Assembly: GCF_013004595.1 (NCBI RefSeq)
Contig: NZ_JABEMC010000001.1
Span: 62,001-126,000, forward strand
From: Brevibacterium luteolum
GTDB taxonomy: Bacteria; Actinomycetota; Actinomycetes; Actinomycetales; Brevibacteriaceae
Length of the DNA stretch: 64,000 bases
Direction: 5' to 3'
Part shown: piece by piece, positions 1-64,000 of the stretch
Layout of the letters: the number at the start of each line of letters is the position of its first letter
Numbering within the stretch: position 1 is the first letter of the stretch
Translations under genes and position numbers: made by a program
Notes under the pieces: model-generated
Databases searched by the model: none
What the model saw: only the letters and a program-made list of their open reading frames with translations
Told to the model about the DNA's origin: nothing

Positions 1-1
1 C

Positions 2-439
2 CCGGTCACCCCGGGCGCACCTGCCACCGACGCAAAGTCGGCCTGGAACGTCGTCCGAGACCTGCGCAAGGCCCTCGACAAGGCCGCCGTGCCGAAGCAG
101 GGCCGAGTGTTCGTCGCCAACGCCGAGTTCTCCTCCCTGTTCTTCGAACACGACTCGAAGATCACCAACGCCGACCAGCTCGGCGACACCCAGGGACTGC
201 GCGAGGCATCCATGGGACGCATCCTCGGCTTCGACGGCTACGAGTCCGAGAACGGCCCAACGGTAGACAAGCCGCAGGTCATCGCCTTCCACCGCTCCGC
301 GCTCGCCTTCGTCTCGCAGATCCAGAAGACCGAGGCTATGCGGGCGGAGAAGAAGTTCGCTGACCGTCTGCGCGGACTGCACGTGTACGGCTCGAAGGTC
401 GTCCGCCCGAAGGCCATCGTCTCCTACACGGCAGAGTGA
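2..439 (+). CDS. Phage major capsid protein, C-terminal part (partial)
   Basis: The reading frame is open from the first bases of the window to a TGA at 437-439, so only the last 145 residues are present and the start lies upstream. The visible part has the mixed alpha/beta character of a coat protein, with phrases such as RVFVANAEFSS, GRILGFDGYES and a basic YGSKVVRPKAIVSY end that are usual for the C-terminal lobe of P22/HK97-fold capsid proteins of actinophages. It is followed directly by head-tail connector genes, which is the normal gene order. The function is inferred mainly from that order and from the C-terminal pattern. The portal, protease and scaffold genes would be expected to the left, outside the window. 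Confidence 0.75.
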   Translation, partial: PVTPGAPATDAKSAWNVVRDLRKALDKAAVPKQGRVFVANAEFSSLFFEHDSKITNADQLGDTQGLREASMGRILGFDGYESENGPTVDKPQVIAFHRSALAFVSQIQKTEAMRAEKKFADRLRGLHVYGSKVVRPKAIVSYTAE

Positions 440-453
440 GGACGGGCAGAACC

Positions 454-903
454 ATGACCTACGTCAAGGGACCCAACGGGACCGTCTTTGACGTGGCTGA
501 GCACGTGGCCTCCGGCCTCATCAACGGAGGCCACGTGAAGCCAGCCACGAAGGACGAGTTCCTGAACGCGAATCCCGGCGCCGAGCCCGCCAAAGACGGT
601 CACCCGACCGACGCCTCGAAGGCTGTCCCGCCGCTGGGCCAGGTCGCCGGCGATCTGCCAAGCGACACGATCGACATCTGGCCACCGGACAAGCGGCGCA
701 CTGCCGCAGACCTGGATGCAGAGCGAGAAGCCGACACCGAGACCGACACCGGCGAAACCGACACCGGTGACACCGAGACGCCGGCCGGCAACGCCTCAAA
801 GGACACCTGGCGCGAGCACGCGCTCACGCTCGGGTTCGCCGAGGAGCAGCTGGACGGTCTCGGCCGAGACGACATCAAGAAGCTCGTCTCCGGAGACGAC
901 TGA
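454..903 (+). CDS. Small acidic phage head protein, function unknown
   Basis: This 149-residue protein starts at ATG 454, preceded by GAGTGAGGAC; a GTG at 436 in the same frame lies inside the capsid gene and is less likely. The N-terminal 35 residues form a compact segment (TYVKGPNGTVFDV, then a short helix). The middle is a low-complexity acidic linker rich in Asp, Thr and Glu (about residues 85-115). The C-terminal 30 residues (WREHALTLGFAEEQL, then DDIKKLV) resemble the short helix-extended-loop-helix module that often ends small proteins lying between the coat and connector genes of actinophages. It may be a head decoration or connector accessory protein, but the role is not established. 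Confidence 0.6.
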   Translation: MTYVKGPNGTVFDVAEHVASGLINGGHVKPATKDEFLNANPGAEPAKDGHPTDASKAVPPLGQVAGDLPSDTIDIWPPDKRRTAADLDAEREADTETDTGETDTGDTETPAGNASKDTWREHALTLGFAEEQLDGLGRDDIKKLVSGDD

Positions 904-918
904 GAGAGGTGGCATCCG

Positions 919-1512
919 ATGCTCATCACGATCGACGACGTGAAGGCCTGGGGCAACGACATCGATGACGACGAGCTCACGATGATCGAAACGCTCATCG
1001 CCGCCGCATCGGATGCCATCACCTCAGCTGCCGGCTGCCCAATCGCCTACCGAGAGTCCACCGTCCGTGTCATAGGCCTACCCGACCGGCTCCTGGAGCT
1101 GCCCGGCCTGCCGATCGACACCGTCCACGAAGTCCACGTCAACGACACCCTGCTCGACGCCCGCGCCTACGCGGTCGTCTCACAGGGCATCTACCGTAAC
1201 GACGGCTGGTCATGCGGCCACCACCTGCCAGAAATCCACGTCCGCTACTCCCATGGCCTCAAACAAGTCCCAGCAGACGTCAAGGCGCTCGCCGTCGGCA
1301 TGGTGACGGCTGGCCTGCATGAGGTGCGTGAGGGGTCATGGTCGATCCGCAACGGCGGCCTGTCGTCGGTGAGCATTGACGACTACCGGGAGTCCTACGC
1401 CACGACTGGTGAGTCCACGGAGATGGTCACACCGATGAGCCTGCCGTCCCGAACTCGTGCCTGGCTGCGTGCCCGGTTCGGAGGCGGGGCGACGGTCGTG
1501 GGGATGCTGTGA
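919..1512 (+). CDS. Head-tail connector (gp6-like adaptor) protein
   Basis: The 197-residue protein starts at ATG 919 behind GAGAGAGGTGG. Its N-terminus (LITIDDVKAWGNDIDDDELTMI, about residues 2-23) followed by a helix rich in Ala is typical of the HK97 gp6/SPP1 gp15 class of adaptors, in which helices pack into a dodecameric ring under the portal. The segment LPGLPIDTVHEVHVNDT is the beta part seen in the longer actinophage versions. It sits second after the coat gene, where the adaptor is expected. It overlaps the next gene by GTGA (1509-1512), which implies coupled translation. Confidence 0.7.
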   Translation: MLITIDDVKAWGNDIDDDELTMIETLIAAASDAITSAAGCPIAYRESTVRVIGLPDRLLELPGLPIDTVHEVHVNDTLLDARAYAVVSQGIYRNDGWSCGHHLPEIHVRYSHGLKQVPADVKALAVGMVTAGLHEVREGSWSIRNGGLSSVSIDDYRESYATTGESTEMVTPMSLPSRTRAWLRARFGGGATVVGML

Positions 1513-1934
1513 GCGCCCGTCGTGCGGCTGCAGCACTTATGCGCGGCCGGCGCGCTGCTAAGGCGCTGATGGTCGACCGCTGCACCATCTCCCGCGTCAC
1601 CGGTGAGACCACCGACCGCACCACTGGCAAGGTCGTGCCGCTCACCGAGCAGATCTACCCGAACGAGGACTACCCGGTGGGCTGCTGCAAGCTCACCTCC
1701 TACGAGGGCTACGAGGCCGAGCAGGAGTCTGCTGGCGCAGATATGACCGAGCAGCGCATGTCCATCCACCTGCCGGTCGGATCGGTGCGCGTCAACGTCG
1801 GCGACATCGTCGAGATCACCTACGCCGACCTCGATCCGCTGCTCGTCGGCCGCACGTACCGCATCAGCCAGGAAGCGCCGTTCCGCACGTACAGCACCGC
1901 CTACCGCATCTTCGTCGACTACATCGCTGATTGA
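1509..1934 (+). CDS. Head-closure/minor head protein (DUF6093-like)
   Basis: This 141-residue protein uses a GTG start that overlaps the stop of the preceding gene (GTGA at 1509). After an Ala/Arg-rich N-terminus it has VDRCTISRVTGETTD, then a beta-rich region ending in VGRTYRISQEAPFRTYSTAYRIFVDY. This resembles the small head-completion proteins of actinophages (DUF6093-type) that close the capsid beneath the adaptor. The position between the connector and the gp10-like gene supports that role. No enzymatic motif is visible, and the assignment rests on size, order and the characteristic C-terminal strand pattern. Confidence 0.6.
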   Translation: MSARRAAAALMRGRRAAKALMVDRCTISRVTGETTDRTTGKVVPLTEQIYPNEDYPVGCCKLTSYEGYEAEQESAGADMTEQRMSIHLPVGSVRVNVGDIVEITYADLDPLLVGRTYRISQEAPFRTYSTAYRIFVDYIAD

Positions 1935-1952
1935 GAGAAGAGGGGACGCCTC

Positions 1953-2351
1953 ATGGGTCTGCGCATCGACACCAGTGAAGTGGATCGCCTCGCCAGCGAC
2001 CTCGACGCCCTCCCGCACATCGTCCGCGCCGAGGCAGAGCGCACCATGGACAAGGGCATCCAGAAGATGAAAGAGGCGCTGCAGGAAGATGCCAAGTCCT
2101 CCGAGCACTTCTCGCAGCTCGCCCCGACGATCACCTCCGACAAAGAGTACGGGTGGGGCGGCACCGCCTGGGAGATCGGACCCGACAAAGAGAAGACCAC
2201 CCGCCGCGGCGTGCCTGGAGCGCTCGGCAACATCGCCTACTTCGGTGGAGCGAACGGCGGCGGTGCAAGCCTCGACTTCGTCACCCCGATCAACTCCGAG
2301 ATCGCCGTGATCGAGGACCGGCTGGCGAAGATCCTCGGGGAGCAGCTATGA
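1953..2351 (+). CDS. HK97 gp10-like tail completion protein
   Basis: The protein has 132 residues and starts at ATG 1953 behind AGAGAAGAGGGG. It has the layout of gp10-family tail completion proteins: a start like GLRIDTSEVDRLASDLDALP, an amphipathic helix (residues 20-50), a small glycine- and aromatic-rich beta domain (KEYGWGGTAWEIGPDK), and a C-terminal helix (INSEIAVIEDRLAKIL). These proteins sit at the head-tail interface. The stop overlaps the start of the next gene (ATGA at 2348-2351). Confidence 0.65.
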   Translation: MGLRIDTSEVDRLASDLDALPHIVRAEAERTMDKGIQKMKEALQEDAKSSEHFSQLAPTITSDKEYGWGGTAWEIGPDKEKTTRRGVPGALGNIAYFGGANGGGASLDFVTPINSEIAVIEDRLAKILGEQL

Positions 2352-2776
2352 GCTCCGCCCTCGTCCTCGCCGACGCCATCGAGCAGATGCTGCCCGACGA
2401 CCTGAACCTGTTCACCGCCGCAGTCAAGCTCGGAGAGCGCGGCCAGACCGCAGAGGCCGCCCTGCCGTGGGTGGTCGTCATCGCCCACCTGCCAGTCCCT
2501 GCCACCCGCAGCCTCGCAGGCCGCCGACACGCCTCCACAGCCACGGTCACGATGACGATCGCAGGCATGACCCCGAACTCGGTGCGGGTCATCTGCGACC
2601 GCGTCATCCCCGCCATCGAGCACCAGCGGCCAGCCGCCGCCGGATGGAACACCGGCCGGATGCGGCTCATCAACGCCCGACCCATCAGCGAGGACCCCGA
2701 CATCACCCTGACCGGCACCAACCGGAAGGTCGTCTACACCGTCCTCGAATGGGAGCTCACCGTCGCCGAAGCCTAG
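2348..2776 (+). CDS. Tail terminator-like protein
   Basis: The protein has 142 residues and starts at ATG 2348, overlapping the previous stop codon. Its size, its position between the gp10-like gene and the major tail protein, and its alternation of a helix (ALVLADAIEQML) with strands (ATVTMTIAGM, RKVVYTVLEWELTVA) fit the tail terminator family, whose hexamer caps the tail tube. No catalytic motif is present. A longer frame runs upstream of this ATG but lies entirely inside the preceding gene and is not coding. Confidence 0.55.
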   Translation: MSSALVLADAIEQMLPDDLNLFTAAVKLGERGQTAEAALPWVVVIAHLPVPATRSLAGRRHASTATVTMTIAGMTPNSVRVICDRVIPAIEHQRPAAAGWNTGRMRLINARPISEDPDITLTGTNRKVVYTVLEWELTVAEA

Positions 2777-2787
2777 GAAGGACCGTC

Positions 2788-3066
2788 ATGCCCACCTATG
2801 TCCGCGTCAAGGACACCGACACCAAACACGAGTTCGACGTGCTGGAGACCCACCCGCAGATCGGGGACAACCTCCAGCTCATCAAGTCCGACCGATACCC
2901 ACCGGCCCGCTCGCCGCGTGCTCCGAAGCACCACGTGAAGCGCGCCCGGTCTACCCAGCAGGAGTCACCCGAGAACGTCCCGAGTGCAGATGCCTCGGGC
3001 GAGAGCCCATCCCGTCCGGCTGGGCGCAACACGAAGAAGGAAGAAGGAGAAGAGTCCCATGACTGA
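2788..3066 (+). CDS. Small phage tail-module protein, function unknown
   Basis: A 92-residue protein starts at ATG 2788 behind AGGAAGGAC. The first 35 residues (PTYVRVKDTDTKHEFDV) form a short beta-type module. The remainder is basic and polar, rich in Lys, Arg, Ser and Glu, and probably unstructured. The 3' end overlaps the major tail protein start by 8 bases. Small proteins of this form just before the major tail protein are common in actinophages, but I do not know a function for them. Confidence 0.55.
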   Translation: MPTYVRVKDTDTKHEFDVLETHPQIGDNLQLIKSDRYPPARSPRAPKHHVKRARSTQQESPENVPSADASGESPSRPAGRNTKKEEGEESHD

Positions 3067-3559
3067 AATCCCGTCAACGCCAGCCGACGGCAACATCAAG
3101 ATCGTCTGGGTTCCGGCACTGGCAGACCCGTCTGCCCCTACCGTCGAGGAGCTGACTGCTGAGTCGGCACTCGACATCAGCTGCTACCTCACCGGTGACG
3201 GCTGGAACCCGACCAAGGAACAGGCCACGATCCCGGATCCCCGCGTGTGCTCGCGGCAGGAGTTCGGCAAGCCCGGCCGCAAGACCCCGGGACTGTCGAT
3301 CACCGTGATCGACAACACCAACACCGAGGACCCGAACAAGGCGGTCGAGACGCTGAAGGAGCACGCCCGCGGCTACTTCGTTGAGCGCCGCGGCATCGCC
3401 TTCGAGGACGAGTTCGCGGCCGGTCAGGTCGTCTCTGTCTTCCCGGCAGTCTCGGGCGAGAAGCAGCCCCTGGCACCGGAAGCGAATTCCGTGATCCGCT
3501 CGACGATCCCGCAGTTCATGTTCGCCGAGGTCAAGACCGACGTCGCAGTGGCTGCCTGA
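3059..3559 (+). CDS. Major tail protein (tail tube)
   Basis: The protein has 166 residues. The start at ATG 3059 is chosen because it follows AAGGAAGAAGGAGAAGAG; the longer in-frame extension overlaps the previous gene. Its content fits a tail tube subunit: beta-rich, with ALDISCYLTGDGWNP near residue 40, GKKTPG-like loops, and a long strand/helix region ending in FMFAEVKTDVAVAA. Position supports this, since it comes directly before the tail assembly chaperone genes and the tape measure gene. A GC-rich hairpin follows its stop (3571-3606), as expected for a gene that must be expressed more strongly than those downstream. Confidence 0.7.
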   Translation: MTEIPSTPADGNIKIVWVPALADPSAPTVEELTAESALDISCYLTGDGWNPTKEQATIPDPRVCSRQEFGKPGRKTPGLSITVIDNTNTEDPNKAVETLKEHARGYFVERRGIAFEDEFAAGQVVSVFPAVSGEKQPLAPEANSVIRSTIPQFMFAEVKTDVAVAA

Positions 3560-3570
3560 CCCATGATCCG

Positions 3571-3627
3571 CCCGGCCCCGCGCGTGACTCCTGTCGCGGG
3601 GCCGGGCTCTCACCGCTATCAGGAGTC
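3571..3627 (+). promoter_or_regulatory. Hairpin with loop complementary to downstream sequence (possible pseudoknot)
   Basis: Directly after the major tail protein gene, CCCGGCCCCGCG (3571-3582) pairs perfectly with CGCGGGGCCGGG (3595-3606), leaving a 12-base loop. The loop bases GACTCCTG (3586-3593) are the exact reverse complement of CAGGAGTC (3620-3627), 14 bases beyond the stem, so an H-type pseudoknot can be drawn. There is no T-run after the stem. It may attenuate transcription or control translation of the chaperone gene, whose Shine-Dalgarno AGGAG is at 3634-3638. Confidence 0.5.
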
Positions 3628-3644
3628 AGAAACAGGAGCACATC

Positions 3645-4175
3645 ATGTCCAAGCTGGGAATCAAGCGCGCCACAACGACTGTCGATCTGGTCACTGACCT
3701 CGACCTGCTCGCCGAGTACGAAGCCGCGGAGGAGCATCTCGAACGCCTCGGCAAAGAGGCGCGACCCGACCGCCTGAACTCCTCACCGGAGATCAAGAAG
3801 GCGGCTAAGGAGGTCCAGCGCCTCGAAAAGGCGATGGCAGACTCAGTCGTCTCGTTCAAGCTGCGCGCACTCAAGAAACCCGATTTCGCAAAGCTCGAAG
3901 AGGAGCACCCGCCCCGTGACGACAACGACATCGACAAGTCCTTCGGCGTCAACATCGACACGTTCCTCGACGCCGCGATGCCGTCCTCGGTCGTCGAGGC
4001 GACCTGGAAAGAATCCGGGAAGAAGGCCGAATTCACCGGCTCCGACTGGCCGGAGATCGCCGAGGACATCACCAACGGTCAGCACGCGGAGTTCACGGCC
4101 GCGATCCTGCGGATCAACCGCGGAGCCACCACCGTCCCTTTTTCACGAAGCGCCTCCATCGTGACCCGGGGCTGA
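3645..4175 (+). CDS. Tail assembly chaperone, short form (gpG-like)
   Basis: This 176-residue protein starts at ATG 3645 with AGGAG eight bases upstream. It is rich in charged helix, with a coiled-coil-like segment at about residues 20-70 (EYEAAEEHLERLGKE). A globular helical part follows (SFGVNIDTFLDAAMP, SDWPEIAEDITNGQHAEFTAAILRIN). Its place between the tail tube and tape measure genes is diagnostic of the G protein of the G/GT pair, which coats the tape measure during tail assembly. The last ten codons lie after a canonical slippery heptamer, so part of the ribosomes should shift and produce the longer form. Confidence 0.75.
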   Translation: MSKLGIKRATTTVDLVTDLDLLAEYEAAEEHLERLGKEARPDRLNSSPEIKKAAKEVQRLEKAMADSVVSFKLRALKKPDFAKLEEEHPPRDDNDIDKSFGVNIDTFLDAAMPSSVVEATWKESGKKAEFTGSDWPEIAEDITNGQHAEFTAAILRINRGATTVPFSRSASIVTRG

Positions 4176-4531
4176 GAGCCGACGTCGAGACCGCCCAACG
4201 TCTCGGCATCAGCCTCAAACGGTTCTACGGATGGGAGCCAACCACCCGCTACGAGTACGACGCGGATGGCAGGCTCCTCTCGTCCACACCCGAACAGGAG
4301 TGGGACGAGACGCAGCGAGCCTGGATGCTCTCCCTGGCCGAGTACCGGGCGAGCCTCTGCCCGATCTGCGGCTACAGCAAGGACATCTGCCACGCCGCCG
4401 AGAACGAAAACCGCTTCGACGTCCCACCCCCGGCACGCTGCCACGCCTCGACCGCGATCAGGCGCGCTCGCGAAAACGCCGAATACGAACACCCTGACTG
4501 CCTGACCTGGTCGACAGTCCTCAAACCCTAG
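3645..4531 (+). CDS. Tail assembly chaperone, long frameshift product (gpGT-like)
   Basis: A -1 shift at 4136-4142 moves ribosomes from the G frame into a frame that stays open to a TAG at 4529-4531. The T part begins FFTKRLHRDPGLRADVETA and continues with LGISLKRFYGWEPTTRY. It then carries a cysteine cluster, CPICGYSKDICH followed by RCH about 17 residues later, which looks like a small zinc-binding element of the type common in actinophage T domains. The T part lacks its own good start codon and ribosome binding site, as expected if it is made only as a fusion. The fused product would have roughly 295 residues. Confidence 0.75.
4136..4142 (+). promoter_or_regulatory. -1 ribosomal frameshift slippery site
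   Basis: The sequence is C CCT TTT, with zero-frame codons CCT at 4137 and TTT at 4140. This fits the X XXY YYZ rule for simultaneous slippage of two tRNAs by one base back. It lies 33 bases before the zero-frame stop (TGA at 4173), and the -1 frame stays open for nearly 400 bases into the conserved T region. Together these features make it a programmed site, not a sequencing error. Confidence 0.8.
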
Positions 4532-4545
4532 AAAGGAGGTGAGCT

Positions 4546-7500
4546 ATGGCTGACCGTACAGTGGCCTATCGCATGCTCCTCGACGCCACCGGCGTGGCAA
4601 CAGGCGCGAAGGTCGCACGCAACGCCCTCCAGGGCATCCACCGCGACGGCATCGCACCGGTGCAGAAGCACCTCACAGCCCTGGAACGGTCAGCCAGAGC
4701 TCACCCCGAAGCCTGGCAGCACGCCGGCCGCGCCGCCACGATATTCGGCACCGGCGTCGCTGTCTCCCTCGGCATGGCGACCAAAGCCGCCATGTCGTGG
4801 CAGTCCGACTGGGCTGGCGTCACCAAGACCGTCGAGGGCACCACCGCGCAGATGGACGGCCTGCAGCAAGGCCTCCGCGACCTCGCCGCCACAACCCTGC
4901 CTGCCACACACACCGAGATCGCCGGCGTCGCCGAGGCAGCAGGCCAGCTCGGCATCAAGACCCAGAACGTCCTGCAGTTCACCAAGACGATCATCGACCT
5001 CGGGGAGGCCACCAACCTCACTGCCGAGCAGGGCGGCACCCAGCTCGCACGATTCATGAACATCATGGGCACCAGCCAGTCGAAGGTGAACAACCTCGGC
5101 AGCGCAGTCGTCGGCCTCGGCAACAACTTCGCCACCACCGAGTCCGAGATCATGGACATGTCGATGCGCATCGCCTCGGCAGGCCGCCAAGCCGGCATGA
5201 CCGAAGGCGACGTCCTCGGCCTGGCCACCGCCCTCTCATCCGTCGGCATCGAAGCCGAAGCCGGCGGCACCGCCGCATCCATGGTCATCAAAAAGATGGG
5301 CCTGGAAGTCGACCGCGGCGGCGACAAACTCGACCTGTTCGCCAAGACCGCCGGCATGTCCACCACCGACTTCGCGAAAGCGTTCAAGGGAGACGCCGCC
5401 GGCGCGCTCGCCACCTTCGTTGAAGGCCTCGGCAAAGCCCAGGCCGAGGGCGAGAACGTCAACGTCACCCTCAGCGAGCTCGGCATCAAGGGGATCCGCG
5501 AATCAAACGCGATCCTCTCCCTGGCCGCCGCCTCCGATGTCATGAAGAACGCCTTGGCGACCGGCAACACCGAGTACATCAAGGCCTCCGCGCTCGCCGA
5601 GGAAGCCTCGCAGCGGTATGAGACCGCCGAGTCCCGGGCGAAGATCGCGTTGAACTCGATTAAGGACGCCAGCATTGATTTCGGGCAGGCTGTGCTGCCG
5701 GCGTTCGCTGCTGGCGCGGACGCTGTCACCGGTCTCATGACCAGGATCCGTGAGCTGCCGCAGCCGCTCAAGGAGGCCACGGTCGGTTTCGCCGGCATCG
5801 CAGGCGCGGCCAGCCTCGCTGCTGGCGGGTTCCTGACCATCGCGCCGAAGGTGTTCGACGTTGTCGACGGCTTCAAGACCCTCAACGCGACCCACCCGCG
5901 CCTCGCTGGTGGATTGACAACGCTCGGCAAAGCTGCAGGCCTGGCCACGGTCGGCCTGCTGACAGCCAGGGGAGCAGCTGCAGCACTGAACTCGGTCATC
6001 GACACCTCGTCACGGTCGACGTCGGAGATGACGTCTGCGATCGCTGAGCTGCAGAACAAGGCCTCCGGTGACGTCAAGAACACCGTCCTCGATCCCGCGT
6101 TGTGGGAGGAAGCGAACTCCTTCTGGAATCGCGGTATCGGCACGAAGGAGATCGAGGATTGGGGTGACGCACTCGACCGGGTGAACATGGCCGGCGCGGG
6201 CATGCAGCAGTGGCTCGACGGTGTGGCCGGCACTCGCTCAGATGTGACGATCATCGGCGAGACGATCGCCTCGACCGATGAGGCGTTGCGCGACCTCGCC
6301 TCTGGTGGTGCGATGGAATCTGCGGCTGACGGGTTCACCGCGATCCGCGACTCAGCCGAGGACATGACCGACGCTGAGGTCCTCGAACAGTTCCCGAAGT
6401 ACAAGGACTATCTCCGCGAGATCGCTGGTGCTGCCGGCCTGGCGACGGATGACGCGGTGCTGCTTGCGATCGCGACTGGCCGGATCACCGAGGAGATGCT
6501 GGAGGCCAACCCCACCACCGCCGAGGGTGTCGACAAGCTCAAAGACCTCGGCGTCGAGGCGAAGACCACCGAGGAGAAGATCGCGGATCTCGCCGACGAA
6601 ATCCGCACCTTCGGCCAGGCCACCCTCGACACCCGCGCCGCCTCCCGCGAGTGGGAGCAGTCCCTCGACGATGCCCGCGAGGCCCTGAAGAAGAACGGGA
6701 AGACTCTCGACGACACGACCCAGAAGGGCCGCGACAACGCCGAGGCGCTCGACCGGGTCGCCCGGGCCGGCGCCGACCGTGCCGCCTCGATTTACGAGGA
6801 GACGCAGTCCGAGGAGGAGCTGCAGAAAGCCCTCGACCAGTCGCGTGAAGACCTGATCAAGACCGCCCGCTCCTTCGGCATGAGTGAAGACGCGGCCAAG
6901 GACTACGCCGACCGCGTCCTGATGACACCTGACGAGGTCAAGACTGAGGTCAAGGTCCAGAAGGAGCAGGCGAAAAAGGATCTCGACTCGATCGTCAAGG
7001 ACCTCAAGGACACCGACGGCGAGTCCGCGACGCTATGGGTGCGGATCAAGAAGTGGTTCCAGGGTGAAGCCGACGGGTCCAACGCCAAGAAGCGCCGCGC
7101 CCGAGCCGGCCGAGATGGCGCCGGCGTCGGCGGCCGCGCCTACGGCGGCATCGACGTCAAAGCCATGGCCGCCGGCGGCACACTCGACCCGATCGCGCAG
7201 GTCGTTCCACCGAACACGTGGAGGATCGTAGGCGACCGCCTCGACGTGCCCGAGGCGTTCATCCCGATCGACGGCTCTCGCCGCTCGTGGAAGATCCTCA
7301 CCGAGACCATCTCCCGCATGCCCGGCGCCCTCCCCATGGCCTCCGGTGCCGTCGTCTCCGGCAGCAAGGACGACGAGCAGCGCCGCAAGGCCGAGCAGGA
7401 ACGCAAACGCCGCGAAGACGAAGCCAAACGCCGCCGAGAGGAGGCGGCCGCCCGCCGCGCCCGCGTCGCTGACATGCGCCGCGAACTGCGCACAGACCTC

Positions 7501-10500
7501 CGCCGCGGCGACCTCCGCGACCAGACCACACGCGGCCTCTCCGGCGCCTACTCCACAGTCGACCGGATGCTCTCACTGTCCCGCAACGAGGACCTCAGCC
7601 GCGGCACCCGCGCTCGCCTCGCCCGCGACGCCTCCGGCTACGAGTCCTCACTGCGTCGCCTCTACGGGCAGCTGGAGAAGCTGGAGAAGCGCGCCGAGAA
7701 CGCACAGAAGAAACTCGACGAGCTCAAACAGATCCAGGACTCCGTCGCATCCTCGATCGGCAGGTCGGCGTACTCGCTTGATGTGACGTCGCAGTGGTCA
7801 CAGACCCGGGCGGGTGTGTGGGAGCAGACGCAGGGCGTCTCGGGTGTGCGGAAGAACGCAGCCCAGGCGGCAGCCCGGGTTCGGGACCTGTCCGGCAAGC
7901 TGAACCGGCTGCAGAAGATGGGCTACTCCGGTGCGATCTTGCAGGAAGTCGCCCAGGCCGGCTCGATCGACGAGTCCCTGCAGATGGCTGATGAACTGCT
8001 TAAGGGCACCAGCAGCGATGTGAAGTCGATCAACCGGTCATATGCCGACATCGACAAGCACGCGCGCCAGGCCGGCAAATACGTCACGCACGGCTTCTAC
8101 AAGGGCGGCGTCGATGCCGCCGCCGGCCTCGTCAAGGGCCTGGAGTCACAGCAGAAGCAGGTCGAGAAGACCATCCTCAAGATCGCTAAGTCGATGGAGT
8201 CCTCGCTCAAACGCGCCCTCGGCATCCGCTCACCATCAAAGAAAACTGAGTGGATCGGAGAGCAGACAGCCGAGGGCTTCATCGGCGGCATCCTCGGCAA
8301 GCTCGACACCATCCGGGCCGCAGCCGAGATGATGGGCGCAGCAGCAATCCCACAGATCACCACGACCCCGAGCACAGCCCGTGACGCCTCAGACACCGCC
8401 CTGACCGCACCTCCTGCGCTCGCCTCAGCGGCGGCTTCGGTTCCGGCCGGTGCGTCCGGTGAGGTGCCAGGGGTGGATGAGCTCCCGGCGCTGACGTCTG
8501 AGGCGTATGCGGGTATGGATGCCACCGCTGAGGAGTCGCTGGTGTTCCGGCAGGAGATCACCGCGTCGTCCTATCAGGGGATGCAGGATTCGACGGCGTC
8601 GGCGCTTGCGTCGATGCGCTTGACACAGTTGGCTGAGCATGAGGCGATGACAGCCGATCAGCAGGCGACGATGCAGCTGCTCACGCGCATCTCTGCAGAC
8701 GGATTCACCACGATCGACCGGCAGGGCCGGGAGAAGACCCACGAACTGCATAAGGGCGTGGGCCGGTCGATGCGCGATCTCCGCTCGGACTACGGCGAAC
8801 AGCTGGGTCAGACACGCCGCTCCTCGCACGAGGGATTCACCAGTATCGACCGTCAGGGTCGGGAGAAGACCCACGAACTGCATAAGGGCGTGGGCCGGTC
8901 GATGCGTGATCTCCGCTCGGACTACGGCGAGCAGCTGGGTCAGACACGCCGCGCCTCGCACGAGGGATTCGAGACGATCCGCCGGGCCGGGGTTTCCTCG
9001 ATTGCTGGCATGCGTGCCGGTGTCCGCGACGAGCTCGGGAAGATGCCCGGCCATGTCGCCTCCACGATGAATCGCTCGATCTCGGTGCTCAACGACTTCC
9101 GCCGTGAGGTCAACGATGCATTCGGTGACGTCGGCGTGAAACTGCCGGCAGTCAAACGGGTCAAGGGCTACGCCGGCGGTGGTGTCATTCCCGGCTACTC
9201 GACTCACCTGCAGGGTGACGATCAGCTGATCAAGGCTCGCGCCGGTGAGGGCATCTACGTCTCCGAGGCGATGCGTGACCCGTATGAGCGCAAGCGCTTG
9301 GAGACCGTGAACAAGGCCGCTTTGCGTGGCGAGAACCTCGCAAAGTTCCGTGATCTGCCGTTCGAGGCTTTCGCTACTGGCGGCATCGTGAAGAACACGC
9401 AGGGACTCATCCGGCTCGGTCACGTGCTGCGCAGCATTGGTGTCCGCGTCTCCGAGGGCCCGCCGCCGTTCGGACCGATCCACCGCGTGCACGCTAGGAA
9501 CTCGTGGCACTACCGCAACGGCGCGCTCGACCTCAACACGGCCCCAGGTAAGTCGGCGAAGGAGATGCGCGACTTCGACCGCATCATGCCGATCCTCCAC
9601 GCACTCGGTTGGGGCGTCATCTGGCGCTACCCGAACCACTACGGACACGCCCATGTCGACATCGGCAACCGGAGCCTCGGATCGTTCAACCGCAACGTCA
9701 AGCCCTCGGGTGATCTGTGGGAGAAGCTCAAGGGGCTTCGGGTCGGGCCACCGCAGGGCGGTGGCGAGGGCGGCACCTACGGCATGTCGCATCCGCTGCT
9801 CGATCGCGCCGGCATATCCCCGTCAGGCAATTTGGAGCGCGACTACGAGAAGGCTGCCCGGAAGATCATGGCCGGCATCGTGAAGAAGCACGCCGGGCGT
9901 CTATCCGACAACGAATTCGCTTCTGATCTTGTCGGCGGGATCATGCGCACCGCCGAGACCGGGATCGTTGCCAAGGCCAAGGCCCACGGCAAGGAGATGG
10001 GCACGTACACCGACCCTGGCGGTGCCGGTGTGGAGCGGTGGCGCGACACCGTCATCAAGGCCTTGCAGATCGCAGGTCTCCCCACCTCCGACGACTACGT
10101 CAACGCCTGGCTACGGCAGATCAAGACCGAGTCCGGCGGCAACCCCCGCGCGGTCCAGGGCAACATCGGCGACGTCAACAACCGCTCCGGCGACCTCGCC
10201 CACGGCCTCGTCCAGGTCATCGGCTCCACCTTCCGCGCCTTCCGCGACAAGAGTCTGCCCAACGACCGGTTCCACCCACTCGCCAACCTCGTTGCCGGCA
10301 TGAACTGGGCAAAATTCAAGGCCTCCCGCCGCGGCCGCTCCATGCTCTCGTTCATCGGCCGCGGCCACGGCTACGCCGAGGGCACCGACTCCGCGCTGCC
10401 TGGCTGGAAGTGGGTCGGCGAAGAGGGACCCGAGCTCATGCGGTTCAAGGGTGGCGAGCAGGTCATCCCGTCCAAGGTCTCCCACCAGATCGAGAACCAG

Positions 10501-10737
10501 GTGCTGCGCGGCGGCAACGTCTCCATCGAGCAGTCCTCGATCGACAGCCTCAAGGCAGCCCTCGTCACCCAGATCACCGAGGCCGACATGGCCGCAGCCC
10601 TCGACGGCGTACAGCTCACCCTCATGGTCGACGGCCAACAGATGGCCGCACACATCACCGCCACCGTCGAAGGCGGCATCCGCACCGCCCGCTCTAACAA
10701 CCGCACCGGCTCACGACTGACAGGAGCCACACTATGA
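4546..10737 (+). CDS. Tape measure protein with M15-type peptidase and lytic transglycosylase domains
   Basis: This is the longest gene of the window, 2063 residues. It starts at ATG 4546 behind AGAAAGGAGGTGAG. The N-terminus resembles the TP901-type tape measure core, with hydrophobic segments at about 65-82 and 411-432 and long helical stretches. Residues about 942-995 are strongly charged (Arg/Glu-rich). A 44-residue tandem repeat occupies 1386-1473. From about 1610 to 1705 there is an M15/VanY-like zinc peptidase pattern (WHYRNGALDLN, then HAHVD at about 1701). From about 1845 to 1930 there is a transglycosylase SLT domain (LRQIKTESGGNP with the likely catalytic Glu near 1862, then HGLVQVIGSTF). 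Both could cut peptidoglycan during DNA entry. Its length should set tail length. Confidence 0.85.
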   Translation: MADRTVAYRMLLDATGVATGAKVARNALQGIHRDGIAPVQKHLTALERSARAHPEAWQHAGRAATIFGTGVAVSLGMATKAAMSWQSDWAGVTKTVEGTTAQMDGLQQGLRDLAATTLPATHTEIAGVAEAAGQLGIKTQNVLQFTKTIIDLGEATNLTAEQGGTQLARFMNIMGTSQSKVNNLGSAVVGLGNNFATTESEIMDMSMRIASAGRQAGMTEGDVLGLATALSSVGIEAEAGGTAASMVIKKMGLEVDRGGDKLDLFAKTAGMSTTDFAKAFKGDAAGALATFVEGLGKAQAEGENVNVTLSELGIKGIRESNAILSLAAASDVMKNALATGNTEYIKASALAEEASQRYETAESRAKIALNSIKDASIDFGQAVLPAFAAGADAVTGLMTRIRELPQPLKEATVGFAGIAGAASLAAGGFLTIAPKVFDVVDGFKTLNATHPRLAGGLTTLGKAAGLATVGLLTARGAAAALNSVIDTSSRSTSEMTSAIAELQNKASGDVKNTVLDPALWEEANSFWNRGIGTKEIEDWGDALDRVNMAGAGMQQWLDGVAGTRSDVTIIGETIASTDEALRDLASGGAMESAADGFTAIRDSAEDMTDAEVLEQFPKYKDYLREIAGAAGLATDDAVLLAIATGRITEEMLEANPTTAEGVDKLKDLGVEAKTTEEKIADLADEIRTFGQATLDTRAASREWEQSLDDAREALKKNGKTLDDTTQKGRDNAEALDRVARAGADRAASIYEETQSEEELQKALDQSREDLIKTARSFGMSEDAAKDYADRVLMTPDEVKTEVKVQKEQAKKDLDSIVKDLKDTDGESATLWVRIKKWFQGEADGSNAKKRRARAGRDGAGVGGRAYGGIDVKAMAAGGTLDPIAQVVPPNTWRIVGDRLDVPEAFIPIDGSRRSWKILTETISRMPGALPMASGAVVSGSKDDEQRRKAEQERKRREDEAKRRREEAAARRARVADMRRELRTDLRRGDLRDQTTRGLSGAYSTVDRMLSLSRNEDLSRGTRARLARDASGYESSLRRLYGQLEKLEKRAENAQKKLDELKQIQDSVASSIGRSAYSLDVTSQWSQTRAGVWEQTQGVSGVRKNAAQAAARVRDLSGKLNRLQKMGYSGAILQEVAQAGSIDESLQMADELLKGTSSDVKSINRSYADIDKHARQAGKYVTHGFYKGGVDAAAGLVKGLESQQKQVEKTILKIAKSMESSLKRALGIRSPSKKTEWIGEQTAEGFIGGILGKLDTIRAAAEMMGAAAIPQITTTPSTARDASDTALTAPPALASAAASVPAGASGEVPGVDELPALTSEAYAGMDATAEESLVFRQEITASSYQGMQDSTASALASMRLTQLAEHEAMTADQQATMQLLTRISADGFTTIDRQGREKTHELHKGVGRSMRDLRSDYGEQLGQTRRSSHEGFTSIDRQGREKTHELHKGVGRSMRDLRSDYGEQLGQTRRASHEGFETIRRAGVSSIAGMRAGVRDELGKMPGHVASTMNRSISVLNDFRREVNDAFGDVGVKLPAVKRVKGYAGGGVIPGYSTHLQGDDQLIKARAGEGIYVSEAMRDPYERKRLETVNKAALRGENLAKFRDLPFEAFATGGIVKNTQGLIRLGHVLRSIGVRVSEGPPPFGPIHRVHARNSWHYRNGALDLNTAPGKSAKEMRDFDRIMPILHALGWGVIWRYPNHYGHAHVDIGNRSLGSFNRNVKPSGDLWEKLKGLRVGPPQGGGEGGTYGMSHPLLDRAGISPSGNLERDYEKAARKIMAGIVKKHAGRLSDNEFASDLVGGIMRTAETGIVAKAKAHGKEMGTYTDPGGAGVERWRDTVIKALQIAGLPTSDDYVNAWLRQIKTESGGNPRAVQGNIGDVNNRSGDLAHGLVQVIGSTFRAFRDKSLPNDRFHPLANLVAGMNWAKFKASRRGRSMLSFIGRGHGYAEGTDSALPGWKWVGEEGPELMRFKGGEQVIPSKVSHQIENQVLRGGNVSIEQSSIDSLKAALVTQITEADMAAALDGVQLTLMVDGQQMAAHITATVEGGIRTARSNNRTGSRLTGATL
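8701..8964 (+). repeat. 132-bp tandem repeat (2 copies) in the tape measure gene
   Basis: Two near-identical copies (8701-8832 and 8833-8964) encode the 44-residue unit that begins GFT.IDRQGREKTHELHKG and ends with the motif RR.SHE. A third degenerate start (GFETIRRAG) follows. The copies differ at few positions, so the duplication is recent. The unit is helical and charged, as expected for an element that lengthens the tape measure in whole steps. Confidence 0.85.
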
Positions 10738-11603
10738 CCACCCCACACGGCACCTTCGCGCTCGCCGGCTACGAGTTCGGTGACGGCCACCAGGTCTACC
10801 CCTCAGCAGTGACCCGCGGTGGTATCGAGTGGCGCACCCAGGACGTCGAGAACCCACTCGCTGACGGGATCTTCTTCGGCCGTGACCTGCGCACCCCGAA
10901 ACCGTGGGTGCTCACGATCACCGTCGCCGGCGACACACCTGCCCACGCCGCGAAGCTGGCAGCCGAGTTCGCCGCCGCCTGGGAGCATGCCCGCCGCCAG
11001 TGGAAACCCGCCCAAGAAGTGACTCTCGACTTCACTCAGCACGGCAACCACTACCGCCTCTACGGCCGTCCCCGCACCCTCGACATGGACGACAACGACG
11101 CCTGGGTGCTCGAAACCCTGACCGACATCAAAGCCGCGTTCCAGCCCTCCCACATCGGCCTCTACGCCGGTCACCCCAACACCGTCACCGTCGGCCTCCG
11201 CGCAGCAGCAGCAGGCGGCCTGATCTTCCCTGTCGTCTTCCCCTGGTCCACCCGCACCGGCGCGAAACGCTCCGGCATCGTCGAAACACCAGGCGGCCTC
11301 ATCCCCACCGACGCCGTCACCATCACCATCACCGGACCCGTCAACAAGCCCACCGTCACCGGCCCCGGCTGGCAGATCGGCCTCAACACCGCGCTCGCCC
11401 ACGATCACGTCGTCACCATCGACGCTCGCGCCCGCACGGTCCTGCGCAATGACGGTGTCTCCCTGGCCGGCAAACTCACCCGCACCTCTCGCCTCGACGA
11501 AATCACCATGCCCACCACGCACTGCGAAATCACCTACGCCGGCACCGACCCTGCCGGCATCTCCACAGCCACCGTCCAGTGGCACCCGATCACCAGCATG
11601 TGA
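10734..11603 (+). CDS. Distal tail protein (Dit-like)
   Basis: The protein has 289 residues, and its ATG overlaps the tape measure stop (ATGA). The N-terminal half has the pattern of Dit hubs: FALAGYEFGDG, then GGIEWRTQDVENP, GRDLRTPKPWVLTITV and VTLDFTQHGNHYRLYGRPR, with a long helix in between (AAKLAAEFAAAWEHA). The C-terminal half is a beta-sandwich-like region with Thr/Val-rich strands, matching the galectin-like domain of longer Dit proteins. Being directly downstream of the tape measure gene, it would form the ring that links tail tube and tip. Confidence 0.7.
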   Translation: MTTPHGTFALAGYEFGDGHQVYPSAVTRGGIEWRTQDVENPLADGIFFGRDLRTPKPWVLTITVAGDTPAHAAKLAAEFAAAWEHARRQWKPAQEVTLDFTQHGNHYRLYGRPRTLDMDDNDAWVLETLTDIKAAFQPSHIGLYAGHPNTVTVGLRAAAAGGLIFPVVFPWSTRTGAKRSGIVETPGGLIPTDAVTITITGPVNKPTVTGPGWQIGLNTALAHDHVVTIDARARTVLRNDGVSLAGKLTRTSRLDEITMPTTHCEITYAGTDPAGISTATVQWHPITSM

Positions 11604-11613
11604 GGAGCACACC

Positions 11614-12630
11614 ATGCCACTCCAGCCAGTCCCATGGGCCACCGGAAACGGCGCCGATAACCCCGTCGAAGGCGCTCGCCTAGCATTGCATGCTGCGACC
11701 AGCGGTGCCCGCGGCGTGGCGGGCCCGGACGACATGCGCGTCACGGCCTTGCCGGTGCCCGGTGGGGCGGTGCGTGTACACACTGGTGCGGGAGTGACCC
11801 CGAACGACTACATTCCCGGTGGCGGAGCTCAAGCGTATGCAATGCGAGAGGAATCCCACACCGACGTCCCCATTCCCGCTACGGGTTCGGGCGGTGGCGC
11901 GACCCGCTATCTCATCGCTCGGGTCCAGGATCCCCAGTATGCTGGCGCGGAACCAGAAGACGTTGTCAACGGCCCGTACAACCACTATGCGATCGTCGGA
12001 TCCAAGGACGGCCACAAATTCCCTTACGTCCCACTGGCGAAGATCGTGCAGCCCGCGAACACGGCCACGATCACGAACGAGATGATCACGGATGTCCGCG
12101 AAGTCGCCAACCCGCGCGAAAAGACTGTCCGGTTCCCCCGCCCGGTCGTTAACCAGCACATCGATGGCTATTCGCATGTGCTGCGCCATCGCCGCAACGG
12201 CACTGGGCATGGACGCGGTGAGCAGTTCCCGGACTCTGCCAATGGCGGCCGATTCGACCTTGACATCCCGGAATGGGCGACCCGCATGCATGTCGACGCC
12301 CGGTGGACGTCGGTGCGCTACAACGGCCAGTCGTCCTGGGGAGCGTTCTACCTGCAGTACGTCGGCAAGGACGGCGTGTGGCGCTCCACCCAGGACTTCG
12401 GGTGGGACGTCAACGAGGGCAACATCTACACCACGAACTGGCTGCTGTCAGATAATCTCTTCATCCCGTATGCGATGCGCGGCGGGAGGCTCAGCATTTA
12501 CATGCGCGCATTCGTTGAAGACAACTCGAATGCGAAACAGGGAGCCGTCTCGCTGAATAAACGATCAGGTCTGCATCTCGACGTCACCTTCTACGAAGTT
12601 GCGGACTGGACGGGCTGGAATACCAGATGA
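11614..12630 (+). CDS. Minor tail / tail-tip protein, function unknown
   Basis: I start this 338-residue protein at ATG 11614, which follows TGAGGAGCACACC; a longer in-frame extension lies inside the Dit gene. It begins PLQPVPWATGNGADNP, has a glycine-rich middle (GAGVTPNDYIPGGGAQAY), and ends in a beta-rich C-terminal region rich in Trp, Tyr and Asn (TSVRYNGQSSWGAFYLQYVG). The N-terminal motif resembles proteins in the tail tip operon of Micrococcales phages. The C-terminal half could be a carbohydrate- or receptor-binding beta-sandwich. The base composition is slightly less GC-biased than in neighbouring genes, which fits host-range exchange. It overlaps the next gene by ATGA. Confidence 0.55.
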   Translation: MPLQPVPWATGNGADNPVEGARLALHAATSGARGVAGPDDMRVTALPVPGGAVRVHTGAGVTPNDYIPGGGAQAYAMREESHTDVPIPATGSGGGATRYLIARVQDPQYAGAEPEDVVNGPYNHYAIVGSKDGHKFPYVPLAKIVQPANTATITNEMITDVREVANPREKTVRFPRPVVNQHIDGYSHVLRHRRNGTGHGRGEQFPDSANGGRFDLDIPEWATRMHVDARWTSVRYNGQSSWGAFYLQYVGKDGVWRSTQDFGWDVNEGNIYTTNWLLSDNLFIPYAMRGGRLSIYMRAFVEDNSNAKQGAVSLNKRSGLHLDVTFYEVADWTGWNTR

Positions 12631-13742
12631 CCTGGAGGTATTTCGCGACCCGACTACGCGGGGACGGTCCCGAGCGTGACGACCGTGACGTGTTGGACTG
12701 GAACCTCCCGCTGACCGGTGCCGAGATCTCGAACGTGATCAATGGGTTCGGCGGGCTGCGCGGCACCCTCAAGCCAGAGCATCCGCGTCTCATCGGCATC
12801 CAAGGACTGCTGGAGCCAGGCTGCACCGCCATCTACGCCGAGCAGGATGGCCAGATCCGAGGCGGGGGCATCGTCGTCGAACCAGAGGAAGACTCACCCG
12901 ACTTCAAGGTCGAAGCAATTGGCCACGCCGGCTACCTCGACCACATGCCATACACCGGCGAGAAAGCGATCGAACGCGGAGACCCGCTCGAGACGTCATG
13001 GCACATGTGGCAGCACACCCAGGCCCGCCCCGGTTTCAACCTCGGCATGACCCAGGCAGGAGACAAGAAGTCGAAACAGGTGTTCCTCGGAGACCCCGAC
13101 GCCACCCCATCGAAGACTCCGAAGAAGGTCACCCCCTACGTGCTGTCCTGGTGGCAGACCCACGACCTCGCCCGCGAGTTCGACCAGATGGCCGAACTCG
13201 GAGGCTACGAATGGACCGTCCGCCACTCATGGGACAGCCACACAATCCGGCATGAGCTCGTTTACGGCCACCCGCGGTTAGGCCGCCGCCGCCACGACCT
13301 GCGCTTCGTCGTAGGCGAGAACGTCACCGAACAGCCCGTCCTCACCGCCGATATCGACACAGCAGCCACACACGTCCTCGTCCTCGGTGCCGGCGAAGGA
13401 CGCACGATGATGCACCACACCGACATCAAACAATCGCCCGGCCGCCTCGCCCGCTACGCAATCGTCACCGACAAGTCACTGACCACCCCAGCTCAGGTCA
13501 AAGCCCGCGCCGCCGCAGAGCTCACAGCCCGCCAGCCCGGCCCAGACGTGACCGAACTCAAGATCCTCGACCACCCGAACGCGCCACTCGGAACCGTCGA
13601 ACCCGGCGACGACATCAAGCTCACAACGAAACCCGGCTGGCACGACCGGCTCGACGTGTGGGTGAAGGTCCTCGCCGTCACCATCACACCCGAGCAGCCG
13701 ACCACGACCCTGACCGTCCGACGAGCGGAGAAGATCTCATGA
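12627..13742 (+). CDS. Tail-associated protein, ReqiPepy6 Gp37-like
   Basis: The 371-residue protein starts at ATG 12627, overlapping the previous stop. Its pattern matches the Gp37-like family of actinophage tail hub proteins: NLPLTGAEISNVINGFGGLRG near residues 26-47, then LIGIQGLLEPGCTAIYAEQDG and an alternation of strands and helices ending PEQPTTTLTVRRAEKIS. These proteins are structurally related to the gp27/gp44 baseplate hub. The gene lies between the tail-tip gene and the fibre gene in a run of four-base overlaps, so it is almost certainly co-translated with them. Confidence 0.65.
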   Translation: MTWRYFATRLRGDGPERDDRDVLDWNLPLTGAEISNVINGFGGLRGTLKPEHPRLIGIQGLLEPGCTAIYAEQDGQIRGGGIVVEPEEDSPDFKVEAIGHAGYLDHMPYTGEKAIERGDPLETSWHMWQHTQARPGFNLGMTQAGDKKSKQVFLGDPDATPSKTPKKVTPYVLSWWQTHDLAREFDQMAELGGYEWTVRHSWDSHTIRHELVYGHPRLGRRRHDLRFVVGENVTEQPVLTADIDTAATHVLVLGAGEGRTMMHHTDIKQSPGRLARYAIVTDKSLTTPAQVKARAAAELTARQPGPDVTELKILDHPNAPLGTVEPGDDIKLTTKPGWHDRLDVWVKVLAVTITPEQPTTTLTVRRAEKIS

Positions 13743-16700
13743 GCCAGCTAGCACGCCTCATCCGCGAGATCGACCAGCTCAAAGCCCAGCTCGCCGCCGC
13801 CACCTCAACCCCACAGCTCGCTCATTCTGCCATCGAGGGTGGCAGCATTGATTCCTACGACCACGCTGGGAACCTGCGCCTGCGCATCGGCGATCAGGGT
13901 GATGGCACGCAGACGATCCGGGTGGTGGATGGGCCGGTCCCGCCGGCACCCTCGGCACCGGTGGTCGCCGTTGACGGCCCGGTGCTCACGATCAAGTGGG
14001 ACGGCCACCTCGCCGACCCGAACCTCCCGTTGCCGGCGGACTTCGCGCGCATCCACGTCCACCTCGCCCAAACACCTGATATGAGCTCGGCACCCGTCCG
14101 CGCCTCCATCGAAGCGAAAGCGGGCGCATCCACCGTCACCGCTGTCGAGACAGCCGGCACCTGGTGGGTCGCGCTCGCCGTCGAGGCACAGTCCGGGAAG
14201 CGCTCGCCCCTCTCAGCTCCGGTTGAGGCGGTGGTGTCGCTGGTGAACCTCGACGGCGCGCTCGAAGCTGTGCGGGAGTCCGCGGACGGGAAGAACCGCA
14301 ACCACTACAACCCGATCGAGCCGAGTCCGACCGACCATGAGCTCGCCCAGGGTGACTTGTGGTTTGACACGTCGGAGGACGGCCAGAACCTCCCGCACCG
14401 GTGGGATGGCGAGTCGTGGGTGTCGGTCGGTGATCAGCGTGTCGAGGCTGTCCGGTCGGCGATGGAGTCGATGCGTGGCGAACTTGAGCAGGTGATCGTT
14501 GATTCTTCGGGTTCAAAGGTTTTCTACCAGCCGACCCGCCCGTCGGCAGCTGATGCGTCGGTCGACGATCTGTGGTTCGACACCTCGGCTGAGGGTAAGA
14601 ACGTCCCCCACCGGTGGGACGGCACTAGATGGGTGTCGGTCGCCGATCAACGTGTCGAGGCCGTGCGCACGGCGATGGAGTCGATGCGTGGTGATCTGGA
14701 GGGCCAGATCGAGGGTGCTGCAGGGAACCGGATCACATGGTCGCCTGCGACCCCTCCGACGGGCGCCGCACCGGGCAAGTCGGGCGATACGTGGTTTCAG
14801 ATTCAGGCGGGGCGTGTCACCGGTCAGTGGGCGCACGACGGCAGCTCGTGGGTGGCCCGGCCGATCTCGCATGAGGTCATCGCCTCCCTCGACCTTGGCA
14901 AGGCCACGGTCGGTGAACTCGACGGCGGCCGGATCCGGGCGGGTTCAGTCACCGCTGACAGGCTGCTGGTGGGGGCGGGGTCGAACATTCTGCCGCTATC
15001 AGGCCTTCCGAACGGTATACCACCCGGGCGCATCCTGAACAATGCTGAAGTAGCTGCGTTCTCAGGCAGGCAAGGAGCTTATGGGCAGGGTTTCCGGGTG
15101 CGACAGAACCCGGCAACGGCGTCGAGTGAGTGGACTGATGTCTTCACGTTTTGTCGCATGTCAAAGACCAATTCGTTCGCCGCTGGCGATTATTTTCCCG
15201 TCACACCCGGTGAGGAGTATGTATTCTCCGCCAAGTTCGGTCTCGGTGGCGCCTACGTTGGTCCAACACCTGAGGCGCGGATCGTCTTTTACGTCTACAC
15301 GCATGACACGAAATATGTCATGGGAGCCAGTTCGCCGGTGGCGCAACCGGCCTGGAATGGTGTCCCAGTTGAGCATTCGTTCGTCGTGCCGGCGACGGCC
15401 GCGTGGATGCAGGTGTACGTGAGAACGAACCAGGCTGGATGGGTGGAGATCGCTGAACCGAGTCTGCAGCTCAAGGTCGGTGCGACACTCATATCCGACG
15501 GCGCTGTGACGACGGAGAAGATCGCTGCTGGTGCGATCACTGCCGAGTCCGGTGTGATCGGGTCTCTCGACCTCGGCAAGGCCACAGTCGGTGAGCTTGA
15601 CGGGGCACGGATTAAGGCTGGGTCGGTGCTGGCTGACGCGGTGCTCGTGCCAGGGTCGGCAGGCTCCACGGTCATCGCCGATGGTGCGGTCACCACCGAG
15701 AAGCTTGCTGCTGGTGCGATCACTGCCGAATCCGGTGTGATCGGGTCTCTCGACCTCGGCAAGGCCACAGTCGGTGAGCTTGACGGGGCACGCATCAAGT
15801 TCGGCTCCGCCTCCGGTGACATCCTCAAAGCGGATGCTCTGGACGGCAAGGTCATCACCGGTGCGGTCGTCCAAACCTCACACGACCACCCGAAAACCCT
15901 GCTTGATCCGGCGGGCGTGCACGTCACCGACGAAGACGGGCAGGACGTCGTCTACCTGGGTCGGCAGATCGGTGTCCGCGGGCCCTCTGGTGAGACTCTC
16001 GCGCAGATCTCTGATGACGGCGAGATCTCAGGACGTGCGCTCAACATCGAAGAAGATCCCGTCTACGCGGGCCTGCCGCTGCTGGGTGCATATCAGGCGT
16101 ATGAGCGTCCGTCACGTGACGGGTACACAGGCTGGCTCGACTCCCTCCCCCGTGGTGTTGTCGCACGTGGCCGACTCAACCCGGACATCAACGTCAATCG
16201 GGGCGTCAGCAATGGGGTGATCGGGCTGATGGAGCTGCAGTTCCAGCAGGAAGCCGGTCGCCAGTTCAAGATCACTGTCGAACCGATCACCGTGTTCGTG
16301 TTCGACGGTGGCAGTGCCCGGCTGGTCGTCCGCTACACGTGGGATGGTTCACAGCCGAACTCGACGAGTTCGAACTTGGCGGACTGGCAGGTGCGATCGT
16401 CTGGCGGGGCACCCAAATTCTCGCTTGGCGGCAGCTTCCCCTATGAGGGTGAAAGCACCACCATCATCAGACTTTTACTCTGCCTGGAGACGGATAAGAC
16501 AGTGAAGCTCGACGACCGCTCGTGGTCTACACGCGGTCGGATGCTGGTCGAGGACATCGGCCCCATCGTCGAGGACACGACCGTCGACCGGCTGCTCAAA
16601 GTGGAAAACAGTGTCTCGTCGCCGGAGCCGCCGGCGCCGGAGAAACGTAACTACACCAAGCGATATTGGGCAACCGCAGGTAGGGCGTTCTACACCCGTG

Positions 16701-17122
16701 GAGGCTACCGCACCTCCAACACCGATCTGGTGTATCAAGGCGACCAGCCTGGCATGGGCGGGATGCGGTCAGCGATTCTGTTCCCGTCGATGACCGGCGA
16801 CCTCTCCGGTGCAGAAATCACCTCCATGACCATGCGCATCGACTTCACCCACTGGTACTACTCCGCCGGTGGTGACGCGCAGATCCAGCTGCACGGACTG
16901 TCCTCACTACCGACATCGATGCCGTCGATGGAGCACGGCTGGACGGAGAAGAAAATCCCGAAACCGGGTCAGCGTGTCGTCAAAATCCCGTCCCGGTATT
17001 GGTCGCGGTTCAAGTCCGGGAACGTGCGAGGCATCGGTATTGGTGACACGTCGCCGTCGCGTTCCGAGTACGGGCACGGGCGGTGGGCCCGCTACTACAT
17101 CGAAGTCAAATACAGGAAGTGA
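13739..17122 (+). CDS. Large repeat-containing minor tail / fibre-like protein
   Basis: This 1127-residue protein starts at ATG 13739, overlapping the stop of the preceding gene. It opens with a short coiled coil (LARLIREIDQLKAQLAAA), as in trimeric fibres, then a fibronectin-III-like stretch (about residues 75-165). Residues about 180-395 hold two and a half copies of a 72-residue unit containing DLWFDTS, PHRWDG and DQRVEAVR. Further on, blocks with SLDLGKATVGELDG recur three times. The C-terminal 350 residues have no repeats, are Ser/Trp/Tyr-rich and probably contain the receptor-binding head. It is the last large structural gene before lysis, the usual place of the host-range determinant. 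Confidence 0.7.
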   Translation: MSQLARLIREIDQLKAQLAAATSTPQLAHSAIEGGSIDSYDHAGNLRLRIGDQGDGTQTIRVVDGPVPPAPSAPVVAVDGPVLTIKWDGHLADPNLPLPADFARIHVHLAQTPDMSSAPVRASIEAKAGASTVTAVETAGTWWVALAVEAQSGKRSPLSAPVEAVVSLVNLDGALEAVRESADGKNRNHYNPIEPSPTDHELAQGDLWFDTSEDGQNLPHRWDGESWVSVGDQRVEAVRSAMESMRGELEQVIVDSSGSKVFYQPTRPSAADASVDDLWFDTSAEGKNVPHRWDGTRWVSVADQRVEAVRTAMESMRGDLEGQIEGAAGNRITWSPATPPTGAAPGKSGDTWFQIQAGRVTGQWAHDGSSWVARPISHEVIASLDLGKATVGELDGGRIRAGSVTADRLLVGAGSNILPLSGLPNGIPPGRILNNAEVAAFSGRQGAYGQGFRVRQNPATASSEWTDVFTFCRMSKTNSFAAGDYFPVTPGEEYVFSAKFGLGGAYVGPTPEARIVFYVYTHDTKYVMGASSPVAQPAWNGVPVEHSFVVPATAAWMQVYVRTNQAGWVEIAEPSLQLKVGATLISDGAVTTEKIAAGAITAESGVIGSLDLGKATVGELDGARIKAGSVLADAVLVPGSAGSTVIADGAVTTEKLAAGAITAESGVIGSLDLGKATVGELDGARIKFGSASGDILKADALDGKVITGAVVQTSHDHPKTLLDPAGVHVTDEDGQDVVYLGRQIGVRGPSGETLAQISDDGEISGRALNIEEDPVYAGLPLLGAYQAYERPSRDGYTGWLDSLPRGVVARGRLNPDINVNRGVSNGVIGLMELQFQQEAGRQFKITVEPITVFVFDGGSARLVVRYTWDGSQPNSTSSNLADWQVRSSGGAPKFSLGGSFPYEGESTTIIRLLLCLETDKTVKLDDRSWSTRGRMLVEDIGPIVEDTTVDRLLKVENSVSSPEPPAPEKRNYTKRYWATAGRAFYTRGGYRTSNTDLVYQGDQPGMGGMRSAILFPSMTGDLSGAEITSMTMRIDFTHWYYSAGGDAQIQLHGLSSLPTSMPSMEHGWTEKKIPKPGQRVVKIPSRYWSRFKSGNVRGIGIGDTSPSRSEYGHGRWARYYIEVKYRK
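15524..15798 (+). repeat. 183-bp direct repeat in the fibre gene
   Basis: The segment starting GCTGCTGGTGCGATCAC at 15524 recurs at 15707, a period of 183 bases (61 codons). The second copy is incomplete and ends near 15798. The encoded unit contains AAGAITAESGVIGSLDLGK. A third, more distant version of the SLDLGK block lies at about 14887. This is in-frame duplication of a shaft module, not an independent mobile element. Confidence 0.75.
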
Positions 17123-17131
17123 GGACCTGTT

Positions 17132-17458
17132 ATGAGTGCACTGTTGGCGACTGCTAGGGCGATGGACGATCAGGAGTTCCGGTGGCGGGTGATGGGCGCC
17201 TGCATCCAGCACGCCGCCACCTACAAGAACATGGAGGAAGGGCCGGGGAAGGAATACGCGCTGCGGGTGCTCGCCCAGCCGCACGACGTGGACCAGATGA
17301 TGCTGTGCATCGTCGCCTCCAACCCGGTCATCTCAGGGTCGATCACCGTCGACGAGAACGGCACCGTCAAGTCTGACGGGGTGAAGGACGCCGACATCCT
17401 CTACGTCGTCGTCGAGACCTGGCCCATCGTCGCCGCACGGTACGAGGCGGCGGGGTGA
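17132..17458 (+). CDS. Small conserved-type phage protein, function unknown
   Basis: The protein has 108 residues, with ATG 17132 behind GTGAGGACCTGTT. It has no membrane segment and no recognisable enzyme motif. Phrases such as MDDQEFRWRVMGACIQHAA and DILYVVVETWPIVAARYEAAG resemble short proteins commonly found between fibre and lysis genes of actinophages, which may belong to the tail tip or be lysis accessories. The stop overlaps the next gene by GTGA (17455-17458). I do not know its function. Confidence 0.6.
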   Translation: MSALLATARAMDDQEFRWRVMGACIQHAATYKNMEEGPGKEYALRVLAQPHDVDQMMLCIVASNPVISGSITVDENGTVKSDGVKDADILYVVVETWPIVAARYEAAG

Positions 17459-17913
17459 TACCGGTGACTCCTTTCCATCAGATCATCGGCCTCACCCGCA
17501 TAGGGAAGGTCGCTCAGGGTGTCGCGCACGTGGTCATCGGCCTCACCTGGCTGCTCACCGACTCCGCGTCCCGCACCGCAGGGATCGAGTGGGTTGAGTT
17601 CATCACGCCCCACATGATCGGGTGGGCGTGGCTGATCACTGGGGTGGTCGCCGCGACGATCGGCCTCCAACCCCGCCGCACCCGCCGCCTCTCCGAGACG
17701 GGGTTCGGTCTCCTCATGCTCACCCCCACAGTCGTGGCCTTGTATTTCCTCTTCGGGTGGGTCGGCCACCTGATCCCCTCCGTGGAGGGCGGGGCACCCA
17801 CCGGCATCACCACGGCGGCATCCTATGCGGCCCTGGCAGTCAGCGCCGGTCTGATGTCGCGGGTCACGCTCATCTGCCACCGGGTGCTCAGCAAGTGGGG
17901 AGGAGACGAATGA
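17455..17913 (+). CDS. Four-helix membrane protein in the lysis region
   Basis: This 152-residue protein uses the overlapping GTG at 17455 (a second GTG at 17464 is possible). It has about four hydrophobic helices: VAQGVAHVVIGLTWLL, then MIGWAWLITGVVAATIGL, LLMLTPTVVALYFLFGWVG and SYAALAVSAGLMSRV. The loops are short and basic residues flank the helices. Its place just before another membrane-anchored protein and the endolysin suggests a lysis role (holin or antiholin), but a superinfection-related role cannot be excluded. It overlaps the next gene by ATGA. Confidence 0.5.
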   Translation: MIPVTPFHQIIGLTRIGKVAQGVAHVVIGLTWLLTDSASRTAGIEWVEFITPHMIGWAWLITGVVAATIGLQPRRTRRLSETGFGLLMLTPTVVALYFLFGWVGHLIPSVEGGAPTGITTAASYAALAVSAGLMSRVTLICHRVLSKWGGDE

Positions 17914-18275
17914 CTGCTGTCGGTACTGCTGTCATCGCTGGGGTCGTCACTCTGATCGGCGCGGTCCTCACCTGGCTCACCGCACGGGGCACTCGCCGCG
18001 ACACGGCTCTGGATCGTGCGGCGTCCTGGTGGGAGAAAAGTGTCGCTCGTTTGGAGGCTGAGCACGCCGAGCACGAGGCACGAATCCGCAGCCTCGAAGA
18101 ATCCAACACGCAGCTGCGGGACGAGAACAGGACATTCCGGTCCGCGATCCGTGAGGTCATCACCTGGCTGACCGCGAACTTGGAGCACGAGAAGCAGGGC
18201 AAGGGACCACCCCTCCCGTACAGCTTCGAGCTACTGCTCTCCCGGCTGCTCCGCGCCATCGACCGAGACGACTGA
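17910..18275 (+). CDS. Membrane-anchored coiled-coil protein in the lysis region
   Basis: This 121-residue protein starts at ATG 17910, overlapping the preceding stop; a longer in-frame extension runs through the upstream gene and is not used. It has one N-terminal transmembrane helix (VIAGVVTLIGAVLTWLTARG). A charged coiled coil follows (residues about 45-85, SVARLEAEHAEHEARIRSLEE), then a short tail (SFELLLSRLLRAI). Similar one-helix coiled-coil proteins stand beside the lysin gene in many actinophages and are taken to be lysis accessories or spanin-like, but direct evidence is lacking. Confidence 0.5.
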   Translation: MTAVGTAVIAGVVTLIGAVLTWLTARGTRRDTALDRAASWWEKSVARLEAEHAEHEARIRSLEESNTQLRDENRTFRSAIREVITWLTANLEHEKQGKGPPLPYSFELLLSRLLRAIDRDD

Positions 18276-18287
18276 AAGGACACGATC

Positions 18288-19295
18288 ATGGCCTATGCGC
18301 TCTACGACAGGCTGCTGCGGGCGGTGAAAGCCTCCGGCCTGCCGTACACGGTGGTCGGGGGTGCCGCCTCCCGTGGCCGGGGCACCATGCGCTCCATCCA
18401 GACCATTACGCTTCACCACACCGCCACGCCCCGCAGCTACCGGAAGGGCGTGGACTACCCGACGTTCAACGTCGTCAAGAACGGCAGGCCGGGACTCCCC
18501 GGCCCCCTCGCCCAGCTCGGCCTCGGTCGATCGGGACACGTCTATCTGTTCGCTGCCGGCATCGCCAATCACGCTGGTCGGTCGCGGGCAACGTCCATGA
18601 CCAATAAGTACGCCATCGGTATTGAGGCGGAGGGCGCGAACGAAGCGTGGCCGGAGCAGCAGTACGACGCCTATGTCCGGCTCGTCCGCGCCCTGCTCGA
18701 TGAGTGCGACCTGCCCGTGTCCCGTGCCCTGCGGCACGCTGAGACCTGCTCGCCGCCCGGTCGCAAGCCGGACGCGAGCTTCAGTGGTCCGGCGTTCCGC
18801 CGTGCTGTCGACAACCTTTCACTGAAGAAGTCACCTACACCCGCACCTGAGAAGAAGGGACTGTTCGGAATGAGCATCATCGCTACAGGAATAAACACGA
18901 GCAAGCGCACCATCAAGGCGGGGCAGAGCGCCCGCATCCCCGTCGGAAAATATTTCTCGCTCGCCACTGTGAAGAAGGGGCAGACTGTCCGCCCCACCGT
19001 CCGCCTCGCCCTCCATGGCGCCCATGAGGAGGACGTGCTCGCCGTGTCGGCCAAGATCGTGGACTACGCGCCGAAGAGTAACCCGCAGGACAAGATCGTC
19101 GGCAACTTCTTCACCTCCGACTTCACGGGCACCACCGGGGGAGGTTGGTCCGACCACGTGTACACCGGCCAGGCGTACAAGGTCAGCCAGACCCCGCGCA
19201 AGGGCGGGAGTCTGCGCCTGCAGCTCCTCGTCACCAACAAGAGCAAAAACCCCATCGACATCCGTGTTACTGATTTCGTGGTGGAGGGAGATTGA
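18288..19295 (+). CDS. Endolysin: N-acetylmuramoyl-L-alanine amidase with unusual C-terminal domain
   Basis: The protein has 335 residues and starts at ATG 18288 behind GAAAGGACACG. Residues about 35-180 form an amidase_2/PGRP-type domain that would cut the bond between muramic acid and the stem peptide. The zinc ligands look to be His43 (in LHHT), His150 and Asp162 (in GRKPDAS). The normal aromatic residue after the second His region is replaced by ETC. Residues about 200-335 are a beta-rich module (ARIPVGKYFSLATVKKGQ, then RLQLLVTNKSKNPIDIRV). I do not recognise it as a known cell-wall-binding domain, but it occupies the place of one. There is no signal peptide, so a holin is needed for export. 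Confidence 0.8.
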   Translation: MAYALYDRLLRAVKASGLPYTVVGGAASRGRGTMRSIQTITLHHTATPRSYRKGVDYPTFNVVKNGRPGLPGPLAQLGLGRSGHVYLFAAGIANHAGRSRATSMTNKYAIGIEAEGANEAWPEQQYDAYVRLVRALLDECDLPVSRALRHAETCSPPGRKPDASFSGPAFRRAVDNLSLKKSPTPAPEKKGLFGMSIIATGINTSKRTIKAGQSARIPVGKYFSLATVKKGQTVRPTVRLALHGAHEEDVLAVSAKIVDYAPKSNPQDKIVGNFFTSDFTGTTGGGWSDHVYTGQAYKVSQTPRKGGSLRLQLLVTNKSKNPIDIRVTDFVVEGD

Positions 19296-19296
19296 A

Positions 19297-19743
19297 ATGC
19301 GCATCGTCACCATCGACAACGCCTCAGCGACTCAGACCGAACATCCCGCCCGCGCCGCGGTGCGGACGTTTATTCAGACGTTCATCCCGGCAGCGGCGCT
19401 GTTCGTCCTCGCCGTTCCGCCGGTCGTCGACGTCATCCTCGATGAGGTCGGAAAGGCCGGCCTGGAACTGCCTGGCTGGGCCTACGCGGCGTTGACTGGC
19501 CTGTCGGTCGGTACGGCGCTCATCGCCGCGATCGTCGCTCGCGTCATGGCTATCCCGGCCGTAGAGAAGGCGCTGCGGTCGATCGGCCTTGGTGCTGCGC
19601 CGACTGAGCCGGACTTCGGCACCTGGGACGGCGACGAGGTTGAGGCTGACGTGGACGACCTGGCACAGGAGCCCACCGACGAGCCGACCGACCTCGGCGT
19701 GATCGACACCATCGACCCCGACGACTACCGGGCAGAGCACTGA
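19297..19743 (+). CDS. Holin-like two-helix membrane protein
   Basis: The 148-residue protein starts at ATG 19297, one base after the endolysin stop, behind GGAGGGAGATTG. Two hydrophobic segments (FIQTFIPAAALFVLAVPPVVDVI without the first charged residues, and YAALTGLSVGTALIAAIVAR) are separated by a short polar loop. The C-terminal 50 residues are very acidic (DEVEADVDDLAQEPTDEP). Size, topology and position directly after the lysin support a holin. The acidic tail is longer than usual and could regulate timing. The gene is followed by a strong terminator, which ends the late operon. Confidence 0.65.
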   Translation: MRIVTIDNASATQTEHPARAAVRTFIQTFIPAAALFVLAVPPVVDVILDEVGKAGLELPGWAYAALTGLSVGTALIAAIVARVMAIPAVEKALRSIGLGAAPTEPDFGTWDGDEVEADVDDLAQEPTDEPTDLGVIDTIDPDDYRAEH

Positions 19744-19759
19744 CCCAGCCCGCGACAGC

Positions 19760-19794
19760 GAAGCGCCCCACACCGGAATGGTGTGGGGCGCTTC
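19760..19794. terminator. Strong hairpin terminator between convergent units
   Basis: GAAGCGCCCCACACC (19760-19774) pairs perfectly over 15 bases with 19780-19794 around a GGAAT loop. It lies between the end of the late operon (+ strand) and the end of the accessory operon (- strand), so it can serve both. Confidence 0.8.
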
Positions 19795-19801
19795 TTGCGA
19801 T

Positions 19802-20644
19802 TCATCGGTTGGCTTCACCGAGGTGTCTGGCGATAGCTTCGCCTAGGGAGTGAAGGTGCCGTAGCTTAATCGGGCCATTCTGCGGCGTCGAACCGCTGGC
19901 GGGGATAGGCCACAACCCGGAGCGAAGGCACATGACCTCGAATGTATCGGTGAACTTCTCGGCTTTGTTGTCGCTGGTGTATTCCAACGTCAGGGTCGCG
20001 TCGACCGGCATCCCCAGCGGGCCGGTGACTTCGTCGCCATCGCTGTCCACGAAGGTCATGTCCGAATCGGGATCGTGCCTGATGTGCCAGATGATCCGTA
20101 GGGACGATCCGGGCAGCAGTGTTCGCGGCGTAGTAAACATCTCGACGACAGATTTGGTGACAACGTCGGTTCGATTAGTCTCGGGAACGTACTCAATTGT
20201 CAGGTCCCGTGCTGCTGAACGCCCGTAGTTGGTGATCCGAAGATCGAACACATCAGCACTGGCAAGACCGGGCACCACCTCAACACCGACGTAGGGTCGG
20301 TGCGCCCGATGCGAATCGAGCGCTGCTTGCCTGTTCGCTTCTTCGGCCGCCGCGCTCGCCCTCTGCGTGGCTCGGCTGGATTCCTGACTGGCTTTCATCG
20401 TGCGCGCACCGATAGCGGCAGCCCAGATTGCGGTGGCGAGGAGGCCGATCGAGGTGAAGGAGCTCACGAGTGACGTGATGAGGGACGTGGTGCCGCCGGC
20501 GCCCCACACGATGGCGACCGAGGCGACCGTGACCGCGAGGCCAGCGGCAGTCCCGAAGCTGAACCACAGCACGCGCGTAGGAACCAGATCAGTTGGCGTA
20601 TCAGGCACAGGTGTCTGTTCGGGAAGGTCTGGTGTTTGACTCAT
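19802..20644 (-). CDS. Prophage accessory membrane protein, function unknown
   Basis: I start this 280-residue protein at ATG 20644, which overlaps the stop of the lipoprotein gene (ATGA); a GTG 15 bases upstream is also in frame. Two hydrophobic helices lie near the N-terminus (residues about 25-45, AAGLAVTVASVAIVWGAG, and 55-80). A helical segment follows (ESSRATQRASAAAEEANRQAA), then a beta-rich soluble domain (residues about 120-260, DVFDLRITNYGRSAARDL, LRIIWHIRHD). The layout resembles small two-helix proteins with an extracytoplasmic or cytoplasmic sensor domain. It is transcribed against the late genes, together with a lipoprotein, in the position of lysogenic conversion or exclusion genes. 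Confidence 0.6.
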   Translation of the reverse strand: MSQTPDLPEQTPVPDTPTDLVPTRVLWFSFGTAAGLAVTVASVAIVWGAGGTTSLITSLVSSFTSIGLLATAIWAAAIGARTMKASQESSRATQRASAAAEEANRQAALDSHRAHRPYVGVEVVPGLASADVFDLRITNYGRSAARDLTIEYVPETNRTDVVTKSVVEMFTTPRTLLPGSSLRIIWHIRHDPDSDMTFVDSDGDEVTGPLGMPVDATLTLEYTSDNKAEKFTDTFEVMCLRSGLWPIPASGSTPQNGPIKLRHLHSLGEAIARHLGEANR

Positions 20645-21165
20645 AGGTAGGGTGACCATTCGGTGAGCTTGGTTTGCAGGTCTTTCATGGTGCTGGCGAG
20701 GCGGTGGACTTCACCGAGGCAGCCGTCGTCAGAGTCGCAGTCGACTTCTCCGAATGCTTCGCCGGCATCGGAAGCAGCCTTGGCGGTCTCGACAGTCTCC
20801 TCGTATAGCGCGGCGATCTCTTCTGGCGGCTCGCCGAGGTAGTTGGTGCTTTGTTCGGAGGTGAGCCCGTTGAGGCCGAGGTAGGCGGACTCCGCGGTGT
20901 ATCCTCCGGCGACGGCGTAGGCGTGGCAGTCGGCCGCGCCTTGATCGACGGCGATGGAGGAACAGGTTGCCTCCTCCCAATCGGTGATCCAGTCGTCGAT
21001 GTCGTGCTTGACGCCGGCAACTTTGCTAGCGAACTGCTGCACGCTCGCTTCGCCTCCTCCGCGCTCGTCTCCGCTTGCGCCGTTGTCGTCGGACTGCTCG
21101 TCGCTGCTGCAGCCTGTGAGCGCAATGAGGGCGGCGACGGTCAGGGCGGTGATGGTTTGTCGCAT
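20641..21165 (-). CDS. Prophage lipoprotein, function unknown
   Basis: The protein has 174 residues. The N-terminus (MRQTITALTVAALIALTGC) is a clear lipoprotein signal, with lipobox LTGC at residues 16-19. After an acidic Gly/Ser/Asp-rich linker the mature part is helical and has four further cysteines (in EATCSSI, AADCHAY and DCDSDDGC), so two disulfides are possible. It is translationally coupled to the membrane protein downstream (ATGA). A secreted lipoprotein made by a prophage near the integrase is a typical superinfection exclusion or host-modifying gene, but no homologue with known function is recognised here. Confidence 0.65.
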   Translation of the reverse strand: MRQTITALTVAALIALTGCSSDEQSDDNGASGDERGGGEASVQQFASKVAGVKHDIDDWITDWEEATCSSIAVDQGAADCHAYAVAGGYTAESAYLGLNGLTSEQSTNYLGEPPEEIAALYEETVETAKAASDAGEAFGEVDCDSDDGCLGEVHRLASTMKDLQTKLTEWSPYL

Positions 21166-21214
21166 GAGGCGTCCTTGTCTCGTGGCGGCCGGGGTGCTGT
21201 CAGCCTATCGGAGT

Positions 21215-22051
21215 TCACGCGGCCAGACTGTCGATGGCCGAGCGCATCTGTGACTCGTCGATCTCGGTGTAGAGCGCCGTGGTTGAGAGCTGTGCGTGCC
21301 GCAGGAGCTCCTGGACGACGCGCAGGTTCGCGCCTCGGCGGAGCATCTGAGTGCCGTAGTAGCGTCGCAGGCTGTGTGCGGAGCCTTTGACGCCGGCCCG
21401 GCGCATGGCCTTGCCGATCGTGTCCGAGGCGGAGTTGGCCTTCATGTGCCCGTCGCCCGATGGAAACCAGTAGCCGGCCGCGGGCATTGTGCCGGCTAGT
21501 TCGCGGATGACGTCGGAGAGCGGGAGGCGTGCGATCACACCGCCCTTGCCTGCGACGGTGAGCGTGCCGAGGTCGAGGTCGACGTCCTCTGCTCGCACCT
21601 TGACGATCTCGTGGACGCGCAGGCCCTGGTAGGTGGCGAGCAGGATCATCGCCCGCGTCCGTCGCCGCATGGGCGCTCGGGCGAGACGCTGCACGTCGAC
21701 GGTGCTGACCGTGTGCTGGCGGGAGCGGGGCACGCGCGGGTTCGGCAGCTTGTCGACGGGGTTGGTGTCGAGGTAGCCCATGTCGACGGCCCACGTGTAG
21801 AACGCTTTGACGTGGTTGCGGTAAGTGCGCCGGGATGAGTTCGACAGCTCGGGGCGGCCGAGCTCGGCCAGCAGCGCGGCACGTGAGGCAGTCAAGGGGT
21901 TGCCGAGTCGGCTGACGAAGGCGGAGCGCTCGACGATGGTCCGCTCTGAGAGCCCTTGTGCCGTCATCCAGTCGACCCACTCTGAGAGGACAGGGGAAGT
22001 CATGTGCAGAATTGTGCATGACCCGTCCGTGGAACGTGAGAGCTGGGTCAC
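21215..22051 (-). CDS. int: Tyrosine recombinase (phage integrase)
   Basis: The protein has 278 residues. The N-terminal SAM-like core-binding domain spans about residues 20-100 (VDWMTAQGLSERTIVERSA). The catalytic domain follows with the Arg in YQGLRVHEIV, the HSLRR box (His-x-x-Arg), the LLRHAQLSTTALYT box and the nucleophile Tyr in that last motif. The GTG at 22051 overlaps the stop of the small upstream gene (GTGA) and suggests coupled translation; an ATG at 22003 in the same frame is an alternative start. The gene lies 350 bases from a displaced tRNA-Arg 3' end, which should be its attachment site. Confidence 0.9.
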   Translation of the reverse strand: MTQLSRSTDGSCTILHMTSPVLSEWVDWMTAQGLSERTIVERSAFVSRLGNPLTASRAALLAELGRPELSNSSRRTYRNHVKAFYTWAVDMGYLDTNPVDKLPNPRVPRSRQHTVSTVDVQRLARAPMRRRTRAMILLATYQGLRVHEIVKVRAEDVDLDLGTLTVAGKGGVIARLPLSDVIRELAGTMPAAGYWFPSGDGHMKANSASDTIGKAMRRAGVKGSAHSLRRYYGTQMLRRGANLRVVQELLRHAQLSTTALYTEIDESQMRSAIDSLAA

Positions 22052-22323
22052 AGTTGTGGCCTATCTGTGACCGTGCCGTTACGCTCCCGTAGCTCCTCAT
22101 CGCGCAACTGATCAGCCCACCTGTGCAGCTCTCCGACGCGCGCTTCTATCTCAATGGAGACCTCGCGGTAGACCGACACATCGTCCGGCAGCGCGGGCTC
22201 GTCGGCTGCGACCCGGTACGCGATCGACCGAGCGCATGAATCCTGGAGGCGGTGCAGCTGCTCAAGGCTGAGAGTGTCTAGATCGAGGGCCGCTCGGATT
22301 CCGCTGGCGCTGAACGTGGTCAT
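22048..22323 (-). CDS. Small protein coupled to the integrase, function unknown
   Basis: This 91-residue protein starts at ATG 22323 behind AAAGGACAG; a longer form from 22344 is possible. It is helical and acidic, with a Leu-rich segment (LDLDTLSLEQLHRLQDSCA) and a C-terminal coiled-coil-like part (EARVGELHRWADQLRDEEL). It lies between the attachment site and int in one transcription unit with int, so a recombination directionality role is conceivable. However, it lacks the winged-helix pattern and basic charge of known excisionases. I leave the function open. Confidence 0.5.
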   Translation of the reverse strand: MTTFSASGIRAALDLDTLSLEQLHRLQDSCARSIAYRVAADEPALPDDVSVYREVSIEIEARVGELHRWADQLRDEELRERNGTVTDRPQL

Positions 22324-22406
22324 GATCGACTGTCCTTTCGTCATGCCGCGCTGGGGTGCGGCAGGGCGGGTGATAGATGGCGGATCGCGGACAGAACCGC
22401 AACCTT

Positions 22407-22448
22407 CGGATCAGAAGGTTGGGGGTTCGAATCCCTCGTGGCGCGCCA
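22407..22448 (+). other. Prophage attachment site: displaced tRNA-Arg 3' fragment
   Basis: CGGATCAGAAGGTT followed by a T-arm (GGGGG TTCGAAT CCCTC), the acceptor strand GTGGCGC, discriminator G and CCA is the 3' half of a tRNA. Its anticodon-loop to variable-arm sequence matches actinobacterial tRNA-Arg. The bases 5' of it do not fold into a D-arm or acceptor strand, so this is not an intact gene. It marks the right end of the prophage; the intact tRNA should be at the left end, outside the window. Confidence 0.75.
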
Positions 22449-22451
22449 ACT

Positions 22452-22484
22452 GAAACCGCCGCCCGGAAGCCGGGCGGCGGTTTC
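22452..22484 (+). terminator. Hairpin terminator after the tRNA fragment
   Basis: GAAACCGCCGCCCGG (22452-22466) pairs with 22470-22484 over 15 bases around an AAG loop. It lies directly after the CCA of the displaced tRNA end, so it is probably the original terminator of the tRNA-Arg gene and marks the return to chromosomal DNA. It also faces the end of the symporter operon. Confidence 0.75.
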
Positions 22485-22520
22485 GCTATTCTGCTCTGGC
22501 CTGCAGAGATGCTGAGTCGC

Positions 22521-24152
22521 TCAGTGTTCGACGGCCTTCTCTGCGCCGTAGCCGGTCATTGAGCGGACCTCCATTTCGGCTGCGAGCTTCGGATCCTCAC
22601 CGCGCTTGCCGGTCAGTGATCCGATGAAGCCGAGCAGGAATCCGACAGGAATCGAGATGATGCCCGGGTTCTGCAGCGGGAAGATCGCGAAGTCGATGTT
22701 CGGCCCGAGCATCGCTGTCTCCGTGCCGGAGACCACCGGGGAGATCGCAATGAGGCCGACGGCGGTGATGAGCCCGCCGTAGATCGACCACACCGCACCG
22801 CGGGTGGTGAATCGGCGCCAGAACAGCGAGTACAGGATCGTCGGCAGGTTCGCGCTCGCCGCAACCGCGAAGGCCAGGGCGACGAGGAAGGCGATGTTCT
22901 GTCCCTGCACACCGATGCCGCCGAAGATCGCGACACCGCCGATCGCCAGCACGGTGATGCGGGCGACCTTCACCTCGGTCTGTTGTGTGACGGTGCCGCG
23001 CTTGATGACTGAGTTGTAGATGTCGTGCGAGAACGATGCTGCTGCGGTGATCGTCAGGCCGGCGACGACGGCGAGGATCGTCGCGAAGGCGACTGCCGAG
23101 ATCGTGCCGAGCAGGATCGGCCCGCCGAGTTCGAGCGCGAGCAGCGGTGCTGCCGAGTTCACTCCGCCTGGGGCGTTCTCGATCGCCTCGGAGCCGACCA
23201 TGGCGGCAGCGCCGTAGCCGAGCACCAGGGTGAAGAGGTAGAAGATGCCGATGAGCCAGATCGCCCAGACCACCGAGCGGCGGGCTTCAAGTGCGGTCGG
23301 GACGGTGTAGAAGCGCATGAGCACGTGCGGCAGCGCAGCGGTGCCGAGCACCAGAGCGATCGACAGGGACACGAAGTCGATCGGCAGCGCGCCGTACTTG
23401 AGTCCTGGGGCGAGCAGCGCCTCGGGCGGGTCAGCAGTCGCATTGGCAACGGCATCGCCAAGCAGCTGGGAGAAGTTGAACCCGTTGATCGCCAGCACCC
23501 AGACGGTCATGATGCCAGCGCCGCCGATGAGCAGGAACGCCTTGACGATCTGCACCCAGGTGGTGCCCTTCATGCCGCCGAACAAGACGTACATGATCAT
23601 GAGCACGCCGACGACGGCGACGACGATCGACTGGCCGGTCTTGCTGTCGATGCCCAGCAGCAGGGACACGAGTCCACCGGCGCCGGCCATCTGGGCGAGC
23701 AGGTAGAAGAAGCACACCGCCAGTGTCGACATCGCCGCAGCCAGGCGCACGGGGCGCTGCTTGAGGCGGAAGGAGAGCACGTCGGCCATCGTGAATTTGC
23801 CGGTGTTGCGCAGGAGCTCGGCGACGAGCAGCAGTGCGACGAGCCAGGCGACGAGGAAGCCGATCGAGTAGAGGAAGCCGTCGTAGCCGGTCACCGCGAT
23901 GGCACCGACGATGCCGAGGAAGGAGGCGGCTGAGAGGTAGTCCCCGGAGATCGCAAAGCCGTTCTGCGGGCCGGAGAACGATCGGCCACCGGCATAGAAG
24001 TCGGAAGCGCTCGCATTGCGCTTGGCGACACGGAAGACGATCGTCATCGTGATGGCGACGAAGACGAGGAAGATCGCGATGTTGAGGACGGGATTGTTCT
24101 CTGCGGTGGGATTGTCCTGGGCCACCGTGGTCAGTGCGGCTGCGAGCGTCAT
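22521..24152 (-). CDS. Acetate/monocarboxylate sodium symporter (ActP/MctC-like, SSS family)
   Basis: This 543-residue protein has about 13 transmembrane helices and the solute:sodium symporter core. Signs are the early block ASDFYAGGRSFSGPQNGFAISGD (residues about 48-70, counted as two parts), MADVLSFRLKQRPVRL, and the long SFSHDIYN region. These are characteristic of the ActP/MctC branch, which takes up acetate, propionate or pyruvate. The ATG overlaps the stop of the DUF485 gene upstream (ATGA), the usual operon partner. No residue loss is apparent. Expression would respond to carbon source through the CRP/GlxR-like box upstream of the operon. Confidence 0.85.
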   Translation of the reverse strand: MTLAAALTTVAQDNPTAENNPVLNIAIFLVFVAITMTIVFRVAKRNASASDFYAGGRSFSGPQNGFAISGDYLSAASFLGIVGAIAVTGYDGFLYSIGFLVAWLVALLLVAELLRNTGKFTMADVLSFRLKQRPVRLAAAMSTLAVCFFYLLAQMAGAGGLVSLLLGIDSKTGQSIVVAVVGVLMIMYVLFGGMKGTTWVQIVKAFLLIGGAGIMTVWVLAINGFNFSQLLGDAVANATADPPEALLAPGLKYGALPIDFVSLSIALVLGTAALPHVLMRFYTVPTALEARRSVVWAIWLIGIFYLFTLVLGYGAAAMVGSEAIENAPGGVNSAAPLLALELGGPILLGTISAVAFATILAVVAGLTITAAASFSHDIYNSVIKRGTVTQQTEVKVARITVLAIGGVAIFGGIGVQGQNIAFLVALAFAVAASANLPTILYSLFWRRFTTRGAVWSIYGGLITAVGLIAISPVVSGTETAMLGPNIDFAIFPLQNPGIISIPVGFLLGFIGSLTGKRGEDPKLAAEMEVRSMTGYGAEKAVEH

Positions 24153-24565
24153 CGTTGGCCCTCCTCGTTCTCGGCGGGGGTCTCTGCAGCTTTGCCGACG
24201 GTATGGGCACCGGGGGTGTCTGCGGGGCGTTCGGCGAAGTCGGCGGCCTGCTTCTCCAGCATCAGGCGGATCTCGTTGGCTGCCGGGTCGATGCGCTGGT
24301 TGGCGAACCGAACGTAGACCATCGTGATGATGAAGGTTGTGGCGAACTGGCCGAGGCCGAGCAAGATGCCGAGGTTGATGTTGCCGATCACCGGGGTCGC
24401 CATGAAGTCATGGGCATAGGCGCCGAGCAGTACATAGGCGAAGTACCAGAGGAAGAAGAACGCGCTCAGCGGCAGCACCAGCGAGCGGTGCTTCTTCTTC
24501 AGCGCTTGGAACTCCGGTTGGGATTCGACTTTCTCGAAGTCGATAGCTGCGGTCGGTGGAGACAC
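24149..24565 (-). CDS. DUF485 membrane protein, partner of the acetate symporter
   Basis: I use the GTG at 24565, preceded by AAAGGAATG; a longer in-frame extension lacks a ribosome binding site. The resulting 138-residue protein begins with a soluble helix (FEKVESQPEFQALKKKHRS). Two transmembrane helices follow (LPLSAFFFLWYFAYVLLGAY and LGILLGLGQFATTFIITMVYV), then a polar C-terminus. This is the DUF485 (YjcH-like) family that is nearly always co-transcribed with ActP/MctC symporters. Its precise role, possibly stabilising or regulating the transporter, is not established. Confidence 0.8.
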   Translation of the reverse strand: MSPPTAAIDFEKVESQPEFQALKKKHRSLVLPLSAFFFLWYFAYVLLGAYAHDFMATPVIGNINLGILLGLGQFATTFIITMVYVRFANQRIDPAANEIRLMLEKQAADFAERPADTPGAHTVGKAAETPAENEEGQR

Positions 24566-24672
24566 TGAGACACCATTCCTTTCGCTGCCGCAGGATTGGA
24601 CGCGGCTCTGCGAAACAATACGCCGATGAAACTGTGACCGACGCCACATCATTCAGTCTGTTATCAAGATGT

Positions 24673-24688
24673 TGTGATCTTGCACACA
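24673..24688. promoter_or_regulatory. CRP/GlxR-like box upstream of the symporter operon
   Basis: TGTGATCTTGCACACA has nine of ten conserved positions of TGTGA-N6-TCACA. It overlaps a perfect inverted repeat CAAGAT-GTTGTG-ATCTTG (24665-24682). It lies about 110 bases before the start of the DUF485 gene. In actinobacteria such boxes bind the cAMP receptor homologue and often control acetate genes. Confidence 0.5.
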
Positions 24689-24692
24689 GAAA

Positions 24693-24727
24693 ACGCCGGC
24701 CGAGACCCTGCGGTCTGCAGCCGGCGT
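24693..24727 (-). terminator. Terminator of the anchored nuclease gene
   Basis: ACGCCGGC (24693-24700) pairs with GCCGGCGT (24720-24727), and inside it AGACC pairs with GGTCT. On the minus strand the stem is followed by TTTTCTGTG, a short T-run, so this is a rho-independent terminator for the gene ending at 24753. Confidence 0.75.
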
Positions 24728-24752
24728 CTGCGTGGACAGGTATATGTCCTGG

Positions 24753-27533
24753 TCAGCCCTTGCGGCGGCGGGTCAGTGCGACCGCACCGGCACCGAGGCC
24801 GACGAGCACACCGGCCACGGCCAGGCTGCCGAGCTCCATGCCCGTGCGCGGCAGGCGGCGATCGTCAGCTGAGTGCTGGCGATCCGTGCGCGGATCCTTC
24901 GACGAGTCCGGCGAGCCCTTGCGGTCCCCGTCGTCCTGGCCCTGGTCATCATCGTTCTGACCCTGGTCGTCGTCGTTGTTGCCCTGATCGTCTCCGTTGT
25001 CATCGGAGGGGTCATCGCTTGGATCCACCGTCGGGTCGACCGTCGGATCCTGGCTCGGATCGTCGGTCGGCTCTTCACCGGCGTCCTCGTCGACGTTGAA
25101 GCCGACGATGAGCGGATCATGATCCGAGGAGCGGAAGACCGAATCGTCGTAGAGGTTGCGGACGTTGTTGTTGTAGCGGCTGTACTCTAGGCCGACCGAC
25201 TCACCGGAGTTGATGTTCCACACATCGGCACCGGTGACATCGCCTGCGAGCTCTGCGCTGGCGAGGATGTGGTCGAGGCTGCCGACGCGGCCGCCGAACA
25301 GATAGGTCTGCTCGTCGGTGTGCTCCTCGCCGAGGTTGGTGTAACCGGCCTCGTAGAACACCTGCATCGGGTCCTCGAAGGTGTAGGAGTTGAAGTCGCC
25401 GAGCAGGAACGCCTTATCGGTTCCGGTGGCCTTCTTCTGCTCATCGGCGAACCCGACGAGCGCCTTCGCCTGCTTGACGCGGTCGGCGTTCGAGGCGCCC
25501 TGGCCGTCGCCGGAGTCCTCGTTGCCGTCACCGGAGCCGGAGCCCTTGGACTTGAAGTGGTTGACGATCGCGACGAACTCCGCCTCGGTGTCACCGGGCT
25601 TCGCGAAGGCCTGCGCGAGCGGGGCGCGGGCGTTCTTGTAGGCCGCGTTGTCGAGGATCGCCGGGGTGCCGACCGGCTCGGCCTTCGCGGTCTGGTAGAT
25701 GAACGCGGTGCGGATGACATCCTCACCGACGGCCGGGACCTGTTCGGGGCTGGCCGCAGCCGCCCACTTCTCAGAACCGGCAGCGGCGTTGAGCGCGTCG
25801 ACGAGCTGGTTGAGTGCGTCGTCGCGGTCCTTGCCGAAGGCCGCCGACTGCTCGATCTCCTCGAGCGCGACGATCGAGGCATCGAGGGTGTTGATGCCGT
25901 TGACGATCTTGGCCTGCTGGCGTTCGAAGTTCTCGGCGTTGGCCGCACCGCGGGCAGCGCAGCCGCTGCGCACGGTGATTGGGTTGCCCTCGCGGTCGGT
26001 GTAGTACTGGCAGCCTGAGAGCTCGTCACCGGTGGTCGGGAAGTAGTTGAGCACGTTGTAGCTGGCGATGCTCAGCTGCCCGCCCACCGCCTCGGGAGCG
26101 GCCGGACGGTTGTTGGCGAACGTCGCCGGAGCGGCCTCGTCCTCGTTGTCACCGGTGACGGTCGCGGTGGGCTGCAGGCGCCAGGTGTCGTGTCCGTAGC
26201 CGAGCACCGCCGCCGAGGTGAAGGTCGCCTCAGCGCCGACGCGCACCGGGTTGTCGAGGGAGACGTAGGGCACCGGCACGTCGCTGGCCTTGCCGGTGAA
26301 GTCGCGGGTCGCGCCGTCGTCGAGGAGGTAGAAGCGATCGTTGTTCTCCGCTTCGAGCTTCTTGGCCTCATCGGTGCCGGGGCGGTGGGCGTCGGTGTGG
26401 TGGCGCAGCGGCTTCGTGCCGTTGGTCAGGCCGACCTCGCCGTAGCGGTTGGCGGTGTAGGTGTCGGCCACGGTGATCGGGCCGGCTGGGTGGACGAGCA
26501 TGCCCTCAAGCGATTCGCGGGCCTCATCGCCGTCCGGCAGTGCGCCGGTGAACGGCTTGGGGGCCTCAGCCGGCTCGCTCAGCTCGGTCAGGCCGCTGCC
26601 GGTCACGGTGATCTGGGTCTGGCCGTAGTATTCGCTGACCGTGCCGGTGACCTCGACGTGCACGCCGGGCTTGACGGTGCCGACGGTGTCCTTCGAGTAC
26701 ACGAACAAGCCCTCTGAGGCGCCGGGCACCTGGTGGGCGTCGCCGCCGCTGCCGGCGGTCTGGATGAAGTACCCGTCGAGGCCGCCCTCGGGGTAGGCGG
26801 CGGTGACGACACCGCGGGTGCTGACGGTCTTGCCGTCGAGCGGGCTGGTCTGACCGGTGCCCTGGATCTCGGAGATCGGGGTGAGGTTGGCCGGATCCGT
26901 CGGATCGTCGGTGAGGTCGTCTGTCGGGTCGGGGTTCGGTGCGTCGCCGGAGAGTTCGCCGGGAGTCGGTGTGCCGGCGCTCCAGCTGCTGCCGGACTTC
27001 TGGATCGACTGGCCCTTCGGGGCCGTCGCGCCGGTCGGGGTCGCCTGCGCGCCCTGGGCCGCCTCGGGCAGCTGGTCGCTGGAACCTGCGGTGACGCCGC
27101 GGCCGCCGGCGGTGCCGCCGACCTGTGCGAAGTCCTGCAGCTCGCCGTCGGCATCGACGACGAAGGCAGAGGAGCCGTATGCGCCATCGGCGGCGGTGCC
27201 GGACTTGACGGAGTTGGTGATCGGCACCATCACCGCGTGCGCGCCGGAGTCCGGGGCAGTGGTGCCAGCCGGCAGGGTCACGACGTGGGCGTCGGACTGC
27301 GGGTCGCCGCCACGGGTGACCGAGCCGACGGTCCAGCCGGAGAGGTCGGTGCCGGGATCAGCGGCGATCTCGATGAAGTCGGTGTCGTCGGCACCGGCGT
27401 AGGCGATCTCGGAGATCGTCGCCGTGCCGGCCGGTGCCGCAGCCGCCGGAATGGCGATGAGCGCACCGGAGGTGCCGGCTGCGATGAGCACGGAACCGGC
27501 CACAGCCGTTGCGCGCAGATGGAGGGAGTGCAT
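24753..27533 (-). CDS. Cell-wall-anchored extracellular nuclease (ExeM/NucH family)
   Basis: The protein has 926 residues with the start at ATG 27533 (AAGGATTCCTCC upstream). A signal peptide covers residues 1-33. A lamin-tail-like domain follows (about 35-130, TISEIAYAG, DFIEIAADPG), then an OB-fold-like domain (about 225-330, LDGKTVSTRGVVTA). The catalytic domain is an endonuclease/exonuclease/phosphatase domain (about 480-815) starting LSIASYNVLNYFPTT and containing ALEEIEQ, LLGDFNSY and SSDHDPLIVGF. An acidic Asp/Asn/Gln-rich spacer leads to a sortase signal (LPRTG, hydrophobic helix, RRRKG). The enzyme should degrade extracellular DNA at the cell surface, giving phosphate or nucleosides. 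Confidence 0.85.
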   Translation of the reverse strand: MHSLHLRATAVAGSVLIAAGTSGALIAIPAAAAPAGTATISEIAYAGADDTDFIEIAADPGTDLSGWTVGSVTRGGDPQSDAHVVTLPAGTTAPDSGAHAVMVPITNSVKSGTAADGAYGSSAFVVDADGELQDFAQVGGTAGGRGVTAGSSDQLPEAAQGAQATPTGATAPKGQSIQKSGSSWSAGTPTPGELSGDAPNPDPTDDLTDDPTDPANLTPISEIQGTGQTSPLDGKTVSTRGVVTAAYPEGGLDGYFIQTAGSGGDAHQVPGASEGLFVYSKDTVGTVKPGVHVEVTGTVSEYYGQTQITVTGSGLTELSEPAEAPKPFTGALPDGDEARESLEGMLVHPAGPITVADTYTANRYGEVGLTNGTKPLRHHTDAHRPGTDEAKKLEAENNDRFYLLDDGATRDFTGKASDVPVPYVSLDNPVRVGAEATFTSAAVLGYGHDTWRLQPTATVTGDNEDEAAPATFANNRPAAPEAVGGQLSIASYNVLNYFPTTGDELSGCQYYTDREGNPITVRSGCAARGAANAENFERQQAKIVNGINTLDASIVALEEIEQSAAFGKDRDDALNQLVDALNAAAGSEKWAAAASPEQVPAVGEDVIRTAFIYQTAKAEPVGTPAILDNAAYKNARAPLAQAFAKPGDTEAEFVAIVNHFKSKGSGSGDGNEDSGDGQGASNADRVKQAKALVGFADEQKKATGTDKAFLLGDFNSYTFEDPMQVFYEAGYTNLGEEHTDEQTYLFGGRVGSLDHILASAELAGDVTGADVWNINSGESVGLEYSRYNNNVRNLYDDSVFRSSDHDPLIVGFNVDEDAGEEPTDDPSQDPTVDPTVDPSDDPSDDNGDDQGNNDDDQGQNDDDQGQDDGDRKGSPDSSKDPRTDRQHSADDRRLPRTGMELGSLAVAGVLVGLGAGAVALTRRRKG

Positions 27534-27679
27534 GGAGGAATCCTTCAGTCGGAGTGCACCCCGGATGACCGGGAGTGCAGATGAGACTCTTCCACGGTAC
27601 CCAGGATTCACTCAGAAATCGGGAGTCCGGTCCAAAGTTCTGCTGAACAACACGTAACCTGTCAGCGATCTCGGCAGGC

Positions 27680-27982
27680 TCAGCTGCCGGTGCGCTGCTT
27701 GAACTCGACCTCGACGAAGGCGCATTCGGTGTCGGACTTGTTGATGACGTTGTGCTCGCTGCCGACCGGGCGGGTGTAGCTGGCGCCGGGGACGAGCACG
27801 TTCTCGAACGTCTCCTCCGGTGTCACCACCGTCAGCGTGCCCGGTTCGGTCGGCACGACGACATAGTCCATCTCATGAACGTGCATCGTCGTCTCGGATC
27901 CGGGCGGGAAGCGCCATTCGGTCACGCGGGTGAACTCGTTGTCGATCTGGACGGTCGCAATCGCCTGGGTGTACTCGCTCAT
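27680..27982 (-). CDS. Small cupin-domain protein
   Basis: The protein has 100 residues from ATG 27982. It is a single cupin barrel with motif 1 in PPGSETTMHVHEMDYVV (residues about 27-43; His37, His39 and the downstream Glu are candidate metal ligands) and motif 2 in the YTRPVGSEHNVINKS segment. It resembles small cupins of unknown substrate found in many actinobacteria. It lies behind putA with 66 bases and a strong hairpin between them, so it is probably transcribed separately or at a reduced level. The function is not known. Confidence 0.7.
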   Translation of the reverse strand: MSEYTQAIATVQIDNEFTRVTEWRFPPGSETTMHVHEMDYVVVPTEPGTLTVVTPEETFENVLVPGASYTRPVGSEHNVINKSDTECAFVEVEFKQRTGS

Positions 27983-27994
27983 GCAAACAGCATA

Positions 27995-28026
27995 GCCGCG
28001 GGCGCATGCGATCATGCGTCCGCGGC
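27995..28026 (-). terminator. Terminator between putA and the cupin gene
   Basis: GCCGCGGGCGCATG (27995-28008) pairs with CATGCGTCCGCGGC (28013-28026), 13 of 14 bases, around a CGAT loop. It lies 23 bases after the stop of putA on the minus strand. There is no T-run, so termination may be partial. Confidence 0.6.
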
Positions 28027-28048
28027 CATGGCTGCGATCGGGCGGGAC

Positions 28049-31000
28049 TCAGCCCATGAGGTCGTGTGCGAGCTCGTGGAAGTCGCTGCTCGGATTGCCG
28101 AACCGGTGCAGCGTCATCGAGATCGCCTGTTCGTGGACGTAGTAGCGCTGCTCGACGCGGGCTGAGCTCACGACGTCCTGGTCGATGAGCGCGACCTCGG
28201 GACGGTCGACGGTCGCCTCCCGCAGCTCCGGTTCGACCGAGCCGACGATCCGGATCCGGGCGCCGACGGTGTCGTCGTAGTTGCCATCCGCCACGGCGGA
28301 AGCGAACGCGTCGGCGGTCTCGACTGCCACCTCGGTCTCAGTGTCCGTCGCCGAGGTGGTGCTCGCCTGGAGTGCGTCGCGGGCGGCTTCGACGAGCTCG
28401 TCGGAGCAGTCGGGGTGGACCGAGACGAGCAGCGGGGCGCCGACGGTCCGGCCGGCATGGGCGGTGCGGCGCACATGGTCGCCCACGGCATCGGGAGTCA
28501 CGCGGATGGTGACTGGACGGGGCAGGTGGCGGAAGATGTTGGCCTCAGCCTGCAGATCGGTCGGGTCGGCCGGCTTGCCGAAGAACTCCCGGTAGACCTT
28601 CTCATCATCGCCGTAGGCCTTCGCCAGCCAGTCCGAACCGGTGCCGGCGGTCGCGTGCGCGTCGCCGGGCAGCTCGGCATCGCGCCAGTCGCCGAAGAGC
28701 ATGAGGTAGTTCGGTCCGCCGGCCTTCGAGCCGAGACCCACCGAGGACAGCTTCCAGCCGCCGAAGGGCTGACGGCGCACGATCGCGCCGGTGATGCCGC
28801 GGTTGACGTAGACGTTGCCGGCCTCGACCTCGTCGAGCCACTGGGCGACCTCGGAGGTGTCGAGTGAGTGGATGCCGGCGGTCAGGCCGAAGTCGACGGC
28901 GTTCTGCAGCTCAAGGGCCTCATCGAGGTCCTTCGCATGCATGAGGCCGAGCACCGGGCCGAAGCATTCGGTGAGGTGGAAGAACGAACCGGGCTTGACG
29001 CCGTCCTTGACGCCGGGGCTCCACAGCCGGCCGGAGTCATCGAGCATCTTCGGCTCGACCAGCCACGACTCACCCTCATCGAGCTGGGTGAGGGCACGTT
29101 CGAGCTTCTCGGAGGGCGCTTCGGTCAGCGGGCCCATCTCGGCGAAGAGGTTGGTCGGGTAGTCGACGACCATCGAGGAGGCGGCGTCGACGATCTGCCG
29201 GCGGTAGCGTTCGGAGTCGTACACCGAGCCGACGAGGATGCCCAGCGATGCCGCCGAGCACTTCTGCCCGGCGTGGCCGAACGCGGAGGCCACGAGGTCG
29301 GCGACGGCGAGATCGCGGTCGGCGGCCGGGGTGATGACCAGAGCGTTCTTGCCCGAGGTCTCGGCGTTGATCTCGAGTTCGGGGTTGAAGCTCTTGAACA
29401 GCGAGGCCGTCTCCGAGGCACCGGTGAGGATGACGCGGTCGACGTCGGGGTGGGCGAGCAGCGCCTTGCCGATGTCGCCCTCGCTCGGGGCGACGATCTG
29501 CAGCACCTCGCGCGGCACACCGGCCTGCCACAGGCAGTCGACGAGTAGGGCCGAGCAGTGCGGGGTCGGTGAGGACGGCTTGTGGATGACCGAGGCGCCG
29601 GCGGCCAGTGCGGCGACGGTCGAACCGGTCGGGATCGCGACCGGGAAGTTCCACGGCGGTGTCACGACGACGAGCTCATCGGGTTCGAACCGGGCGCCGG
29701 CGATCTGCTCGAGTTCGAGGGCCTGGCCGGCGTAGTAGCGGATGAAGTCGATCGCCTCGGAGACCTCCGGGTCGGACTGCGCGAAGGTCTTGCCGGCCTC
29801 GGCGGCCATTGTGGTGAGGAACTCCCCGCGGCGGTTGGCGAAGATGTCGGCGGCAGCCAGCAGGATCTGCCCGCGGCCGGCGGCACCGAGCTCCCGCCAG
29901 CCGCTCGCAGCGGCCTTGCCCGCAGCGATCCGGGACTCCATATCGGCAACCGACTCCACCGCCTCGGGAGCGGGGCGGCCCTGAAGCCAGTCACCGGCGC
30001 GCACCGGTTCGATGAGCTGCTCGGCCCAGCGCTGATTGGCCGGCAGTGCCGGGTCGGTGTCGGGTTCGTTGACGAACTCGCCGAGGCGGTGGTCGCCGGC
30101 GTACTCCTGGGTGCGGTCCTGCGTGCGGTTCGGGCGCGGGGCCGTCTCACCGTCAGCGGCGAGGATCTCCTTGAGATCGTCGACGGCGGCGCGGAAGCGC
30201 TCCTCTTCCTGGCGGAAGGCGGCGTTGCCGTTGCGCAGCTCGAAGATCGTCGACATGAAGTTCTCCGCAGACGAGTTCTCCTCCAGGCGGCGGACGAGGT
30301 AGGAGATCGCGACGTCGAACTCAGCCGGGTGGACGGCCGGTACGTAGAGCAGCAGCTGGCCGACATCGGCGCTGATCGCCGCCGACTGTTCGGTCGCCAT
30401 GCCCTGCAGCATCTCGAACTCGACCCGGTCGGCGACCCCGCGCGACAGGGACAGCTCGTGGGCGAAGGCGATGTCGAAGAGGTTGTGGCCGGCCACGCCG
30501 ATGCGCAGCCCGGTCATCCGCTCGCGCTGGAACAGCCAGTGCAGCACGCGCTTGTAGTTGGCGTCGGTGGCCTCCTTCGACGGGCAGGTCGTCAGCGGCC
30601 AGCCGGCGATCTCAGCATGCACCTGCTCCATCGGCAGGTTCGCGCCCTTGACGAGGCGGACCTTGATGCCGGCCCCGCCGTCGGCGACGCGCTCATCGGC
30701 GAAGGCGGCCAGGCGCTGCATGGCGGCCAGCGCATCGGGTAGGTAGGCCTGCAGCACGATGCCGGCTTCGAGGTGCTTGAGCTCCGGTTCGCTCAGCAGG
30801 CGGGTGAAGACCTCCAGGGTGATCTCCAGGTCGCCGTACTCCTCCATGTCGAGGTTGATGAACTTCGAACCGGCCGGGGCCTTGGCGGCCTCGCGGTAGA
30901 GCGGGCGCAGCCGGTCGAGGACGTACTCGACGGTGTCCTCGAAGGCCCACAGATTGATCTGCGAGGCGATCGAGGAGGCCTTGATGGAGACGTAGTCAAC

Positions 31001-31519
31001 GTCATCGCGGGCGAGCAGCTCGTGGGTGCGCTCCAGGTGGCGGTCAGCCTCCTCATCACCGAGGACAGCCTCGCCGAGCAGGTTGATGTTGAGACGGTGC
31101 CCGTCAGCGGTGAGCGTGGCAACGGCCTTGCCGAGCTGCTCAGGCCGGGCGTCGACGATCATGTGCCCGACCATCGAGCGCAGGCGGGCCCGGGCGGCGG
31201 GCACGACGACCTGCGGAGCGATGGGGGCGAGTGCCGAACCGGCCTTGATCTGGGCGCGGTCGAGAGCCGAGATCGTCGCCGGTGCCATCGCTGCGACCTC
31301 GCGCAGCGCTTGGGCGGCGGAGTGGGAGTCCTCGGTGCGGATGACGCGGTCGACGAAGCCGACGGTGAAGTCCAGGCCCTTGGGGTCGGACAGGATCGCG
31401 GCGAGCCGTTCGGCGGCCGGGTCCTTGGCCGCAGGCGTGCCGGCCGAGATCCGCAGCCACCGGCGCACGCGGTCGACGGCGGCCTCGGTGATGGCCGTGA
31501 GATTGGTGTCCTCGATCAT
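28049..31519 (-). CDS. putA: Bifunctional proline dehydrogenase / P5C dehydrogenase
   Basis: The protein has 1156 residues from ATG 31519, with AAGGAGG four to five bases upstream. Residues about 120-450 are the FAD proline dehydrogenase barrel (KASSIASQINLWAFE, INLDMEEY, GIKVRLVKGAN, RIGVAGHNLFD). Residues about 540-960 are the aldehyde dehydrogenase (TPPWNFPVAIP, general base Glu720 in INAETSGKN, nucleophile Cys754 in GQKCSAAS). About 180 further residues follow. It lacks the N-terminal DNA-binding domain of enteric PutA, so it should be catalytic only and convert proline to glutamate. A regulator gene is divergent from it, and the 173-bp region between them holds a hairpin and an inverted repeat. 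Confidence 0.9.
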   Translation of the reverse strand: MIEDTNLTAITEAAVDRVRRWLRISAGTPAAKDPAAERLAAILSDPKGLDFTVGFVDRVIRTEDSHSAAQALREVAAMAPATISALDRAQIKAGSALAPIAPQVVVPAARARLRSMVGHMIVDARPEQLGKAVATLTADGHRLNINLLGEAVLGDEEADRHLERTHELLARDDVDYVSIKASSIASQINLWAFEDTVEYVLDRLRPLYREAAKAPAGSKFINLDMEEYGDLEITLEVFTRLLSEPELKHLEAGIVLQAYLPDALAAMQRLAAFADERVADGGAGIKVRLVKGANLPMEQVHAEIAGWPLTTCPSKEATDANYKRVLHWLFQRERMTGLRIGVAGHNLFDIAFAHELSLSRGVADRVEFEMLQGMATEQSAAISADVGQLLLYVPAVHPAEFDVAISYLVRRLEENSSAENFMSTIFELRNGNAAFRQEEERFRAAVDDLKEILAADGETAPRPNRTQDRTQEYAGDHRLGEFVNEPDTDPALPANQRWAEQLIEPVRAGDWLQGRPAPEAVESVADMESRIAAGKAAASGWRELGAAGRGQILLAAADIFANRRGEFLTTMAAEAGKTFAQSDPEVSEAIDFIRYYAGQALELEQIAGARFEPDELVVVTPPWNFPVAIPTGSTVAALAAGASVIHKPSSPTPHCSALLVDCLWQAGVPREVLQIVAPSEGDIGKALLAHPDVDRVILTGASETASLFKSFNPELEINAETSGKNALVITPAADRDLAVADLVASAFGHAGQKCSAASLGILVGSVYDSERYRRQIVDAASSMVVDYPTNLFAEMGPLTEAPSEKLERALTQLDEGESWLVEPKMLDDSGRLWSPGVKDGVKPGSFFHLTECFGPVLGLMHAKDLDEALELQNAVDFGLTAGIHSLDTSEVAQWLDEVEAGNVYVNRGITGAIVRRQPFGGWKLSSVGLGSKAGGPNYLMLFGDWRDAELPGDAHATAGTGSDWLAKAYGDDEKVYREFFGKPADPTDLQAEANIFRHLPRPVTIRVTPDAVGDHVRRTAHAGRTVGAPLLVSVHPDCSDELVEAARDALQASTTSATDTETEVAVETADAFASAVADGNYDDTVGARIRIVGSVEPELREATVDRPEVALIDQDVVSSARVEQRYYVHEQAISMTLHRFGNPSSDFHELAHDLMG

Positions 31520-31534
31520 GGTGCCTCCTTGCCA

Positions 31535-31551
31535 GGCTGCCCCAGGCAGCC
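31535..31551. promoter_or_regulatory. Small hairpin in the putA leader
   Basis: GGCTGCC (31535-31541) pairs with GGCAGCC (31545-31551) around CCA, 16 bases upstream of the putA start codon and next to its ribosome binding site. It could be an operator or an mRNA structure affecting initiation. Confidence 0.4.
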
Positions 31552-31645
31552 GAACCGAGCGATATGCCCTGCGGCGTCCTGCCGCGTGTGCGCCCAGTAT
31601 GCGGTCGGCCCGCCGGCCACGTCATGCATCTCACATCGATCTGCC

Positions 31646-31666
31646 ATACTGATGAGTCAGAAGTAT
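31646..31666. promoter_or_regulatory. Imperfect palindrome in the putA/regulator intergenic region
   Basis: ATACTGATGAGTCAGAAGTAT (31646-31666) has arms ATACTGA and TCAG-AA-GTAT that match apart from a two-base insertion. It lies 27 bases upstream of the regulator start codon. It is a candidate operator for the divergent fusion regulator, which would then act on itself and on putA. Confidence 0.4.
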
Positions 31667-31692
31667 TGACTGTTCCCGAGGAGGTGGTCGCT

Positions 31693-33330
31693 GTGGCAGG
31701 ACGCGCGGTGCCCACCGAGGTGCGCCTGCACGCTGTCGAGCAGGTGCTGGCCGGGACGTCCGTCGCCGAGGCAGCTGCAGGCAGTGGAGTCTCGGCCGCC
31801 TCCGTGCGGCGCTGGGTGCGACGCTGGCAGGAATCCGATCCCTCACTGCCAGCAGACAAGCGGCTGGCCGACCGGCCGCGCAGCGGCCGGCCGGCCGTGC
31901 AGGCCACTGCTGATCAGGTGGTGGCCGCGATCCTCGCCGGTGCTGGAGCACGGATCGATGCCCGGGCCTATTCGACGCGCGGGATCGCGGAGATGACCGG
32001 GCTGAGCCAGCCGATCGTCAGCCGTGCCGTCTCCCGCTTCACACCCTTTGCACAGTCGCGCGCTGAGGAGTCCCGGTCTGTGCTGCGCCTGGAGGCCTGC
32101 GCTGTCGGGTTCCCGCTGGCCGTCATCACCGCCAGCCGGCTTTCGCGCTCAGCCCGCATCTCCACCCGCGGGCCCCGGGCTCGATCGCGGCGGGCGGCCA
32201 GTGTGACCGCCGGGATGCACGCGGCAGGGCTGGCCGCCTGGGCGCGGCGTCCAGCAGCCGAATCCCGGTTCGGGCCCGTCACCCGGGCGCTCACCGCCGC
32301 TGCCGAGGTGCCTGCCGACCGCGTTCTCATCTTCGACCCGCTCGCCGTTGTGGCGGGCGACGACAGCCGCCTCTCGCCAGCGGCATGGCGGGATGCCGAG
32401 ATCGCACACATCACCGACCTGGAGGAGTTCAGCACCCGGCTGCGAGCACTGCTGGCCGACTGCGCCGACGTGCCCGGCGACCTGCTCGATGCCCTGGCCC
32501 AGCAGGTCACCCGCGGCCTGGAAGGTCTCGCCTGGATCGCCGGAACCAGGCCAGCAGATCACAAGAGTTCTGAATCGAAAGACCGGGGTTCTGGCGCTGG
32601 CGATGCTGCTGGTCTGCCGGCTCCGAATGTGTCGGCCTGGCTGCCGCGCGAACAGCCCTCCCTGACCGAGCAGCTCGCCCTCGCACTGCGCGAGGAGATC
32701 ATCGACTCCGGTTACACCGTCGGTGACCGGATCCGCCCAGCCCAGCTGGCCTCCCGCCTCGGGATCGGCAGAGCGGCTGTCGACGTGCCGCTGCGGCGCA
32801 TGGTCGATGACGTGCTGCTCGACGGCTCGCATGGTGATGTGCGCATCCCAGTCATCACCTCACGCGATGTGCTCGACGTCTACGCCAGCCGGCAGGCACT
32901 GGGCATCGTGCTGCTGCGCAATCTGGCCACCCGCCCGCGCCGCGACCTTGTGCCCGTCCGGCATGCCCTCGACCGGATCCCGGCCGTCGCCCGGCTCGGA
33001 CTGCGCACCGGGCTCAGCGTCGGCGATGCCGATCTGCGCTTCCAGCAGGAATTCGCCCGCGCAGCAGGACTCGCCCAGACCGCCCGCACCTTCGAAGCGC
33101 TCATCCTCCGGCTGCGGCTCTACATCTCGGTGCTGCGCGTCGACTACTCGCCGGCCGCACGGCGCATCATCTACGACAACACCCGCATCGTCGAGGCCCT
33201 CGAACGCGGGGACGCAGACTCAGCGATCGACGCCTGGCGCGGCAAACTCGACAACGCCGTCAGACACATGGCCGGAATAGTCCAGCACCGCAGCTTCGAC
33301 ATCGGCCTGTGGGCGCGGCTGACCGGCTGA
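31693..33330 (+). CDS. Fusion transcription regulator: transposase-type HTH plus GntR/FCD
   Basis: I choose GTG 31693, which has GAGGAGG nine bases upstream; the 545-residue product starts AGRAVPTEVRLHAVEQV. Residues about 8-45 form a transposase-type helix-turn-helix (SVAEAAAGSGVSAASVRRW). A linker with RPRSGRPAVQAT follows, and a second HTH lies at about 88-118 (TRGIAEMTGLSQPIVSRAV), together the HTH pair of IS630-type proteins. Residues about 120-310 are an unassigned region. At about 325-385 there is a GntR winged helix (ASRLGIGRAAVDVPLRRMV), and residues 395-530 are FCD-like ligand-binding helices. It is divergent from putA and precedes acetoacetyl-CoA synthetase, so it may control either. 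Confidence 0.65.
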   Translation: MAGRAVPTEVRLHAVEQVLAGTSVAEAAAGSGVSAASVRRWVRRWQESDPSLPADKRLADRPRSGRPAVQATADQVVAAILAGAGARIDARAYSTRGIAEMTGLSQPIVSRAVSRFTPFAQSRAEESRSVLRLEACAVGFPLAVITASRLSRSARISTRGPRARSRRAASVTAGMHAAGLAAWARRPAAESRFGPVTRALTAAAEVPADRVLIFDPLAVVAGDDSRLSPAAWRDAEIAHITDLEEFSTRLRALLADCADVPGDLLDALAQQVTRGLEGLAWIAGTRPADHKSSESKDRGSGAGDAAGLPAPNVSAWLPREQPSLTEQLALALREEIIDSGYTVGDRIRPAQLASRLGIGRAAVDVPLRRMVDDVLLDGSHGDVRIPVITSRDVLDVYASRQALGIVLLRNLATRPRRDLVPVRHALDRIPAVARLGLRTGLSVGDADLRFQQEFARAAGLAQTARTFEALILRLRLYISVLRVDYSPAARRIIYDNTRIVEALERGDADSAIDAWRGKLDNAVRHMAGIVQHRSFDIGLWARLTG

Positions 33331-33419
33331 CGGCTGATGAGACGCCGGCCACATTCGCTGGCACAATGGCTACGGTGATCGCCAGCGACCCGGCAGGCAA
33401 GCCGGAGGACGGAGCAGAG

Positions 33420-35417
33420 ATGAGCCCAGAGACCAACGGCGGTGACGCTGTGCTGTGGACGCCGCCGCGTGAGCGGGTGGAAGCCAGCCGAATGTATGAC
33501 TACCAGCGGTGGCTGGCACGCGCCCGCGGAGTCGAGACCCGCGGCTACCGGCAGCTGCACGACTGGTCGGTGCGTGAGCTCGACGCGTTCTGGGACAGCA
33601 TCTGGGAGTACTTCGACGTCATCGGCGACCGCGGCGACGGCCCCGTGCGCACAGGGACGAAGATGCCCGACATCACCTGGTTCGCCGGAGCAACGTGCAA
33701 CTACGCCGAGAACATCTTCCGCCGCGTGCACACCCGCCCGGACGTTGAGGCGCTGGTCGGGCTGCATGAGGATGAGCGCCGCGAGTCGTTGACCTGGCGC
33801 GAGCTCGCCGGACGCGTCGGGGCGCTGGCCGCCTGGCTGCGCGAACACGACGTGAAGCCAGGCGACACCGTGTGTGCGGTGCTGCCGAACATCCCGCAGG
33901 CCGTCGAGGCGATGCTCGCCTGCGCGACCGTCGGCGCTGTGTGGTCGGTCGTCGGCCCGGACTTCGGGCTCACCGGCATTGCCGATCGCTTCGCCCAGCT
34001 GGAGGCGAAGGTCCTCATCACCGTCGACGGATACCTCTTCAACGGCAAGCACCTCGACATGCGCTCGATCGTGCCCGATCTGCGTCAGGCGCTGCCGAGC
34101 ATCGAACACCACATCCTCATCGACCAGCTCGGCGACGAGCTCGAAGCCCGTGAGCTGGCCGAGGGGACCACACTGCACTCGGCGATCGTCGCGGACCCGG
34201 TCGATCCGGTTTTCGAGCCCGTCGACTTCTCCCACCCACTGTGGGTGCTGTACTCCTCGGGCACGACGGGTAAGCCGAAGGGCATCGTCCACGGCCATGG
34301 CGGAGTGACGATCGAAGCGCTCAAGGCCAACGCGCTGCAGTACGACTTCACTTCAGATGATCGCTGCTATATGGCAGTGGCGACGACGTGGGTGGTGTGG
34401 AACCTGCTCGTCAACATCATGACCGTCGGAGCAACGATCATCACCTATGACGGGTCCCCCGTCGCCGGTGTGCCGGACAAGCAGTTCGAGATCCTCGAAC
34501 GCGAACGCGCCACCTCATTCGGCACCGGGGCGGCGATCCTCACCCTCGTGCAGAAATCGGGGCTGTCACCGGCAGCCCGCTACAACCTCTCCGCTCTGCG
34601 CAAGATCCTCTCGACCGGATCTCCGCTGCCGGAGAGCACCTGGGACTGGATCTACCAGCACGTCCACGACGACATCCACCTGGGATCCGACTCCGGCGGC
34701 ACCGACATAGCCTCCGGGTTCATCGGCTCGAACCCGTATGACCCGGTGGTCCGTGGGCACCTGCAAGGCGCCTACCTCGGCGTCGACGCGCAGGCCTTCG
34801 ACTCCCATGGCCAGCCGGTCGTCGGTGAGCTCGGCGAGTTCGTCGTCACGCAGCCGATGCCTTCGATGCCGGTGTTCTTCTGGAACGACCCGGACGGCAG
34901 CCGTTACCGCGAGGCCTACTTCGACGCGTTCCCCGGAGTGTGGCGCCACGGTGACTGGGTCACCCACTTCGACGACGGCAGCTTCATCATCCACGGCCGT
35001 TCGGACTCGACGATCAACCGCGGTGGCATCCGGATGGGCTCAGCCGACATCTGCCAGGTCGTCGATGCCGTCGACGGCGTGCAGTCCTCGATGGTCATCG
35101 GTGCTGAGCTGGGTGACGGTGACTATTACATGCCGCTGTTCGTCGTCCCGGCGGTAGGACACACGCTGACCGATGAACTGCGTGCCACGATCGTGACAGC
35201 CATCCGCGAGCAGATCTCCCCGCGCTACGTGCCCGACGAGATCATCGAAGCCCCAGCCGTGCCGACAACCCGCACCGGCAAGGTGATGGAAGTGCCGATC
35301 AAGCGGATCTTCCAGGGCGCTGCTCCTGAGTCGATCAACCGGGCGACCGCGGCCGAACCGCAGGTGCTCGACTGGTATATCGAACGAGCCTCTGCCTTCG
35401 CCCGCGATCGCCGCTGA
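33420..35417 (+). CDS. Acetoacetyl-CoA synthetase
   Basis: I start at ATG 33420, behind GGAGGACGGAGCAGAG, giving 665 residues, the normal length for acetoacetate-CoA ligases. The AMP-binding signature is YSSGTTGKPKGIVHG (residues about 277-291). Other family features are the N-terminal LWTPPRERVEAS, the conserved WYPGTTWF-like segment here read as MPDITWFAGATCNYAENIF, RSDSTINRGGIRMGS in the hinge, and the C-terminal acylation Lys region TRTGKVMEVPIKR. It activates acetoacetate to acetoacetyl-CoA in the cytosol, which links ketone-body or PHB degradation and leucine catabolism to the acetyl-CoA pool. The regulator upstream ends 89 bases before it. Confidence 0.9.
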   Translation: MSPETNGGDAVLWTPPRERVEASRMYDYQRWLARARGVETRGYRQLHDWSVRELDAFWDSIWEYFDVIGDRGDGPVRTGTKMPDITWFAGATCNYAENIFRRVHTRPDVEALVGLHEDERRESLTWRELAGRVGALAAWLREHDVKPGDTVCAVLPNIPQAVEAMLACATVGAVWSVVGPDFGLTGIADRFAQLEAKVLITVDGYLFNGKHLDMRSIVPDLRQALPSIEHHILIDQLGDELEARELAEGTTLHSAIVADPVDPVFEPVDFSHPLWVLYSSGTTGKPKGIVHGHGGVTIEALKANALQYDFTSDDRCYMAVATTWVVWNLLVNIMTVGATIITYDGSPVAGVPDKQFEILERERATSFGTGAAILTLVQKSGLSPAARYNLSALRKILSTGSPLPESTWDWIYQHVHDDIHLGSDSGGTDIASGFIGSNPYDPVVRGHLQGAYLGVDAQAFDSHGQPVVGELGEFVVTQPMPSMPVFFWNDPDGSRYREAYFDAFPGVWRHGDWVTHFDDGSFIIHGRSDSTINRGGIRMGSADICQVVDAVDGVQSSMVIGAELGDGDYYMPLFVVPAVGHTLTDELRATIVTAIREQISPRYVPDEIIEAPAVPTTRTGKVMEVPIKRIFQGAAPESINRATAAEPQVLDWYIERASAFARDRR

Positions 35418-35419
35418 GA

Positions 35420-36925
35420 TCAGTCCTCGCGTTTCAGCCCGCGAGCGACCGTGATCGCTGCGATGCCGCAGCCGAGCAGGAGCAGCGCCGAGCCGAGTGC
35501 TGCGCCGGTGCCGACCGGGCCGGTGCGCGGCAGCTCATCTGAGGTGGGCGCCTCTGCCTGCGGCCGCGTCGTCGGTGGCGGCGGGGGTGCCGCGGTGCGG
35601 TGTTCGGGACTGTCCTCAGGCGGCGTCGTCGGTGCCGGTGGGGGAGGAGTCGTGGAGCTCGGCGGCTGCGTTTCTGCCGGCTGCGTCTGCGTCGGCGGTG
35701 TCTGCGTCTCAGGAGGCTCCTGGGTTTCAGGTGGGGCGGTCGTCTCAGGTGCCGGCGTCGTCTCCTGCGGGGGTTCCTGCGTCGGAGGCGGTTCGGTGGC
35801 AGGCGGTGATTCGATCGGCGGGACGGTGACGATCGGCGGTGTCATGGGTGGAATCGGGGGAGCGGGTTCGATGGTGTGCTCGGCGCTGGCCGATGCCGTC
35901 GTCGGCTCACCGGCGGTCACGATGCTCTGCACGCGTGCAGCCGGTTCGCCTGTCTGCGGGTCGATCGGGTCGTAGACGATGACATCGGTGGCCGGCAGTC
36001 CGGTCGCGGTGACCGTGACGGCCACCGGTTCGGTGCTCCCGCGGTCGGGCCGGACACTGAAGATCAGTGGTTCGGCAGCCGAACGCAGCTCGGTCTCCTC
36101 GACTGCTCCGCCGGAGACCTCGACCGTCAGCGGAATGTCATCAAGCGTCTCGCCTGAGGCGGACACCACGCTGACCCGAGCCTGAAGCGGACGGTAGAAG
36201 GGACTGCTGCCGGCCTCGGCCGGTTCACCTGCCGGGTCGGTCGCCGGCTGCGGGGTCGCCGGTCCGTCGAGAGCCAGCTCATCGCCTTCCCCTAGGCTCA
36301 GCTCCACCCGGTAGGGTCCCGCCAGGTCAGCGGCGTCCTTCGTGATGTGCGCATACGCCTCGGCCGCCTCGGCGAACTCCGCGCCGAGCTCACCTGGTTC
36401 GGCGGGCGCGATCGCATGATCGTGCTCGAGGTTCTCATCGAGCCGGGCGATGGCCGCCAGCGCCGCCTGGATCCCCGCGTCATCAGCCGAGCTGTGCGCC
36501 GAAAGCGCCCACGCCGTCTCCGCAGACGCCAAAGTCTGCCCGTCGGCCTGTGTGAAGTACTGCGGATACGGCGACTTCAACCCGGCGTCGATGCAGTAGG
36601 CCGCCGCGTGGGACAGCGAACTGCCCGGCAGGGAGAAGTATGCGCCGTACCAGGTGCGCCCGGCAGGAGCGTGATGCCACAGACCAGGTCCATACATGCC
36701 GGCATTCGTGCTGCGGTAGCGCTTCGGCTGCGGGCCGCCGTCGAGTCCGACGTCCGGGCGCAGGTCCGGCGGACCTGACAGGGCAGGCGGCTCTTCACCT
36801 CCGGCCAGGCCGGCAGCCAGCACAGGTGGCGCGGCGGCCACCGGGCCGATGGCAGCCAGAACGGATACGGTCGTCACTGCGGCGGCCCGGCGCAGTTGCC
36901 GGGCGGGAATGCTCACTCGTCTCAT
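35420..36925 (-). CDS. LPXTG-anchored surface protein with candidate thioester domain
   Basis: The protein has 501 residues from ATG 36925 (MRRVSIPARQLRRAA); an upstream in-frame extension lacks a signal-peptide layout. The signal peptide covers residues 1-38. The exposed domain (about 65-200) contains AAYCIDAG, a Cys-Ile-Asp motif seen in internal thioester adhesins, and a later helix with the Gln-Ala pair IQAALAAIARL. The central part is beta-rich (VSASGETLDDIPLTVEV). A long Pro/Thr/Glu stalk with PPET repeats (about 350-460) leads to the sorting signal LPRTG, a hydrophobic helix and RGLKRED. It is likely a surface adhesin fixed to peptidoglycan by sortase. Confidence 0.7.
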   Translation of the reverse strand: MRRVSIPARQLRRAAAVTTVSVLAAIGPVAAAPPVLAAGLAGGEEPPALSGPPDLRPDVGLDGGPQPKRYRSTNAGMYGPGLWHHAPAGRTWYGAYFSLPGSSLSHAAAYCIDAGLKSPYPQYFTQADGQTLASAETAWALSAHSSADDAGIQAALAAIARLDENLEHDHAIAPAEPGELGAEFAEAAEAYAHITKDAADLAGPYRVELSLGEGDELALDGPATPQPATDPAGEPAEAGSSPFYRPLQARVSVVSASGETLDDIPLTVEVSGGAVEETELRSAAEPLIFSVRPDRGSTEPVAVTVTATGLPATDVIVYDPIDPQTGEPAARVQSIVTAGEPTTASASAEHTIEPAPPIPPMTPPIVTVPPIESPPATEPPPTQEPPQETTPAPETTAPPETQEPPETQTPPTQTQPAETQPPSSTTPPPPAPTTPPEDSPEHRTAAPPPPPTTRPQAEAPTSDELPRTGPVGTGAALGSALLLLGCGIAAITVARGLKRED

Positions 36926-36972
36926 GCGCCCAGTCCAGCGGTCGCCTGCCCACGACAGAACACCTCGGGCAC

Positions 36973-37003
36973 GGCTGTGGACACACGCCCACCATCCACA
37001 GCC
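36973..37003. promoter_or_regulatory. Inverted repeat between the surface protein gene and mqo
   Basis: GGCTGTGGA (36973-36981) and TCCACAGCC (36995-37003) are perfect inverted arms with a 13-base spacer, in the 210-bp divergent region. A TAAACT hexamer near 37060 could be a -10 element for mqo. The arms are a candidate operator site for one or both genes. Confidence 0.4.
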
Positions 37004-37136
37004 GCCGCAGCGCGCGAGAGCAGGGCCTCCCCGAGTTCGGAGGCAGCGTGGACGGGGAGTAAACTGCGTGATGATCCTCCAATTATCAGCGGCGTGCCCC
37101 ACAGGGCGGCCTGACCTTACGATCCGAGGGATTTCA

Positions 37137-38636
37137 TTGACTTATACGAAGGAAAGCGCCGACGTCGTCCTTATCGGCGGCGGCATCATGAGCGCCACGC
37201 TGGCGACGCTGCTGGCCGAGCTCCAGCCGGAGTGGGATGTCCGCGTCTTCGAGCGCCTCGACTACGTCGCCCGCGAAAGCTCGGACCCGTGGAACAACGC
37301 CGGCACCGGCCACGCCGCGCTGTGCGAGCTCAACTACTCGCCGGCCGATGCCAACGGCGACGTCGACATCACCAAAGCGATCAACATCAATGAGCAGTTC
37401 CACGTCTCACGCCAGTTCTGGTCGCACCTCGTCGACGAGGGCGTGCTCACCGATCCTTCGACCTTCATCAACCAGGTCCCGCACATCTCCTACGGCCGCG
37501 GCGAGAAGGGCCGGGACTACATCCGCGCCCGTTACGAGACGATGGTGCGCAACCCGCTGTTCAAGGAGATGGAGTACACCGACGACCCGGCCGTGCAGGC
37601 CGAGTGGCTGCCGCTAATGTTCGAGAACCGCGGGCCTGGCCAGGTCAACGGCCTGTCGAAGTTCGACACCGGCACCGACGTCGACTTCGGCTCGCTGTCG
37701 CGCCAGCTGCTCACCCACGCCGGCACCAAGAACGCCCAGATCCTCACCGGCCACGAGGTCTCCGACCTCAACCGCACCGCCGAGGGCTGGCGCGTGCACG
37801 TGAAGAACACGACCGCCGGTGAGACCTTCGCCGTCGACGCGAAGTTCGTCTTCATCGGCGCCGGCGGCGGTGCCCTGCACCTGCTGCAGCGCTCCGGCAT
37901 CGCCGAGGGCCACGGCTACGGCGGCTTCCCGGTCTCCGGCCTGTTCCTGCGCACCTCGAACCCCGAGCTCGTCGCCCGCCACCACGCCAAGGTCTACGGC
38001 CAGGCCGCCTTCGGCGCCCCGCCGATGTCGGTTCCGCACCTCGACACCCGCGTCGTGCAGGGCAAGGAATACCTCATGTTCGGCCCATACGCCGGCTTCA
38101 CCCCGAAGTTCCTCAAGAAGGGCCGGTTCACCGACCTGCCGTTCTCAGTGCGCGGCAACAACCTGCCGGTCATGCTCAACGTCGCTAAGGACAACTTCGA
38201 CCTCGTCAGCTACCTGCTCGGCGAGCTCGCCTCGACGAAGAAGAAGCGCTACGAGGCGCTCGCCGACTTCACCCCCGAGGTCAACCCGGCCGACTGGGAG
38301 TTCATCACCGCCGGCCAGCGGGTTCAGGTCATGAAGAAGGACAAGGACAAGGGCGGCGTGCTCGGCTTCGGCACCGAGCTCATCTCCGCGGCAGACGGCT
38401 CGCTGGCTGCCCTGCTCGGTGCCTCACCGGGCGCCTCGACGGCCGCGCCGATCATGTTCAACCTGCTCAAGAAATGCTTCCCGCGCCAATACGACGGCTG
38501 GGAGGCACGCCTGAAGGACATGGTGCCCTCGCTCGGCCGCCAGCTGCACGAGGACGAGGCGCTGCTCGACGAACTGTCCGAGTACACCGCCCGCACCCTG
38601 CAGATCACCCCGCGCGAGAACCGCGACCTGGACTGA
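37137..38636 (+). CDS. mqo: Malate:quinone oxidoreductase
   Basis: The start is best placed at TTG 37137, with GAGGG six bases upstream, giving 499 residues, the family length. The N-terminus holds the FAD dinucleotide-binding motif (ADVVLIGGGIMSATLATLL). Mqo-typical blocks follow: DPWNNAGTGHAALCELNY, FVFIGAGGGALHLLQRSG and the long VFPVSGL-like region with GFPVSGLFLR. The enzyme oxidises malate to oxaloacetate at the cytoplasmic membrane and feeds electrons to menaquinone, an alternative to malate dehydrogenase. A terminator follows at 38652. It is monocistronic. Confidence 0.92.
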   Translation: MTYTKESADVVLIGGGIMSATLATLLAELQPEWDVRVFERLDYVARESSDPWNNAGTGHAALCELNYSPADANGDVDITKAININEQFHVSRQFWSHLVDEGVLTDPSTFINQVPHISYGRGEKGRDYIRARYETMVRNPLFKEMEYTDDPAVQAEWLPLMFENRGPGQVNGLSKFDTGTDVDFGSLSRQLLTHAGTKNAQILTGHEVSDLNRTAEGWRVHVKNTTAGETFAVDAKFVFIGAGGGALHLLQRSGIAEGHGYGGFPVSGLFLRTSNPELVARHHAKVYGQAAFGAPPMSVPHLDTRVVQGKEYLMFGPYAGFTPKFLKKGRFTDLPFSVRGNNLPVMLNVAKDNFDLVSYLLGELASTKKKRYEALADFTPEVNPADWEFITAGQRVQVMKKDKDKGGVLGFGTELISAADGSLAALLGASPGASTAAPIMFNLLKKCFPRQYDGWEARLKDMVPSLGRQLHEDEALLDELSEYTARTLQITPRENRDLD

Positions 38637-38651
38637 AGTTAGGGCTGATGG

Positions 38652-38680
38652 AGGCCGCCGGGCATCGTGTCCGGCGGCCT
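38652..38680 (+). terminator. Terminator of mqo
   Basis: AGGCCGCCGG (38652-38661) pairs with CCGGCGGCCT (38671-38680) around a nine-base loop, followed by TCG. It lies 15 bases after the mqo stop codon. Confidence 0.7.
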
Positions 38681-38864
38681 TCGCCGTGCCCGAGGCGGTG
38701 GTTCAGTTCCAGCACAGATCGCCTGTGGCTTCAGTTGAGGCGGATGTGGCAGAGTGTGCCGCATCTGCCACACGAGGTGACCGGCGGTGTCCGTGTGCGT
38801 GCGTAGACTGAGGTGACACCGCCACCATTGACCACTTGCGATACGGACTGAGAGGGCGCAGCAC

Positions 38865-40433
38865 ATGTCTGACCCGCGTTACCCCGGCCCCCAGGGTCAG
38901 CCTCACCAGCGACCCCCGCACGGCCAGCCCTTCCCGCAGCAGGGCCACCCCTACCCGCAGCAGGGGCCGCCGCAGCAGGGCCCGGCGCACGACCGGTTCC
39001 GCCCCCAGCCGCAGCCCGGCCCGCACGGGTCCGGTCCGGCACCTCAGCAGCCGGGACCGCACGGCCATCCGCACGGCCGGCCCTTCCCGCCCCAGCAGCC
39101 TGCGCCGCACGGCCAGCCGATCGGCCCCGGCGGCTACGGCCAGCCGGAGCAGCGCGCCTACGCGCAGCCGCGGTTCTCCCCGACGGTGACCCAGGAGATG
39201 CGCATGCGCGCGCAGCTCCAGCCGCGCATCGGCGGGCCTGCCGAACAGCCGTGGGTCACGCAGGCGATCCAGCGCCAGCCCCAGCTGGCCAACCCGACCG
39301 AGGGCGCTGATCTCGCCCGCACCATCGTGAGCATCGGGCTTGTCGTACTGCTCGGCATCGGGCTGCTCCTCATCCTCGGGTTCAGCGCCGTCCTGCTGCC
39401 GGCCGGACCGATCGTCATCCTGCTGGCGGCGATCCCGCTGCTGTTCATCATGCTCATGGTGTGGTGGTTCGACCGCTGGAAGCCGCAGCCCATCCTGCTG
39501 CTCGTCGCCTGCCTGCTGTGGGGTGCCGTCGCCTCGATCATCATGACGCTCGTCGCCCAGGTCATCGGCATCACCGCCCTGGCCCTGGCCGGCATCGACG
39601 CATCCGGCGACGTGCTCGGCGCAGTCGTCTTCGCGCCGTTGTTCGAGGAGTCGACGAAGGGCGTCTTCCTCGTCGTCATCGTCCTCGCCGCCCGCAAGTA
39701 CTTCGAAGGACCCCTCGACGGCTGGGTCTACGGTTCCCTCATCGGTGCCGGCTTCGCCTTCACCGAGAACCTGCTCTACCTCTCCTCATCCTTCGAAGAG
39801 GCCGCCCTCGGAGGCCTCGCGATGACCTTCGTTATGCGCGGGGTGATGAGCCCGCTGCTGCACTCGACCTTCGTCGTCTGCCACGGCCTGTCCATCGGCT
39901 TCGCCGCCCGCCGCGGCCAGTGGTGGCTCGTCGTGCTCATGTGGTTCCCCGGCCTCATCGCCGGCATGTTCCTCCACGCATTGTGGAACGGCACCGCCAC
40001 CATCGTCGGCTCGCTGGGCCTCCTCAGCCTCGTGATCATGGTCGGCCTCTCAGCCATCATGTCCGGCTTCTGGCTCGGCAGCGGACTGCTGCTGCGCCGC
40101 AACGAGTCGATCCACACCCGCCAGTCGCTCGGCGACTACGCCAACGCCGGCTGGCTGACCCACGGTGAGGTCGACATGCTCGGCACCTGGAAGGGCCGCC
40201 GCGCCGGCAAGCGCTGGGCCAACCAGTACCCCGGCGCCCTGCCGGAGATGCGCCGCCTCATCCGCAAGTCCGCCGACCTCGCCAGCATCCGCACCCGCGT
40301 GCTCGCCGGCATCGGCGGGGAGAAGGAGCGGGAGGTCGAGAAGTACGAGCTCGACCAGTTCGTCAAGATCCGCACGAACATGATGCGCCGCGTCCAGCAG
40401 CCCCAGGGCTTCAACCCGGCAATGCGCAGGTAA
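38865..40433 (+). CDS. PrsW-family intramembrane metalloprotease
   Basis: The protein has 522 residues from ATG 38865 (GAGAGGGCGCAGCAC upstream). The first about 145 residues are Pro/Gln/His/Gly-rich and disordered. About eight transmembrane helices follow from residue 150. The conserved PrsW/CAAX-like motifs are present: EEST with Glu261-Glu262 followed by Lys, GAGFAFTENLLYL and HSTFVVCHG, with HALWNG after them. A C-terminal soluble domain (about 430-520) is charged. PrsW proteins cleave membrane-bound regulators such as anti-sigma factors. Nine bases separate it from the MarP-like protease gene downstream, so both are probably one unit. Confidence 0.8.
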   Translation: MSDPRYPGPQGQPHQRPPHGQPFPQQGHPYPQQGPPQQGPAHDRFRPQPQPGPHGSGPAPQQPGPHGHPHGRPFPPQQPAPHGQPIGPGGYGQPEQRAYAQPRFSPTVTQEMRMRAQLQPRIGGPAEQPWVTQAIQRQPQLANPTEGADLARTIVSIGLVVLLGIGLLLILGFSAVLLPAGPIVILLAAIPLLFIMLMVWWFDRWKPQPILLLVACLLWGAVASIIMTLVAQVIGITALALAGIDASGDVLGAVVFAPLFEESTKGVFLVVIVLAARKYFEGPLDGWVYGSLIGAGFAFTENLLYLSSSFEEAALGGLAMTFVMRGVMSPLLHSTFVVCHGLSIGFAARRGQWWLVVLMWFPGLIAGMFLHALWNGTATIVGSLGLLSLVIMVGLSAIMSGFWLGSGLLLRRNESIHTRQSLGDYANAGWLTHGEVDMLGTWKGRRAGKRWANQYPGALPEMRRLIRKSADLASIRTRVLAGIGGEKEREVEKYELDQFVKIRTNMMRRVQQPQGFNPAMRR

Positions 40434-40441
40434 CCCCACTC

Positions 40442-41668
40442 GTGGCCGCTGTCGACGTCGTCATCGTCCTGCTCGCCATCGGCGCGCTGCTGCTCGGCTG
40501 GAGCCGCGGTTTCCTCGTCGGTGCCTCGACGCTCGTCGGCTTCATCCTCGGTCTCGTGCTCGGCCGGCTGCTCGCCGGCCCAGTCGCCGAGCTGCTGGTA
40601 ACCACGGACATCGTCCACGACCGCAATCATCCCGCCGCCGAGGTGCTGTTTCCGCTGCTCCTGGCCGTCACCTGCTCGGTCGGTCTCGGTCTGCTCGGTG
40701 CGTACCTGCGCACGAAGCTCACGAGCCCCAGCGGCCGCGGTCTCGACGCCACAGGCGGGGCGCTTTCGAGCATCATCGCCACCCTGCTCGTCATCTGGCT
40801 GGCCGCCGGCTGGATCCGCACCACCCCGTTCCTGCAGCCCAACCGGTGGGTCGCCGACTCGGCGATCGTCGCCGCGATGGACCGGATGCTGCCGATCACC
40901 TCGACCGAGGCGCTCGGCACACTCGGCACCGCCTTAGCCGACAACGGATTCCCGCAGGTCTTCGAAGGCCAGCGCGAACGCATCCGCGGGGTCGGCGAAC
41001 CGAACCCGGCGATGGTCGACGTCGGCCGGCAAGTCGACGGATCCGTCGTCAAAGTCGTGACCTCACGCACCGAATGCGGCCGCCTGCAGGAGGGCACCGG
41101 CTGGGTCTACGACGACGGGCTCGTCGCCACGAACGCCCACGTCGTCGCCGGCGCACAGTCGCTGACCGTGCAGATCGCCGGCACTGGCGAACCGTACAAC
41201 GCCGAAGTCGTCGCCTTCGACCCCGGCACCGATGCGGCAGTCCTGCGGGTGCCCGACCTGCCGGCACCGGCGCTGGAACTCGGCTCCGACCTCGGCGCCG
41301 GGGCAGACTCGGTGCTCGTCGGATTCCCGGAGAACGGGCCGTACACAATCTCGCCGGCGCGCGTGCGCGAGCAACTCTCGGCCCGCGGCCTCGACATCTA
41401 CAACGAGGACAGCGTCACCCGCGACATCTACTCGGTGCGCGGGATCGTGCGCTCAGGCAACTCCGGCGGCCCGCTGCTCGACGCCGAGGGCCGGGTCGTG
41501 GGGATGGTGTTCGCCCGCTCGGCGACTGAGGCGGAGACCGGCTATGCGCTCACCCTCGATGAGATCGATGGGATCCTGCGCCGCGGCCAGCAGGCAACTG
41601 CCCCGGTGAGTACCGATCGGTGCGCCGAGCAGGTCCCGCAGCATCAGCAGCAGACGCAGACCGGCTGA
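40442..41668 (+). CDS. MarP-like membrane serine protease (CvpA + trypsin-like domains)
   Basis: The 408-residue protein starts at GTG 40442, nine bases after the PrsW-like gene. Four transmembrane helices of the CvpA/colicin V production type (residues about 5-135) are followed by a periplasm-side trypsin-like domain with catalytic His233 (ATNAHVVAG), Asp264 (PGTDAAVL) and Ser341 (RSGNSGGPLL). This is the MarP architecture, which in mycobacteria protects the cell against acid and oxidative stress and processes cell-wall hydrolases. Cys residues near the start of the protease domain and at its end could form the regulatory disulfide. The stop is four bases from the end of a convergent gene. 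Confidence 0.85.
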   Translation: MAAVDVVIVLLAIGALLLGWSRGFLVGASTLVGFILGLVLGRLLAGPVAELLVTTDIVHDRNHPAAEVLFPLLLAVTCSVGLGLLGAYLRTKLTSPSGRGLDATGGALSSIIATLLVIWLAAGWIRTTPFLQPNRWVADSAIVAAMDRMLPITSTEALGTLGTALADNGFPQVFEGQRERIRGVGEPNPAMVDVGRQVDGSVVKVVTSRTECGRLQEGTGWVYDDGLVATNAHVVAGAQSLTVQIAGTGEPYNAEVVAFDPGTDAAVLRVPDLPAPALELGSDLGAGADSVLVGFPENGPYTISPARVREQLSARGLDIYNEDSVTRDIYSVRGIVRSGNSGGPLLDAEGRVVGMVFARSATEAETGYALTLDEIDGILRRGQQATAPVSTDRCAEQVPQHQQQTQTG

Positions 41669-41672
41669 GCGC

Positions 41673-42602
41673 TCAGCTCGCTGGGACGTCGAGGTAGCTG
41701 ATGATCGCCCGGTGATCGCTCGTGCCGCGGTCGAGCACACGATCACCGACCGGGTCGAGACCGCGCACAAGCACATGATCCAGGCGCACGACCGGGAACA
41801 CGCTCGGCCAGGTGAACCCGAACCCGCCGCCGACAGCCTCACGGGCGTCGACGAGTTCGGAGCTGAGCTCCTTGAAGTAGCGGTCGGAGTTCGCGGAGTT
41901 GAAGTCACCGGCGACGATGACCCGCTGGGCGTCATCGGACTTGATCCGCTCGGCCAGCTCGTTCAGCGCCGAATTGCGCAGGGACTCCTGGCCCGGGCGC
42001 ACCGAGGGCATGTGCACCGAGTACAGGCGCACGTTGCCCTTGTCGGTCTTGAGGGTGGTGGCGATCGCGCGCGGCCACTGCATGCCGAGGTCGATCTCCT
42101 CGGGTTGCGTCATCGGCCAGCGCGACCAGAGCCCGATCGTGTCGGTCACCGCGGTGTGCTCGAAGGCGGAGTCGAGCTGCTTCTTGATGATCTTGCCCGA
42201 CAGCGACTCGATCTCCTGGATGGCCACGACATCCGGGTCGTGGCTGATGAGGTTCTGTGCGGTGGCTGTGGGCTGCGGCATCCGCGCGCCGACGTTCTGG
42301 CTGGCGACGACGATATCGGCATCATCCGGGGTGTCGGCCGGGCGCAGGTACGGGTAGAACATACCGCCCCATACGAGCGCGGGGATGAGCACGCCGAGGA
42401 TGCCGAAGACGGAGAACCGGATGAGTGCGGCGATGAGCAGCAGGACGAGCAGCACCCACGCCCACGGCAGCAGGGATTCGACGATGAGCGCGATCCCGCG
42501 GGTCGTCGGGATGAGGGTATGCATCGCGAGCAGGGCGGCCAGCAGCAGCCCCACCACGAAGACGACAATGCCCTTGCCGGGCGAAGACTGACGTTTCTGC
42601 AT
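41673..42602 (-). CDS. Membrane-anchored endonuclease/exonuclease/phosphatase family protein
   Basis: I start at ATG 42602 (MQKRQSSPGKG), giving 309 residues. Three hydrophobic helices lie within residues 10-90 (IVVFVVGLLLAALLAMH, LPWAWVLLVLLLIAALI, FGILGVLIPALVWGGMF). The outside part is an EEP domain: IVVASQNVGARMP, VVAIQEIES, LYSVHMPS, VIVAGDFNSA, LDHVLVRG and TSDHRAIISYL are the usual metal and phosphate-binding blocks. Substrate may be a nucleic acid, phosphoester or phosphoinositide-like lipid; the sequence does not tell. The gene faces the MarP-like gene. Confidence 0.75.
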   Translation of the reverse strand: MQKRQSSPGKGIVVFVVGLLLAALLAMHTLIPTTRGIALIVESLLPWAWVLLVLLLIAALIRFSVFGILGVLIPALVWGGMFYPYLRPADTPDDADIVVASQNVGARMPQPTATAQNLISHDPDVVAIQEIESLSGKIIKKQLDSAFEHTAVTDTIGLWSRWPMTQPEEIDLGMQWPRAIATTLKTDKGNVRLYSVHMPSVRPGQESLRNSALNELAERIKSDDAQRVIVAGDFNSANSDRYFKELSSELVDAREAVGGGFGFTWPSVFPVVRLDHVLVRGLDPVGDRVLDRGTSDHRAIISYLDVPAS

Positions 42603-42703
42603 CGGTTGAACTATAGGGCGCAAAGCTGATTGAACGCTTAAGGACACCCTGGTGAGACGGCCCGGGCAGGGGACTCACAGCAAGGTCTCACAGCACCCTC
42701 GGC

Positions 42704-42724
42704 AAGGCCCGCATGCCGGGCCTT
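42704..42724 (-). terminator. Terminator of the winged-helix regulator gene
   Basis: AAGGCCCG (42704-42711) pairs with CGGGCCTT (42717-42724) around CATGC, 22 bases after the regulator stop on the minus strand. It is a short but perfect stem. The T-run is weak. Confidence 0.6.
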
Positions 42725-42746
42725 CTCACCGGCGCCGAGGCGGTGG

Positions 42747-43529
42747 TCACCGGGAGGCGGTCGCCTTCCAGACGGTGACGTCGGGGTGGGCATCGTAGCG
42801 GTAACCGGCCCCGCGGATCGTGCGCACGATCGAGGAGAAGGCGCCGAGCCGATTGCGCAGCCGGCGGATGTGCACGTCGACGGTGCGCTCGTCGGGCCGC
42901 TCGGGGCTCTCGCCCCACAGCGCGGTGATCAGATCGCCGCGTGAGAGCGTCGAACCGGCGGCCGAGACGAGCGTGGCGAGCAGGTCGAACTCCTTGGTCG
43001 TCACTGCCGCCAGCTGTCCGTCGACGGTGACTTCCCGTCGCGGGATGTCGATGCGTACCCGGGTCTTGGCATGCGGGGCGAGCTCCTCGCGCAGCTGGGG
43101 TGGCCGCACCCGGGCCGGCACGCGGGAGCGCACCGGTCCGTGCCGGCCGGCCGGGGTGCCGGTGGCTGCCGGGGAGCCGGTCGCCACTGCCCGCACGGCG
43201 TCGAGGTCGCGGTCCGGTCCGTCGGGGGCCAGGGCGATGACGGTCTGCGCTTCGGCCTGCGGGGAGAGCTCGCGGATGTGTTCCTGCAGCGACTGGGCGA
43301 TGGCGGTGAGGTTGGTGCCGTCTTCGGCTGCCGTGTCCTCATCGAGGCCGATGTAGACGATGATGCCGCGGGCCGGCTTGTGAGCCGGGGCTTCGCTGGT
43401 CTGGCGGCTGCGGCCGTCCGGGCCGAAGACGCGGGGCGCGGTGGCGGGATCAACGGAGGTCAATCGGGCTCCCTGGCGGCGTGTGGCTGCGGCGCTGCGC
43501 GGGTGGAACGGAAGGGGTGAAACAGTCAT
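42747..43529 (-). CDS. Winged-helix (OmpR/PhoB-type) transcription regulator without usual receiver
   Basis: This 260-residue protein starts at ATG 43529. The C-terminal 100 residues are a clear OmpR/PhoB winged-helix domain: RREVTVDGQLAAVTTKEFDLL, LSRGDLITALWG, RTVDVHIRRLRNRLG and IRTIRGAGYRY. The N-terminal 150 residues contain only a short alpha/beta segment (IIVYIGLDEDTAAEDG, then LQEHIRELSPQAEAQTVIAL). It lacks the phosphoacceptor Asp, conserved Thr and Lys of a true receiver, so control by a histidine kinase is unlikely. Three low-complexity Ala/Pro/Arg stretches join the parts. It may sense a ligand or redox state. TTTTATGAC direct repeats upstream are candidate operators. Confidence 0.7.
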   Translation of the reverse strand: MTVSPLPFHPRSAAATRRQGARLTSVDPATAPRVFGPDGRSRQTSEAPAHKPARGIIVYIGLDEDTAAEDGTNLTAIAQSLQEHIRELSPQAEAQTVIALAPDGPDRDLDAVRAVATGSPAATGTPAGRHGPVRSRVPARVRPPQLREELAPHAKTRVRIDIPRREVTVDGQLAAVTTKEFDLLATLVSAAGSTLSRGDLITALWGESPERPDERTVDVHIRRLRNRLGAFSSIVRTIRGAGYRYDAHPDVTVWKATASR

Positions 43530-43578
43530 GGTCGAAGTCCTTGGGCGTGAGCAGTGGAGTCAGGCGCATCGTGCTTCA

Positions 43579-43619
43579 CGTCCGCGGCCCATGCCTGTCG
43601 TCACCGCAGGCCGCGGACG
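43579..43619 (-). promoter_or_regulatory. Hairpin in the regulator leader
   Basis: CGTCCGCGGCC (43579-43589) pairs perfectly with GGCCGCGGACG (43609-43619) with a 19-base loop. It lies 50-90 bases upstream of the winged-helix gene start on the minus strand, so it would be in its mRNA leader. It has no T-run. A regulatory RNA element is possible. Confidence 0.45.
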
Positions 43620-43734
43620 CAGCGCATCATGGCGATGGCGCTGCGCGCGAGGCGGTGACAGGGCGAACGGTGCATGGCTGTCATTATTCTTCACAGATTT
43701 CGCGCAACGCAATCGGCGGGTGCGGATCTGAGAC

Positions 43735-43753
43735 TTTTATGACGTTTTATGAC
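43735..43753. promoter_or_regulatory. TTTTATGAC direct repeat, candidate OmpR-type operator
   Basis: TTTTATGAC occurs at 43735-43743 and 43745-43753, a 10-base period. OmpR/PhoB winged helices bind direct repeats with about one helical turn spacing. The site lies in an AT-rich patch about 210 bases upstream of the divergent winged-helix gene. Confidence 0.5.
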
Positions 43754-43884
43754 AATCTCTGGCCGGTTATGTGCCGACAGTGAGCCGCTGTCCTCGTGTT
43801 TCCGGCCGGCCTGCGGGCGGGCCAAGATCAGCGTGAGGCCACCTCAGGGGCGCAGCCCGCTGACCAGGATGAACGCGCCAATGA

Positions 43885-43996
43885 GCGTTTCGTGCTGAAT
43901 CGACGCATCTGGATTCAGCACGAAACGCACATGATCAGCCCGGATCGTGTGCGTTTCGTGTAGAAACCACGCCTCCGGATTCAGCACTGAACGCGC
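43885..43996. repeat. Pair of related palindromic elements (REP-like)
   Basis: GCGTTTCGTGCTGAATC (43885-43901) and its exact reverse complement (43912-43928) form a 17-base stem with a ten-base loop. A second, degenerate version begins at 43949 (GTGCGTTTCGTG) and ends with GGATTCAGCACTGAACGCGC (43977-43996). The remaining intergenic stretch from 43530 to 44026 has no open frame that looks coding. Confidence 0.7.
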
Positions 43997-44026
43997 ATCG
44001 GAGCTGAAGAGGCCCCTCGCACCGGC

Positions 44027-44662
44027 TCAGACGACGCCGTACATGCGGTCGCCGGCATCGCCGAGACCGGGCACGATGTAGCCCTTCTCGTTGAGCTTCT
44101 CGTCCAGGGCCGCGGTGTGGACGGTGACATTTGCGATGCCCTCGTAGCGCTCCTCGATGTGGCGCACGCCTTCCGGGGCGCTGACGAGGCAGATCGCAGT
44201 GACGTCGGAGACGCCGCGCTCGAGCAGGAAGTCGATCGCCATCGCCAGGGTGCCGCCGGTGGCCAGCATCGGGTCGATGACGAAGACCTGCCGGTCGCGC
44301 AGGTCGCTGGGCAGCCGGTTGGCGTAGGCGTGGGCTTCGAGGGTCTCCTCATCGCGGACGAGCCCGAGGAACCCGACCTCAGCGGTCGGCAGCATCTTGA
44401 GCATCCCATCGAGCATGCCGAGACCGGCGCGCAGGATCGGCACGACCACGGGCCTGGGGGAGGAGAGCTTGGTGCCGGTCATCGGGCAGACGGGAGTGTT
44501 GATCTCCTTGTCGACGACCCGGATGTTGCGGGTGGCCTCGTAGGCCAGCAGTGCAACGAGCTCTTCGGTCAGTCCGCGGAAGCGACCGGGATCGGTGCGC
44601 TCGTCGCGCAGCACGGTGAGCTTATGGGCGATGAGCGGGTGATCTGCGATGTGGAGCTCCAT
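44027..44662 (-). CDS. upp: Uracil phosphoribosyltransferase
   Basis: The protein has 211 residues from ATG 44662 with AGGGG upstream. The family blocks are clear: [15 protein letters not shown] at the N-terminus, [29 protein letters not shown], the PRPP loop [17 protein letters not shown], and C-terminal [15 protein letters not shown], which binds uracil. It makes UMP from uracil and PRPP in the pyrimidine salvage pathway. The gene is divergent from the TadA unit and is followed by the palindromic elements at 43885-43996 with no other gene in its unit. Confidence 0.93.
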
Positions 44663-44772
44663 GCCCCTGAATCTACCGGATCGTGACGGCCTGCGGTCAC
44701 CCGGTGAGATGTGGATCTTCTGCATCCGGGCAGAGGCTGGTCTGCCGAGCCGGCATCGGACAGAATGGAGAC

Positions 44773-45318
44773 ATGGCTTATTTCACCGAGATCCTCGCCG
44801 AGGGCGCGGACGGATACCGGCCCCTCGACCTCGACATGCGTGATGCGGCAACGCTGGACGATCTCATCGACATGATGCGCAGCGCCGGTGAGGACGGCGA
44901 GGCGATCGCCGTCATTGAGCATGAAGACGAGTGGTTCGGACTCGTCCGGCTGCTCGCCGATGACGAGGTGCGGGTGTTCATCTCCGATATCGCTGCCGCT
45001 GAGGAGAGCCCGTACGCCGACATCTTCGCCGACTACCTCGATTCCGGCCCGTCGACACTCGATGACTCCGAGCATTTCGACGCCGGCCCCGAGCATGACG
45101 GCGATGACGATGATGCCGAGGACGAGGCCGAAGTCGGCATGTTCGAACCCGAAGCCGATGCCGTCTGGGGCGGAGACGCAGACATCTACGCAGATCGCGA
45201 TGTCACCGCCGATGAGCTGATGGAGCAGGTCAGCCGCTATCAGTCCGACCCGGCGCGTGTCGTCGCCCACATCGGAGAGAAGGCCGGCTTCGCCGATGCC
45301 CTCGGCTCAGCCGGCTGA
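44773..45318 (+). CDS. tRNA adenosine deaminase-associated protein
   Basis: The 181-residue acidic protein starts at ATG 44773 (AATGGAG upstream). It has an N-terminal globular part ([43 protein letters not shown]) with an acidic loop in the middle ([13 protein letters not shown]). The C-terminal segment [31 protein letters not shown] is typical of the actinobacterial family that is always encoded directly before tadA. It overlaps that gene by 23 bases. The function is presumably to assist TadA in tRNA A34 deamination, but this has not been worked out from sequence. Confidence 0.8.
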
Positions 45319-45790
45319 CCGCGGCGGCATCGCCCACCCGGCGGTCTACCGGGAATGGATGGGCGCTGCCCTCGACGCCGCCGCCCGCACCGATGCCAGC
45401 GCCGATGTCCCGATCGGCGCCGTTGTCATCGACGCTGCCGGCACGATCATCGGCACCGGCTTCAACGAGCGCGAAGCGCTGCATGACCCGACTGCCCACG
45501 CTGAGGTGCAGGCGCTGCGCGAAGCCGGCCGGCACCTCGGGAGCTGGCGGCTGACCGGCGCCACCCTCGTCGTGACTTTGGAGCCGTGCGTCATGTGCGC
45601 CGGTGCCGCGGTGGCTGCCCGCGTCGAGCGGATCGTCTTCGGCGCCTATGACGACAAGGCCGGTGCCTGCGGTTCGGTGTGGGATGTCGCCCGGGACCGG
45701 GCGAGCCTGCACGTGCCCGAGGTGGTGGGCGGGGTGTGTGCCGATGAGTGCGCCGCCGGGCTGGTCGAGTTCTTCGCCTCCCGCCGCTGA
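45296..45790 (+). CDS. tadA: tRNA-specific adenosine deaminase
   Basis: The protein has 164 residues from ATG 45296; a GTG at 45257 would add 13 residues inside the preceding gene. It is a cytidine-deaminase fold enzyme with zinc motif TAHAEVQAL (His and catalytic Glu) and EPCVMCAGA (two Cys ligands), plus the family segments PIGAVVID, GTGFNERE and RIVFGAYDDKAGACGS. TadA converts adenosine 34 to inosine in tRNA-Arg(ACG) so that CGU, CGC and CGA can be read. Translation is probably coupled to the associated protein upstream. Confidence 0.88.
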   Translation: MPSAQPADRGGIAHPAVYREWMGAALDAAARTDASADVPIGAVVIDAAGTIIGTGFNEREALHDPTAHAEVQALREAGRHLGSWRLTGATLVVTLEPCVMCAGAAVAARVERIVFGAYDDKAGACGSVWDVARDRASLHVPEVVGGVCADECAAGLVEFFASRR

Positions 45791-45828
45791 TTTGGTGACG
45801 CCCGGGCACCCGTTGTAGAGTATTCCGC

Positions 45829-45916
45829 GGTAGCGTGTCCGAGCGGCCGAAGGTGCAACACTCGAAATGTTGTGTACGGCAACCCCGTACCGTGGGTTCA
45901 AATCCCACCGCTACCG
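45829..45916 (+). tRNA. tRNA-Ser (anticodon CGA)
   Basis: A complete 88-base cloverleaf is present. Acceptor GGTAGCG pairs with CGCTACC, the D-arm begins TGTCCGAGCGG, and the anticodon stem CAACA/TGTTG encloses loop CTCGAAA. A long variable arm (TACGG...CCGTA) marks a class II tRNA, and the T-arm is GTGGG-TTCAAAT-CCCAC. The discriminator is G and CCA is not encoded. Confidence 0.95.
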
Positions 45917-45921
45917 CGCAT

Positions 45922-45971
45922 GACACATGAGCCCTGACCAGCGAGAACATCGCAGGTCAGGGCTCATGTCA
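45922..45971 (+). terminator. Terminator of tRNA-Ser
   Basis: ATGAGCCCTGACC (45927-45939) pairs perfectly with GGTCAGGGCTCAT (45955-45967); a further TGAC/GTCA extension is separated by two unpaired bases. It begins about ten bases after the tRNA. Confidence 0.7.
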
Positions 45972-45999
45972 TTCCCGCCCGGGGCAGGCGGATCACCGT

Positions 46000-46527
46000 T
46001 CAGTTCGGGCGCATGATGAGGTGCTGGGCACCGGTGTCGAAGGTCTCATGCGAGACGATCGAGAAGCTCTGCCCATCAAGCCCATCGGTCCACTTCTGCT
46101 CACCTGACACGACGACCGGATCGATGAGCAGATTGAGCTCGTCGACCAGCCCGGCCGTCAGCAGCCCGCGCAGCGTCGCGAGGCTGCCGGACATCCCGAT
46201 CCAGTTCGGCGTGCGCTCCTTGAGCGCCTTGACCTCAGCCATGCTGGAGAGCACCTGCGTGTTCTCCCACGGCGAGGACTCCAGCGTCGCCGAGAGCACG
46301 TACTTGGGGATCCGGTTGATGAACTCGGCGAAGGGGTCCTCGGCCTGCGGCCAGTACGCAGCCCACGCATCGTGGAGCACCCGGCCCATGAGGTAGCCGT
46401 CGCAGCGCATGATGTGCGCATCGACGGCCTTGCCCATCGCGGTGTCGAAGTACGGCCCATGCCAGCGGTCGGGGTGCTCGGCTGACCCGTCGAGTGTCGT
46501 GAAGAGATTGACGGCTAGCTGTCCCAT
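46000..46527 (-). CDS. Dihydrofolate reductase family protein (RibD C-terminal type)
   Basis: The protein has 175 residues from ATG 46527. It begins QLAVNLFTTLDGSAE, the usual start of the RibD-C/YwjB group of reductases, and continues with CDGYLMGRVLHDAW, NRIPKYVLSATLES, MSGSLATLRGLLTAGLVDELNLLIDPVVV, which hold the NADPH-binding and strand motifs. It is not a true FolA because the substrate-binding start is different. Such proteins are common in actinobacteria as single genes with unknown substrate. It is at the end of the minus-strand group after the glycosyltransferase genes but is separated from them by 75 bases. Confidence 0.75.
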   Translation of the reverse strand: MGQLAVNLFTTLDGSAEHPDRWHGPYFDTAMGKAVDAHIMRCDGYLMGRVLHDAWAAYWPQAEDPFAEFINRIPKYVLSATLESSPWENTQVLSSMAEVKALKERTPNWIGMSGSLATLRGLLTAGLVDELNLLIDPVVVSGEQKWTDGLDGQSFSIVSHETFDTGAQHLIMRPN

Positions 46528-46601
46528 CTGGGTCCTCTCTGCTCAGCCTGTTAACCGGCGGCTCTGCCGGTGGTGGCCTGCGGTGTTCAGTGTACGGGGA
46601 T

Positions 46602-47366
46602 CTAGAGCCAGTCCTGCATCGGCCAGTATCCCCAGCGGGAGTGGAAGAGCGCGGCATTGGCGCGGATCGCCTCCCGGTTGCCTGCCGCAGCGTGGCTGGG
46701 CGGATGCCACTGGTGGAAGGCATCAGCGCCGCCGGTCCACAGCATCGGGATCCGGTGGGCACGCAGCTGCATGCCGAAGTCGGTGTCCTCCCCACCGTAT
46801 CCGCGGTAGTCCTCACTGAACCCGCCGAAGGCCTCCCGGCAGTCCCGCCACAGCCGGGCGGTGAGGGCGAAGGACAGTGACCAGAACAGCTGGTACTCAT
46901 CTTCAGCGGCCGCCTGCATGACCCCGTCCGCCGGGGCCGGCCGGCCCGGGTGCGGATTGCGGTATCCGGTGAGCGCGTCGAGCGTCTCCGCGGTGACCGG
47001 CTGGTCCTCACGCAGGTAGGTGACCGGCCCGCAGGCCACCGCGTCCGGGCGCTCGGCCAGTGCTGCGGTATAGCGGTCGATGAGACGTGGGCCGGGCAGG
47101 CAGTCGGCGTCGAGGAACACGATGACTTCAGCCCCGGCATCGGCTGCGTAGTCGCCTGCCATGTTGCGGGCGCGAGCGAGCTCCAGCCGGCCGGGCGCGG
47201 TGGCATCGAGCACCGTCGAGCCGTCCAGCTCGAAGAGACTCTCGCCGATCGCCACAGTCGTGTGGTCGGCCGCCGGTGCCCAGCGGGCAAGTGCCGCGCG
47301 CTGCAGGCGCACCCGCTCGGCCCGGTCGGCGGAGGCCAGGGTGACGACGTGGACGGCCGGCCTCAC
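46602..47366 (-). CDS. Family 2 glycosyltransferase
   Basis: The 254-residue protein has a GT-A fold: FLDADCLPGPRL (the DXD-type motif at about residues 85-95), a donor-side segment GPVTYLREDQPVTAETL, and the C-terminal galactosyltransferase-like motif FGGFSEDYRGYGGEDTDFGMQ with the catalytic Asp/Glu. It ends HQWHPPSH. The ATG overlaps the stop of the gene upstream (ATGA). Last gene of a four-gene minus-strand unit of glycosyltransferases. Donor and acceptor cannot be read from sequence; the GGED motif is shared with the family 2 enzyme on the other arm of the cluster. Confidence 0.75.
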   Translation of the reverse strand: MRPAVHVVTLASADRAERVRLQRAALARWAPAADHTTVAIGESLFELDGSTVLDATAPGRLELARARNMAGDYAADAGAEVIVFLDADCLPGPRLIDRYTAALAERPDAVACGPVTYLREDQPVTAETLDALTGYRNPHPGRPAPADGVMQAAAEDEYQLFWSLSFALTARLWRDCREAFGGFSEDYRGYGGEDTDFGMQLRAHRIPMLWTGGADAFHQWHPPSHAAAGNREAIRANAALFHSRWGYWPMQDWL

Positions 47367-48349
47367 GGGGCGCCTTCCACCGGTGGATGGTGTGCCGCCC
47401 GGCTGCGGTCGGCGACCGCGAGGATCTCACGTGCCGCCCGGCCTGCCGCCCCGGCCGTCTGCCAGCGGCTCCACTCCGGCTGCCGGGACCCGGCGGCGGC
47501 CACGATCTCAGGCCACACCTCGGGCGCGGGCAGCTCCGTGACGACCTCGGCCAGCCCGGCATCGGCGAGCACAGCAGCGGTCGCGGCCTGCTCGTCATAT
47601 GGCCGCTGCTGGGGCACGATGACCGCCGGGCGGTTCGCGCAGGCGATGTCGGCGATCGCGTTCTGCCCGCCGGCGGAGATGACGACCGAGGCACCGGCCA
47701 GGTCGGCATACGGGTCCTCGCGCCACGACTCGGGTCCCAGCAGCCGGCAGCCGGGTCCGAGGTGGTGCTGGACCTGCTGCCAGTAACCGGCCGGAGCATC
47801 GGCCCCGCCGCGGCCGAGCAGGATGACCGGCCCATGCTGATCCGCGGCCGGTCTGCGGCCGGCGAACCGGGAGATCCCGCCGACAGCGATGACCTTTCCG
47901 GCATGTGTGCGCAGGTGCTCGGGCAGCCTGACCCAGTCGGGCCAGGCGGCGATGATCGACTCGCACATCTGGTAGCCGAGTCGGTGGGCGGCATCATTCC
48001 GGACGCCGGGCATCGCCAGGGTGGTGACCGGCACACCGAGCAGCCTGAGGAACACGGCGACCTCGACGGACACGTCGACGTGGACGGCCCGCGGCTGGGC
48101 CTCTGCCACCCAGGCGGCCAGAGCCGCCATCCGCGCGCGCAGGCCCGGGTGGTCGCGCGGCACCCAGTGCAGCGCCCCGCCGGCGGTGACATCGGCCCCG
48201 CGCTCCTCGGCCGGGGCGTCGAGCGGCAGCCCGATGTCCGCGCGCGGATGCGAGGACAGGATGACCGTCTCCTCGGGGATCTCAGCGGCGATCGCCTGGC
48301 AGCGGAAGAGATGGCCGGTGCCGTGATGGTGAGCGTAGAAGCCGATCAT
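47363..48349 (-). CDS. GT-B glycosyltransferase (MurG/UGT-like)
   Basis: The protein has 328 residues. The N-terminus is IGFYAHHHGTGHLFRCQAI, the loop pattern of MurG/GT28 enzymes. Two Rossmann halves follow, and the C-terminal donor-binding part is SVVISAGGQNAIADIACANRPAVIVPQQRPYDEQ (in pieces), with the usual Gly and Gln residues for the nucleotide sugar. It should transfer a sugar in the cytosol. Both ends overlap neighbouring genes by ATGA, so all four minus-strand enzymes are coupled. Confidence 0.7.
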   Translation of the reverse strand: MIGFYAHHHGTGHLFRCQAIAAEIPEETVILSSHPRADIGLPLDAPAEERGADVTAGGALHWVPRDHPGLRARMAALAAWVAEAQPRAVHVDVSVEVAVFLRLLGVPVTTLAMPGVRNDAAHRLGYQMCESIIAAWPDWVRLPEHLRTHAGKVIAVGGISRFAGRRPAADQHGPVILLGRGGADAPAGYWQQVQHHLGPGCRLLGPESWREDPYADLAGASVVISAGGQNAIADIACANRPAVIVPQQRPYDEQAATAAVLADAGLAEVVTELPAPEVWPEIVAAAGSRQPEWSRWQTAGAAGRAAREILAVADRSRAAHHPPVEGAP

Positions 48350-49419
48350 GAGATGAGCTCGGCGGCGACGCGTCCGGTGCCGATGACCTCGCTGTACAGC
48401 CGCAGGTAGCCTGTGACCATGTGCCGGCAGTCGAACCGGGTGACCGCCATCCGGCGGGCGCGGGCGCGGTCGAAGCGTCGAGCCCGGCCGATTGCTGCGG
48501 CGAGATCGTCGACATCGCCGGGACGGGCGAGCAGTTCGGGGGCGTCGGCGAGCACCTCGGGAATCCCGCCGCGGGCGAACGCGGCCACCGGGGTGCCGCA
48601 GGACAGCGACTCGATCGTCACGAGCCCGAAAGGCTCATCCCAGCAGGGGGTGACGACCGTGACCGCAGCCGCCCCAACCTCGGCGGCGATCTGCGCGTCG
48701 TCGAGATGCCCGACCCACAGAGCGTCATCGCCTAGGCGCGGCTCGATTTCGGTGGTGAAGTAGCGCGGTTCGGCGCAGCGGCCGATGATGCGCAGCGGCA
48801 CACCGGCAGCCCTGCAGGCATCGATGGCAAGGTGCAGGCCCTTCTCCGGGGTGATGCGGCCGAACCACACGGCATGATCCCCGCCCGGGCCAGCGGCGAA
48901 GGTGCGGGTGTCGACGCCGTTGTGGACGACGGTGGCCGGTTCGGGCAGCTGCCACTGCCCGGCGGTGAAGGCGCTGACCGCAGCGAACGAACCGGCGCTG
49001 CTGCCAGCCCGGCTGATCGCCTCATCCAGGGGCGCCCCCGGCGGCACGTGCAGGGTGGTGAGCATCGGCACCCGGCCGGAGGCACCGGAGAAGAACGCCG
49101 GGCTGACCGAGTTGTTGTGGATGAGGTCGTAGGGTCCGTCCTGCAGGCGCTCGAACAGCTGCCGGTAGGCGGTGTGCTCGATGTCCTGGGCGCCGGGCGG
49201 GTAGGCGTCGTCGCGGGCGATGTGCTCATGCCCCGTCCAGTCGATGCCCGGCAGCTCGAACTCCTGCCGGTGACCGCGTGAGCCAGCCGAGGCGTACAGG
49301 TCGACCTGCACGCCCGCCTCGCGCAGCCCGGTGGTCAGCCGGTCGCAGAACACCTCGAGTCCCCCGCCGAAGGGCGGGGTGATGGGCATGCGGGCAGGCC
49401 CGACGACGGCGACGCGCAT
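48346..49419 (-). CDS. Family 4 glycosyltransferase
   Basis: This 357-residue GT-B enzyme has the GT4 landmarks: the N-terminal glycine-rich loop PPFGGGLEVFCDRL, the acceptor region YDLIHNNSVSP, FGRITPEKGLHLAIDAC in the hinge, and the donor-binding EPFGLVTIESLSCGTPVAAF (E-x7-E motif). It is a retaining transferase that uses an NDP-sugar. Start and stop overlap the neighbouring genes by four bases. The start is ATG 49419. Confidence 0.8.
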   Translation of the reverse strand: MRVAVVGPARMPITPPFGGGLEVFCDRLTTGLREAGVQVDLYASAGSRGHRQEFELPGIDWTGHEHIARDDAYPPGAQDIEHTAYRQLFERLQDGPYDLIHNNSVSPAFFSGASGRVPMLTTLHVPPGAPLDEAISRAGSSAGSFAAVSAFTAGQWQLPEPATVVHNGVDTRTFAAGPGGDHAVWFGRITPEKGLHLAIDACRAAGVPLRIIGRCAEPRYFTTEIEPRLGDDALWVGHLDDAQIAAEVGAAAVTVVTPCWDEPFGLVTIESLSCGTPVAAFARGGIPEVLADAPELLARPGDVDDLAAAIGRARRFDRARARRMAVTRFDCRHMVTGYLRLYSEVIGTGRVAAELIS

Positions 49420-50519
49420 CAGCTGCCGTCCTCGGTGAGGAACATCGCCGGTGTCGCCACCGCCGCAGCAGCACTCCTCGGGGCCATGGCCTGCGCATAC
49501 GCGTCCGCGTAGGCCTGCTGGGCTGCCGGCGCCCGGTCAGCGACATCCCCGCGGGCGATGCGCCCGCGCCTGATCGCCCACACCGCGGCCTCGGCCGCTG
49601 CGGCACCGCTGCCGGTGCGATAGGTGCGCACCGCCTCGGGCGCGTCCGCCTGACCGGCATAGTGTCCGCAGTCGGGGGCGATGACGCTCAGACCCAGGTC
49701 GCGGCACATCTCCAGCCAACCCGAATGCGTCCCATGCGCATATGGCAGCACCGATACAGCGCACCCCGAGAGCGCCCGGTAGAGCACAGCATCCGGGAGT
49801 CGGGCTGTCAGATGCAGGTCGAGGCCCGGTGCGGCACCGGAGTCGGCGGCAGCCTGCAGGGCAGTCACCGTCGGGTGTGCGGCACTCGACCGGTGCGCCC
49901 ACACCTCCAGCCATGCCCCGGACCGGTGCAGACCTGAAGCCAGCGACAGGTAGAACGCCGGGTCGGTGACGACGTTGGTGCGCAGATCCTTGAGGAACAC
50001 GGCCGCCGAGCGCCCGCGCCGGCCGCTGGCGGTCATGATCTGGGCGGCTTGGGCGGCTGGGACGATCGGCGGGTGGGCGATGACGTCGGCGGAGACGTCG
50101 TAGTCGGCGGCCAGTTCGGCTGCCGCGCCCGAGGTGAGGGTGAAGACTGCAGCGGCAGCGGCGGTGAGTGCGCGCAGCCGGTCGCGATGCGCACGCTGAT
50201 CTCTCAGGTGCGGGTTGGCCAGATCGTGGACGGTGACGACGAGCGCTGCGTGGGCATCAGCGCAGGCGCCGATGAAGTCGCGGATCTGTGCGAGACTGCG
50301 ATGCTCGAACCCGAAGTGGACGTGGACGATGTCGAACTCGCCGGCGTGCGCCCGGATCCAGTCGGCCTCCAGCCCGGGGTGCGGATGCCAGCCTTCGCCG
50401 ACAGGCAGCTGAGCGGGCCTGACGGGTTCGGCAGTCGGCGGCCAGGTGGCATCGACGAATGGGTGCTGGGCAGGGATGGAGAGAACTCGGGGGCGAGCGT
50501 CGAGCTCCGGAGTCTTCAT
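49419..50519 (-). CDS. GT-B type glycosyltransferase, degenerate GT4-like
   Basis: I start at ATG 50519 (MKTPELDARPRVL), giving 366 residues; the in-frame extension upstream lacks support. The N-terminal domain has FDIVHVHFGFEHRS and LVVTVHDLANPHLRD, as in GT4 enzymes. The C-terminal domain has VFLKDLRTN in place of the usual sugar-binding loop, and a weak EX7E (LEMCRDLGLSV). It is therefore a divergent member. First gene of the minus-strand unit of four glycosyltransferases. A 196-bp region separates it from the divergent plus-strand unit. Confidence 0.6.
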   Translation of the reverse strand: MKTPELDARPRVLSIPAQHPFVDATWPPTAEPVRPAQLPVGEGWHPHPGLEADWIRAHAGEFDIVHVHFGFEHRSLAQIRDFIGACADAHAALVVTVHDLANPHLRDQRAHRDRLRALTAAAAAVFTLTSGAAAELAADYDVSADVIAHPPIVPAAQAAQIMTASGRRGRSAAVFLKDLRTNVVTDPAFYLSLASGLHRSGAWLEVWAHRSSAAHPTVTALQAAADSGAAPGLDLHLTARLPDAVLYRALSGCAVSVLPYAHGTHSGWLEMCRDLGLSVIAPDCGHYAGQADAPEAVRTYRTGSGAAAAEAAVWAIRRGRIARGDVADRAPAAQQAYADAYAQAMAPRSAAAAVATPAMFLTEDGS

Positions 50520-50715
50520 CGCCGAACCGGCCTTTCCAATGGAGTCAGCTGCATGCGTGCAGCGCGGTCGCCGCAGCAAGCAACTCGTGCACCTGCGTAA
50601 GCGAGGACAAGAAAGCTTGTCGGTGCCGGTGCAGGGTAAGGTGACTTGATGGTATCACCGTGCGGCGCCGATCCGGTTCCGCATACATGATTCCGGGTCA
50701 GAGTCGAGGTGAACA

Positions 50716-51702
50716 GTGGACGCACATGCCGTTGAGCACATTCTCACCGGCCCGCCTGCCCACGGAGTGATCCGATTCGGGCGACATCTGCACCAGGCTT
50801 TGGGACAGGGGTTCGTTCGTGAGGCTCTCAACCCGGCGCAGCTGCCGGCCCCGGCTGCCGACGCCGAGCTCGTCCACATCAGCTTCACCGACCACCTCTG
50901 CGGCCCCGACCCGCAAACCGCTGTCGACACAGTGCTGCGCCTGGCCGCCGGTCGGCTGCTGAGCTTGACTCTGCACGACATCCCGCAGCCTGGCGAGGGT
51001 GCTGATCGCTGCGCCCGCCGGCAGGCGGCCTACCTCAGGCTCGTGCGCGCCGCTGACGTCGTGGTGACGAATTCTGAGTCTGAAGCCCGCCGGCTGGAAT
51101 CCGCCGGGGCCATCCACGTCGTGCCCCTGCCGATCGAAGCACCGCGTCCGCTGGCTGCAGCTCCCGGCCCACCGACGGCCGGATCTTCAGACGGGGGTAT
51201 CCCGGTCATCGGCATCTTCGGGTTCGTCTACCCCGGCAAGGGCTGCGAGGACGTCATCGACGCGGCTCCGGCCGGGACCCGCATCCTGCTGCTCGGAGAC
51301 GTCGCTGACGGCCACGCCGGCTACCTTGCCGGGCTGCGCTCGCGGGCGGCAGAGCGCGGCATCGACCTGCAGTGCACCGGCTACATCCCCGACACCGAAC
51401 TCCCAGCCGCCCTCGATGCGGTCACCGTGCCGGTCTGCGCCCACCGCCACGTCTCCGCCTCCGGCTCCCTCAACACCTGGATCGCCCATAACCGGGTGCC
51501 GCTGACCACCATCTCGGACTACACGACCGAAGTCGCCGCGCGCTGGCCGGGCCGGCTGCGCCTCTGCACGCCCAGCACCCTTGCCGAGGCACTCGCCGCC
51601 GCCTGCTGCACACCCGCGTCGACATGGGCTGACACACCCCCTCCGGATTGGGGCTGGGCTGAGGTCGCCGCCGCCTACCGCCGTATCTGGAGCACCGTAT
51701 GA
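50716..51702 (+). CDS. GT-B type glycosyltransferase, degenerate GT4-like
   Basis: The 328-residue protein starts at GTG 50716, preceded by GAGGTGAACA. Like the first gene of the opposite unit, it resembles a GT4 enzyme: LVHISFTDHLCG, SLTLHDIPQPGEG, VVVTNSESEARRLE, then IGIFGFVYPGKGCEDVI and LLLGDVADG in the donor half. The EX7E pattern is not clear. It and the enzyme at 49419-50519 are similar in their HD and TNSES/TLTSG motifs and may be paralogues. It overlaps the next gene by ATGA. Confidence 0.6.
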   Translation: MDAHAVEHILTGPPAHGVIRFGRHLHQALGQGFVREALNPAQLPAPAADAELVHISFTDHLCGPDPQTAVDTVLRLAAGRLLSLTLHDIPQPGEGADRCARRQAAYLRLVRAADVVVTNSESEARRLESAGAIHVVPLPIEAPRPLAAAPGPPTAGSSDGGIPVIGIFGFVYPGKGCEDVIDAAPAGTRILLLGDVADGHAGYLAGLRSRAAERGIDLQCTGYIPDTELPAALDAVTVPVCAHRHVSASGSLNTWIAHNRVPLTTISDYTTEVAARWPGRLRLCTPSTLAEALAAACCTPASTWADTPPPDWGWAEVAAAYRRIWSTV

Positions 51703-53069
51703 CAGCCCCGTCCGTGTCCGTCATCATCCCCTACTACGAGAATCCGACAGGGCTGAGCGCGGTGCTCGCCGGGATCAGCGCGCAGGAATACACAGGCGAC
51801 ATCGAGATCATCGTCGCCGACGACGGCTCGGCCACCGCGCCCGAGGTGCCGGCCGGCGTGCGACTCGTCCGCCAGGACGACCGGGGCTTCCGTGCCGCAG
51901 CCGCCCGCAACCTCGGTGCCGCGCACGCCAGCGGGACGATCCTCGTCTTTCTCGACGGCGATACGATCCCGCAGCCTGGCTGCATCGCCGCCCTGGCAGA
52001 GGCGCTCGTCGAGGAGCCGTGGACGCTGGCCGTCGGCAGCCGCCGCATGCTCGACACCGACACTACTCCGCCGACCGACCTCGGCGAACCTGCCTGGCTC
52101 ACCCGCGCCTGGACGGACACGTCGGACCTGCAGCGCATCGACGACACCGGCTTCCGGTTCATCATCTCCGCCGTCCTCGCCCTCACCCGCGAGCTGTTCG
52201 AGACGATCGGCGGGTTCGACGCAGGCTTCATCGGCTACGGCGGCGAGGACTGGGAACTCGCCTGGCAGGCCCGCCTGGCCGGCGCAGACTACCGGCACCT
52301 CCCGCACGCCCTTGCCCACCACCTCGGCGGCGACTGGGCCCACCGCTGGGGTGCAGACACCGCCGGCAAGCGCGCGGAGAAGAACGCCGAGTCGATGGCA
52401 CTGGCCGCCAGCATCACGCATCCGATCATGCGCCCTGCCGGCATCGTCTTCGCAGTCCCCGACATCCTCGTCCACCTGCCGAGCAGCGGCGACACGGGCT
52501 GCGACGTCGCCGCGATCACCGCGCTGTTGGCCGCCGGCGACGTGCACGTCGTGGTCACCGCAGGCCAGGGCGCTGCTGCAACCGGCCCCGAGATGCCGGG
52601 CGTCTTCGCCGCCGACCCGCGGGTCCACGATGTGGTTCCGGAATGGAGCCGGGCCCGCCCACGCTTCGATGTCTGTGCACACCGGGCTTTCTGCCCCGGA
52701 CCGGGCGAGCTGCAGGCAGTGTGCGAAGCAGCCGCCATGGCCGAGCGCTGCGCGACGGTGACCGATAGCACCGGTCAGCTCTACGCTGAGATCCGGCCGG
52801 CTCGCGCGGTGGCACTGGCGGCCCGCGGCCCGCGGCACAGGCGGGGGAACAAGCCGCAGCCCGGATCCGAACCCGGGCTGCGGCTCGTGCGGCAATGGGC
52901 CCTCCCTCCGGCCCTGCTGGCGCTCGAGGACACGTGGCGTCAGGCTGCCGAAGAGGAGCTGAAAGGGTGCCAGGCGGGAATCAGCGTGGGTGAGCCTGGG
53001 TCAGCTGACGGCTTCGTCGTAGGCGCTGACGAGGTCAGTGGTGAGGCCGACGGACTTCTCAGTCGTTGA
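51699..53069 (+). CDS. Family 2 glycosyltransferase with possible read-through tail
   Basis: The frame gives 456 residues from ATG 51699. The GT-A domain is at residues 1-230: VSVIIPYYENPTGLSAVL, ADDGSA, FLDGDTIPQPG (DXD) and GGFDAGFIGYGGEDWEL. An alpha/beta region to about 385 may be a second domain (ILVHLPSSGDTGCDVAAI). The last about 70 residues run through a strong hairpin (52852-52885) and overlap the convergent lipoprotein gene by 69 bases, and their composition is unlike the rest. The original stop was therefore probably near 52850 and has been lost by mutation or frame change. Confidence 0.65.
   Translation: MTAPSVSVIIPYYENPTGLSAVLAGISAQEYTGDIEIIVADDGSATAPEVPAGVRLVRQDDRGFRAAAARNLGAAHASGTILVFLDGDTIPQPGCIAALAEALVEEPWTLAVGSRRMLDTDTTPPTDLGEPAWLTRAWTDTSDLQRIDDTGFRFIISAVLALTRELFETIGGFDAGFIGYGGEDWELAWQARLAGADYRHLPHALAHHLGGDWAHRWGADTAGKRAEKNAESMALAASITHPIMRPAGIVFAVPDILVHLPSSGDTGCDVAAITALLAAGDVHVVVTAGQGAAATGPEMPGVFAADPRVHDVVPEWSRARPRFDVCAHRAFCPGPGELQAVCEAAAMAERCATVTDSTGQLYAEIRPARAVALAARGPRHRRGNKPQPGSEPGLRLVRQWALPPALLALEDTWRQAAEEELKGCQAGISVGEPGSADGFVVGADEVSGEADGLLSR
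52852..52885. terminator. Hairpin inside the annotated end of the plus-strand glycosyltransferase
   Basis: AGCCGCAGCCCGG (52852-52864) pairs perfectly with CCGGGCTGCGGCT (52873-52885) around an eight-base loop. It looks like a terminator stem but lies in the coding frame. It would end the plus-strand unit and might also act on the convergent lipoprotein transcript. Confidence 0.55.
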
Positions 53070-53744
53070 GTCGTGCAGGGCGGAGCCGGTGACGAGCCCG
53101 TTCTTGACCACGGCTGAGACTGTGTGCTGCTCTGTGCCCGGAGCCATTGGGCTCGTGGCGACGGTCTCGACTGCCTGGCCGGCGCCGGGGATGTCGACGA
53201 CGTCAACAGACATCTCCATCTCGATGCGCTCTCCAGCCACTGTCATCGTCATGTTCGAGCAGGTGGAGTTCGTGTCGATCATGTTCTGCAGTGCCGCAGC
53301 GGCATCATCGTCCGTCTCATATGAGGCGATCGCCGCCGTGTAGCCATTGTCGTCGCTCAGCGCCGACGTGTTCGGGACATCGGCAGAGGGCTTGGTCACG
53401 AGCTCGATGAGGACGTCTTGGCAGGCGGCTGGTTCGACGTCGGCCTGTTTGAACTGCTCGATTGCGCTCTGCACCTCCGGCGGCTCCGCATCGATGGTCG
53501 CAAAGCTCTTCCCGTCGTACGTCAGCCCGTTGAGCACTGTGGCAAGCTCGTCTTCGTTCAGCTGCTTGAGGGCATCGTCTGCGGGCGCGGAGGTCTCCTC
53601 AGCGGGCTGCGCAGTGCCGCCCCCGGCCTGTTCGGCGGACTTGTCCGCTGCGCCGGAACCGCCGGAGCATGCAGAGAGGACGAGGGCTATTCCGGCTGAT
53701 GCAGCAAAACCGGCGGCCAGCCGAAAGGGGGATGGGTGTTCCAT
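53001..53744 (-). CDS. Secreted lipoprotein, function unknown
   Basis: The protein has 247 residues from ATG 53744. The signal peptide (about 1-27) ends in the lipobox LSAC, followed by a Ser/Gly/Ala/Glu-rich linker. Mature segments are LNEDELATVLNGLTYDG, a likely disulfide pair (ACQDVL and NSTCSNM), and TVAGERIEMEMSVDVV with strand-helix alternation. It resembles the small DUF-type extracytoplasmic lipoproteins of actinobacteria (similar in layout to mycobacterial LppX/LpqN-like proteins, but not assignable). Its 3' end overlaps the glycosyltransferase frame. Function not known. Confidence 0.7.
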   Translation of the reverse strand: MEHPSPFRLAAGFAASAGIALVLSACSGGSGAADKSAEQAGGGTAQPAEETSAPADDALKQLNEDELATVLNGLTYDGKSFATIDAEPPEVQSAIEQFKQADVEPAACQDVLIELVTKPSADVPNTSALSDDNGYTAAIASYETDDDAAAALQNMIDTNSTCSNMTMTVAGERIEMEMSVDVVDIPGAGQAVETVATSPMAPGTEQHTVSAVVKNGLVTGSALHDSTTEKSVGLTTDLVSAYDEAVS

Positions 53745-53874
53745 GCGGTGCTCCTGGCGTGAGGCGGGTGCTGTGATCCTCAGCTTAAAGGGCGGAACCG
53801 GGAGGGGACAACGAGGTTCTGTTGCAGTCCTGCGACAGCCGGTTTCTGCTGCTGCCTGCCATACACTGAAGGAT

Positions 53875-54465
53875 ATGATTTCCGAACTCAACCGCGAGAG
53901 CACCGCCCTGGTCCTCGTCGACATCCAGAACGACTTCTGCGAAGGCGGCGCCCTCGGGGTCGAGGGTGGGACGGAAGTGGCCCGCCGGGTCGCCGACTTC
54001 GTCACCGCGCATCGGGACGACTACGCCCGCATCGTCGCCACCGCTGACTGGCACATCGATCCCGGCGATCACTTCTCCGACCGCCCCGACTTCATCAGCA
54101 CCTGGCCGGTCCACTGCGTGGCCGGCACCGACGGTGCTGCTTTCCACCCCGAGCTCAGACCGGCCATCGACAGCGTCGATGCGGTCTTCCGCAAAGGTGA
54201 GTACGCGGCGGCCTATTCGGGATTCGAAGGCCATCTCACCGATGACGACTCGGTCATGCTCGCCGACTGGCTGCGGGCAGAGGGGATCCGCTCGATCGTC
54301 GTGTGCGGCATCGCCACCGATCACTGCGTGCGCGCCACCGTGCTCGACGGCCGCGATGAGGGCTTCGCCGTCCGGGTGCTCGTCAATCTTGTCGCCGGCG
54401 TCGATGAGAACCGGTCTGCCGAAGCGCTGCAGGAGATGAACGCCGCCGGCGCCGAACTCTCCTGA
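53875..54465 (+). CDS. pncA: Nicotinamidase / pyrazinamidase
   Basis: The protein has 196 residues from ATG 53875 with GAAGGAT upstream. The catalytic triad of the isochorismatase-like family is present: Asp16 (LVDIQNDFCEGG), Lys107 (FRKGEYAAAYSGF) and Cys151 (IATDHCVRA). The metal-binding segment is DWHIDPGDHF, with the order DXHXXXH. It hydrolyses nicotinamide to nicotinate for NAD salvage. It stands alone, preceded by a -10-like TACACT at about 53862. Confidence 0.9.
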   Translation: MISELNRESTALVLVDIQNDFCEGGALGVEGGTEVARRVADFVTAHRDDYARIVATADWHIDPGDHFSDRPDFISTWPVHCVAGTDGAAFHPELRPAIDSVDAVFRKGEYAAAYSGFEGHLTDDDSVMLADWLRAEGIRSIVVCGIATDHCVRATVLDGRDEGFAVRVLVNLVAGVDENRSAEALQEMNAAGAELS

Positions 54466-54538
54466 GACGTCAGGTCCAGAAGCGGTCAGTCCCAGCAGGC
54501 GTCAGCCCGGGAGACCGCCAGCTGCAGAAAGGGTCAGC

Positions 54539-55750
54539 TCAGCCCCTCGCGCGCTCCAGCACACCGGCCAGCCGCCTGACGCCCTCGTCCATCCGCTCGG
54601 CCGGCGTACGCGAGAACGACAGCCGCAGATGGTCATCGGTGGTCCGGTCGACGAAGAACGGGGCTCCGGGCACATAGGCGACTCCCGCCTCGACGGCAGC
54701 CGGGGCGAGCGCCTTCGCATCGATGCCGGGCACCTCCACCCAGGTGAAAAACCCGCCAGCGGGCTGCGTCCACGTCGCTGCGCCGTCCAGGTGCGTGCCG
54801 AGTGCGGCCAGCAGGGCCGCACACCGCCGGGCGTAGGCGCGGCGGATAGCCGGCAGCCCGGCGGTGAAGTGGCCTTCGCGAATGTAGGCGTCGAGCATGC
54901 ACTGCGCTAATGCGGAAGCGCACTGGTCGGTCGTCGTCTTGACCTCGGCCATCGCCGCGATGATCGTCTCCGGCCCACACGCCCAGCCCAGCCGGGTGCC
55001 GGGCGTGAAGGTCTTGGAGAACGTGCCGATCTGCACGGTGACATCCGGGCCGAGCTGATAGATCGAGGGCAGGTATGAGCCGTCGAAGGCGAGATCGCGG
55101 TACGCGACATCCTCAACGAGGAGGATGCCGGCCTCCCGGGCCGCAGCGACGAGCGAAGCACGGCGCGCAGTCGAGAGAAGCAGACCCGAAGGGTTCTGGA
55201 AATCGGGGATGACATAGGCGAACGCCGGTTCCGCGCCCTGCTTGCGGGCGGTCTCACACGCCTCGGCGAGGGATTCGGGAACAAGGCCCTCAGCGTCGCT
55301 GCGCATCGCCACCGGCACCGCCTCATTGGTGGTGAACACCGTGCAGGCCCCCAGATACGTCGGCGCCTCGACGAGGACGGCAGCGCCCGGATCGGCCAGC
55401 GCCTTCGTCACCAGGGTGAGCGCGTCGACCCCGCCGGAGGTGACGATGAGCTCGCCGTCGGCCGGTGTATGCTCCTGCGTCTGGCTGACGAGGGTGCGCA
55501 GGGACTCGCGCAGCGAGGCCAGTCCGCGGTTCGACGCGTACTGCAGCGCCACCTCGGGCGCGGTGGAGACGGCTTTGGCCGCCAGCTCGCTCAGCAGCTG
55601 TGCATCGAACAGGCCGGGGTCGGGGAACCCGCCGGTGAAGTCGATGAGATCCCCGCCCTGCGCTGCGAGCGCGAGGATCGCCGAGAGCTCACCGGGCCCG
55701 CCCTGGGCGCGACGGGCAAGAACATGGGACAGGTCACCGTGCTGTGTCAT
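54539..55750 (-). CDS. PLP-dependent aminotransferase, class I/II (2-aminoadipate type)
   Basis: This 403-residue fold-type I enzyme begins with LAQGGDLIDFTGGFPDPGLF and contains LIVTSGGVDALTLVTKAL, the pattern of the MocR-related, HTH-free aminotransferases (LysN/aminoadipate group). The PLP-binding Lys is Lys246 in GTFSKTFTPGTRLGW. Other motifs are PDFQNPSGLLL (PLP ring Asn/Asp), LVEDVAYRD, and the C-terminal RLSFSRTP that binds the substrate carboxylate. A branched-chain, aromatic or 2-aminoadipate substrate is likely. It is convergent to pncA and is followed by 73 bases before that gene's end. Confidence 0.78.
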   Translation of the reverse strand: MTQHGDLSHVLARRAQGGPGELSAILALAAQGGDLIDFTGGFPDPGLFDAQLLSELAAKAVSTAPEVALQYASNRGLASLRESLRTLVSQTQEHTPADGELIVTSGGVDALTLVTKALADPGAAVLVEAPTYLGACTVFTTNEAVPVAMRSDAEGLVPESLAEACETARKQGAEPAFAYVIPDFQNPSGLLLSTARRASLVAAAREAGILLVEDVAYRDLAFDGSYLPSIYQLGPDVTVQIGTFSKTFTPGTRLGWACGPETIIAAMAEVKTTTDQCASALAQCMLDAYIREGHFTAGLPAIRRAYARRCAALLAALGTHLDGAATWTQPAGGFFTWVEVPGIDAKALAPAAVEAGVAYVPGAPFFVDRTTDDHLRLSFSRTPAERMDEGVRRLAGVLERARG

Positions 55751-55867
55751 GCCGACACCCTAGAGCGGTGCCGCGCCGGTAGCGACGCCGTCCCATCTGG
55801 CGGGCAGGGCAGAGGACTGGCGGGCAGCTCCGCGGCCCGGTGCGCAGGCGCCAGGCAGCCGGCCGGC

Positions 55868-57040
55868 TCAGCCGAGGGTGCCGTACAGGAACCGGGCGAT
55901 CCCGTCATAGGACTGACGGCGCGGGGCCTCGGCGGACATGAAGACGTCGTGCATGGCATCCGGGATCTTCTCGATCGTCACGGAGCGGCCCAGCGACAGC
56001 GCCCGGCGGGAGATGACATCGACGTCGAGGATGATGTCGGCGGCCGCCATCGACGGGGAGAACGAGGCGCCGCGCAGAGTCGCAGCCGAGATCTGCACAA
56101 GCGCTGGGATCGTGAGGTCGAGACCGGCGGCGACCTGCTCATGGCCGGCGAAGATCGCCCGCAGCCACGCCGGGTAGATCGGGAACCCGCCCGGCGGCTT
56201 GAGCCTGAGGTCATACGGCAGCCGGCCGAGGGAAGCGCTGGCGAGGGTGTAGAAGTTCGGCATCCGCACGTTCAGCGGCTTCGCCGACATCGAGCGCAGG
56301 CTCATCCACGCGTTCATGAGCTTGCGGGCGGCGGCATCGTACTGGAACTCCAGCCACGGTGAGTTCAGCAACAGCGCGCTCGGCTCCTCCGGATGCCGTG
56401 CCGCCCACAGCGACAGAATCAGCCCGCCGGTCGAATGGCCGTGCAGCAGGACCCTGCAGCCGGGATTCTCCTGTCGTGCCACTGCCAGTGCTGCGGCGAT
56501 CTCCTCATCGTAGTCGCTGAGATCCTCGATATAGCCGGCATGGGTCTCATGCCCGGTGAGCACCCGGCCGGGCAGATCGTCCTCGACCTCCTGAACGGCC
56601 GCTGCCGCCAGCGCTTGAGCGGCCGCCTCGTCGTTCAGGGCGGCATCCGCGCCCGAGGTGTCGGGCGCCCAGTGTTCGGGACCGCCGGCTGCGTCGATGA
56701 GCAGGCTGCGGCCGTAGCGGCGCAGGTCGATGGCGTAGAAGGCGATGCCCAGCGACGCATAGTAGTCGGCCAGCCGGTGGTGGAAGAAATAGTCCGACCA
56801 GCCGTGCAGGTAGATCACCGCGGTGTCGGCGGGGATCGCCGGGTGCCCGGTGCCGGCGGGCTGCAGGGACGGCTGCGCCTTCCGCAGCGCGTCCGGAGCC
56901 GGGTCGGCAGCGGGTGCCGGGGCCGGATCGGGGAGCGTTGGGGCGATGATGACGGCGTTCTGCCCGTCACCGACCTCAATCGGCAGCATGCGGAACCGGG
57001 GTCCGAGGATGTCCTCACGCCACTGCCGCTGTGCTGCCAT
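55868..57040 (-). CDS. Alpha/beta hydrolase (serine aminopeptidase S33/lysophospholipase-like)
   Basis: The protein has 390 residues from ATG 57040. It carries the nucleophile elbow GHSTGG with Ser203, the strand VIYLHGWSDYFFHHRLADYY, and C-terminal His in the DAMHDVFMS segment. The oxyanion loop HGWSDY is of the monoacylglycerol lipase/lysophospholipase type. A long N-terminal part contains Pro/Ala-rich DPAPAPAADPAPD (about residues 38-52). There is no signal peptide, so it is cytosolic. The substrate is presumably a lysophospholipid or glyceride ester. It is divergent from the aminotransferase gene downstream (57157) with 116 bases between. Confidence 0.72.
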   Translation of the reverse strand: MAAQRQWREDILGPRFRMLPIEVGDGQNAVIIAPTLPDPAPAPAADPAPDALRKAQPSLQPAGTGHPAIPADTAVIYLHGWSDYFFHHRLADYYASLGIAFYAIDLRRYGRSLLIDAAGGPEHWAPDTSGADAALNDEAAAQALAAAAVQEVEDDLPGRVLTGHETHAGYIEDLSDYDEEIAAALAVARQENPGCRVLLHGHSTGGLILSLWAARHPEEPSALLLNSPWLEFQYDAAARKLMNAWMSLRSMSAKPLNVRMPNFYTLASASLGRLPYDLRLKPPGGFPIYPAWLRAIFAGHEQVAAGLDLTIPALVQISAATLRGASFSPSMAAADIILDVDVISRRALSLGRSVTIEKIPDAMHDVFMSAEAPRRQSYDGIARFLYGTLG

Positions 57041-57156
57041 CTGCCCAGTGTCTCAGATCAGCCCGCATGTCCCACCCAGCCGGCTCCCACCTCGGCGGCG
57101 GTCGCGGAACCCGGGCAACGCCTCGGGCACGGGGCAGGATATGGCACCATGACGCT

Positions 57157-58284
57157 ATGAGTGAAAAGTTCCGCCTGCGCCCTGCCCTCAAGACCACGCC
57201 GGCCTACGTGCCGGGCAAGCCGCCGAAGGCCACCGAGGGTCTCAAGACCTTCAAACTGTCCTCCAACGAGCACCACATGGATCCGCTGCCGGCCGTCGCC
57301 GAGGCGATCGCCGCCGGTGGCCGCGCCCCAGCCAGCTATGCAGACCCCTCGGTCGCTGAGCTCACCGCCGCGCTCGCCGACCACCTCGGCGTCAGCGCTG
57401 ATGCCGTGCTGTTCTCCGCCGGGGCCTCCGAGATGCTCAAGGCCCTCTTCCACATCGCCGTCGACCCCGGTGACGAGGTCGTCTACCCATGGCCGTCCTT
57501 CGAGATGTACCCGCAGCTGGCCAACCTGTGCGGGGCGACCCACCAGCGCATCAGCGTCGATGCCGACGGCCGCCACGATCTGCCGGCGATGGCCGCTGCG
57601 ATCTCCGAGCGCACCCGGCTCGTGATCCTGTGCACCCCGAACAACCCGACCGGCCCGGCGCTGCGCCAGGACGAGTTCGACGCCTTCATGGCCCAGGTGC
57701 CCTCCGATGTCATCGTCGTCCTCGACGAGGCCTACATCGACTTCTGCGACGCCGAAGACGCCGCAGACGGGCTGGCAGCGCTCGGCCAGCACCCGAACCT
57801 CGTGCTGCTGCGCACCTTCTCCAAGTCCTACGGACTGGCCGGGCTGCGGGTCGGTTATGCGGTGGCTGATCCCGAGCTCATCATGGAGCTGCGCAAGTCG
57901 ATCCTGCCGTTCTCCGTCAGCGCCTCCGCCCAGCAGGCTGCGCTCGTCTCGCTCAAGCACAGCCAGGATATGGAGGTCCGCGCCAAGGAGGTCGCTCGGC
58001 TGCGTGATGACCTGGCTGCAGGGCTGCGCGGTCTCGGCTACGAGGTCTTCGAGGCCCACGGCAATTTCGTGTGGCTCAACCTCGCGGAGCGCTCCGACGA
58101 CTTCGAGGCCGCCTGCCTGGAGGCCGGGCTGGCCGTGCGCAACCTCAAGGACGGGGTGCGGATCTCCGTGGGCCCGGCCGAGGCGATGCAGCGGGTGCTG
58201 CAGGTCGCCGGTGACTTCGCCGCCGACGGCGGCGCGGTCACCGACGCCGGTGCCCCGGACAAGGCAGAGGGAGCACCGAAGTGA
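57157..58284 (+). CDS. Histidinol-phosphate / aromatic amino acid aminotransferase-like
   Basis: The protein has 375 residues from ATG 57157. The HisC/aromatic aminotransferase family pattern is present: LSSNEHHMDPLPAV, AVLFSAGASEMLKALFH, CTPNNPTGPALR, LDEAYIDFCD and Lys223 in FSKSYGLAGLRVGY, with RISVGP at the end. The N-terminus PAYVPGKPPKATEGLKTFKLSSNE is typical of the actinobacterial Pat/HisC2 group that also accepts phenylalanine and tyrosine, so the true substrate (histidinol phosphate or aromatic amino acids) cannot be decided. The stop overlaps the next start (GTGA). Confidence 0.8.
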   Translation: MSEKFRLRPALKTTPAYVPGKPPKATEGLKTFKLSSNEHHMDPLPAVAEAIAAGGRAPASYADPSVAELTAALADHLGVSADAVLFSAGASEMLKALFHIAVDPGDEVVYPWPSFEMYPQLANLCGATHQRISVDADGRHDLPAMAAAISERTRLVILCTPNNPTGPALRQDEFDAFMAQVPSDVIVVLDEAYIDFCDAEDAADGLAALGQHPNLVLLRTFSKSYGLAGLRVGYAVADPELIMELRKSILPFSVSASAQQAALVSLKHSQDMEVRAKEVARLRDDLAAGLRGLGYEVFEAHGNFVWLNLAERSDDFEAACLEAGLAVRNLKDGVRISVGPAEAMQRVLQVAGDFAADGGAVTDAGAPDKAEGAPK

Positions 58285-59732
58285 CCGCCGCCCACGAGAC
58301 CGCTGAGCAGGCGGTGGACAAGACAGGCGCCGATGTGCCGCTCGATGAGCTGGCCGCCGAACTGAGCGCCGGCGCGCTCGTGACCGACCGCGACGTCATC
58401 GGCACCTACTCGAAGGACTGGGCGCTGTTCTCCCACGTCGGTGAGGCCGCAGCGCTCGTGCGCGCGGCCTCAGTCGAGGATGTGCAGGCGACCCTGCGGT
58501 TCGCCACCGCCCACCGCATCCCGGTCGTCCCGCAGGGTGCCCGCACCGGGCTGTCCGGCGGGGCGAACGCCGTCGAGGGCTGTCTGCTGCTGTCGGTGGC
58601 AAAGATGAACGAGATCGTCGAGATCAACACCGTCGAACAGACCTGCACCGTCCAGCCCGGCGTCATCAACCAGGACCTCAAGAAGGCCCTGACCCAGTAC
58701 GGACTGTCCTACCCGCCGGATCCCGGCTCGGTGGCGATCTCCTCGATCGGCGGCAACGTCGCGACCAACGCCGGTGGCCTGTGCTGCGTGAAATACGGCG
58801 TCACCCGCGACTACGTCCGCAGCCTCACCGTCGTGCTCGCCGACGGGCAGGTCACCCGCGTCGGCCGGCCCACCCGGAAGGGCGTGGCCGGGCTCGAGCT
58901 CTCCCAGCTGTTCATCGGCTCCGAGGGCACGCTGGGGGTCATCGTCGAGATCACCCTCGACCTCATCCCCGCCCTGCCCGACCCGCTCACGGCGATCGCG
59001 CTGTTCCCCGAGGCAGCCGATGCCGCGAGCACAGTCTGCGATTTCATGGCCACCGGCGCCCGGCCCTCGATGCTCGAGTACCTCGACGGCACCTCGATCG
59101 ACATGATCAACGACTACGGCGACTTCGGCCTGCCCTCAGGCATGGGTGCGATGCTGCTCGTGCAGTCCAACGGCGACGGCAGCTTAGAGCATGCGACCGA
59201 GGAGATGGAGACCTTCACCCGGGTCGCCAACGCCTGCAACGCCGCCGAGGTCGTCTTCAGCGAAGACCCGGCTGACTCCGAACTCCTCGTCGCCGCCCGG
59301 CGCGCGGTCGGCCCGGCCGGGGAGAAGTATGCCAACGCTCATGGTGGCGGCGAGCTCATCGACGACGTGTGCATCCCGCGCGGGAAGATGCGCGAGTTCT
59401 TCACCCGCCTCGACGGCATCCGCGCTGAGCACCCGCATGTGCTCATCTCCAATGCCGGGCACGCAGGCGACGGCAACATGCACCCGTGTGTGTTCTTCGA
59501 CGCAGGTGTCGAAGAGGCCACCGAGCAGGCGCTTGCCGCGTTCGACGCGATCATGGCACTCGGCCTCGAGCTCGGCGGCACCATCACCGGTGAGCACGGG
59601 GTGGGCTATCTGAAGAAGGAGTGGCTGGCCCGCGAACTCGATCCGGTGACCCGCGCCATGCACCTGAAGATCAAGGATGCCCTCGACCCGCTCGGCATCC
59701 TCAACCCCGGCAAGATGCTCGGCGTACTGTGA
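58281..59732 (+). CDS. FAD-binding oxidase (GlcD/D-lactate dehydrogenase type)
   Basis: The 483-residue protein starts at the overlapping GTG 58281. The PCMH-type FAD domain has IPVVPQGARTGLSGGANAVEG, PPDPGSVAISSIGGNVATNAGGLCCVKYG and SEGTLGVIVE. The C-terminal FAD-linked oxidase domain has NAGHAGDGNMHPCVFFD and GTITGEHGVGYLKKEWL with the histidine and Glu typical of GlcD and D-lactate dehydrogenases. It oxidises a 2-hydroxy acid to the keto acid. It is coupled to the aminotransferase upstream, which would provide or use 2-oxo acids. Confidence 0.85.
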   Translation: MTAAHETAEQAVDKTGADVPLDELAAELSAGALVTDRDVIGTYSKDWALFSHVGEAAALVRAASVEDVQATLRFATAHRIPVVPQGARTGLSGGANAVEGCLLLSVAKMNEIVEINTVEQTCTVQPGVINQDLKKALTQYGLSYPPDPGSVAISSIGGNVATNAGGLCCVKYGVTRDYVRSLTVVLADGQVTRVGRPTRKGVAGLELSQLFIGSEGTLGVIVEITLDLIPALPDPLTAIALFPEAADAASTVCDFMATGARPSMLEYLDGTSIDMINDYGDFGLPSGMGAMLLVQSNGDGSLEHATEEMETFTRVANACNAAEVVFSEDPADSELLVAARRAVGPAGEKYANAHGGGELIDDVCIPRGKMREFFTRLDGIRAEHPHVLISNAGHAGDGNMHPCVFFDAGVEEATEQALAAFDAIMALGLELGGTITGEHGVGYLKKEWLARELDPVTRAMHLKIKDALDPLGILNPGKMLGVL

Positions 59733-59739
59733 GCTGAGG

Positions 59740-60363
59740 ATGCAGGCGGTGACGCTGACGGCCGGCCTGGCCCTGGGATTCGCCTTCGGCCAGGCCGCCC
59801 GCCGCCTCGCCTGCCTGCCTGAGTCCTCCGCGTCCGAGGCGGTGCTGCCCGGTGATGACCTGCTGCCTGCCGCGCCGGTCCAGGTGGATCGGGTCGTGGC
59901 GATCGCTGCCGCTCCCGAGGCGGTGTGGCCGCGGATCGCTCAGCTCGGTCAGCACAGGGCCGGGTTCTACACACTGCCGGTGATCGACCAGGCGATCGGC
60001 TGCGATTCTGAGGCTGCTAAGCGCATCCACCCGGAATGGCAGGACGTGCACGCAGGCGACGCCTTCCCGGTGGCCCCATTCATCACCCTGCGGGTAGCGG
60101 CGGTGAGTCCGGGGGAGTGCCTCGTCGTCACCACCTGCGGTGGGACGATCGCCACGCTTGTCCGCGAGTTCTGCGCTGTCAATTCGTCGTGGGCGGTGGT
60201 GCTGCGCCCTGACGCAGTGGCCACCCGCCTGCACGTGCGCGCTCGCTGGCAGCCGCACGATACCCGCGCAGCCCGGCTGTTGCCGGTCATCCGTGTCGTC
60301 ACAGCGGTGATGTCGGCATTGTCCCTGCGGCGCATCCGCGCGCTCGCCACCCAGAACGCCTGA
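59740..60363 (+). CDS. SRPBCC-family protein
   Basis: The protein has 207 residues from ATG 59740, seven bases after the oxidase stop and behind GAGCTGAGG. The first about 25 residues are hydrophobic. Residues 50-200 have the START/SRPBCC pattern (VDRVVAIAAAPEAVWPRIAQLGQHRAGFYT, DAFPVAPFITLRVAAVSPGECLVVTT, VNSSWAVVLRP, TRLHVRARW), with the hydrophobic ligand cavity expected. A C-terminal helix ends it (VIRVVTAVMSALSLRRIRAL), which could be a membrane contact. The function is unknown. Confidence 0.65.
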   Translation: MQAVTLTAGLALGFAFGQAARRLACLPESSASEAVLPGDDLLPAAPVQVDRVVAIAAAPEAVWPRIAQLGQHRAGFYTLPVIDQAIGCDSEAAKRIHPEWQDVHAGDAFPVAPFITLRVAAVSPGECLVVTTCGGTIATLVREFCAVNSSWAVVLRPDAVATRLHVRARWQPHDTRAARLLPVIRVVTAVMSALSLRRIRALATQNA

Positions 60364-60399
60364 GCCACCCACCGAGCGGCGCCCCAGCGCACCTTGATC

Positions 60400-61232
60400 T
60401 CAGATGAACTCGCCGGCGCCGATCCGGTTGCTGATTGCCCCAATCCCCGAGATCTCGACTGAAACCTCGTCGCCGGGTGCCAGCCACCGCTCATCGGCCA
60501 TCCCGACACCTGCCGGGGTGCCGCTGAGGATGAGGTCGCCGGGTTCGAGCGTGATGATCGTCGACAGGTACGCCACGAGCTCCGCCGGTCCGAAGACGAG
60601 ATCGCCGGTCGAATCCTGCTGCCGGACCTCCCCGTTCACCCGCGTCGTCAGCGTCGCAGCCGCCGGATCGAACTCATCGGCGGTCACCACCACCGGCCCG
60701 ACAGCGGAGGAGGCCTCCCACATCTTGCCCTGCAGCCACTGCTGGGTGCGCAGCTGATATCCGCGCATCGAGAAGTCATTGGCCACCGTGTACCCCGCGA
60801 TGTAGCAGCCGCCGCGGCAGTGCTCGCCCGCCGGACCTGCGTGCCGATGACGATCGCCAGCTCGCCTTCGAAATCGAGCTTCTCGTCCTCCTGCGGGGCG
60901 GTGATCTCCGCGCCGGGGTCGGTGAGCGAACGGGCGAACTTCGCAAACACCGTCGGAAACTCCGGGGTGTCCATCCCGACCTCGGCGATGTGATTGCGAT
61001 AGTTCAGGCCGATGCACAGCACCTTCGCCGGATTCAGCACCGGCCGCAGCGTGGCCGCCTCGTCTGCGGGGATCGCCGGCGCCGAGGCGGTGCGCGCCTG
61101 CTCAAGACCATCCGCGGCGGCGAGCAGCTGGCCGACATCAGCGAAACCGTGCACGGGCACATATCCCTCATCGGTCAGCCGTGCCGCGGTCGTTCCGCCG
61201 GTTGCAGTCAGGGTGATCGTCGCCAGTCTCAT
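60400..61232 (-). pseudogene. Fumarylacetoacetate hydrolase family gene broken by a frameshift
   Basis: Two adjacent frames read as one family. From 61232 the N-terminal frame gives VLCIGLNYRNHIAEVGMD and DFEGELAIVIGTQ, as in the family. After about 60830 this frame becomes non-family sequence (TSRGTRWPMTS) and runs to 60684. The other frame begins near 60810 with CYIAGYTVANDFSMRGYQ and continues LRTQQWLQGKMWEASSAVGPVVV, NGEVRQQD, STIITLEPGDLILSGTPAGVG to 60400. A net shift of one base joins them around 60800-60830, in a GC-rich run. It is either an inactivating mutation or a base-calling error. The intact enzyme would be a 2-keto-3-deoxy or acylpyruvate-type hydrolase. Confidence 0.8.
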
Positions 61233-61306
61233 GGTGTCCTCCGTCGCTCATGCCGCAGGGACTGCGGCGCCGGTGCCGATACTCGCACCATATATTCCAT
61301 CGTTAG

Positions 61307-64000
<2,694 letters not shown>

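Follow-up and report, generated by a model that had tools for sequence, protein, structure and literature searches.

A conserved actinobacterial glycosyltransferase cassette in Brevibacterium luteolum and its possible place in a modular pathway for a short, decorated cytosolic oligosaccharide

In actinobacteria, intracellular glycans and cofactors that carry sugars, such as mycothiol, mycofactocin and the polymethylated polysaccharides, have repeatedly proved to be physiologically important. MshB, the deacetylase of mycothiol synthesis, is a member of the PIG-L family, and in the case of the Nod factors the chitooligosaccharide is deacetylated by NodB and methylated by NodS. Mycofactocin is oligo-glycosylated by MftF (PMC7491314), and the mycobacterial methylmannose polysaccharide cluster consists of meT1, mmpH, pmeT3 and manT (PMC9883506). 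The only studied relative of the WcbI proteins discussed below functions in the synthesis of a capsule, which is an exported polymer; its solved structure revealed a CoA-binding protein with Cys14 and His201 in contact with the acetyl group, and acetyltransferase activity was not detected in vitro (PMC4104973).

The locus described here lies in a 64,000-nucleotide stretch of B. luteolum DNA (the window), where we confirmed six ORFs, named A to F in the order of their coordinates: A-D on the minus strand (46602-50519) and E and F on the plus strand (50716-53069; Table 1). Each of the six can be assigned as a glycosyltransferase, as a preliminary description of the same DNA had proposed, and hydropathy analysis predicts no membrane segment in any of them. 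That description had all of the genes coupled by four-base overlaps, which is correct for three of the four junctions (A/B, B/C and E/F), but not for C/D, where the overlap is a single base. It had also remarked that the cluster lacks a flippase, polymerase, exporter, acyltransferase or nucleotide-sugar gene, and we likewise recognised none among the ORFs that adjoin the cluster in the window.

Table 1. Features of the glycosyltransferase cassette in the window
Feature	Coordinates	Strand	Assignment	Remarks
A	46602-47366	-	GT2/GT7C glycosyltransferase, 254 aa	DxD + GGED motifs
B	47363-48349	-	GT28-type glycosyltransferase, MurG/YjiC-like C-terminal domain, 328 aa	PF04101
C	48346-49419	-	Canonical GT4 glycosyltransferase, 357 aa	PF00534/PF13439
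D	49419-50519	-	Divergent GT4-like protein, GT-B fold, 366 aa from ATG 50519	
D-E intergenic region, divergent	50520-50715			Site of wcbI in most cassette-bearing relatives
E	50716-51702	+	Divergent GT4-like protein, 328 aa	Paralogue of D; fused to F in Corynebacterium
F	51699-53069	+	GT2/GT7C, 456 aa	DxD + GGED motifs, C-terminal extension

Four of the proteins (A, B, C and F) score above the Pfam cut-offs, and for D and E the matches to N-terminal domains of GT4 stay below the cut-off. A and F, which had been singled out as two GGED-type family 2 enzymes, are indeed both GT2/GT7C proteins; the DxD and GGED/GAED motifs are kept in 38/38 homologues of A and 24/24 of F, and the two proteins are homologous to each other (hhalign probability 99.7%). 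F matches PF00535 with 72 bits, and chondroitin synthase, to which A is related, is also the nearest solved structure for F. B exceeds the cut-off of PF04101 (29.6 bits against 22), matches solved MurG weakly, carries an HHxGxGH motif that is present in all of its aligned homologues and is 96% identical to its counterpart in B. gallinarum. C has the EX7E motif in 35 of 36 homologues and both Pfam GT4 domains above cut-off, and its nearest solved relatives are the alpha-1,2-glucosyltransferase tll1591 (7fg9) and a UDP-glucose:tetrahydrobiopterin glucosyltransferase.

The suspicion that D and E might be paralogues is borne out by profile comparison (hhalign probability 98.5%, E=1.5e-15), while both are related only weakly to C (54.8% and 29.1%, respectively). 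Since D and E on the one hand and A and F on the other are paralogous, the plus-strand arm E-F mirrors D and A of the minus strand. The two divergent proteins had been called degenerate, and this view can be set aside: D has near-invariant motifs of its own across 38 homologues (HxHFG, HDLxNPH and GTHSGWxE), as does E across 24 (HDxPQ, YPGKG and SASGS), and their AlphaFold2 models are confident, with pLDDT values of 89.7 and 89.9. D and E are conserved subfamilies, whose activity is putative. The fold-based comparison that the preliminary description had proposed places both in the GT-B fold, with GT-B enzymes of family GT4 as the top Foldseek matches. Among the solved structures closest to D are ManT, BshA, MshA and glycogen synthase, and among those closest to E are GlgM, SenB, PimB' and MshA, matches that are generic, at roughly 10-18% identity; a search of solved structures with the D profile returned one weak, unrelated match only. 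The EX7E catalytic motif is replaced by GTHSGWxE in D and by SASGS in E, for which reason their catalytic chemistry is putative.

A synteny search, also among the checks proposed earlier, recovered the divergent six-gene order in Corynebacterium, Kocuria and other Brevibacterium (G011/G029/G032) and the same divergent cassette without C in Rhodococcoides, and this recurrence in other genera excludes a chance arrangement. In Corynebacterium, E and F are fused into one protein; the related loci were called with a simple codon-usage caller, which leaves some of their start sites and fusions uncertain. The core D-C-B-A stands alone at the locus in many actinobacteria, and the six genes are thus two separable blocks, the core and an optional E-F extension. 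In a tree of the concatenated A-D proteins from genomes sampled one per species, the Brevibacterium copies fall in four separate places, which we read as repeated horizontal transfer; the pair that includes the window genome groups with Kocuria and with Brevibacterium G011/G029. Plasmid records held no match for E.

Six glycosyltransferases and nothing else, as the unit had been defined, is too narrow a definition not only with regard to these two blocks but also because of a seventh gene. Between D and E, most cassettes of the relatives have a gene for a protein of about 310 aa, and this protein is WcbI, with 176-215 bits against PF18588 (cut-off 29) and a match to the solved WcbI structure 4bqn. 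The cysteine of a GNCQ motif and the histidine of an NHP motif are conserved in 25/25 of these proteins and, judged by the position of the motifs, appear to be the residues that contact the acetyl group in solved WcbI. In the window genome, WcbI is absent at the cassette and is found on another contig (G000:C3:18621-19220), 838 bases from a match to an acyl-CoA-dehydrogenase-like (ACAD-like) flavoprotein. We regard WcbI as a CoA-binding, putative acyltransferase that belongs to the pathway of the cassette, and we are almost certain that there is a conserved pathway of which WcbI is a member.

On the same contig WcbI is divergent from an operon that encodes a GT2, the ACAD-like flavoprotein and a single protein in which a PIG-L deacetylase domain and a NodS-family methyltransferase domain are fused; further parts were sought on the other contigs for a set of tested families. 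Genes of this trio adjoin the cassette itself in four other genomes (G140, G237, G357 and G325), two of which, G140 and G325, showed just the methyltransferase part of the PIG-L/NodS-like fusion, and at one locus (L121 of G187) all ten genes, that is the cassette, WcbI and the trio, are contiguous. It is likely that the trio belongs to the same pathway, but it has another use as well, since B is missing from 45 of the 75 genomes that carry the flavoprotein.

Of 395 genomes of the class, sampled one per species, 54 have B, 23 have E and 18 have the cassette-type WcbI, and the three sets are nested: WcbI never occurs without E, nor E without B. The confinement of WcbI to B genomes has a hypergeometric p=1.7e-17, and 30 genomes have both B and the ACAD-like gene where 10.3 are expected (p=5e-11); the genomes are not independent and the calculations ignore shared ancestry, so that both values overstate the case. 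The nesting suggests an ordered pathway in which the core is followed by E-F and then by acylation. In such a pathway, C, B, A and D might build up a core on an acceptor that is either soluble or a small carrier, E and F would add further sugars to it and WcbI would O-acylate the product after E and F had acted. The PIG-L domain might deacetylate an N-acetyl sugar, whereupon the NodS-like domain would methylate the exposed amine, and the flavoprotein might oxidise the sugar or the amine.

Judging from the predicted enzymes, the product that fits best is a cytosolic, O-acylated and probably N-methylated amino-oligosaccharide, although on the location of the end product as such we consider the case for the cytosol, which we favour, to be about even. 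The cytosolic reading is supported by the models of D and E, which are nearest to enzymes of intracellular products (ManT, MshA, BshA, GlgM and SenB), as well as by the lack of membrane segments in A-F and of a recurring exporter family. Against it stand the exported capsule of the studied WcbI relative and the generic nature of the fold matches of D and E. The whole picture, a modular actinobacterial pathway for a short, decorated cytosolic oligosaccharide to which the cluster contributes the glycosyltransferase part, is put forward tentatively, as one that falls slightly short of being probable.

The relatives also bear on whether the glycan is exported. Neither linked export genes nor orthologues in a defined polysaccharide pathway, which had been named beforehand as the evidence that would refute the preliminary description, were found. 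Flippases, polymerases and polysaccharide ABC exporters are absent from the 25 commonest Pfam families of 133 flanking genes, which include short-chain dehydrogenases, catalase and sigma factors (a tally that single linked exporters could escape), and no family of exporters, polymerases or initiating transferases recurs beside the cassette in the more than 30 loci examined. A capsule locus with its exporter just outside the window is thus unsupported by the flanking genes of the relatives. A GlgC-like pyrophosphorylase was considered as a general partner and rejected, as it adjoins the cassette only in two Kocuria.

The strongest rival reading is that of a surface glycan, in which a lipid-linked oligosaccharide, made at the cytosolic side of the membrane, would be moved out by an unlinked general flippase or ABC exporter and end as an O-acetylated glycolipid or cell-wall glycan. 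The capsular role of the studied WcbI relative (PMC4104973) fits such a fate, and the window genome has one flippase match and five ABC-2-type matches elsewhere, some of them near other glycosyltransferases; moreover, the patchy distribution with repeated horizontal transfer and the optional nature of the decorating genes are what one typically sees in surface antigens. Since exporter, polymerase and initiating transferase families do not recur at the loci, and the genes nearby are enriched in catalase instead, we lean against this reading while treating it as a serious contender. The earlier claim that the product must be made entirely in the cytosol is therefore retained in part: the soluble enzymes agree with it, but a lipid-linked intermediate and an unlinked general exporter are possible.

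The enrichment in question is seen in 14 of 73 genomes, in which a catalase gene lies no more than 10 kb from B, WcbI or the ACAD-like gene, compared with 0.73 expected under uniform placement. These cases are spread over eight genera and five families, with four from one genus, and the only catalase of the window genome lies about 600 kb from its cassette. An ATP-dependent DNA ligase near loci L093 and L125 and a photolyase near L093 were each seen in single genera. The frequent nearness to catalase, and to DNA ligase or photolyase in single genera, is the source of the idea that the product might be an intracellular stress protectant, a role that we find possible but doubtful. The fuller version, a widespread intracellular glycan of actinobacteria that is made by the D-C-B-A core and extended by E-F, is O-acylated by WcbI, bears an N-methylated and possibly N-oxidised amino sugar and would act with catalase to protect the cell in stationary phase or against oxidative stress, seems to us unlikely as it stands.

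It is also conceivable, if improbable, that the sugar chain decorates a small soluble metabolite or cofactor, such as a thiol, a pterin or similar, of which mycothiol, mycofactocin and the pterin glucosides are examples. The tetrahydrobiopterin glucosyltransferase among the nearest solved relatives of C hints in this direction, as do the resemblance in fold of D and E to MshA, BshA and SenB and the linked PIG-L deacetylase, which recalls MshB. The best curated family for F is the mycofactocin glycosyltransferase MftF, but with 92.1 bits against the cut-off of 280 (TIGR03965), and the radical SAM maturase (TIGR03962) has a best match in the genome of 57 bits against a cut-off of 265, so the mycofactocin pathway itself was rejected. 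No aglycone gene is recurrently linked to the cassette, and similarity to the GT4 fold says little about the acceptor. Cytosolic protein glycosylation, with the glycan built directly on a protein, would suit soluble enzymes without linked export and GT2 enzymes whose GT7C/GGED region is related to protein N-acetylgalactosaminyltransferases, but it is very improbable, as no adhesin, S-layer or other acceptor protein gene recurs at the loci and a deacetylase/N-methyltransferase and a flavoprotein are not known as usual parts of protein glycosylation systems.

About ten genes, distributed patchily across many actinobacterial families, make up the pathway, whose order of steps can be predicted from their nested distribution. 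It provides candidate genetic partners for WcbI, a protein with a known CoA-binding fold, and sets the fused PIG-L/NodS-like enzyme among the genes of a glycan pathway; the two can be tested in harmless laboratory strains of actinobacteria. The preliminary description knew of no system with such a gene set; we too found nothing relevant on the combined set in the open-access literature, and the pathway is apparently undescribed so far.

Each of the known systems shares some features with the cassette. The methylmannose polysaccharide cluster resembles it as a set of actinobacterial genes for a decorated oligo- or polysaccharide, with methyltransferase decoration and a scattered distribution (PMC9883506). 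It has a single GT4, whereas six or seven glycosyltransferases from three families are found here, and it uses O-methyltransferases and a hydrolase where the present pathway would have WcbI, a deacetylase/NodS-like methyltransferase and a flavoprotein; its ManT/MshA-type GT4 is like D and E in fold only, at about 15% identity, and the meT1-mmpH-pmeT3-manT set is missing, as the window cassette contains neither a methyltransferase nor a hydrolase. The WcbI of Burkholderia (PMC4104973, PDB 4bqn) is homologous to the seventh gene, with the conserved Cys and His motifs, but sits in a capsule locus, whereas the cassette has no recurring capsule export genes; a test for a capsule locus found the PF18588 gene and no capsule export or polymerase genes, either in the window or among the 25 commonest flanking families. 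Chondroitin synthase K4CP (PDB 2z87) shares with A and F a GT2 domain with the GGED region, although A and F are separate single-domain proteins without linked capsule export genes. The succession of a deacetylase and a NodS-family methyltransferase, fused here in one protein, recalls NodB and NodS, with the differences that the deacetylase is of the PIG-L family rather than NodB and that F matches NodC weakly. MftF, a GT2 relative of F, is an actinobacterial enzyme that forms a sugar chain on a soluble molecule (PMC7491314), and the product that we envisage might be comparable in its location to mycothiol, the mycofactocin glycosides and the polymethylated polysaccharides.

The genes listed in the table below include a WcbI gene (a CoA-binding putative acyltransferase) that is divergent from an operon on another contig of the window's own genome, and this gene and operon are likely to supply the remainder of the pathway of the glycosyltransferase cassette. 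A distinct locus of this Brevibacterium genome, L127, possibly specifies a sialic-acid-like surface polymer. In the window itself, the 3' ends of the GT2/GT7C gene F and a convergent ORF overlap (53001-53069).

Features of the cassette flanks and related loci
Feature	Location	Coordinates
WcbI gene, divergent from GT2, ACAD-like and PIG-L/NodS-like methyltransferase operon	L087, G000 contig C3	7278-11517 of L087
NeuB, cytidylyltransferase, polysialyltransferase-like protein, DUF6716, ABC ATPase, PMT-family mannosyltransferase	L127, G000 contig C17	1726-12723 of contig C17
Convergent ORF, weak PknH_C match	window	53001-54005
GlgC-like nucleotidyltransferase	L039, Kocuria	3243-4406
GlgC-like nucleotidyltransferase	L041, Kocuria	11899-13044
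YoeB-type toxin	L043, Brevibacterium G011	2627-2884
BbrUII-like restriction gene	L043, Brevibacterium G011	11320-13488
Short-chain dehydrogenase, ATP-dependent DNA ligase, unassigned ORF (235-252 aa)	L093	1471-4756
Same group	L125	15841-19081

The GlgC-like gene directly adjoins the cassette in both Kocuria, on opposite sides, and hints at an NDP-glucose-type donor. The toxin and restriction genes that flank the cassette of Brevibacterium G011 are consistent with a variable island. In 14 of 73 genomes (loci L121, L125, L100, L093, L126 and others) a catalase gene, in most cases of the long type, is no more than 10 kb away from the cassette or from the gene for the ACAD-like flavoprotein. The dehydrogenase-ligase-ORF group lies close to GT2/ACAD-like genes in two genomes of a single genus.
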